Positions 1-32,230 of a DNA stretch of 32,230 nt are shown here, piece by piece. The position numbers and the translations under genes are program-made. The stretch spans positions 1 to 32,230 of the forward strand of contig JAFEBY010000046.1 of NCBI GenBank assembly GCA_018242465.1, written 5' to 3'. How positions within the stretch are numbered: position 1 is the first letter of the stretch; every line of letters starts with the position of its first letter. This DNA comes from Pseudomonadota bacterium. GTDB lineage: Bacteria; Pseudomonadota; Gammaproteobacteria; Xanthomonadales; Xanthomonadaceae. The notes beneath the pieces are model-generated. The model was not told the origin of the DNA and did no database searches. It saw nothing but the letters and a program-made list of their open reading frames with translations.

Positions 1-296
1 AACAGGCCGTCCTTGGACGACAGCATGATCACCGGCGTCGAGCGGAAGACCTGGTTGTTCTTGATCAGGGCGCAGGTCTGGTAGCCATCGAGGCGCGGCA
101 TCATCACGTCGACGAAGATGATGTGAGGGTGCTGCTCGACGATCTTGGCCAGCGCCTCGAATCCGTCGCTCGCGGTGACCACGTCGCAACCTTCACGCTT
201 AAGCAGCGATTCCGCAGTGCGCCGGATGGTCTTCGAGTCGTCGATGACCATCACCTTGAGTCCGTTGAAGCGATCGTGGCTGTTGTTGCCTTCCAT
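1..296 (-). CDS. pilG: Twitching motility response regulator PilG (partial, runs off left edge)
   Basis: The first 98 residues of a single-domain CheY-like receiver are present; the C-terminus lies outside the window. PilG acts in the Pil-Chp chemosensory pathway that controls type IV pilus extension and twitching. Visible receiver residues are the acidic pair D19-D20, phospho-acceptor D63 in FVDVMMP, S93 and K95 in MLSSKDG. The stretch RRTAESLLKREGC followed by DGFEALAKI is typical of PilG. The start is the ATG at 296, with AGGA about 8-9 bases upstream. It diverges from gshB, an arrangement also known from Pseudomonas and Xanthomonas. Two other pilus genes, pilT and pilU, lie at the far end of the window. 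Identity is well supported from the N-terminal two thirds. Confidence 0.93.
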   Translation of the reverse strand, partial: MEGNNSHDRFNGLKVMVIDDSKTIRRTAESLLKREGCDVVTASDGFEALAKIVEQHPHIIFVDVMMPRLDGYQTCALIKNNQVFRSTPVIMLSSKDGL

Positions 297-345
297 CCAC
301 CTAATCCTGAAACGGGGCGCGCCCGGGGGAGCGGCCGATCGTGCG

Positions 346-374
346 AATGTTCCATCCGCCGCATGGCCTGTCAA
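346..374 (-). promoter_or_regulatory. Candidate sigma-70 promoter for pilG
   Basis: On the minus strand a perfect TTGACA (374-369) is followed after 17 bases by AACATT (351-346), a 3/6 match to TATAAT. Transcription would start near 339, giving a leader of about 43 bases before pilG. The -35 is strong and the -10 weak, so this is a candidate only. The rest of the 297-475 spacer must also hold the gshB promoter, for which I see no convincing pair of boxes. Confidence 0.4.
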
Positions 375-475
375 GCCAGTGTGACGAAAACGATGCAGTT
401 TCCGCGCATTTCGCCAATCGTGCCTGATCGATATTGCTACCATCTGCTCAATCGTCGAGGGTAGTGGAGTCGGGC

Positions 476-1426
476 ATGCGTCGCGAAGTCGTGGTGGTGA
501 TGGATCCGATCGCGGCGATCAAGCCGGCCAAGGATTCCACCTTCGCCATGCTGCTGGAGGCGCAACGACGCGGTTACCCGATCCGCTACGTGAAGCCCGG
601 CGGGCTGTCGATCAGCGACGGCATCGCCGGCGCGGAAGCCGCCCTGCTGCGGGTGCGAGACAATACGACCGCCTGGTTCGAGCTGGAGGCGTTCGAACCC
701 CTGCAATTTGACGCGCGTCACATTGTGCTGATGCGCAAGGACCCGCCGGTCGACCCCGATTTCATCCACGACACCCAGATTCTGACCCTGGCCCAGCGCC
801 AGGGCGCTCGGGTGGTGAATGACCCACAGGGCCTGCGTGACATGAACGAGAAGCTGGCCGCGCTGTGGTTCCCGGAATGCTGCGTCCCGACCCTGGTCAG
901 CCGCGATGCCGGGGCACTCAAGGCCTTCGTCCATGCGCAGGGCGAGACCGTGCTGAAACCCCTGGACGGCATGGGCGGGCGCTCGATCTTCCGCGCCAGC
1001 CGGGGCGATCCCAACCTGAATGTGATGCTGGAGACGCTGACCGAAGGCGGCCAGCACCTTGCGATCGCCCAGCGTTACGTCCCGGAGATCGTCGATGGCG
1101 ACAAACGCGTGCTGCTGGTCGATGGCGTCCCGGTCGACGTCTGCCTGGCCCGCATTCCGCAGGGTGACGAATTCCGCGGCAACCTCGCTGCGGGTGGTCG
1201 CGGCGAAGGCCGGCCGTTGAGCGAGCGTGACCGCTGGATCGCTGCCCAGGTCGCGCCGGAACTGAAGCGTCGCGGCATGCTGTTCGTTGGTCTGGACGTG
1301 ATTGGCGACTACCTGACCGAAGTCAACGTGACCAGCCCCACCTGCATCCGCGAACTCGACGCGCAGTTCGGGATCAATATCGCCGGGATGTTGTTCGACG
1401 CCATCGAGTCCCGGCTTGCCGCGTGA
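476..1426 (+). CDS. gshB: Glutathione synthetase
   Basis: This cytosolic ATP-grasp enzyme joins gamma-glutamylcysteine and glycine to make glutathione, the second step of the pathway. The 316-residue product matches the usual length (about 315). It has the N-terminal MDPIAAIKPAKDSTFAML motif of GshB, the ATP-grasp loop KPLDGMGGRSIFR, and EVNVTSPTCIREL near the C-terminus, where the magnesium and substrate ligands lie. The ATG at 476 is preferred because GGAG lies 7 bases upstream and it places the N-terminus as in homologues; an in-frame TTG at 434 would add 14 residues with no family support. Its stop overlaps the GTG start of the TonB-like gene, so the two are probably translationally coupled. 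Confidence 0.96.
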   Translation: MRREVVVVMDPIAAIKPAKDSTFAMLLEAQRRGYPIRYVKPGGLSISDGIAGAEAALLRVRDNTTAWFELEAFEPLQFDARHIVLMRKDPPVDPDFIHDTQILTLAQRQGARVVNDPQGLRDMNEKLAALWFPECCVPTLVSRDAGALKAFVHAQGETVLKPLDGMGGRSIFRASRGDPNLNVMLETLTEGGQHLAIAQRYVPEIVDGDKRVLLVDGVPVDVCLARIPQGDEFRGNLAAGGRGEGRPLSERDRWIAAQVAPELKRRGMLFVGLDVIGDYLTEVNVTSPTCIRELDAQFGINIAGMLFDAIESRLAA

Positions 1427-2313
1427 GCACCCCGAGCGACGCCCTGCCCGCGGTTACCCCGCCACGCATCAGCGAGGGCCAGCGCCTGAGCGCGACTTTC
1501 CTGCTGTCGCTCGCGGTGCACGCGGTGCTGTTGCTGGGCGTCGGGTTCGCCATCAGCAAGGCGGCCCCGGTGGTGCCCACGCTGGACGTGATCCTGACCC
1601 AGGTACAGACACCACTGACGCCGAAGCAGGCCGACTTCCTCGCCCAAGCCGCCAATCAGGGCGGTGGCGAGCACGACAAGACGACACGTCCCACCGACCC
1701 CCAAGTCGGCGATACGCCTTCGCCGCAGGAAGGCGTGGCTGCACGCGAACTTCAGGCCCAGGCACCGACCCTGCAACCACCGCCGGAAACCCGCGTCGTC
1801 ACCACCCACGACAGCCCGCTGGCCACGGCGACCGCCAGCGACACCTCACCACGAGGCGATCGCCCGCTACCGCCGGGCGAGCGTCGCGTCGATGTCGACA
1901 TGAGTGAAGCGCGCCTCGCCGCCGAAATCGACGAACAGACGCGGCAATACGCCAAGCGCCCGAAGACCAAGTACGTCTCCGCCAGCACCCGCGAATACGC
2001 CTACGCCAGCTATCTGCGGCAATGGGTCGATCGCGTGCAGCGCGTGGGCAACCTCAACTATCCTGAGGAAGCCCGTCGGCGTCGCCTGCAGGGGTCGGTG
2101 ATGATCGGTATCGGCATCCGCCGCGATGGCAGCATCGAATCCCTGCAACTGGTGCGCTCCAGCGGCAACCGCACCCTGGACGATGCCGCATTGCGGATCG
2201 CCCGCCTGGCCGAACCCTATCCCCCGCTGCCGAAAACCAGCGACAACCTCGACGTATTGAACGTGGTACGGACGTGGGAATTCCTGCCGGGTGGCGAAAT
2301 CGTCGATCGTTGA
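1423..2313 (+). CDS. TonB-family energy transducer protein
   Basis: The 296-residue protein has a single N-terminal membrane segment at about residues 23-44, a proline- and glutamine-rich periplasmic linker at about 50-165, and a C-terminal TonB domain. That domain contains YPEEARRRRLQGSV, then IRRDGSIESLQLVRSSGNRTL and a terminal RTWEFLP. In the membrane helix S29 and H33 show the S-x3-H spacing seen in TonB proteins. It would pass ExbB/ExbD proton-motive energy to outer-membrane receptors. The GTG start at 1423 forms a GTGA overlap with the gshB stop. A tonB-like gene beside gshB is known in pseudomonads and xanthomonads; the usual link is to pilus function rather than siderophore uptake. 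The exact paralogue cannot be assigned from sequence alone. It converges on lepB with a 9-base gap and no visible terminator. Confidence 0.88.
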   Translation: MSTPSDALPAVTPPRISEGQRLSATFLLSLAVHAVLLLGVGFAISKAAPVVPTLDVILTQVQTPLTPKQADFLAQAANQGGGEHDKTTRPTDPQVGDTPSPQEGVAARELQAQAPTLQPPPETRVVTTHDSPLATATASDTSPRGDRPLPPGERRVDVDMSEARLAAEIDEQTRQYAKRPKTKYVSASTREYAYASYLRQWVDRVQRVGNLNYPEEARRRRLQGSVMIGIGIRRDGSIESLQLVRSSGNRTLDDAALRIARLAEPYPPLPKTSDNLDVLNVVRTWEFLPGGEIVDR

Positions 2314-2322
2314 AGCGGGCGT

Positions 2323-2946
2323 CTAAAGCGCTTTCCAGACAAATGCATGGCCGCTGCGCCAGAACACCGCGGTCGCGCGCCCGTAGACCTTGTCTTCCGG
2401 CACCAGCCCGAAATAGCGTCCGTCGAGACTGTTGCCCCGATGGTCGCCCATCATCAGCAACTGTCCCTGCGGGACCTGCATCGACGCGACATCGGGGCCG
2501 CCGCCATCATCGAGATCGAGCGTGGCCGTGCGTGCAGCAAAGCGTTCCTCGCTGCCCCGCCCGTTCGACAACCACTGGCCATTGATGCGCAGATGGCCAT
2601 CGCGCACTTCCACCGTATCGCCACCGACGGCAACCACGCGCTTGATCAGGCGCACGCCATCGCGCGGTGAATCGAAGATCACGACTTCACCGCGCTGCAC
2701 CGGTTGACCCTGGGTGAGATGCAGTGTGGTCATCGGAATGCGCCAGCCATGCGCACGCATATCGACCAGCACGCGATCACCGGGCTCCAGCGTCGGCTCC
2801 ATCGATCCGCTCGGCACCACGTAGTGATTGGCGAACGAGGCGCGGAATACCCCAAGCAGCAGCAGCACCGCGGCGGTGCGCGCCCATTCGCCGCGCCAAT
2901 GCCACCACGGGTGCTTCGGCGCTTTGGTGTCCTGTGGACGATTCAT
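2323..2946 (-). CDS. lepB: Signal peptidase I, short single-membrane-segment form
   Basis: This peptidase cleaves signal peptides from exported proteins at the outer face of the inner membrane. The 207-residue product has one membrane segment (about residues 22-40), then the catalytic serine motif PSGSMEPTL (S48) and the general-base lysine in RLIKRVVAVGGD (K102). GDHRGNSLDGRYFG corresponds to conserved box E. The E. coli enzyme is 324 residues with two membrane segments, so this is the shorter type. The start at 2946 is chosen because GGAG lies 6 bases upstream; ATG at 2958 and TTG at 2988 are in frame but poorly placed. It is not next to lepA or rnc, where the main lepB usually sits, so it may be a second paralogue. 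Confidence 0.92.
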   Translation of the reverse strand: MNRPQDTKAPKHPWWHWRGEWARTAAVLLLLGVFRASFANHYVVPSGSMEPTLEPGDRVLVDMRAHGWRIPMTTLHLTQGQPVQRGEVVIFDSPRDGVRLIKRVVAVGGDTVEVRDGHLRINGQWLSNGRGSEERFAARTATLDLDDGGGPDVASMQVPQGQLLMMGDHRGNSLDGRYFGLVPEDKVYGRATAVFWRSGHAFVWKAL

Positions 2947-3045
2947 CTGCGACTCCATCCTGAAACCTGCTGGACAGGCTCGCTCCAATCACTTGGGACG
3001 GCATGTGCCGGAAGTCAGAACCGAGGCAGTGCAGGAAGCATCCGC

Positions 3046-4194
3046 TCAATGGATGCGGACGGCTCCAGGGTGCGCATCAACGGTTTTCCACGGCAGGATC
3101 GCCCAGTCGGGATCATCGCAGCTGCGGGCGACGCGAGCGAAATACGCCGAGATGTGGATCCCCTTCGGCGTCGCGTACCAGTTGGCGAATTGCCAGACCT
3201 CGGGATCGTCGTAATTGCACTCATCGTCCCCGGTCTTGAATTCATCCGGATAGAGGGACTTGAGTTGCACGATCGCCCACGGCGCGAAGCGCTTGCCGCG
3301 ATAGTCGGACCAGGCTTCGTTCCAATCGTTGCCCTTCGCCTGATGCAGCGCCTTGCCCGGACCGAGCCAGAGCACGTCGTCGAGATCGAGTTCGCGGCCA
3401 TCGCGTGGATCGATGTTGAGCGGTTCGTCGCCGAAGTCGGGATGGGCGCCTCCGCAGTAGTAACTGCTGAAGAGACTGACGCTGAGGATCTTCGGGCTGA
3501 CATGGCGCAATGTGGTGGTGGCCTTGTACTCACCCTGGCCATCGCGCGCCCCGGAAACGCAGTCGTAGTAGTTGGCGACCCCACCCCACAGCCGCTTGCG
3601 CAACGTTGCGTTGATGCGCTGGAGTTGCGCCTGCGGATACCCGGACACGACTTCGAACAGGTCGATGCCGCTGTCCGGCTGGTGGAACCATTGCAGGGTG
3701 TAGCCATCGATCTGCTGCAACTTCTTTTTCTGCAGGGAGAGATCGGCCATGCGCAGCCATTCGTAGCTGTCGATCTCACCGCGCACTGTTTGCAAGCCGG
3801 GCTCGCGCGCGGTCACTGCCGCACTCGTTGCGATTCCATGCAGATGGATCGGCAGGCGCTTGCCCTTGGGCCCGATCCATTCGCCATCCCAGCGATCCTG
3901 CGCCGGCACCCGCATCCTCCACTCGGGGTGCGGTTCGTCGTCGCGTATCCCTTCTTTCAGGGTGATGCGGCCATCGGCGGATGCCGCTCCCTGCAGTGCA
4001 ATATCCATGCGATGGCGACGATAGAAATAGCGGCCCTCGAGATCGGCGCTGCCCTTGGCGGGCGTATCGATCTTCACCACGATTTCGTTCGGCCCGAGCG
4101 TACCCTGCCAGACCTTGCCGGGTTCTTCGGCCTGCGCGGTGGTGCACAGGAGTGCTGCAAGCCCGAAACAGGCGAACTTCACACGTGGACTCAT
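3046..4194 (-). CDS. Secreted protein with RsiV/DUF3298-like C-terminal domain
   Basis: A 382-residue exported protein of unknown function. It begins with a signal peptide (positive N-terminus, hydrophobic FGLAALLCTTAQA, likely cleavage before EEPGK). The middle region contains repeated tryptophan- and glycine-rich beta-like segments such as WDGEWIGPKGKRLPIHLHG. The C-terminal part contains SVSLFSSYYCGGAHPDFG followed by NIDPRDGRELDLDDVL, the pattern of the DUF3298 domain first described in the anti-sigma factor RsiV. Cysteines at several points suggest periplasmic disulfides. Translation may start at GTG 4197 or ATG 4194; both overlap the tsaB stop and share AAGGA upstream. It is last in the mrcB-yoaA-tsaB run. 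The domain call is from motif memory only and the role is not known. Confidence 0.75.
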   Translation of the reverse strand: MSPRVKFACFGLAALLCTTAQAEEPGKVWQGTLGPNEIVVKIDTPAKGSADLEGRYFYRRHRMDIALQGAASADGRITLKEGIRDDEPHPEWRMRVPAQDRWDGEWIGPKGKRLPIHLHGIATSAAVTAREPGLQTVRGEIDSYEWLRMADLSLQKKKLQQIDGYTLQWFHQPDSGIDLFEVVSGYPQAQLQRINATLRKRLWGGVANYYDCVSGARDGQGEYKATTTLRHVSPKILSVSLFSSYYCGGAHPDFGDEPLNIDPRDGRELDLDDVLWLGPGKALHQAKGNDWNEAWSDYRGKRFAPWAIVQLKSLYPDEFKTGDDECNYDDPEVWQFANWYATPKGIHISAYFARVARSCDDPDWAILPWKTVDAHPGAVRIH

Positions 4195-4901
4195 CACGAG
4201 GCATCCTTGTGGGCGCGCGCGGCTTGCTGTTCGGCAAGGGTGAGTGCGACGTTGTTGCGGAGATAGGCCGGCTCGACCAGGTCGGGCGATATCGCGACAC
4301 CGTGCGCGAAGGCAGCTGCAGCCAATCGCGCGAGGTCGGCGGCGTGTGGCAATGCCGCAGCATCGACCGTCGCCAATCGCGGTGCCAGTCGCGTCGCCAG
4401 TTCCGCTTCGCCGGCGGAAAACCCGGTGCCGATACCGTGCCAGCCATCTCCCTCAACCTGCACGTGTGCCGGTGCCACGACCCGCTCCGGGGAGAGCTCT
4501 TCCGGCATGCCATCGCGAAGGCGATAGCTCGCCCAATAGACCTCGTGCATGCGCGCGTCGATGGCGGCGAGTATCCGATCGCCTTCCTGGGCACTCGCAC
4601 CTGCCGCCAGCACCTGCAATGTCGAGAGCGGCACCAGCGGGCGATCCAGCCCCAGCGCGATGCCCTGGGCGATGGCAATGGCGAGGCGCACGCCGGTGAA
4701 CGCGCCGGGGCCGCGCCCGACAGCGATCGCATCAAGCTGCGAACGCGCCACGCCCGATTCGGCGAGCAGTGCATCGCACCACGGCAATGCCAGTTCGGCG
4801 TGGCGGCGCGGCGCGATCTCGAAGCGCTCGCGCACTTCGCCGTCGCTCCACAGCGCGACCGAACAGGCCTCCGTGGCGGTTTCGATGGCGAGCAGTTTCA
4901 T
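4194..4901 (-). CDS. tsaB: tRNA threonylcarbamoyladenosine biosynthesis protein TsaB
   Basis: TsaB (YeaZ) is the ASKHA-fold partner of TsaD in the cytosolic complex that makes the t6A37 modification on ANN-decoding tRNAs. The 235-residue length fits the family (about 230). Diagnostic motifs are MKLLAIETATEACSVAL at the N-terminus, the RRHAELALP segment, and VGRGPGAFTGVRLAI. The start ATG at 4901 has GGAGAA 8 bases upstream, within the end of the helicase gene, whose stop lies 3 bases before. Its own stop overlaps the start of the DUF3298-like gene. TsaB genes often sit with unrelated housekeeping genes, so the context adds little. Confidence 0.95.
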   Translation of the reverse strand: MKLLAIETATEACSVALWSDGEVRERFEIAPRRHAELALPWCDALLAESGVARSQLDAIAVGRGPGAFTGVRLAIAIAQGIALGLDRPLVPLSTLQVLAAGASAQEGDRILAAIDARMHEVYWASYRLRDGMPEELSPERVVAPAHVQVEGDGWHGIGTGFSAGEAELATRLAPRLATVDAAALPHAADLARLAAAAFAHGVAISPDLVEPAYLRNNVALTLAEQQAARAHKDAS

Positions 4902-4904
4902 CGT

Positions 4905-6836
4905 TCAATTCTCCGCGAAGAAGGCACGCACGTCATCGACATCGCGGCTGCGCGGAATCGGCGGCAGCGAATCGAGGAAGATCTTGCCGTAACTCTTGTT
5001 GGTCAGGCGTGGATCGCACAGCATCAGTACGCCGCGATCGCGCTCGCTGCGGATCAGGCGGCCGACGCCCTGCTTGAGCGCGATCACCGCCTGCGGCAAC
5101 TGTTCGTCGCGGAACGGCACGCCACCGGCGCGACGGATCGCATCCAGCCGCGCCTCGAACACCGGATCGTCGGGTGCGGCGAACGGCAGCTTGTCCATCA
5201 CCACCACGCTCAACGCATCACCGACCACGTCGACGCCTTCGCGAAAACTGGCGGTACCGAGCAGGACCCCATTCCCGGAGGCGCGGAAGCGTTCCAGCAA
5301 TTGCCCGCGCGGGGCCTGTCCTTGCACGAACAGCGGCCACGGCGCATCGCGCAGCAATTCGGCGGCTTCGCGCAACGCACGGTGCGAAGCGAACAGCAGG
5401 AAGGCACGGCCCTTCGATGCTTCGAGGACGGGGCGCACCGCATCGACCACCGCAGCAGTAAATCCGCGATCGGATGGCTCCGGCAATCCTTTCGGCAAGT
5501 ACAGCACCGAATTGGACTGCCAATCGAACGGGCTCGGTTCGAGCACCGTTTCCGGTTGCCACAGGCCAAGGCGCTTGCTGGCATGGAGGAATTCGCCGCC
5601 GACCGCGAGCGTCGCCGACGTGAAGATCCACGCGGCCTTCGACTGTTCGCGATGCTGGCGCAGCGGTCCGGAGACATCGAGCGGCGTGCGCTGGATGCGG
5701 AAACCACGCGGCGTCAGTTCGTACCAGCAGACGTCGTCGCTGTCGTCGACGGCGACATCGAGCCAGCGTTCGAGCTTGGTCACGGCGTCGCCGGTGCGGG
5801 CATGGCAGGCATCGAGTCCGGGCGATGATTCGCGCACGCCCTCCAGTGCCTTGCGCAGCGATTGCAACGCGTCCAACAGATCAATGAAGCCATCTTCGAC
5901 CGCGGCGATCGCCAGTGCGCGCTGGCGAGTACCCCGCGGTGGCGCGCTCTCGAATGCCGCGCGCAAGTCGCGAGCCAGGCGCTCGACCTGTTGTGCCGGA
6001 GGCTCGACCACCGGGATCGCGGCGGCCGCATCCTTCGCTTCGGTGATGCAATCGCGCGCGAGTTCGACGATCTGGCGCGCACCGAGTCCTTCGCCGAAGA
6101 ACAGCGCAGCGAGTTCGGAGAGCTGGTGCGCCTCGTCGACCACGAAGGTTTCGGCGCCGGGGAGGATTTCGCCGAAGCCTTCCTGCTTGAGGGCGAGATC
6201 GGCCAGCAGCAGGTGATGGTTCACCACCACGATGTCGGCGGATTGCGCACGCTGGCGCGCCTGCACCACGAAGCATTCCGACCAGAACGGACATTCGTTG
6301 CCGAGGCAGTTGTCGGCGGTGCTGGTGACCAATGGCAGCAGCGGGCTGTCGTCTGCGAGACCGTCGAGCTCGGCGATGTCGCCCATCTTGGTGCGGCCAC
6401 CCCAGGTGACGATGCGCTGGAACTGCGCAACCTGTTCGCGCGAAGTGAAGCGGGGCTCACCGTTGGCCTGCTCCAGCCGGTAACGGCAGAGATAGTTGGC
6501 GCGTCCCTTCAACAATGCGGTCTTGACGCCGATGCCCAGCGCATCGCGCACGCGCGGCAGGTCGCGATGGTAGAGCTGGTCCTGCAGCGCACGGGTGCCG
6601 GTCGAGACGATCGCCTTGCGTTTCGAGATCAGCAGCGGCACCAGATAGGCATAGGTCTTGCCGGTACCGGTACCGGCCTCGGCCAGCAACTCGCTGCGCT
6701 GTTCGATCGCCTGCGCGATCGCCACCGCCAGCCGTTGCTGCGCGGGTCGCGTCGCGAACGCCGGCAATGCCGTCGCCAGCGCACCACCCTCGCCGAGCGC
6801 CGCATCGACCGCCTGCGCGAGCGCGCTCATCTCCAT
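4905..6836 (-). CDS. yoaA: ATP-dependent DNA helicase, YoaA/DinG (XPD-like) family
   Basis: A superfamily 2 iron-sulfur helicase of the XPD/DinG group, expected to unwind DNA 5'-3' in repair and replication-fork rescue. Walker A is EAGTGTGKT (residues 53-61). Four cysteines at 117, 177, 182 and 188, in NYLC and then NCLGNECPFWSEC, form the expected 4Fe-4S site. Walker B is VVDEAHQLSE. The C-terminal helicase half contains IFTSATL and ALKQGVGRLIRS. Length of 643 residues matches E. coli YoaA (636) rather than DinG (716). Start choice is uncertain: ATG 6836 is used here, with GGATGG upstream, but an in-frame TTG at 6860 overlaps the mrcB stop as TTGA and could be a coupled start. ATG 6830 is also possible. 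Confidence 0.92.
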   Translation of the reverse strand: MEMSALAQAVDAALGEGGALATALPAFATRPAQQRLAVAIAQAIEQRSELLAEAGTGTGKTYAYLVPLLISKRKAIVSTGTRALQDQLYHRDLPRVRDALGIGVKTALLKGRANYLCRYRLEQANGEPRFTSREQVAQFQRIVTWGGRTKMGDIAELDGLADDSPLLPLVTSTADNCLGNECPFWSECFVVQARQRAQSADIVVVNHHLLLADLALKQEGFGEILPGAETFVVDEAHQLSELAALFFGEGLGARQIVELARDCITEAKDAAAAIPVVEPPAQQVERLARDLRAAFESAPPRGTRQRALAIAAVEDGFIDLLDALQSLRKALEGVRESSPGLDACHARTGDAVTKLERWLDVAVDDSDDVCWYELTPRGFRIQRTPLDVSGPLRQHREQSKAAWIFTSATLAVGGEFLHASKRLGLWQPETVLEPSPFDWQSNSVLYLPKGLPEPSDRGFTAAVVDAVRPVLEASKGRAFLLFASHRALREAAELLRDAPWPLFVQGQAPRGQLLERFRASGNGVLLGTASFREGVDVVGDALSVVVMDKLPFAAPDDPVFEARLDAIRRAGGVPFRDEQLPQAVIALKQGVGRLIRSERDRGVLMLCDPRLTNKSYGKIFLDSLPPIPRSRDVDDVRAFFAEN

Positions 6837-6856
6837 TCGATGTTGCCCATCCACGA

Positions 6857-9289
6857 TCAATTCCGTTGTTGCGCGTCCGACGGTTGCTGCGGCGCCGTGC
6901 CCTGATCAGGCGACGGCGCGGTCCCGTTGGCATCGGGCGCATTGGGATCGGGCGACTGGCCGTCGATCGTCTCGTCGGGGTTCGGCAACACGGCACTGCA
7001 CTGCTGGTACGCCGGCGCATAGCCCTGCACGAACGGCAGGCGCTGCGCACCCGGGCAGCTGGCGTCGCTGCTGCCCGATCCCGAGATCCATTGCCAATCG
7101 AGACCCTTGTTCTTCACCGTCAGCGCCGACGTCGGCAGCTTGCGGAAGATGCCCGACCACACGCGCATCGCGCCGGTCGCGCCATACAGTCCGGTCGGCT
7201 GGTTCTGGTCGTTGCCGACCCAGATCACCGCGAGATGATCGCCGGTCCAGCCGGCGAACCAGCTGTCGCGGCTGTCGTTGCTGGTCCCGGTTTTGCCTGC
7301 GGGCGTGAGGCGACCGAAGCCGTCCGCCATCAACTGGTGGCCGGTGCCGGAACTCACCGCACGCTGCAGCGCTACCGTGATCAGGTGCGCCGCCACCGAA
7401 TCGCCGGATTGCGCTGGCGCGGGCTTCTTGTCGTAGCGATTCACCGCCTTGCCCTGCGGATCGAGTACGCCGCGCACTGCGCGCAACGGCTGGATCTCGC
7501 CATCGCTGGCAAGGAACTGGTAGGCCTGCGCCATCGCGTACGGGCTCTGGTCGGTGGCACCGAGCAATACCGATGGTTGCTTACTGACGTCGAGGCCGGC
7601 CAGTACCTTGAGCAACTCGCTCACGCGCTCGGGTCCGACCTGCATGCCGATGCGGACCGTCGCCTGGTTGAGCGAACGCGCCAGCGCATCAATCACCCGC
7701 ACGCTGCCATGGCTTTCACCGTCCGAGTTGTCGGGGCTCCAGGTCTTGCCATTGCCAAGCAGCACGGTGACCGGCGTGTCCTCGACATAGGAGGCGAGCG
7801 ACCATTTCGACGGTTGTGCCAGCGCCAGCATGTACATGAACGGTTTGACCAGCGATCCGATGGGCCGTTGCGCGTCGAGCGCGCGATTGAAGCCCGGTTC
7901 GCGGAAATCACGGCTACCGACCACGGCCACCACTTCACCGGTGTGGACATCGGTGACGACGAGGCCGGCCTGCAGCGGCGGACGCCCGCGTGAACCGATT
8001 TTCGCCAGCGTGGCGGTGACCGAACCTTCGGCATAGGCCTGTGCCGATGGCGACATCGCCGTCATCACCGACAAGCCGGCGCCCTGCAGCGAATCACTGG
8101 AATAATCGCTGGCGAGCTGGCGGCGCACCAGATCGACATAGGCCGGGAAGCGGTTCGGCGGCCCGTTGCCGGGCGCAGGCGTCACTCCCAGCGGCGCCTT
8201 CATCGCGGCGTCGTATTCCTGCTGGGTGAGGATGTTGCTTTCGCGCATCTTGTCGAGCACGAAGCCTCGGCGCGCCATTGCGCGATCGGGATGGCGGCGC
8301 GGATCGTAGTACGACGGACCGCGGACGATGGCAATCAGCAGGGCGATCTGTTCGTTGTTGAGCGACTGCACGTCACGCCCGTACCAGAATTCCGACGCCG
8401 ATTCGATGCCGTGGATCGCCTGCGAACCCTGCTGGCCGAGATAGACCTGATTGAGATAGGTCTCGAGGATGGTGCGCTTGTCGTAGCGCATCTCGAGGAT
8501 GATGGCATAGAGGATTTCGTTGAGCTTGCGGCTCGGTGTCACTTCCTTGCCGATGCCGAGCAGGCCGCTGCGCGCGAGCTGCTGCGTCAGCGTGCTGGCG
8601 CCCTGGCGGCTCTCGCCGCCGGAACGCAATGCCACCCACAGCGCGCGCAACATGCCGAGCGGATCGACGCCGTGATGGCGCGCGAAATTCTTGTCCTCGA
8701 CCGCCTGCAGGCCGGTGACCAGTTTTTCAGGGACTTCATCGAGGCTGACCAGGCGGCGCTCTTCCTGGGCACGACCATAGAGCGTGGCGATGCGCGCGGG
8801 ATCGAGGCGGGTCGCCGCCACCGTCTTGCGGGTGTCGCGATCACTGACGGCAACGACACGATCATCGCCCAGCGTGACGTCGATGCGATGCGCCGCCACA
8901 TGGCCGCCGACATCGTCGAAGCCGCGACTGGAAATCAGCGCGTGGCTGCCTTTCAGTGCATACGTGCCGGGGCGTTCGCCAATGCCGTCGTTGTAATAGG
9001 CGGCGGCATCGAGCTCGGTTTTGAGCGTCGCGGTATCAAGGGCGATACCGGGCTGCAATTGCAGTGGCCGGGCGTAGACGCGCGTCGGCAACTGCCAGCG
9101 CAACTGATCGAAGCGCAGCGTGACCTGATGGTTGAGATAGAGCATGTACGGGATCAGGAACCCCAGCCCGACCCCGAGACAGACGAGGGACAGCTTGATC
9201 AGCCGCCGTGTCCATGGACGCGATCCGGCCGCATGGTCGTCCTCGTACTCGAGATCGTCGTCTTCGTCGTCGTTATCGATGCGCGCCAC
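6857..9289 (-). CDS. mrcB: Bifunctional peptidoglycan synthase, penicillin-binding protein 1B
   Basis: A class A PBP that polymerises lipid II and crosslinks peptidoglycan at the outer face of the inner membrane. Order of parts: a very acidic cytoplasmic tail (residues 5-19), one membrane helix (about 30-52), a UB2H-like region (about 60-160), a glycosyltransferase domain with catalytic E198 in AVEDKNF and ASTLTQQLAR, then a transpeptidase domain with SxxK at S479-K482 (GSLVKPF), SLN in ARSLNQATV, and KTGTS. A proline- and glutamine-rich tail of about 50 residues ends the protein. Length of 810 residues fits PBP1b (844 in E. coli). The only reasonable start is GTG 9289; no clear Shine-Dalgarno sequence precedes it. 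A TAGACT box at 9321-9316 could be its -10. It leads the run mrcB-yoaA-tsaB-DUF3298. Confidence 0.96.
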   Translation of the reverse strand: MARIDNDDEDDDLEYEDDHAAGSRPWTRRLIKLSLVCLGVGLGFLIPYMLYLNHQVTLRFDQLRWQLPTRVYARPLQLQPGIALDTATLKTELDAAAYYNDGIGERPGTYALKGSHALISSRGFDDVGGHVAAHRIDVTLGDDRVVAVSDRDTRKTVAATRLDPARIATLYGRAQEERRLVSLDEVPEKLVTGLQAVEDKNFARHHGVDPLGMLRALWVALRSGGESRQGASTLTQQLARSGLLGIGKEVTPSRKLNEILYAIILEMRYDKRTILETYLNQVYLGQQGSQAIHGIESASEFWYGRDVQSLNNEQIALLIAIVRGPSYYDPRRHPDRAMARRGFVLDKMRESNILTQQEYDAAMKAPLGVTPAPGNGPPNRFPAYVDLVRRQLASDYSSDSLQGAGLSVMTAMSPSAQAYAEGSVTATLAKIGSRGRPPLQAGLVVTDVHTGEVVAVVGSRDFREPGFNRALDAQRPIGSLVKPFMYMLALAQPSKWSLASYVEDTPVTVLLGNGKTWSPDNSDGESHGSVRVIDALARSLNQATVRIGMQVGPERVSELLKVLAGLDVSKQPSVLLGATDQSPYAMAQAYQFLASDGEIQPLRAVRGVLDPQGKAVNRYDKKPAPAQSGDSVAAHLITVALQRAVSSGTGHQLMADGFGRLTPAGKTGTSNDSRDSWFAGWTGDHLAVIWVGNDQNQPTGLYGATGAMRVWSGIFRKLPTSALTVKNKGLDWQWISGSGSSDASCPGAQRLPFVQGYAPAYQQCSAVLPNPDETIDGQSPDPNAPDANGTAPSPDQGTAPQQPSDAQQRN

Positions 9290-9328
9290 GCGAAAAACCG
9301 CAGGGAGAAAGGCGCAGTCTAGAGCAGA

Positions 9329-9346
9329 ACGGCATCACGACGCCGT
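9329..9346 (-). other. Weak hairpin in the glycosyltransferase-mrcB spacer
   Basis: ACGGC (9329-9333) and GCCGT (9342-9346) form a 5-bp stem with an 8-base loop just after the stop of the upstream glycosyltransferase on the minus strand. The bases following on that strand are only moderately T-rich. It may attenuate read-through into mrcB, but it is too short to call a terminator with confidence. Nothing else is visible in the 9290-9352 spacer apart from the possible -10 for mrcB. Confidence 0.25.
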
Positions 9347-9352
9347 CGGCAT

Positions 9353-10252
9353 TCAGCCCGCGTCGGGGTCAGGGCCTTCCCGGCCCGCCAGTCCGTCACG
9401 CAGGCCGCGGCACATCGCCCGCAGATTGGCCACGCGGGGTGCCACCACCAGCGAAAACCCGAGGAATTTCAGGATTGCACGCGGGACATCCTGGGCGATC
9501 CAGCGCCACGGCGTGTCCGCCCGGCGATACAGCAGCACGCGGTTGCGCATGATGGTGTACAGCCGGCCCGGGCCATGAATGATCGCCCTGCCACCCGGCC
9601 GCCAGTGCAGGCGATCGCCGATGCGGTGCTTCATTCCGGCATCGGCTACCCCGACCAGGCGGTAACCGCGGGCCCTGGCACGGAAACACCATTCGAGATC
9701 GATGTTGTCGATGAACAGCCCAGCGTCCATGTCGCCGATGGCGTTGATCGCATGCAGCGGAATCAGGCAGCCGGAAGTGATCAGGAAATCGCAATCGACG
9801 ACTTCACCGGATGCGGGCCGCAACTTGTGGTTGAACGGGAAACCGATGCGCACGAACGGTGCGACTTCGCCGGTGCGGGCGTCGACATGGGCGGGGCCAG
9901 CCGCGGCCAGAGATTCGCCCCCTGCGTGGAGTGCTTCCCGGAGTCGGGCCACCATGTCGCCGGCGGGCAGGCTGTCCTGGTCCATCAACAGGACATGGTC
10001 ATGGCCGTGCGCACGCGCCACGGCAATGCCCTGGTTGAGCGCAGCCCCCACGCCAAGGTTGTCCTGGTTGCCGATGATGTCGATCCTGCGCGTCGCCGCG
10101 AATCCACGGATCGACTCGACATTTGCCGACGCGTTGTCGACCAGCCACAGGCGATCGACCTGCGGCAGCAAAGCATCGACCAGAGCTTGCAACGTGGCCA
10201 TATCGGGGCGATACGTCACCACGATGGCGGCGATGGACGATGCCTGCGCCAT
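9353..10252 (-). CDS. Family 2 glycosyltransferase, rhamnosyltransferase-like
   Basis: A 299-residue GT-A fold sugar transferase, probably acting in assembly of a cell-surface polysaccharide at the cytoplasmic face of the inner membrane. It begins IAAIVVTYRPDMATLQALVD, then has LWLVDNAS, NQDNLGVGAALNQGI and HVLLMDQDSLP, a pattern typical of the rhamnosyltransferase group (RfbF/WbbL-like). The acidic motif DQDS supplies the metal-sugar nucleotide site. A later FIDNIDLEWCFRARARGYRL segment carries the usual D-x-E-W acceptor-side motif. The ATG at 10252 shares one base with the stop of the preceding glycosyltransferase (TGATG), so translation is probably coupled. Donor and acceptor cannot be told from sequence. 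A longer open frame upstream to 10633 is only the shadow of that neighbour. Confidence 0.87.
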   Translation of the reverse strand: MAQASSIAAIVVTYRPDMATLQALVDALLPQVDRLWLVDNASANVESIRGFAATRRIDIIGNQDNLGVGAALNQGIAVARAHGHDHVLLMDQDSLPAGDMVARLREALHAGGESLAAAGPAHVDARTGEVAPFVRIGFPFNHKLRPASGEVVDCDFLITSGCLIPLHAINAIGDMDAGLFIDNIDLEWCFRARARGYRLVGVADAGMKHRIGDRLHWRPGGRAIIHGPGRLYTIMRNRVLLYRRADTPWRWIAQDVPRAILKFLGFSLVVAPRVANLRAMCRGLRDGLAGREGPDPDAG

Positions 10253-11226
10253 CAATCCAATCCCGACAGGTCGGCGGCTGCGGAACGCAAGCCGGAACCG
10301 TAGCGGCGATAGCCACCGCGCAGCAATTCGCGGCCGACATGGGTGATACGCGCCAACGGCGATGCCGGGAGATCTGCGCGCGCCACGGCGTGGCGCGAGC
10401 GATCCGCGACTGCAGCGCGAATGGCCGGCGACGATGTCGCACGCTGCTCGAGCTCGCGCATCCGCAGCACCTGCCGCTCCTGGTAGGCACGCCGCGATAC
10501 ACCGATGCCCATCTGTTGCAATGGCGATTTCTCCGTTGCACCGATCTGGTTGCCGCCATGCTGGCGATACTCGATCAACGCGCGTTCGATGGTATCGACA
10601 CGACCATGCATCGAAGCGATCATCGCCATCCATTCATCGTGCGCCCAGTGCGCCGCGAATGGCGTCGCCAGCGCCACCACTTCGCGCCGCAGCGCCATCG
10701 TCGCGCCGGTGACGATGTTCCGTCGCAGCAGCACGTCGAAGGCATCGCCACGGTGCATCGCCGCCAGTTCGCGCGGGGTCACTTCCAGCACATCGAAGAG
10801 GGTGCGCCCGATCGCCACCCCCGCCCCATCCACCAGCCGCGCATCGGAATGCAGGACCAGCAGCGACGGATCGGCAGCGAATGCAGCCATCATCGTCGCG
10901 ATCTTTTCGGGATGCCAGACATCGTCCTGGTCGCAGGTGAACAGGACGTCGGCATCGGCGCGCGCCAGCGCCTGTTCGAAATGCTTGATGTAGCCGGAAG
11001 CCTCGGCATTGCGATGGAGGACCACATCGACACCCTCCGAGCGCTGCTCTTGGGCGAAGGATTGCAGCAGGGTCCAGCTGTCGTCCGTCGAGCCATCATC
11101 CGACAACACGTACTGGTCGATGCGCTGTGTCTGCGCGCGCAAGCTATCGAGTTGCTGCGGCAGGTAGCGCTCGCCGTTCCAGCTGCACAGCACCACCGCG
11201 CAGCGCAGGTCGGTCGGCGCACTCAT
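10252..11226 (-). CDS. Family 2 glycosyltransferase
   Basis: A 324-residue GT-A glycosyltransferase with AVVLCSWNGERYLPQQLDSL at the N-terminus, VLSDDGSTDDSW, and the acidic site FTCDQDDVWHPEKI. This belongs to the group often found in O-antigen and exopolysaccharide clusters. HDEWMAMIASMHG and YRQHGGNQIG near the middle are typical of the same group. No membrane helices are visible, so it is likely peripheral at the inner membrane. The start at ATG 11226 makes an ATGA overlap with the stop of the epimerase-like gene; an ATG at 11241 would add five residues. Together with the following rhamnosyltransferase-like gene it forms a coupled pair, probably adding successive sugars. Specificity is unknown. 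Confidence 0.87.
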   Translation of the reverse strand: MSAPTDLRCAVVLCSWNGERYLPQQLDSLRAQTQRIDQYVLSDDGSTDDSWTLLQSFAQEQRSEGVDVVLHRNAEASGYIKHFEQALARADADVLFTCDQDDVWHPEKIATMMAAFAADPSLLVLHSDARLVDGAGVAIGRTLFDVLEVTPRELAAMHRGDAFDVLLRRNIVTGATMALRREVVALATPFAAHWAHDEWMAMIASMHGRVDTIERALIEYRQHGGNQIGATEKSPLQQMGIGVSRRAYQERQVLRMRELEQRATSSPAIRAAVADRSRHAVARADLPASPLARITHVGRELLRGGYRRYGSGLRSAAADLSGLD

Positions 11227-12065
11227 GGCTGGGCCTGCCATGTCGACATGCTCGGCTGGAACGGACGCGGATGCACGCCGAGTACCTGTGCAGCGACCGT
11301 GTTGTCAGCGACAAGATCGTGATCAAGCCGCGACAGCGCACCGCGCAGGCGCGGCAGCAGGCGCGAGGCCAGGGGCAGCACGGCAGACGGAATCGCCAGC
11401 GGCAACGTCGAACGATCGAGGCTGGCGCGTACGCGGCGAAACATCTCGCCTACATGGAGGCGTTCACCGCCGCCGAGTTCGATGATGCGGGAAGCCGCGG
11501 CTTCGTTGCGCAATGCTGACAGCGCAGCCTGGGCGACATCCTGCGCATGCACCGGCTGGCGCAGCCCACGGCCTGGCGGCATCGGGAACACGCGCGTCCG
11601 CAGCGCACGCCGCGCGATGGGCGTCAGGTTGCGATCAAGCCCGACGCCGTAAATCATCGTCGGTCGCAGCAGTGTCCAGCGCATGCCGAGTCGTCCGCAT
11701 TCGCGCTGCAGTACCGTCTCGCCGCGCAGCAAGCGGCCGGCAACCGCGCGATCCTCGGGGACATTGGAATCGCGCTTGCTCACTGCACTCATCGAACTGG
11801 TGGCAACCACCACACGCGCCGGCGCATCCGTCTGTGTCGACAGCCATTCCGCCAGGCCATCCAGCGGCCCGAAGCTGATGATCGCTTCGAGCGCCGGCAT
11901 ATTCGTCGGCACATTGGGCAGCGCGCCCTGCTTCCATTCCACCTGCGGCGAATTCGCGCGATGCGGATCTCGCGATAGCGCGACCACTTCCGCACCGGCA
12001 TTCGCCAACAACGGCAATGCGGCAACTCCGAGTTGGCTGGTGGCGCCGGTCAGGAGGATGCGCAT
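11223..12065 (-). CDS. NAD(P)-binding epimerase/dehydratase-like protein (atypical extended SDR)
   Basis: A 280-residue Rossmann-fold protein. The N-terminus MRILLTGATSQLGVAALPLL carries a nucleotide-binding glycine motif (GATSQLG). VVVATSSMSAV and WTLLRPTMIYG are the two other landmarks of nucleotide-sugar epimerase-like SDRs, and HAQDVAQAALSAL matches the usual substrate-domain segment. The catalytic YxxxK of classical SDRs is not where expected: after SSMSAVSK there is no tyrosine before the GETVLQ helix. It may therefore be an atypical SDR with a binding or redox role different from sugar epimerisation. It overlaps relA by one base (TGATG) and the next glycosyltransferase by four, implying co-expression with surface sugar transfer. 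Confidence 0.8.
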   Translation of the reverse strand: MRILLTGATSQLGVAALPLLANAGAEVVALSRDPHRANSPQVEWKQGALPNVPTNMPALEAIISFGPLDGLAEWLSTQTDAPARVVVATSSMSAVSKRDSNVPEDRAVAGRLLRGETVLQRECGRLGMRWTLLRPTMIYGVGLDRNLTPIARRALRTRVFPMPPGRGLRQPVHAQDVAQAALSALRNEAAASRIIELGGGERLHVGEMFRRVRASLDRSTLPLAIPSAVLPLASRLLPRLRGALSRLDHDLVADNTVAAQVLGVHPRPFQPSMSTWQAQP

Positions 12066-14164
12066 CAGGACCGCGGCCTCCGCGCCGCACGCACGCCACG
12101 CAACGCCAGCAGCGCATCGGTCAGTTGCGCCAATTGATCGACATCGCGCACCCGTACCTGCACTCGCACCTGCACCCCCTGCTTCGATGGATGCACTTCA
12201 AGCGCATCCATCGTACAGCCCGCCTGCGCCACCACATTGACGATGTCGCGTGCCAGCAGCGGACGATCCTCGCCATCCACCACCAGCGCGACACGCTGCG
12301 TCTCGTGCCGACCCCATTCGACGTCGACGACGCGCTCGGGCGCGCGCTCGGACATGCGCAGCAACGTCGGGCAATCGGCGCGATGCACGCTCACCTGGTG
12401 GCCGCGGGTGAGGTAGCCGATCGCCGGTTCGCCCGGCACCGGCTGGCAGCAGCGCGCGATCTGCGAAACGAGATTCTCGAGGCCGCCGATGCGCAGGCGG
12501 TTCGATGGCACCGGCGTGATGTCGCGGCCGCTGCGGATCGTCGTCGGTTCACTATCCTCCGGTTCGGCGCGCTCGGCCTCGGTGATCGCGCGCAATACTT
12601 GCGTCGGACCGATTTCACCCAACGCCACCCGCATGTACAACTCGTCGACGTTGTTGACCTGCTGGAAACGCTCGAGCACCGGCTCCAGCGGACTGCGTGC
12701 CCGGCCATAGCGCTTGAGTTCGCGTTCCAGCATGTCGCGCCCAACCTGCACGTTGCGCGCGCGATCGAGCTTGCGGAACCACGCCCGCACCTTGTCGCGC
12801 GAGCGTGCGTTGGCGAGATAGCGATTGCCCGGCAGCAACCAGTCGCGACGCGGCGTCGCTTCCTTGCCGGCGATGATCTCGACGCGCTGGCCGGTCGCCA
12901 GCGGCGTGTCGAGCGGGACGATGCGGCCATCGACGCGCGCACCACGACAACGATGGCCGAGTTCGGTATGCAGCCGATAGGCAAAGTCCAGCGGCGTCGA
13001 ACCGGTCGGCAAATCGACCACCTCGCCGCGCGGCGTCAAGGCGTAGATGCGATCTTCGACCAGTTCGCTGTCGAATTCCTCGGCGAGCGCGGCATCGCCC
13101 CCCTGCGTCTGCACATCGAGCAACTGGCGCATCCACACCACCCGGCGCTCCAGCGCGCTGTCGGACGGCCCGCCTTCCTTGTAACGCCAGTGCGCGGCAA
13201 CGCCGAGTTCGGCGCTGCGATGCATTTCGTGGGTGCGGAATTGGATCTCGAACACCTTGCCGGCAGGACCGACCACCGCCGTGTGCAGCGAACGATAGTC
13301 GTTGTTCTTCGGCCGCGCGATGTAATCGTCGAACTCGCCCGGCACCGGCGGCCATAGCGCATGCGCAACACCGAGTGCGGCGTAGCAATCGGCAATGCTA
13401 TCGACCATCACCCGCAACGCGCGCAAATCGTGCAGCGCCTCGAACGGCAGCGACTTGCGCTCCATCTTCCGCCAGATGCTGTAGATGTGCTTGGGCCTGC
13501 CGCTGACCGTGGCTTTGATCGCGTGTTCCTGCAGGGCGGCGTCCAGTGCCTTCTTTGCGGTATTGATGTCGTGTTCGCGTTCGCGCCGGCGTTCGTCGAC
13601 CAGGCCGGCAACCCGGCGGTAATCGTCGGGCGACAGCACGCGAAAGGCGAGGTCCTCGAGTTCCCACTTCAATTGCCACACACCGAGGCGATTGGCCAAG
13701 GGCGCATGGATGTCGCGCACGGCGCGCGCCAACGCCAGCGTGGCGTCATCGCGGCGATCGGCATGCGAGCGCAGTTCGGCCAGGCGCGTCGCCAACAGGA
13801 TCGGCACCACCCGCAGGTCGCGCGTCATCGCCAGCAGCAGCCGGCGCAACCCTTCGGGATTGCTGCCGCCCGCGGACTGCCCATGCAACGCCAGCACCTG
13901 GCGTTCCGCCGCCTGCCCTTCGATCAGTTCCGCCAGCGCAACGCGTTCGCTGTCCGGCAGGGACGCGCCACTGGCGCCGATCGTCGCGGCGATCGCGGTA
14001 TCGGCATCGGCACCCAATGCAGCCAATGCATCCAGCGCCTGCGGCAACCACGGGGGCATCGGGGCATCGGCCAATGCCGCGCGCAACGCCTGTGCACGCG
14101 CTTCCGGCAGATTCGCCAGCAGAGCATGGTTCAACACGGCAGCAGTGGCAGGAGAAGTGGACAT
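12065..14164 (-). CDS. relA: (p)ppGpp synthetase RelA
   Basis: The ribosome-associated synthetase transfers pyrophosphate from ATP to GTP or GDP when uncharged tRNA enters the A site. The 699-residue chain has a degenerate HD half (about 1-190) without the HD metal motif, a synthetase domain (about 200-330) with EFDDY at 277-281, RPKNNDYRSLHT and ELGVAAHWRYKEG, a TGS domain (YALTPRGEVVDLPTGSTPLDF), a CCQPVPGE...HRADC zinc-finger-like region, and a C-terminal ACT domain. The acidic EFDD form, rather than R-x-K-D, marks a monofunctional RelA as opposed to SpoT. ATG 14164 lies 12 bases after the hrpA stop. It leads the coupled epimerase and glycosyltransferase genes, so all may share one transcript. 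Confidence 0.95.
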   Translation of the reverse strand: MSTSPATAAVLNHALLANLPEARAQALRAALADAPMPPWLPQALDALAALGADADTAIAATIGASGASLPDSERVALAELIEGQAAERQVLALHGQSAGGSNPEGLRRLLLAMTRDLRVVPILLATRLAELRSHADRRDDATLALARAVRDIHAPLANRLGVWQLKWELEDLAFRVLSPDDYRRVAGLVDERRREREHDINTAKKALDAALQEHAIKATVSGRPKHIYSIWRKMERKSLPFEALHDLRALRVMVDSIADCYAALGVAHALWPPVPGEFDDYIARPKNNDYRSLHTAVVGPAGKVFEIQFRTHEMHRSAELGVAAHWRYKEGGPSDSALERRVVWMRQLLDVQTQGGDAALAEEFDSELVEDRIYALTPRGEVVDLPTGSTPLDFAYRLHTELGHRCRGARVDGRIVPLDTPLATGQRVEIIAGKEATPRRDWLLPGNRYLANARSRDKVRAWFRKLDRARNVQVGRDMLERELKRYGRARSPLEPVLERFQQVNNVDELYMRVALGEIGPTQVLRAITEAERAEPEDSEPTTIRSGRDITPVPSNRLRIGGLENLVSQIARCCQPVPGEPAIGYLTRGHQVSVHRADCPTLLRMSERAPERVVDVEWGRHETQRVALVVDGEDRPLLARDIVNVVAQAGCTMDALEVHPSKQGVQVRVQVRVRDVDQLAQLTDALLALRGVRAARRPRS

Positions 14165-14176
14165 CGCCTCGCTACG

Positions 14177-17100
14177 TTACCTCAGGCCGGTGATGCGGCC
14201 CGCAAGTTTCTTGGCGGAGACGCCGCCCTTCACGCCGAGTTCCTGGGCGAAGGTGGCGACGCGCAATTCCTCCAGTTCCCAGCGCAAGGCCCGTGCCTGC
14301 GCATCGTCGGGAACAGCAGCGGCCAATGCATCGACGAAGGGCTTGAGTTCGAGCATGCGCGCCTGGTCCTTGACCGGGTCGCGCTGCGCACGCTCGGCGC
14401 GCAACGATAACGCCTTCAACCAGCGCGGATATTCCGACAAGGCGTCCGCCGGCACTTCACGCAGGAAGCCCGGACGCGCCAGCGTTTCGAGGTGCGCGCG
14501 CATGTCGTCGAGATTGCCACTGGCCCAACCCATCAATTTCGATTCCAGGCGCGCACGGATATCGGCGATCAGCGACAAAATGGTTTCGGCCTGTTGCAGG
14601 CGCTGCATCGCTTCGGCGAACAACGCCTTGCCGATGGCGTCGCGGCGGACTGCAAAGGCTTCGGCATCGCGAATCGCGGCCAGTCCATCGGCAGACAACG
14701 CGGCGAACGCGCCGTCGACCAGGTCTTCGCGCAGGCGATCGCTTTCCGTGGTTTTGCCGCCTTGCCGCGGTAACGCCGATTCGATCGCCGCATACAGCAG
14801 TGCGGTCCTGGCCTGTACCGGCAACTGGCGGCGCGCCTGCTTCAGCTTGTCGGCCAAAGCGAGCCGCAACAGGCGACGCACGCCGTGGACATGATGGCGC
14901 TCGGCCACTTCGCGCTGGGCATGCACGTGCAGCGAGACGGTTTCACCGTCGTCGTGCAGGGCCGGGAATGCGGGGATGCCACCATCACCAGTGAGCTGCG
15001 CGGGAATCGCCACGTCCGGGAAACGGATCAGCCCTGCGCGTGCGAGGTCCCTGGCGGCGCGACCGGCAAACGCGCGTTGCGCACGCGCGCCGAACTTCAC
15101 CCGCAGCTCAGCCAAATCGCGCGAGCTGGCAATCACATTCTTCCCGGATTCGTCCTGCACCTGCAGGTTCATGCGCAAATGCGGCTCGATGCTCGCCTCG
15201 TCGAAATCGATCGCGCCCACCTCGACACCCGACAATCGTTTGAGAAAGCGCGCCAATGTCGAGACGAATGCATCGGCCTCCGGCTCGCGATGCGCCTCGG
15301 CGAAGGCGCGACCGAAATCCGGCGCCGGGACGAAATTGCGTCGCAAGACCTTCGGCAGCGATTTGATCAGTGCGGTCGCTTTGTCTTGCACGAAGCCGGG
15401 CGCCAGCCACGACAGTCTTGCCTCGTCCAGTGCGTTGAGCAGGTGCAGCGGCACCACCAGCGTCATGCCGTCGTCGAGTGCGCCGGGCTCGAAGCGGTAG
15501 CGCACGGCCAGCCGCACGTCACCGATCGCAAGGTACGGCGGGAAGCGCGCGGCATCGGTTTCGTCGGCGACCAGCAGGTCGTTGCGCGTCCACTCCAGCG
15601 TCGCCTGCGCTTCTTTCGACAATGCCTTCCACCACGCATCCAGCGCCTGTGCGTTGTGCACATGCGGCGGCAGGCGATCGAGATACCAGCGCGCCTGCCA
15701 GTCCTCGTCCACCACCAGTCCGGCGCGACGCTGCTTGGCTTCCTCTTCCTTCGCAAGCTCCAGCGTGCGCAGGTTGCTGGCGAGGAAACCGCTGCGGGTG
15801 TTGATCTCGCCCGTCACCAATCCATCGCGCACGAAGATCGCGCGGGATTCTTCCGGATACAGCGCGCCGTAGTGCACCGGCTTCTTGGGCGCGAGCACGA
15901 GACCAAACAGACTGATCTGCTCGCTGCCGAGCACGCGTCCTTGCGAACGCGACCAGTGCGGATCGTGGTGACGGCGCGCCAGCAGGTGCGGCAATTCGGA
16001 AATCGCCCACTCCGGCTCGATCGTCGCATTGGTGATCGCCCAGACTTTCTCGGTATCGAGCAATGTCGCCGAGAGCAGCCACGGCGATGGCTTCTTCGCC
16101 AATGCCGAGCCCGGGAACAATTGGAAACGTCGTCCACGTGGCCCTTCATAGACGCCTCGTTCGCCGAGATGGCCGATCTGGGCCGGCAATCCCGCGATCA
16201 ATGCCCGATGGAGGCTGGCGTACTCGGCACCCTTGGGATTCGCCTCGTCCGACCACCCCAGCTCCACGCACTGCAATTTCAGCTGGCGATGCAGCTCGCG
16301 CCATTCGCGCAGGCGCAGGAAACCGAGGAAGTTCTTCTCCGCCCACTTGCGCAGCTGCGACTGGCTCATCTCCTCGTGGGCGGCGCGATAGGCTTCCCAC
16401 AGGTTCCAGATGCCGACGAATTCCGATTTCGGATCCGCGAACTGCGCATGCGCGGTGTCGGCAGCCGCGCGCGCATCGGCCGGACGTTCGCGCGGGTCCT
16501 GGATGCCGAGGAAACTCGCGATCGCCAGCATTTCCCGCAGGCAGCCGTGGGTGTGCGCGGCGATCAACATGCGCGCCAGCTTCACATCCACCGGCAGTCG
16601 CGCCATCTGCCTGCCGATCGCGGTCAACTTGCGATTGGCATCGATCGCGCCGAGCTCGGTCAGCTGCTGCCAACCGTCGGCGATCGCGCGCGGATCGGGG
16701 GCGTCGAGGAACGGAAATCGTTCGATTTCGCCCAGCCCGATGCTCAACATGCGCAGGATCACGCCAGCCAGCGCGGAACGCCGGATTTCGGGATCGGTGA
16801 ACTCGGCGCGCGCAGCGGAATCAGCTTCCGAATACAGGCGGATGCAGACGCCATCGGCGATGCGACCACAGCGCCCGGCGCGCTGGTTGGCACTGGCCTG
16901 CGAGATCTCCTCGATATGCAGGCGATCGAGCTTCTGGCGCGGGCTGTAGCGCTTGACGCGAGCGAAGCCGGGATCGACCACGTAACGGATGCGCGGCACC
17001 GTCAGCGAGGTCTCAGCGACATTGGTCGCCAGCACGATGCGGCGTTTCGGCCCCGGCTGGAACACTTTGTCCTGATCCTTCGCCGACAGCCGCGCGTACA

Positions 17101-18073
17101 GCGGCACCACTTCGGTACTGCGATAGTTGCGTCGTTCCAGCGCCCGGTGTGCATCGCGGATCTCGCGCTCGCCCGGCAGGAAGATCAGCGTGTCCCCGAG
17201 CGGGTTTTCGCGGGTGATTTCATCGCAGGCGGCGACGATGCCATCCAGCACCGTGCGTTCGCCGCCCTCTTCGCCTTCTCCTTCGAGTGGGCGATGGCGG
17301 ATCTCCACCGGATACGTACGCCCTTCCACTTCCACCACGGGCGCACCGCCGAAATGCGCAGCGAAACGGGAGGTGTCGATGGTTGCGGAAGTGACAATCA
17401 ACTTCAGATCAGGCCGCTTCTGCAACAGCTGCCTGAGATAGCCGAGCAGGAAATCGATGTTGAGGCTGCGTTCGTGCGCCTCGTCGATGATGATGGTGTC
17501 GTACCGCGACAGCCAGCGATCGGAATGGATCTCCGCCAGCAGGATGCCATCGGTCATGAACTTGATCGCCGTGGTGTCGCCGACCTGGTCGTTGAAACGC
17601 ACCTGATAGCCGACCGCACCGCCCATCGGCACCTGCAATTCCTCGGCCACGCGGCGTGCCACCGATCGCGCCGCGATCCGTCGCGGCTGGGTGCAACCGA
17701 TCATCCCTGCCTGCCCGCGCCCGGCCAGCAGGCACAACTTCGGCAATTGCGTGGTCTTGCCTGAACCGGTTTCGCCGGCGATCACCACCACTTGGTGGGT
17801 GCGGATCAGCTCGATGATCTCGTCGGCGTGGGTGGCGATCGGCAGGTCGGCATTGAGCATCGCCGTCGGCAGTTGCGCGGCGCGTGCCTCGCGCGCAGAG
17901 ATCGACACTTGCAACTTCGCGGTGAAAGCCTCGCGCAACGCGGCATCGTTTGGCTTGGCCTGCCACTTGGCCAGCAATCCGAGCAGGCGGCCACGGTCAC
18001 GGGTCGACGCGCCGTCAATGGCGTGCCGGGCCTGGGATAGCTCGGATCGCGGAGAAATTTCAGCGGGTGACAA
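14177..18073 (-). CDS. hrpA: ATP-dependent RNA helicase HrpA
   Basis: A DEAH-box RNA helicase; in E. coli HrpA resolves stalled ribosomes. Motif I GETGSGKTTQLPK starts at residue 100, exactly as in E. coli HrpA when TTG 18073 is used. Then come TQPRRIAARSVA, motif II DEAHERSLN, motif III SATID, ATNVAETSLTVP, and motif VI QRAGRCGR. A winged-helix/HA2 region and OB fold follow, and the last 500 or so residues match the long C-terminal extension (DUF3418) of HrpA. Length of 1298 compares with 1300 in E. coli. Start is uncertain: ATG 18124 is in frame and adds 17 residues with no family resemblance; neither has a good Shine-Dalgarno sequence. It diverges from the trp operon and is followed after 12 bases by relA. 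Confidence 0.95.
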   Translation of the reverse strand: MSPAEISPRSELSQARHAIDGASTRDRGRLLGLLAKWQAKPNDAALREAFTAKLQVSISAREARAAQLPTAMLNADLPIATHADEIIELIRTHQVVVIAGETGSGKTTQLPKLCLLAGRGQAGMIGCTQPRRIAARSVARRVAEELQVPMGGAVGYQVRFNDQVGDTTAIKFMTDGILLAEIHSDRWLSRYDTIIIDEAHERSLNIDFLLGYLRQLLQKRPDLKLIVTSATIDTSRFAAHFGGAPVVEVEGRTYPVEIRHRPLEGEGEEGGERTVLDGIVAACDEITRENPLGDTLIFLPGEREIRDAHRALERRNYRSTEVVPLYARLSAKDQDKVFQPGPKRRIVLATNVAETSLTVPRIRYVVDPGFARVKRYSPRQKLDRLHIEEISQASANQRAGRCGRIADGVCIRLYSEADSAARAEFTDPEIRRSALAGVILRMLSIGLGEIERFPFLDAPDPRAIADGWQQLTELGAIDANRKLTAIGRQMARLPVDVKLARMLIAAHTHGCLREMLAIASFLGIQDPRERPADARAAADTAHAQFADPKSEFVGIWNLWEAYRAAHEEMSQSQLRKWAEKNFLGFLRLREWRELHRQLKLQCVELGWSDEANPKGAEYASLHRALIAGLPAQIGHLGERGVYEGPRGRRFQLFPGSALAKKPSPWLLSATLLDTEKVWAITNATIEPEWAISELPHLLARRHHDPHWSRSQGRVLGSEQISLFGLVLAPKKPVHYGALYPEESRAIFVRDGLVTGEINTRSGFLASNLRTLELAKEEEAKQRRAGLVVDEDWQARWYLDRLPPHVHNAQALDAWWKALSKEAQATLEWTRNDLLVADETDAARFPPYLAIGDVRLAVRYRFEPGALDDGMTLVVPLHLLNALDEARLSWLAPGFVQDKATALIKSLPKVLRRNFVPAPDFGRAFAEAHREPEADAFVSTLARFLKRLSGVEVGAIDFDEASIEPHLRMNLQVQDESGKNVIASSRDLAELRVKFGARAQRAFAGRAARDLARAGLIRFPDVAIPAQLTGDGGIPAFPALHDDGETVSLHVHAQREVAERHHVHGVRRLLRLALADKLKQARRQLPVQARTALLYAAIESALPRQGGKTTESDRLREDLVDGAFAALSADGLAAIRDAEAFAVRRDAIGKALFAEAMQRLQQAETILSLIADIRARLESKLMGWASGNLDDMRAHLETLARPGFLREVPADALSEYPRWLKALSLRAERAQRDPVKDQARMLELKPFVDALAAAVPDDAQARALRWELEELRVATFAQELGVKGGVSAKKLAGRITGLR

Positions 18074-18186
18074 CGGTCGGGTCCAACCAATTCGGGCGCG
18101 CGGACGATGCGGGCATCCGCCCATTGTCTCGCGTACGCCTCGATATCGGGGTGTAAGCGCCGCAGCGCAAGCCCGGCCCGGCCCAG

Positions 18187-18216
18187 TTGACACCGCCGCC
18201 ATCCATGCTGTTTCAT
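18187..18216 (+). promoter_or_regulatory. Predicted sigma-70 promoter of the trp operon
   Basis: A perfect TTGACA (18187-18192) is followed after 18 bases by TTTCAT (18211-18216), a 4/6 match to TATAAT. A start 7 bases past the -10 falls at 18223, the A of the trpL ATG. No recognisable TrpR operator palindrome overlaps it, so attenuation may be the main control. The rest of 18074-18186 shows no feature beyond whatever drives divergent hrpA. Confidence 0.6.
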
Positions 18217-18222
18217 GTGGCG

Positions 18223-18312
18223 ATGCACCATCTCCCCACCCCTTCCGCTTTCCAGACCGCGCAGCGCGCGTGGTGGTGGCGTCGTGGCTCGGGAGACTCG
18301 CCCGGCGCCTGA
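18223..18312 (+). CDS. trpL: trp operon leader peptide TrpL
   Basis: A 29-codon ORF beginning MHHLPTPSAFQTAQRA and ending at TGA 18310-18312, with three consecutive Trp codons (TGG x3, 18271-18279) followed by two Arg codons. Tryptophan is rare in most proteins, so a WWW run just before a terminator and seven trp biosynthetic genes is diagnostic of a ribosome-mediated attenuator. The peptide itself needs no function: ribosome stalling at the Trp codons when charged tRNA-Trp is scarce is the sensor. An in-frame ATG at 18205 would give 35 residues but lies upstream of the predicted transcription start. Neither ATG has a Shine-Dalgarno sequence. Both reading frame and codon placement fit the RNA structures downstream. 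Confidence 0.85.
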   Translation: MHHLPTPSAFQTAQRAWWWRRGSGDSPGA

Positions 18313-18340
18313 GCGCGCCTGCCTGCCGAATCCCCGAGCC
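18286..18340 (+). promoter_or_regulatory. trp antiterminator stem
   Basis: GGCTCGGG (18286-18293) is perfectly complementary to CCCGAGCC (18333-18340), an 8-bp stem. The right arm shares bases 18336-18340 with the left arm of the terminator, so the two folds exclude each other. The left arm begins seven bases after the last Trp codon, leaving it free when a ribosome stalls on the first TGG. A ribosome that reaches the stop codon would mask or disrupt it. I could not resolve a clear 1:2 pause hairpin. Confidence 0.75.
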
Positions 18341-18368
18341 CGGTCCGCAACGACCGGGCTCTTTTTTT
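18336..18368 (+). terminator. trp attenuator intrinsic terminator
   Basis: A perfect 10-bp GC-rich stem, GAGCCCGGTC (18336-18345) with GACCGGGCTC (18352-18361), closes a 6-base loop CGCAAC and is followed directly by seven T residues (18362-18368). It lies between the trpL stop and the trpE ATG, 14 bases before trpE. This is the strongest intrinsic terminator visible in the window. Confidence 0.9.
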
Positions 18369-18382
18369 ATCCGGACCCCACC

Positions 18383-19771
18383 ATGCTCCTCCGCTACCGA
18401 CTCCCCGCCGACCTCATCACCCCGCTCTCCGCCTACCTGGCGCTGCGCTCCCACGGTGCCAGCCTGCTGCTGGAATCCGCCGACCAGGGCGAGCGCGTCG
18501 GCCGCCACAGCTTCGTGCTCGTCCAAGGCGCGGGCGAGGTGAAGATGGCGCCTCCCGCGCACGGCTGGGTGCAGGCACTGCGTGATCTTGCCGGTCCGAT
18601 CCTTGCGGATCGCGGAACGTTCGATGCCGCCTCGGAACTGCCGCCCGGCCGCGACACCATGCCGGTCGGCGTCGGCATCGCCGGCTATGTCGGCTTCGAG
18701 GCGGTCATCGCCGACGAACCGACGCTGCAACTGCCCAAGCGCGATTCGCTGGGCCTGCCGACGGTATGGGCGCGCCGCTTCGATGCTGCGCTCGTCTTCG
18801 ATCATCTCCACCAGGTTGCCGAACTGCAGGTGATGGGTGACGATGAAGCTGCGTTGCGCCAGCGCCTGCTCACCCTGCGGCTCGCCCTCTCGCAGCCTGT
18901 CCTTGCGCAGGAAGATGCCGGATCGCCGCGCGCCTTCGCCACGATCAAGCGCACTGAATACGAAGCACATGTGCACAACGCACAAACCCTGATCCACGAC
19001 GGCGACGTCTACCAGCTGGTGCCGAGCCAGCGCCTGCGGATCGAACAACCGCCGTCGCCGCTCACCGCCTATCGCCGCATGCGCCGCCTCAACCCCAGCC
19101 CCTACGGTTTTCTGCTGGAATGGAACGGTTTCGCGTTGGCTGGCGCCTCGCCGGAAATGCTGGTGCGCGTGAGCGGCGGCGAAGCCGAGACCCTGCCGAT
19201 CGCCGGCACCGTGCCGCGCGGCGGCGACGATACCGAAGATGCTGCACGCTTCGAGGCCCTGCGCAGCGATCCCAAGGAACTCGCCGAACACCAGATGCTG
19301 GTCGATCTTGCCCGCAATGATCTCGGCCGCTGCGCCATGCCCGGCGGCGTCCACGTGGAGAAACCCTTGGCCTTGCAGCGCACCAGCCACGTGCTGCATC
19401 TCACCACCACGGTGAAGGCACGACTGCGCGATGGGCTCGATGCACTCGACGTGCTGTCCTCCTGCTTCCCCGCCGGCACCGTCAGCGGCGCACCGAAGCT
19501 GCGCGCCGCGAAGCGGATCGCCGAAATGGAAGGCGATGCCCGCGGCCCCTACGCCGGCGCGCTGATCAAGCTCGGCGCCGATGGCGCGTTCGACAGCGCA
19601 CTGATCCTGCGCACCGCCGTGTACGCCAATGGTCATGCATGGTTGCAGGCTGGCGCCGGCATCGTCCGCGCGTCCGACGCGCACAAGGAATACATGGAAA
19701 CCTTGCACAAGCTCGGTGCGCCCGCGACTGCGATGGGTGTGTCATTGGATTCGCTGGAGGGCGCGGAATGA
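18383..19771 (+). CDS. trpE: Anthranilate synthase component I
   Basis: TrpE makes anthranilate from chorismate, using ammonia passed from TrpG, as the first committed step of tryptophan synthesis. The 462-residue chain carries LLLESA (28-33) and GRHSF near the N-terminus, the element that binds feedback-inhibiting tryptophan. The chorismate domain shows GDVYQLVPSQRL, NPSPYGFLLEW, PIAGTVPRGG, HQMLVDLARNDLGR, FPAGTVSGAPKLRA and AWLQAGAGIVRASD. It is a little shorter than many homologues (about 490-520). The ATG at 18383 follows the attenuator; the same frame stays open upstream to 18215, but that extension runs through the terminator and has no family similarity. Its stop overlaps trpG as ATGA. 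Confidence 0.96.
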   Translation: MLLRYRLPADLITPLSAYLALRSHGASLLLESADQGERVGRHSFVLVQGAGEVKMAPPAHGWVQALRDLAGPILADRGTFDAASELPPGRDTMPVGVGIAGYVGFEAVIADEPTLQLPKRDSLGLPTVWARRFDAALVFDHLHQVAELQVMGDDEAALRQRLLTLRLALSQPVLAQEDAGSPRAFATIKRTEYEAHVHNAQTLIHDGDVYQLVPSQRLRIEQPPSPLTAYRRMRRLNPSPYGFLLEWNGFALAGASPEMLVRVSGGEAETLPIAGTVPRGGDDTEDAARFEALRSDPKELAEHQMLVDLARNDLGRCAMPGGVHVEKPLALQRTSHVLHLTTTVKARLRDGLDALDVLSSCFPAGTVSGAPKLRAAKRIAEMEGDARGPYAGALIKLGADGAFDSALILRTAVYANGHAWLQAGAGIVRASDAHKEYMETLHKLGAPATAMGVSLDSLEGAE

Positions 19772-20343
19772 TTCTTCTGATCGATGCACTGGACAGCTTC
19801 ACCTACAACCTCGTGCAGGCCTTCCAGGCGCTGGGCGAGGATGTCGAAGTCGCGCGCTTCGACCAGATTTCGCTGGATGATGTCCGCAAACGCAATCCGG
19901 ATTTGATCGTGCTGTCACCGGGGCCGGGACATCCGACCGAATGCAAAATCCATGTCGACATCGCCGCCAGTGATCTCGCCATCCCGGTGTTCGGCGTCTG
20001 CCTCGGCCAGCAGGCCTTGGCCGCGGGCAGTGGTGGTCGCGTCACCCACGCGCGCGAACCCTTGCACGGCGAAGCGACTCCGGTGGAACACCACGGCACC
20101 GGCGTGTTCGAGAATCTGCCGCAGCCGTTGATGGTCGGCCGCTACCACAGCCTGATCGTCGATGACGCCACGCTTCCGCAGGAATGGGAGATCACCGCGC
20201 GCTCGGCGTCCGGCGAACCAATGGCGATGGCACATCGCGTGCTGCCGCGCTGGGGCGTGCAGTTCCATCCCGAAAGCATCCTTACTCCCGATGGTCCCGC
20301 GCTGCTCGCCAACGTGCTGCGCCTTTCAGGTTTGCGTTCATGA
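19768..20343 (+). CDS. trpG: Anthranilate synthase component II (glutamine amidotransferase)
   Basis: A class I glutamine amidotransferase that supplies ammonia to TrpE; in many bacteria the same subunit also serves aminodeoxychorismate synthase as PabA. The 191-residue chain starts MILLIDALDSFTYNLVQAF, has the LSPGPGHP motif, the catalytic cysteine C78 in FGVCLGQQAL, and the His-Glu pair in WGVQFHPESI. Full length matches the stand-alone family and it is not fused to TrpD. The start ATG 19768 overlaps the trpE stop by four bases, and its own stop overlaps the trpD start in the same way. Confidence 0.96.
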   Translation: MILLIDALDSFTYNLVQAFQALGEDVEVARFDQISLDDVRKRNPDLIVLSPGPGHPTECKIHVDIAASDLAIPVFGVCLGQQALAAGSGGRVTHAREPLHGEATPVEHHGTGVFENLPQPLMVGRYHSLIVDDATLPQEWEITARSASGEPMAMAHRVLPRWGVQFHPESILTPDGPALLANVLRLSGLRS

Positions 20344-21371
20344 CCCTGCTCACTTCCCACAATCCGATCCGTCCACTGCCGGCCGAGACGGCCTCCGAGT
20401 TGATGCGGATGTTCGTCGACCAGGACACCGATGCTTTGCTGGTCGGCGCCTGCCTTGCCCTGCTCGCGCAACGCGATCCAAGTGCGGAAGAACTGCATGC
20501 GTTCGCATCGGTCCTGCTCGTCGAAGCGCAACCGTTCGATCGTGGTGATCTCGCCGTGCTCGACACCTGCGGCACCGGCGGCGACGGCGCCTCGACGGCC
20601 AACCTCAGCACGCTGTCGGGACTGCTGCTGGCGCACCTCGGCGTCCCCGTCGCCAAGCACGGCAATCGCGCATCGACCTCGACCTGCGGCAGCGCCGATC
20701 TGCTGGAAGCGCTCGGGTACGACCTGGCCCGCGCACCATCGCAACTCAAGCAGGATCTCGCGAGCAACAACTTCGCCTTCCTGTTCGCACCGGCTTACCA
20801 CCCGTTGCTCGGCCGCCTGCGCGAAATCCGCCGTCGCCTCGGCATCCCCACCATCTTCAACCTGCTCGGCCCGCTGCTGAATCCGGCGCGCCCCGCCTAC
20901 CAGGTGCTCGGTGTCGCCCGCGACACCTTGCTGGAGCCGATGGCCGGCGCACTCGCGCAAGGCGGGCTGCAACGTGGTTTCGTCATCCACGGCAAGAACG
21001 CACAGGGTGACGGCATGGATGAAGCCTCGATCGAAGGCCCGACCCGCGTGCTGGAACTGCGTGACGGCAAGGTCCTGGCGATGGAAGTCCTGGTACCGCG
21101 CGATCTCGCGATCGGATCGCCACAACGCGACGCGCTGTGTGTGCATGATCGCGCCGAAGCACTGGCGGTCGCGCACGGCTGCCTGCATGGCTCGCGATCG
21201 CCCGACTTCCGTCCCGCCGTCGCCGATGCAGTCGCGCTGCAGGCCGGCCTCGGATTGCTGCTGCACCGGAACGCACCGTTGTCGGAATTGCCGGCGGCCA
21301 TGCGCGAGTGCCGCGACGTGCTGGAAAACGGCTTCGACGCCCCCTTGCCTGCGCAGGACGTCGCGGCATGA
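20340..21371 (+). CDS. trpD: Anthranilate phosphoribosyltransferase
   Basis: TrpD joins anthranilate and PRPP to give phosphoribosylanthranilate. The 343-residue product shows the glycine-rich PRPP loop DTCGTGGDG (GTGGDG at 78-83), KHGNRAS followed by STCGSADLLEALG, NNFAFLFAPAYHP, and TIFNLLGPLLNPARP, all standard landmarks. The usual VSSKSGSAD is here TSTCGSAD, a small departure. ATG 20340 overlaps the trpG stop as ATGA, while the long upstream frame back to 20184 is only a shadow of trpG. Its stop overlaps trpC in the same manner, so expression is probably stoichiometrically coupled. Confidence 0.96.
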   Translation: MTLLTSHNPIRPLPAETASELMRMFVDQDTDALLVGACLALLAQRDPSAEELHAFASVLLVEAQPFDRGDLAVLDTCGTGGDGASTANLSTLSGLLLAHLGVPVAKHGNRASTSTCGSADLLEALGYDLARAPSQLKQDLASNNFAFLFAPAYHPLLGRLREIRRRLGIPTIFNLLGPLLNPARPAYQVLGVARDTLLEPMAGALAQGGLQRGFVIHGKNAQGDGMDEASIEGPTRVLELRDGKVLAMEVLVPRDLAIGSPQRDALCVHDRAEALAVAHGCLHGSRSPDFRPAVADAVALQAGLGLLLHRNAPLSELPAAMRECRDVLENGFDAPLPAQDVAA

Positions 21372-22177
21372 GCGCACTGGCATCCCTCCACGAAGTATTG
21401 CGTGATGCGCAACTGCCTGCCGGATCGCATCTGACCCGCGTGGTCGAGAGCGAGGCTGCCCGTATCGCCGATGCAAGGATCGCAGCAGCACCCCATCGCG
21501 CCATCGACGCACGTTTCGAGCACGCGTTGCGCGAGACCAAGGCGCGCAATGGCGGCGCCGTGATCGCAGAATTCAAGCGCGCTTCGCCATCCTTGGGCGC
21601 GTTTGCCGCCGATCGCGATTTCGATGCGCAATTGCAGGCGTATCGCGATGGCGGGGCAGCCGCCGTGTCCATCCTCGCCGAACCGGCATTGTTCCGAGGG
21701 GCCGCGGATGAGGTGCGCAATGCCGCACGTTATGGCATGCCGCGCCTCTACAAGGGTTTCGTGCTGGACGAACGCCATCTCGATGAAGCTGCAAGCGTCG
21801 CGCAGGCCGATGCCGTACTGCTGATCGCCCGCGTCCTCGGCAGGCACACCGCCGCGTTCGCCGATGCCGCCCGCGATCGTGGACTGGAGCCTCTGGTGGA
21901 ATTGCACGAACTGGGCGAAATCCCGTTCGCACGCGACAGTGGTTCGACGTTGATCGGCATCAACGCGCGCGATCTCGCCAGCTTTGCCATCGGCGCGCCG
22001 ACCGCCGATCCGTTGCGCGAGGCGTTCCCCGATGCCGTCCTGATCCGCGAGTCCGGACTGTCCACGCCGGAGGACGCGCGTGCGGCATTCGTACAGGGGT
22101 TTGATGCTGCGTTGATCGGCGAGGCGCTGATGCGCGACAACGACCCCGTTGCGTTCCTGCAGGCGTGCAGGACATGA
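21368..22177 (+). CDS. trpC: Indole-3-glycerol phosphate synthase
   Basis: TrpC closes the indole ring from carboxyphenylaminodeoxyribulose phosphate. The 269-residue TIM barrel has catalytic E68 and K70 in VIAEFKRASPS, a lysine in LYKGFVLDE (usually LRKDF), glutamate in LVELHE, asparagine in LIGINARDL, and glutamate in IRESGLSTPED. All six family catalytic positions are therefore occupied, though the KDF strand and some flanks deviate from common proteobacterial forms. It is a stand-alone TrpC, not the TrpC-TrpF fusion of enteric bacteria, consistent with the separate trpF next door. ATG 21368 overlaps the trpD stop; its own TGA overlaps the trpF ATG. Confidence 0.94.
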   Translation: MSALASLHEVLRDAQLPAGSHLTRVVESEAARIADARIAAAPHRAIDARFEHALRETKARNGGAVIAEFKRASPSLGAFAADRDFDAQLQAYRDGGAAAVSILAEPALFRGAADEVRNAARYGMPRLYKGFVLDERHLDEAASVAQADAVLLIARVLGRHTAAFADAARDRGLEPLVELHELGEIPFARDSGSTLIGINARDLASFAIGAPTADPLREAFPDAVLIRESGLSTPEDARAAFVQGFDAALIGEALMRDNDPVAFLQACRT

Positions 22178-22777
22178 GCCTGATCGCCAAGGTCTGCGGT
22201 ATCACCAGCGCGGACGATGCGCGCATGGCGCTGGCAGCCGGCGCGGATCTGGTCGGCTTCGTGCGTCACCTGCCGAGCCCGCGCCATTGCGAAGATCTGG
22301 AATCCGCGAGCGTCGGGGTCGGCATGCGTGGCGTGCTCGTGAGCGTGACCGACTGCATCGACACTGCCATTGATGAAGCCATCGGCTACGGCTTGGGCTG
22401 GATACAGCCATATCTTCCAGCCGGTGAGCGTACGCATGCGCTGGCGCGCGCACATGCCGCTGGCCTGAAACTGCTGCTGCCATGGCCGGACAGTCCCGAT
22501 CAGGAACCCGTCGCCACCGATCTCTACCTGTGGGAAACCGCGCCGTCGCAAACCGGCGTGCATGGCGGCTCGGGGCAACCCCACGCAGGGAAATTCCCGC
22601 CACCCGGGCCGTTCCTGCTCGCAGGCGGACTCGATGGCGACACCGTGCGCGCTCGCATGGACGCACTCACGCACGACCAGCTTCGGCGCTGCCTTGGCGC
22701 CGATGCCGCATCGCGCCTTGAAGCCTCGCCCGGCCGCAAATCCACCCCCAAAGTCCAGCATTTCACGAGCACCGTCC

Positions 22778-22794
<17 letters not shown>
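22174..22794 (+). CDS. trpF: Divergent phosphoribosylanthranilate isomerase (TrpF)
   Basis: Predicted to convert phosphoribosylanthranilate to CdRP. The 206-residue length, the position between trpC and trpB, and the motifs KVCGITSADDA (general base C8), AAGADLVGFV, HGGSGQP (131-134) and LLAGGLDGDTV support TrpF. However, the general-acid segment, usually LLDT, reads LWET (119-122), so Glu stands where Asp is expected. The C-terminal phosphate loop, usually DVSSGVE then PG-KD, reads DAASRLEASPGRKS (177-190), and the usual QLHG strand reads IQPYL. The fold is probably intact, but activity could be altered. No frameshift is evident and the gene is still coupled on both sides, with ATGA at trpC and a 17-base overlap with trpB. 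Confidence 0.8.
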
Positions 22795-23962
<1,168 letters not shown>

Positions 23963-24715
23963 ATGGATCGCCTTCTCCCCTTCATCATGGCCGGCGACCC
24001 CGCGGTCGATTCGCTTGCCGGACTGTTGCACGCAGCGAAAGCCGCTGGCATTGCCACCATCGAGGTCGGCGTGCCGCATTCCGATCCGATCGCCGATGGC
24101 CCGGCGCTGCAGTCCGCCGCACAACGCGCGATCGAACGCGGCGTCACCGCAGAATCGGTATTACAGCAACTGGCGACGATCAACGACAGCCCCGACGTCG
24201 TGCTGTTCACCTATCTCAATCCGTTGCTGCAGATCGGCAATCCCCGCCTGATCGACCTGTTGAAGAAGACGCCAGTGCGTTCATTGCTGGTGGTCGACCT
24301 TCCCTTCGGCGAGGAACCGGAACTCGAAGCCGCGTTGCTCGCGGCCGGCTATCCGATCGTGCCGTTGCTGTCACCGACGACGTCGATCGAACGCGCGAAG
24401 CAATTGCTCGCCGAACGCGCCGATCCAGGCCCATCGTCGCCATTCGCGCAGCGCTTCGCCTACGTGGTCGCACGCCTCGGCATCACCGGCGAAGGCACCC
24501 ACGATTTCGCGCCGATCGCCGAACGCGTGGCGGCATTGCACGCAATCACCGATCGTCCGCTTGCAGTCGGCTTCGGGTTGTCGGAACCGCAGGCGCTGGC
24601 CAGCATTCGCGCGATGGGCGCCACCCCGGTGGTCGGCACGGCATTGGTGCAAGCGTTGGCGAACGGCATTCCGGCGCAAGCCGCCCTTGCGAAATTCATG
24701 GAAGGCGTATCCTGA
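23963..24715 (+). CDS. trpA: Tryptophan synthase alpha subunit (N-terminally short TrpA)
   Basis: TrpA cleaves indole-3-glycerol phosphate and channels indole to TrpB. The 250-residue TIM barrel starts MDRLLPFIMAGDP, so it lacks about 15 residues of the usual N-terminal helix. Catalytic acids are retained: E34 in TIEVGVPHSDP (E49 in Salmonella) and D45 in IADGP (D60). FTYLNPLLQIG, VVDLPFGEE and LAVGFGLSEPQ follow the family order, and the loop-6 region reads LGITGEG instead of the usual GVTG. The ATG directly follows the trpB TGA and is in the same frame, so no longer start exists. No terminator is visible after it; the next gene starts 31 bases downstream. Confidence 0.94.
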   Translation: MDRLLPFIMAGDPAVDSLAGLLHAAKAAGIATIEVGVPHSDPIADGPALQSAAQRAIERGVTAESVLQQLATINDSPDVVLFTYLNPLLQIGNPRLIDLLKKTPVRSLLVVDLPFGEEPELEAALLAAGYPIVPLLSPTTSIERAKQLLAERADPGPSSPFAQRFAYVVARLGITGEGTHDFAPIAERVAALHAITDRPLAVGFGLSEPQALASIRAMGATPVVGTALVQALANGIPAQAALAKFMEGVS

Positions 24716-24745
24716 TGCGATGAAGCATCCGCGGGAACGCCCTCG

Positions 24746-25534
24746 ATGAAATTCTCAAGCCTCCTCCCCCTCGTATTCGCAGCCCTATTGCTGGCTGCCT
24801 GCGCGACTGCACCGAAACGCACCGGCGGCGCCTTTCTCGAACGCAACATCGATATCGGCGGCAAGCAGCATCGCTACCAGGTCTTCGTGCCATCCACGCA
24901 AGCCGGTGGCAGCGAACCCGCAGTGATCGTGTTCCTGCACGGGACGGGCGAGCGCGGCAATGATGGCTCCAAGCCGACACAAGTCGGCATTGGCCCCTAT
25001 GTCCGCGCACATCAGGACACCTTCCCGGCGGTAGTGGTGTTCCCGCAGGCACCTGACGACACCGAGTGGAGTGACAACGTCGATCTCGTGTTCGCGGAAC
25101 TCGATGCCGCGAGCCGCGAATTCCACGGCGACCGCAAGCGCACCTATCTCACCGGCCTGTCGATGGGCGGTTACGGCGTGTGGGAAATGGCCCTGCATGC
25201 ACCGGAGCGCTTCGCCGCACTGGTTCCGGTTTGTGGCGCAGTGAAGCCGCCCAGCGACGAACGTGCACTGCTGGTCACCGCCGTCGCCAACGAGGCCGAC
25301 CCCTATGCCGCCGTCGCGAAGCGCTTGCAGCACATTCCGGTCTGGATCTTCCACGGGGCGAAGGACGATCTTGTTCCCCCCGACGACGACCGCAAGCTGA
25401 TCTCCGCCTTCCGTGCCTCTGGCGCGACGAACGCACGCTACACCGAATTTCCGGATGCCAACCACAACAGTTGGGACCCGGCGTATTCGCACACGCCGGA
25501 ACTCTGGACCTGGCTGTTCGCGCAGAAGCGCTGA
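24746..25534 (+). CDS. Lipoprotein alpha/beta-hydrolase, esterase or PHB-depolymerase-like
   Basis: A 262-residue predicted lipoprotein hydrolase. The signal peptide ends in the lipobox LLAAC (C19), so the mature protein is probably anchored to a membrane facing the periplasm. The alpha/beta-hydrolase core shows an oxyanion-type VFLHGTGERG, nucleophile elbow GLSMGGYG (S139), acid D207 or D208 in IFHGAKDDLVPP, and H240 in DANHNSW. This arrangement is typical of phospholipase/carboxylesterase and polyhydroxybutyrate-depolymerase-like secreted esterases. Substrate is unknown. ATG 24746 has GGGA upstream. Being only 30 bases after trpA without an intervening terminator, it may be partly read from the trp transcript. 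It converges with pyrB. Confidence 0.85.
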   Translation: MKFSSLLPLVFAALLLAACATAPKRTGGAFLERNIDIGGKQHRYQVFVPSTQAGGSEPAVIVFLHGTGERGNDGSKPTQVGIGPYVRAHQDTFPAVVVFPQAPDDTEWSDNVDLVFAELDAASREFHGDRKRTYLTGLSMGGYGVWEMALHAPERFAALVPVCGAVKPPSDERALLVTAVANEADPYAAVAKRLQHIPVWIFHGAKDDLVPPDDDRKLISAFRASGATNARYTEFPDANHNSWDPAYSHTPELWTWLFAQKR

Positions 25535-25547
25535 CCGCGAGCGTCGA

Positions 25548-26465
25548 TCAGCCCGCCAACGCCGACTCCAGCACCGCCATCCGCACCGCGACACCGTTCG
25601 CCACCTGGCGCAGGATCAGCGACTGCGGGCCATCGGCGACTTCATCGCTGATCTCGATGCCCCGGTTCATCGGACCCGGGTGCATCACCACCGCATCCGG
25701 TTTCGCCAACCGCATGCGTTCGGGGGTGATGCCGTAGTCGCGGTGGTAATCCTCAAGCGAGGACACCAGCCCTTCCTGCATGCGTTCGCGCTGCAGGCGC
25801 AATGTCATCACCACGTCGACGCCGGCAATCGCCTTGTCGACATCAGCTTCCACCGTGCACCCCTGCGAGGTCCGGGCATCCGGCAACAATGACTCCGGCG
25901 CACAGACCCGGATATCCGTCGCGCCCAGCGCACGCAGCGCACACAGGTCGCTGCGCGCGACGCGCGAGTGCTTGATGTCGCCGACAATCGCGATCCGCAG
26001 CTTCGGGAAATCGCCGCCCTTGGCCTGGCGGATGGTCAGCATGTCGAGCAGGCCTTGGGTCGGATGCTGGCTGCGGCCGTCACCGGCGTTGATCAGCTTC
26101 GTGCCCGCTTGTACCACTTCGGACAGCCGCGCGACTGCGCCATCCTCGCGATGACGGATGATGAAACCGCGCACGCCCATCGCCTCGATCGTGCGCAGGG
26201 TATCGACATCGGTTTCGCCCTTGGTGGTCGAGGACGTCGCCGCATCGAAATTCAGCACATCGGCACCGAGCCGCTGCGCCGCACGCTGGAAGCTCAGGCG
26301 CGTGCGCGTCGAGGCTTCGAAGAACAGCGTGCATACCGCGATGCCGGCCAATCGCCCGCGCGCTTCCGCGCCATCCGAGTACTGCTGCGCGCGATCAAGG
26401 AGCGCCTCGAGATCACCGCGCGGCATGCCTTCCAGCGTCAGCAGGTGTTGTCCAGCCATCGTCAC
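25548..26465 (-). CDS. pyrB: Aspartate carbamoyltransferase catalytic subunit
   Basis: PyrB condenses carbamoyl phosphate and aspartate, the committed step of pyrimidine synthesis. The 305-residue chain has the carbamoyl-phosphate motif STRTR (52-56), the lysine K82 in SSTTKGET donated across the trimer interface, HPTQ (134-137), and a C-terminal VVMHPGPMNRGIEI segment. GTG 26465 is chosen: GGAG lies 7 bases upstream and it overlaps the ruvX stop as GTGA; ATG 26459 is the alternative. In Pseudomonas this gene is flanked by pyrR and an inactive dihydroorotase homologue pyrC'; neither is present here, and no regulatory pyrI is adjacent, so holoenzyme class cannot be stated. Confidence 0.96.
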   Translation of the reverse strand: MTMAGQHLLTLEGMPRGDLEALLDRAQQYSDGAEARGRLAGIAVCTLFFEASTRTRLSFQRAAQRLGADVLNFDAATSSTTKGETDVDTLRTIEAMGVRGFIIRHREDGAVARLSEVVQAGTKLINAGDGRSQHPTQGLLDMLTIRQAKGGDFPKLRIAIVGDIKHSRVARSDLCALRALGATDIRVCAPESLLPDARTSQGCTVEADVDKAIAGVDVVMTLRLQRERMQEGLVSSLEDYHRDYGITPERMRLAKPDAVVMHPGPMNRGIEISDEVADGPQSLILRQVANGVAVRMAVLESALAG

Positions 26466-26923
26466 GTCGTTACTCCGGGAACCGGGACTGCATCATCGGG
26501 GGAAGCCAGCCAGCGTTCGACGATGATCGCCGCCGCCATGGCATCCAGCGCATTGGCATCGCGTCGGCGCGATGCGCCCGAGGCCCGTCGCTCGGCGAAC
26601 GCACCCGCCGCTTCGATCGAACTCGAACGTTCATCCATCATCACCACGTCGCGCTTGCTGCGCGTCGCGACGTCGCGCGCAAACTGCTGCGCGAACTGAC
26701 GGATCGGCTGGTCGTCGCCGGCCAGCGTGAGCGGATCGCCCACCACCAGGCCTGCGGGCATCCATTCGCGAATCAACTTGTCGATCGCCTTCCAGTCGAT
26801 CACGCCGTCGTGGACATCGACCACCGCGATCGGCCGCGCGCCCCCGCTGAAGGCGCTTCCGACGGCGACCCCGATGCGACGCTTGCCGACATCGAAGCCG
26901 AGCACGGTACCGTCGCGACGCAC
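26462..26923 (-). CDS. ruvX: RuvX/YqgF-family putative Holliday junction resolvase
   Basis: A 153-residue RNase H-fold protein. The N-terminal LGFDVGKRRIGVAVG contains the first catalytic aspartate, VVGDP is the second strand motif, VVMMDERSSSIEA carries the conserved DER, and a DANALDAMAAAIIVERWL segment gives the C-terminal D-x-x-A pattern. The family is linked to rRNA processing and, less certainly, to Holliday junction resolution. GTG 26923 follows the algH stop by a single base (TGACGTG), and the pyrB GTG overlaps its own stop, placing it in an algH-ruvX-pyrB transcription unit with the same order as in other gammaproteobacteria. Confidence 0.93.
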   Translation of the reverse strand: MRRDGTVLGFDVGKRRIGVAVGSAFSGGARPIAVVDVHDGVIDWKAIDKLIREWMPAGLVVGDPLTLAGDDQPIRQFAQQFARDVATRSKRDVVMMDERSSSIEAAGAFAERRASGASRRRDANALDAMAAAIIVERWLASPDDAVPVPGVTT

Positions 26924-26924
26924 G

Positions 26925-27503
26925 TCAGGCGCGACCGGAATAACCGGCCATCTGCATCAGGTCGACGCCGAGGCGACCGGCCGCAGCCTGCCAGCGCGAT
27001 TCCAGTGGCGTGGTGAACAACAGATCGTTGTCGGCCGGCACGGTGATCCAACTGTTCTCGGTGATTTCCTGTTCGAGCTGGCCCGGCCCCCAACTGGCGC
27101 ATCCCAGCGCCACCAGTGCGCGTTCCGGACCAGTGCCCGAAGCCAACGATTCCAGCACGTCGCGCGAGGTGGTCAGCGACAGGCCATTGCCGAGCGCGAA
27201 ACTCGAATCCCAATCCTGTTCGCCATCGTGGAGCACGAAGCCGCGCTCCGCGTGCACGGGGCCACCGGCCAACACGTGGTGCATGCGCAGGATTTCGTCT
27301 CCCGTGGTGACCTGGATCTGCTGCAGCAACTCGCCCAGCAGCATGTCGGAGGGGCGATTGACCACGATGCCCATCGCGCCGTTCTGGTCGTGCTGGCAGA
27401 CCAGAGTGACGGAACGGGAAAACGTCGGGTCTTCAAGGGCCGGGACCGCCACCAGCAGCTGGTTGGCCAGCGAATTGGGTCCGGTCGGGATTTCACGGGG
27501 CAT
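26925..27503 (-). CDS. algH: AlgH/YqgE family protein
   Basis: A 192-residue protein of the UPF0301 family, whose molecular role remains unclear although alginate regulation was reported in Pseudomonas. Recognisable segments are NSLANQLLVAVPALEDPTF, SVTLVCQHDQNGAMGIVVNR, VLAGGPVHAERGFVLH and VALGCASWGPGQLEQEI. ATG 27503 gives the normal family N-terminus; the frame extends to 27608 but runs through the repeat element. No Shine-Dalgarno sequence precedes this ATG, while a TACAAT box lies five bases upstream, so the transcript may be leaderless. It is the first gene of algH-ruvX-pyrB. Confidence 0.93.
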   Translation of the reverse strand: MPREIPTGPNSLANQLLVAVPALEDPTFSRSVTLVCQHDQNGAMGIVVNRPSDMLLGELLQQIQVTTGDEILRMHHVLAGGPVHAERGFVLHDGEQDWDSSFALGNGLSLTTSRDVLESLASGTGPERALVALGCASWGPGQLEQEITENSWITVPADNDLLFTTPLESRWQAAAGRLGVDLMQMAGYSGRA

Positions 27504-27508
27504 AAGGC

Positions 27509-27514
27509 ATTGTA
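27509..27514 (-). promoter_or_regulatory. Candidate -10 element of algH
   Basis: On the minus strand TACAAT (27514-27509), a 5/6 match to TATAAT, ends five bases before the algH ATG. Initiation six to seven bases downstream would fall at or one base past the A of that ATG. No convincing -35 is seen at 16-18 bases upstream, so support rests on the -10 and the absence of a ribosome-binding site. Confidence 0.4.
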
Positions 27515-27530
27515 GCGTGCCGCGCACAGC

Positions 27531-27637
27531 CGGGTGCGTACCGGGTCTATCTCCGACACGCCGTGAATACATCCATGTAGGCTCGTGCGCACCCTCCATG
27601 GTGCGCAACGGTCGTCGACAGACCCGGTACGCACCCG
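27531..27637. repeat. 107-bp intergenic element bounded by perfect 18-bp inverted repeats
   Basis: CGGGTGCGTACCGGGTCT (27531-27548) recurs as its exact reverse complement at 27620-27637. Inside lie a 33-base core shared with the right end of the window (27558-27590) and a perfect 8-bp hairpin, TGCGCACC/GGTGCGCA (27586-27593/27600-27607, loop CTCCAT). The unit fills most of the spacer between the pilU stop and the algH start. It has no coding capacity. It could be a REP/MITE-like element or act as a processing or termination structure for pilU mRNA. Confidence 0.8.
27558..27590 (+). repeat. Core intergenic repeat, copy 1
   Basis: A 33-base segment beginning ACGCCGTGAAT and ending GGCTCGTGCGC matches 32114-32146 at 29 of 33 positions without gaps. 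It contains a TACA-TCCA-TGTA mini-hairpin (27568-27579). A longer hairpin of unrelated sequence follows it directly, as in copy 2. Confidence 0.8.
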
Positions 27638-27647
27638 ACTATGCGAA

Positions 27648-28784
27648 TCAACGCACCTCGGAGATCTCCACCCCGTCCAGCCCCTGCGCCAGCGTGCGCG
27701 CATCGCCGCCTTGGGCCAGCTTGATCTTGAGGCGCACCTCGTTCTGCGAATCGGCGAAGCGCAGTGCGTCCTCGTAGCTGATATGGCCGCCCTGGTAAAG
27801 CTCGAACAGCGCCTGGTCGAAGGTCTTCATGCCCTGCTGGGTCGAATCCTTCATCACTTCCTTCAGCTTGTGGATCTCACCGTCGCGCAGGTAATCCTGC
27901 ACCAGCGGCGTGCCCAGGAGGATCTCGAGCGCGGCACGGCGGCCCTTGCCATCGACAGTCGGCACCAGCTGCTGGGCGACCACGCCCTTCAGGTTCAGCG
28001 ACAGGTCCATCAGCAATTGGCTGCGGCGTTCTTCCGGGAAGAAGTTGATGATGCGGTCCATCGCCTGATTGGCGTTGTTGGCGTGCAGGGTGCACAGCAC
28101 CAGATGGCCGGTTTCGGCGAAGGCGATCGCATGATCCATGCCCTCGCGGGTGCGGATTTCACCGATCATGATGACATCGGGCGCCTGACGCAGGGTGTTC
28201 TTCAGCGCGTTCTCCCAGTTGTCGGTATCGACGCCGACTTCACGCTGGGTGATGATGCAGCCCTCGTGGCGATGCACGAACTCGATCGGATCCTCGATGG
28301 TGATGATGTGACCCGAGGAGTTCTTGTTGCGATAGCCGACCAGTGCCGCCAGCGACGTCGACTTGCCCGAACCGGTGGCGCCGACGAACAGCACGATGCC
28401 ACGCTTGGTCATCGCCAGCGTCTTCATCACCGGCGGCAGCATGAGTTCCTCGATGGTCGGGATCTTCATCTCGATCCGGCGCAGCACCATGCCGACCTGG
28501 TTGCGCTGGAAGAACGCCGACACGCGGAAGCGGCCGACGCCGGCCAACCCGATCGCGAAGTTGCACTCGTGGGTCTTCTCGAACTCCTCGCGCTGCATCG
28601 GGTTCATCACCGACAGCACAAGATCGCGGCTTTCCTGCGGCGTGAGCGGTTCCTGGCCGACTGGCTGCAGTTTGCCGGCGACCTTCATCGCCGGAACCAT
28701 GCCCGCGGTGATGAAGAGATCGGACGCGCGCTGCTGCGCCATCAGGCGGAGGAAATTGGTCAGGTCGGTCGGAGTGGTAGGCAT
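27648..28784 (-). CDS. pilU: Type IV pilus retraction ATPase PilU
   Basis: PilU is the accessory hexameric ATPase that helps PilT retract type IV pili at the inner membrane. The 378-residue chain opens with FLRLMAQQRASDLFITAGM and GKLQPVG, the PilU version of the N-terminal PAS-like domain. Walker A is GATGSGKST (135-143), then GHIITIEDPIEFVHRHEG, the Walker B region APDVIMIGEIRTREGMDHA, and FAETGHLVLCTLHANNANQA. The AIRNLIRE retraction motif of PilT is absent (TPLVQDYLRDGEIHKL instead), separating PilU from PilT. ATG 28784 has GGAG 8 bases upstream. It lies 64 bases downstream of pilT, probably in one transcript; the repeat element follows its stop. Confidence 0.95.
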   Translation of the reverse strand: MPTTPTDLTNFLRLMAQQRASDLFITAGMVPAMKVAGKLQPVGQEPLTPQESRDLVLSVMNPMQREEFEKTHECNFAIGLAGVGRFRVSAFFQRNQVGMVLRRIEMKIPTIEELMLPPVMKTLAMTKRGIVLFVGATGSGKSTSLAALVGYRNKNSSGHIITIEDPIEFVHRHEGCIITQREVGVDTDNWENALKNTLRQAPDVIMIGEIRTREGMDHAIAFAETGHLVLCTLHANNANQAMDRIINFFPEERRSQLLMDLSLNLKGVVAQQLVPTVDGKGRRAALEILLGTPLVQDYLRDGEIHKLKEVMKDSTQQGMKTFDQALFELYQGGHISYEDALRFADSQNEVRLKIKLAQGGDARTLAQGLDGVEISEVR

Positions 28785-28848
28785 CGGGGGAGCTCCGTCG
28801 GCACGCCGTGCTCATGCACAGCGCTGGGGTGATACTTCAAAGCAGCGG

Positions 28849-29886
28849 TCAATCGAAAATCTTCTTGTCCTTGGCGTACTCGCGCGCCTGCGCACGCGGC
28901 ACGATGTTGCGCTTCACCAGGTCCTGCAGGCATTGGTCGAGCGTCTGCATGCCCGCCGCCTGGCCGGTCTGGATCGCCGAATACATCTGCGCGACCTTGT
29001 CCTCGCGGATCAGGTTGCGGATGGCCGGCACGCCAACCATGATTTCGTGCGCGGCGACGCGACCACCGCCGACCTTCTTCAACAGCGACTGCGAGATCAC
29101 CGCGCGCAGCGATTCCGACAGCATCGAACGCACCATCGGCTTCTCGCCGGCCGGGAACACGTCGATCACGCGGTCGATGGTCTTGGCCGCGCTGGAGGTA
29201 TGCAGGGTCGCGAACACCAAGTGGCCGGTTTCCGCGGCGGTCAGCGCCAGGCGGATGGTTTCGAGGTCGCGCAACTCGCCGACCAGGATGTAGTCGGGAT
29301 CCTCACGCAACGCGGAGCGCAGGGCCTCGTTGAAGCCGTGGGTATCGCGGTGCACTTCACGCTGGTTGATCAGGCACTTCTGCGACTGGTGCACGAATTC
29401 GATCGGATCCTCGACCGAGAGGATATGGCCGTATTCGTTCTTGTTGATGTGGTCGACCATCGCCGCCAGCGTCGTCGACTTGCCGGAACCGGTCGGCCCG
29501 GTCACCAGGATCAGGCCCTGCGGCTGTTCGATCAGCTCGCGGAAGATCGGCGGGCAACCAAGCTGCTCCAGGCTCAGAACTTCCGAGGGAATCGTACGAA
29601 ACACGCCAGCAGCGCCGCGGTTCTGGGTGAAGGCGTTCACACGGAATCGCGCCAGGCCGGGGATCTCGAACGAGAAGTCGGTTTCGAGGAATTCTTCGTA
29701 GTCACGGCGCTGCTTGTCCGACATGATGTCGTACATCAGCGCATGCACCTGTTTGTGTTCAAGCGGCGGGATGTTGATGCGGCGGACGTCGCCATCGACG
29801 CGGATCATCGGCGGCAGGCCAGCCGACAGATGCAAGTCGGAGGCCTTGTTTTTGACCGAAAACGCCAGCAGCTCGGCAATATCCAT
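28849..29886 (-). CDS. pilT: Type IV pilus retraction ATPase PilT
   Basis: PilT powers pilus depolymerisation for twitching motility. The 345-residue chain starts MDIAELLAFSVKNKASDLHL and is close to the P. aeruginosa protein in length (344). Walker A is GPTGSGKST (130-138); HILSVEDPIEFVHQSQK, REDPDYILVGELRD and AAETGHLVFATLHTSSA follow in the standard order. The C-terminal AIRNLIRE motif required for retraction is intact. ATG 29886 with GGGGA upstream is chosen over an open extension to 29931. It diverges from yggS; the 95-base spacer holds both promoters, but I see no strong boxes for either. Confidence 0.97.
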   Translation of the reverse strand: MDIAELLAFSVKNKASDLHLSAGLPPMIRVDGDVRRINIPPLEHKQVHALMYDIMSDKQRRDYEEFLETDFSFEIPGLARFRVNAFTQNRGAAGVFRTIPSEVLSLEQLGCPPIFRELIEQPQGLILVTGPTGSGKSTTLAAMVDHINKNEYGHILSVEDPIEFVHQSQKCLINQREVHRDTHGFNEALRSALREDPDYILVGELRDLETIRLALTAAETGHLVFATLHTSSAAKTIDRVIDVFPAGEKPMVRSMLSESLRAVISQSLLKKVGGGRVAAHEIMVGVPAIRNLIREDKVAQMYSAIQTGQAAGMQTLDQCLQDLVKRNIVPRAQAREYAKDKKIFD

Positions 29887-29981
29887 TCCTGATCCCCAGT
29901 ACGAACCCACAGGTAGCGAATCGGGCACCATGACGGGCCCCGGCTTTCCGGCATGCTACCCCGTCTTGACGAAAACTTCAC

Positions 29982-30689
29982 ATGTCATCGATCGAACAGC
30001 GCCATCACGATCTTCTCGCCGATTTGCAGGCCACCGCGACCCGCTTCGGGCGTCCCTTGCCGCGCCTGCTGGCCGTGAGCAAGCGCCAGCCGGCTGCAGC
30101 GATCGCCACCCTGCGCGCCGCTGGCCAACGGGCGTTCGGCGAGAACTATGTACAGGAGGCGATGGCCAAGCAGGCCGAGCTGGCGGGCCTGGAGATCGAG
30201 TGGCACCTGATCGGTCATCTCCAGACCAACAAGGCGCGTGAAGCAGCCCGTCACTTCGACTGGGTGCAGTCGGTGGACCGGCGACGACTGGTTGATGCCC
30301 TTGCCCGTGAACGTTCGGCCGAACTGCTCCCCCTGAACCTGCTGGTCCAAGTCAACGTGGATGACGAGAACAGCAAGTCGGGCTGCCGCATCGACGAAGC
30401 CGGCGACCTCTGCAACGCCATCTCCAGTCATCCCAACCTGGCACTGCGTGGACTGATGGCGATCCCTGCCCCGCACCCCGATCATGCGTTGCGCCGCGCG
30501 GCGTTCCGACGCATGCGCGTACTGTTCGACCAATTGAAAGTGGCGCATCCCGCCATGGATACCCTGTCGCTGGGCATGAGTGAAGACGCCGACCTGGCGA
30601 TCGAGGAAGGATCGACCATGGTGCGCATCGGTACCGCGCTGTTCGGCCAGCGCGAACAAGGACCTGCCGCCGCACCACGTTCACCATAA
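29982..30689 (+). CDS. yggS: YggS-family pyridoxal phosphate homeostasis protein
   Basis: A 235-residue PLP-binding protein with an alanine-racemase-like barrel but no known catalytic activity; family members (PLPBP/PROSC) buffer intracellular PLP. The PLP lysine is K34 in LLAVSKRQP. FGENYVQEA, WHLIGHLQTNK, VQVNVDDENSKSG, GLMAIPAP, LSLGMSEDADLAIEEGSTMVRIGTALFG are standard family segments. No Shine-Dalgarno sequence precedes ATG 29982. The pair yggS-proC, divergent from pilT-pilU, is a widely conserved gammaproteobacterial arrangement. Confidence 0.95.
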   Translation: MSSIEQRHHDLLADLQATATRFGRPLPRLLAVSKRQPAAAIATLRAAGQRAFGENYVQEAMAKQAELAGLEIEWHLIGHLQTNKAREAARHFDWVQSVDRRRLVDALARERSAELLPLNLLVQVNVDDENSKSGCRIDEAGDLCNAISSHPNLALRGLMAIPAPHPDHALRRAAFRRMRVLFDQLKVAHPAMDTLSLGMSEDADLAIEEGSTMVRIGTALFGQREQGPAAAPRSP

Positions 30690-30731
30690 ATCGTTCACAC
30701 TCTGGATCCAGGGTCATCCGGGGAGCGTTTC

Positions 30732-31568
30732 ATGTCCAACTCGTCTCCAATCCATTCCGCCGTTGCCTTCATCGGTGGCGGCAACATGGCACGCAGCCTG
30801 ATCGGCGGACTGATCGCCCATGGCAGCGATCCCGCTTGCATCCACGTTGCCGAACCGGTGGCGGAATTGCGCGATGCCCTGCACGGCGACTTCGGCATCC
30901 ATGTCCATGACAGCGCCGAAGCGGCGGTGGCCGATGCAGTCACCTGGGTGCTGGCAACCAAACCGCAGGTGATGCGCGAGGTCTGCGCCAGCCTCGCCAC
31001 GGCGGCTGCAAAGCAACATCCGCTGGTGGTCTCGATCGCCGCCGGCATCACCAGCGCACAACTCGCACGCTGGTTCGACACACGTCTGCCGATCGTGCGC
31101 ACCATGCCCAACACGCCGGCATTGCTGCGCGCCGGTATCACCGGGCTGTACGCCAACGCCGAAGTTTCGAAGGAACAGCGCGCGCAAGCCGATGCCCTGA
31201 TGCACGCCGCCGGCCCGACGATCTGGCTGGAAGACGAGTCACTGATGGATGCGGTCACCGCCGTGTCCGGCAGCGGCCCGGCGTATCTGTTCCTGCTCGC
31301 CGAAGCGATGCAGTCGGCGGCTGAGGCCGAAGGTCTCACCCCCGGACAGGCGCGTGTGCTGGTCGCGCAGACGATGTTCGGCGCGGCGCGGATGCTCAAC
31401 GAAAGCCGCGAGACCGCGACCGAACTGCGCCGTCGGGTGACATCGCCCAAGGGCACCACCGAAGCCGCGATCAATACGTTCGAGGCAGGCGGCTTCCGCC
31501 CGCTGGTAAAGGACGCCATCCACGCCGCTCGCATCCGCGGCGCCGAACTGTCTGCCGCCAACGACTGA
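30732..31568 (+). CDS. proC: Pyrroline-5-carboxylate reductase
   Basis: ProC reduces pyrroline-5-carboxylate to proline with NAD(P)H, the last step of proline synthesis. The 278-residue protein has the Rossmann glycine motif AFIGGGNMARSLIGGL at the N-terminus, VLATKPQVM, SIAAGIT, RTMPNTPALLRAGITGLY, and the P5CR signature VSGSGPAYLFLLAEAMQSAA. C-terminal VTSPKGTTEAAINTFEAGGF is also typical. ATG 30732 has a strong GGGGAG six bases upstream. The DUF4426 gene starts nine bases after its stop; the yggT gene usual in this position in other gammaproteobacteria is missing. Confidence 0.97.
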   Translation: MSNSSPIHSAVAFIGGGNMARSLIGGLIAHGSDPACIHVAEPVAELRDALHGDFGIHVHDSAEAAVADAVTWVLATKPQVMREVCASLATAAAKQHPLVVSIAAGITSAQLARWFDTRLPIVRTMPNTPALLRAGITGLYANAEVSKEQRAQADALMHAAGPTIWLEDESLMDAVTAVSGSGPAYLFLLAEAMQSAAEAEGLTPGQARVLVAQTMFGAARMLNESRETATELRRRVTSPKGTTEAAINTFEAGGFRPLVKDAIHAARIRGAELSAAND

Positions 31569-31577
31569 GGAATCCAC

Positions 31578-32060
31578 ATGAGTACACGCCATCTTCTTGT
31601 TGCCGCGACGCTGGTGCTGGCGTCATGCAGCAACGGCACGCCCCCGCACGAGGCGCAAGCGTCCGCGACGACGACGGCCGCCGCGAATGCATCGGCCGAG
31701 GCGACGGTCGACGGCGTGGTGGTGCATGCATCGACGATCGCGAGCAGCGACCTCAACGACATCAGCGCGCGCCGCTACGGCATCTCGCGCGAAGGCAATG
31801 CGCTGTTCCTTCTGGTGACGGTACGCGATGAGCACGGCAATGCCGCGCCTGCCGACGCGGTGCAATTGACCGCGCAATCATCGGTATTGCCGGACGCGCT
31901 GGCACCGCTGCGGTTGCTGCCGATCACCACTGACGGAATGACGGACTACATCGCGACGGTCGCGGCCAAGCCGCCGGCCAGCGTGCAGTTCAAGATCGAT
32001 GTCCGCAAGGGTGGCGCCAACGCAACGATGGCGTTCACGCGGGATCTGCTGCCGCGCTGA
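31578..32060 (+). CDS. DUF4426-family lipoprotein
   Basis: A 160-residue predicted lipoprotein of unknown function. The signal peptide ends in the lipobox VLASC (C17), followed by an alanine- and threonine-rich linker to about residue 42. The globular part GVVVHASTIASSDLN, ISARRYGISREGNALFLLVTV, a DYIATVAA segment and a C-terminal FKIDVRKGG match the DUF4426 pattern as I recall it. Proteins of this family are commonly encoded near proC in Pseudomonas and relatives, which supports the call. ATG 31578 has GAGGA overlapping the proC stop, so the two genes are likely coupled in a transcript. No T-rich terminator follows. Confidence 0.82.
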   Translation: MSTRHLLVAATLVLASCSNGTPPHEAQASATTTAAANASAEATVDGVVVHASTIASSDLNDISARRYGISREGNALFLLVTVRDEHGNAAPADAVQLTAQSSVLPDALAPLRLLPITTDGMTDYIATVAAKPPASVQFKIDVRKGGANATMAFTRDLLPR

Positions 32061-32074
32061 TCGCAACAGCATCG

Positions 32075-32090
32075 CACGCACTGGTGCGTG
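32075..32090 (+). other. Palindrome after the DUF4426 gene
   Basis: CACGCAC and GTGCGTG (32075-32081/32084-32090) form a nearly continuous palindrome 14 bases after the stop. With a realistic loop it leaves a 5-6 bp GC-rich stem. There is no T tract, so a factor-independent terminator is unproven. Confidence 0.35.
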
Positions 32091-32113
32091 GGTGACCAGC
32101 TCCAGTGCGCGGG

Positions 32114-32146
32114 ACGCCGTGAATCCGTCCATGGAGGCTCATGCGC
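32114..32146 (+). repeat. Core intergenic repeat, copy 2
   Basis: Ungapped 29/33 match to 27558-27590. Its mini-hairpin reads TCCG-TCCA-TGGA (32124-32135). A different short hairpin, CCGC/GCGG (32149-32152/32156-32159), follows where copy 1 has its 8-bp stem, so architecture is kept while sequence differs. Confidence 0.8.
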
Positions 32147-32169
32147 CGCCGCTTCGCGGACCGGCCATT

Positions 32170-32219
32170 CGCTTGCGCTCATGGCGTTCGGCTGCGCGCG
32201 AACCAATGGTTCGCAAGCG
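32170..32219. repeat. Compound palindromes at the right edge
   Basis: CGCTTGCG (32170-32177) is the reverse complement of CGCAAGCG (32212-32219). Within this lies a perfect 7-bp inverted repeat GCGAACC/GGTTCGC around AAT (32198-32214). The outer and inner structures overlap at their right arms, so they are alternatives. The sequence has no coding signal and probably continues the repeat cluster beyond the window. Confidence 0.55.
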
Positions 32220-32230
32220 CTTGCCTCACC

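Follow-up and report, generated by a model that had tools for sequence, protein, structure and literature searches.

A putative leaderless tryptophan attenuator that appears to have moved together with its trp operon between Acidobacteriota and Lysobacteraceae

The region ahead of the trpEGDCFBA operon in the stretch of DNA analysed here (the window: 32,230 nucleotides, contig 80 of an assembly of 2.52 Mb rated 87% complete) has the make-up of a classical ribosome-mediated trp attenuator, and we hold it highly probable both that it works as one and that operon, promoter and attenuator were transferred together, most likely from a Holophagae lineage. This reading draws on the sequence elements themselves and on how they are conserved and covary, on a TrpE of foreign affinity, on the shared gene order and on insert-free sites in related genomes; our confidence is set slightly lower than it would otherwise have been because the comparison with native genes covers trpE, trpG, trpD and trpC only. 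The closest relatives of the window's TrpE are Lysobacter-like. All seven genes lie on the forward strand and have trp family matches: trpE (18383–19771, with its ATG at 18383), also supported by the TrpE of relatives, and, also supported by operon comparison, trpG (19768–20343), trpD (20340–21371), trpC (21368–22177), trpF (22174–22794, starting at 22165 or 22174), trpB (22778–23962, with a start chosen by us) and trpA (23963–24715), the last gene of the shared operon. The matches of trpG, trpD, trpB and trpA scored above the curated cut-offs; those of trpE (387 bits against NCBIfam TIGR00564, cut-off 517.7), trpC and trpF, the last a weak match, fell below their own, and the operon (18383–22794 in the window) is thus poorly covered by annotation models.

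The leader contains a short ORF with Trp codons, a terminator between that ORF and trpE, and an antiterminator that excludes the terminator. The ORF (18223–18312, forward strand; MHHLPTPSAFQTAQRAWWWRRGSGDSPGA) has 29 codons and a stop, from the ATG at 18223 to the TGA at 18310–18312, and holds three in-frame Trp codons at 18271–18279 (TGGTGGTGG); another in-frame ATG, at 18205–18207, would precede the predicted transcription start, and for that reason we read the ORF from 18223. Also on the forward strand, the left antiterminator arm (18286–18293; GGCTCGGG) forms 8 bp with the right arm (18333–18340; CCCGAGCC), which overlaps the 5' arm of a 10-bp terminator stem-loop (18336–18361; GAGCCCGGTC-CGCAAC-GACCGGGCTC) followed by a T7 tract (18362–18368); the two structures are mutually exclusive, since both use 18336–18340. 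The Trp codons, both arms and the terminator lie exactly where the original prediction had placed them. If transcription starts at the leader ATG, as predicted, a ribosome would bind at the very start of the transcript. When charged tRNA-Trp is scarce, it would stall on the first or second UGG, leaving the left arm free to pair with the right arm, so that the terminator would be blocked and trpEGDCFBA transcribed. With ample Trp the ribosome would reach the UGA at 18310 and cover or pass the left arm, in which case the terminator would form and transcription would end near 18368.

A scan of genome contigs with the window's TrpE, which starts from exact peptide patterns and so reaches close relatives only, identified 65 loci. 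These included five from Lysobacter-like or 'Proteobacteria' titled entries (L002–L006; 82–97% identity), a truncated locus without upstream sequence (L053; 94%), 45 from entries with Holophagaceae, Geothrix or Acidobacteria in the title (L007–L047 and L049–L052; 66–71%), one Opitutaceae MAG (L048; 61%), and 13 diverged loci (L054–L066; 39% or less). At all 51 loci that combine at least 61% TrpE identity with available upstream sequence, a short ORF rich in W comes first and is followed by what resembles the 3' arm of a terminator, with a T run; a stricter hairpin scan recovered the terminator in 49 of the 51, missing L008 and L010, both of which carry mismatches. A W-rich short leader ORF also precedes trp genes at two further loci (L072 and L073). 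The trp attenuation logic proposed in the original prediction is thus well supported, as leader peptide, spacing, antiterminator and terminator are all kept in relatives. Its suggestion that the sequence details were particular to this lineage does not hold, as Holophagae and the Opitutaceae MAG have the same element ahead of trpE.

Aligning these 51 leaders with those of two congeners (G011 and G002) and of the window gave 54 rows, 53 of them distinct, and the covariation search that had been proposed as a check revealed compensatory changes in both helices. In the window itself the terminator folds with z = -5.87 (0 of 200 shuffles as stable) and the antiterminator hairpin with z = -2.87 (1 of 200), and a pattern scan of 18050–18500 lists the terminator, in two overlapping versions, with 0.2 expected. 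Consensus folding alone picks the terminator and part of the antiterminator. Across the 54 rows, 97.9% of antiterminator cells are paired, with 21 cells at 3 pairs changed on both sides, and 99.6% of terminator cells, with 30 cells at 4 pairs changed on both sides; versions of the helices slid out of register pair in at most 64% of cells. None of 500 shuffles reached the cell counts, paired percentages or covariation scores of either helix, related rows inflating such tests. Two measures did not exceed shuffles, namely the further pair types (446 of 500 for the antiterminator, 493 of 500 for the terminator) and, for the antiterminator, the count of pairs with changes on both sides (311 of 500, with one slid version having 4 to the 3 observed). 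From the fold z-scores and the covariation against shuffles, we rejected a chance origin of the attenuator.

A -35 hexamer TTGACA (18187–18192, forward strand) is perfect in all 54 leaders and starts 37 nt (39 rows), 36 nt (11), 35 nt (3) or 38 nt (1) before the leader ATG, which was chosen as the in-frame ATG best placed relative to TTGACA and is the single candidate in 41 of the 54 rows. The -10-like hexamer TTTCAT (18211–18216, forward strand), 6 nt before the leader ATG, is a poor match, and a strict consensus promoter scan listed none at the window's leader; judged by eye, similar hexamers end 6–8 nt before the ATG in most rows and are weakest in L048 and L007. SD-like words (GGAG, GAGG or AGGA) occur in 0 of the 54 leaders within the 12 nt searched. 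From the placement of TTGACA and the lack of an SD-like word we infer a leaderless leader ORF: the promoter geometry predicts a 5' end at the leader ATG in all 54 rows, with transcription in the window predicted to start at or next to 18223.

The third codon position is Trp in all 54 leaders, as is at least one of the first two; WWW fills the three positions in 32 rows, and the other 22 have a non-Trp codon at position 1 (14 rows) or position 2 (8 rows). From the first Trp position to the left antiterminator arm there are 15 nt in 54 of 54 rows, in line with the idea that a ribosome stalled on the first TGG leaves that arm free. When the leader was removed up to an assumed 12-nt ribosome footprint, with the A site's first base as its starting point, a ribosome at position 1 or 2 left the whole arm free and gave an antiterminator pairing probability of at least 0.85 in all 54 rows; at position 3 only 5 of 8 arm bases are free and the probability has a median of 0.61 and a minimum of 0.36, so that the geometry suits stalling at positions 1 and 2 and not fully at position 3. 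With the ribosome at the stop codon the terminator probability is at least 0.87 in 54 of 54 rows, partly by construction, since the fold omits the left arm. A point against the attenuator reading is that, with no ribosome present, a transcript ending at the right arm leans toward the antiterminator (probability 0.96 in the window, above 0.5 in 41 of 54 rows); the full-length transcript favors the terminator (above 0.5 in 50 of 54 rows, the antiterminator in 4). All of these probabilities come from equilibrium folding, and real RNAs fold while being transcribed.

The absence of a clear 1:2 pause hairpin had been noted at the outset, and this was a fair description: a long pairing can be drawn across 18255–18330, with z = -0.19 (81 of 200 shuffles as good), and no 1:2 hairpin appears in the consensus fold of relatives. 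On these two grounds a 1:2 hairpin is doubtful as a conserved feature. A possible pause hairpin (18257–18273, forward strand) sits immediately before the Trp codons and reaches into the first of them. The window by itself gives no significant signal for it (z = -0.44); its mean z is -0.79 over the 54 rows and -0.84 over 14 representatives of our choosing, against +0.41 for 42 shifted windows. In the Holophagaceae register 79.2% of its cells are paired (slid versions up to 69.0%), with a covariation score of 0.269 (slid versions at most 0.140) and 9 cells changed on both sides (slid versions reaching 15). These values are suggestive only: this may be a pause hairpin, or coding constraint may account for the pattern.

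Scans with an RNA model of the element covered mostly samples of genomes and were scored with stricter filters. Of 299 Lysobacterales genomes 107 had matches at E ≤0.001; only two, belonging to the same genus, stood clear, namely the window's own (G000, 92 bits) and G006 (80 bits), the next scoring 35.5. In Acidobacteriota there were matches in 28 of 347 genomes at E 1e-6, 26 of those at 57 bits or more, and trpE was present at all 20 of the loci examined (L112–L131); in the class of G329 and Geothrix, 54 of 93 genomes matched at 1e-8. The 5 of 398 Pseudomonadota genomes matching at 1e-6 included only the window's own above 36.2 bits. We checked 20 weak matches of 38 bits or less (13 in Lysobacterales, 2 in Acidobacteriota and 5 in Pseudomonadota) and found no convincing trpE near any of them (best E = 0.011, at L106); from these 20, the remaining weak matches were treated as chance. 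In Verrucomicrobiota the single match among 288 genomes was to the same Opitutaceae MAG (L048; operon locus L172), which has both operon and attenuator, no trpF being detected in that operon; its occurrence there reflects either transfer or misbinning.

Both the operon and its control region look horizontally acquired from Acidobacteriota, judging by sequence comparison. The window's TrpE has 66–71% identity to those of Holophagae (Acidobacteriota) and about 40% to those of other Lysobacterales; in a set of 60 genomes including the window's own, the best matches in genomes without the foreign type were mostly 36–45% identical. The foreign TrpE is present in 8 of 17 genomes of the window's genus; another 8 have a native-type TrpE, and one (G001) has only a pabB-like match. 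This last, a congener rated 99% complete, is possibly unable to make tryptophan. None of the 8 foreign-type genomes has a native-type TrpE as well, so displacement is documented for trpE alone; the foreign operon would stand in for native Lysobacteraceae trpE, and the other native trp genes were presumably lost too. In a tree of 67 TrpE sequences, 21 Holophagae rows, the Opitutaceae MAG and 8 Lysobacteraceae rows fall on one side of a branch of length 2.05 (100/100), this long branch meeting another long one (which drew a tool warning) and L048, L046 and L143 being left unresolved. The 8 Lysobacteraceae rows group together (94/84), and with a Holophagae MAG (L007; 97/90) whose class contains Geothrix genomes. 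As the foreign clade is unrooted, the proposed direction of transfer rests on breadth of distribution.

All seven trp genes occur in the same order at six Holophagae loci (L169–L171, L173, L178 and L179) with 44–79% identity, trpA of L171 being cut by a contig end, and in the one native genome compared (G009) trpE, trpG, trpD and trpC have 37–46% identity. The isolate Lysobacter silvestris carries the operon on a 1.18-Mb contig, so this is not merely a binning error. In the window and in G006 the operon lies between hrpA and pyrB, and in four further congeners (G004, G007, G014 and G015) trpE lies 4.9–5.8 kb from pyrB on one contig. Where congeners have no operon at this site, hrpA adjoins pyrB in 9 of 9 examined, with the aligned parts of the two genes 13–730 nt apart in 7 of them (six with native trpE, and G001). 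In G011 and G002 (L175 and L176) the operon instead lies between gpsA and trmL, with hrpA beside pyrB, and gpsA adjoins trmL in 5 of the 6 hrpA-site genomes, the sixth (G015) ending there. In the 9 other congeners no trmL was found within the 1.5 kb covered, which leaves the ancestral state of the gpsA-trmL site less plain. The gene names hrpA, pyrB, gpsA, secB and trmL were supported by a separate check. In an unrooted six-gene tree of 10 genomes a single split separates both foreign-type pairs from the remaining genomes, so that the tree does not decide between one acquisition with relocation and two acquisitions. At the hrpA site, an esterase-like gene (24746–25534 in the window; NCBIfam matches weak and below cut-off) lies between trpA and pyrB, also in G006; it was not found beside pyrB in the nine genomes whose hrpA site has no operon. 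In G007, G014 and G015 trpE and pyrB lie closer together (4.9 versus 5.8 kb), which suggests it is absent from these too.

A terminator that ends transcripts constitutively, next to Trp codons that are there by accident, would explain the strength of the terminator by itself; however, all 54 rows keep at least two Trp codons, the 15-nt spacing and an antiterminator that covaries, which makes such premature termination without Trp sensing very improbable. We give equally little credence to a switch in which Rho or translation, acting through the leader peptide, does the work of the intrinsic terminator. Leader peptides lacking a terminator are described from Actinobacteria (PMC1262725), with Rho as one proposed possibility, but here a perfect intrinsic terminator with its T tract overlaps the antiterminator. 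That the attenuator arose within Lysobacteraceae and only the genes moved, or that its likeness to Holophagae is convergent, might be argued from the W-rich leader ORFs that precede some native Lysobacteraceae trpE genes. Yet Holophagae share the arm sequences, the position of TTGACA and the pattern of residues flanking the Trp codons, the native upstream regions scanned held no comparable leader plus terminator, and the RNA model singled out only two of the 299 Lysobacterales genomes above 35.5 bits, so that an origin of this kind is most unlikely.

A third, unsampled donor that gave the cassette to Holophagae and Lysobacteraceae alike, or a transfer in the reverse direction, deserves more thought, as across a sample of 119 genomes this TrpE type has only about 40% identity to those of other Acidobacteriota, and a long branch leads to its clade. 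We nevertheless regard it as unlikely: within the class of G329 and Geothrix, 54 of the 93 genomes have the leader, versus a TrpE type found in 8 of 17 genomes of a single Lysobacteraceae genus, and the Lysobacteraceae rows group with a Holophagae MAG. Joint transfer from a Holophagae lineage of an operon under classical attenuation remains our preferred reading. A bolder version of it, to which we would give only tentative and limited weight, posits a distinct leaderless Holophagae class of attenuator in which the hairpin before the Trp codons takes over from the 1:2 hairpin, and which as a cross-phylum cassette of promoter, attenuator and operon entered one Lysobacteraceae genus twice, at hrpA-pyrB and at gpsA-trmL.

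The mechanism is a known one; what appears to be new, within the literature searched, is its presence in Holophagae, the predicted leaderless start across phyla and the apparent joint transfer. Our literature search, most subscription papers lying outside it, found no description of this element. Whole-pathway trp operons that moved laterally, with the foreign operon displacing native trp genes, were reportedly described by Xie, Jensen and colleagues; in the present case promoter and attenuator are seen to be common to the putative donor group, and congeners have insert-free sites. A leaderless, ribosome-dependent switch would need only the RNA polymerase, ribosome and tRNA-Trp of a new host, which may explain how such a cassette could take over.

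The element shares with the Escherichia coli trp attenuator (RF00513 Trp_leader) a Trp-codon leader ORF and mutually exclusive antiterminator and terminator before trpE, and differs in its predicted leaderless start, in that no conserved 1:2 hairpin was found, and in a leader peptide of 29 residues compared with 14 (PMC1183508). An Rfam scan of the window matched no family at gathering threshold, and membership of Trp_leader was rejected as its score was 13.6 bits, below the threshold of 41. The trpL attenuator of Sinorhizobium meliloti, which yields the sRNA rnTrpL, likewise has consecutive Trp codons and a position before trpE, and its transcript begins with the start codon of the leader ORF, as predicted here, but the peptide has 14 residues and trpE(G) lies apart from the other trp operons (PMC7298713); the scan of 398 Pseudomonadota genomes, an indirect measure of kinship to the Sinorhizobium element, had no match above 36.2 bits outside the window's genome. 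Streptomyces lividans trpL1 is described as a WWW leader peptide transcribed leaderless (PMC8079986), and with this and other actinobacterial attenuators (PMC8079986 and PMC1262725) the element shares an apparently Rho-independent terminator and three mutually complementary GC-rich segments; S. lividans differs in belonging to another phylum and in having a monocistronic trpE and an 18-residue peptide.

A search for TrpR by Pfam PF01371 matched 7 of the 13 genomes tried, the 87% complete genome of the window not among them; as PF01371 also matches in Bacillus subtilis, this says little on TrpR. Native Lysobacteraceae trpE genes (L078–L081, L083, L084 and L087) have a different upstream short ORF with Trp codons, e.g., ending NNAWRW or containing NWRWWPAATVRPA, and the scan found no intrinsic terminator there. 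At four of these loci (L080, L081, L084 and L087) the short-ORF ATG follows a hexamer such as TACAGT or ACAGTA by ~6–7 nt, and these native leaders may thus be leaderless as well.
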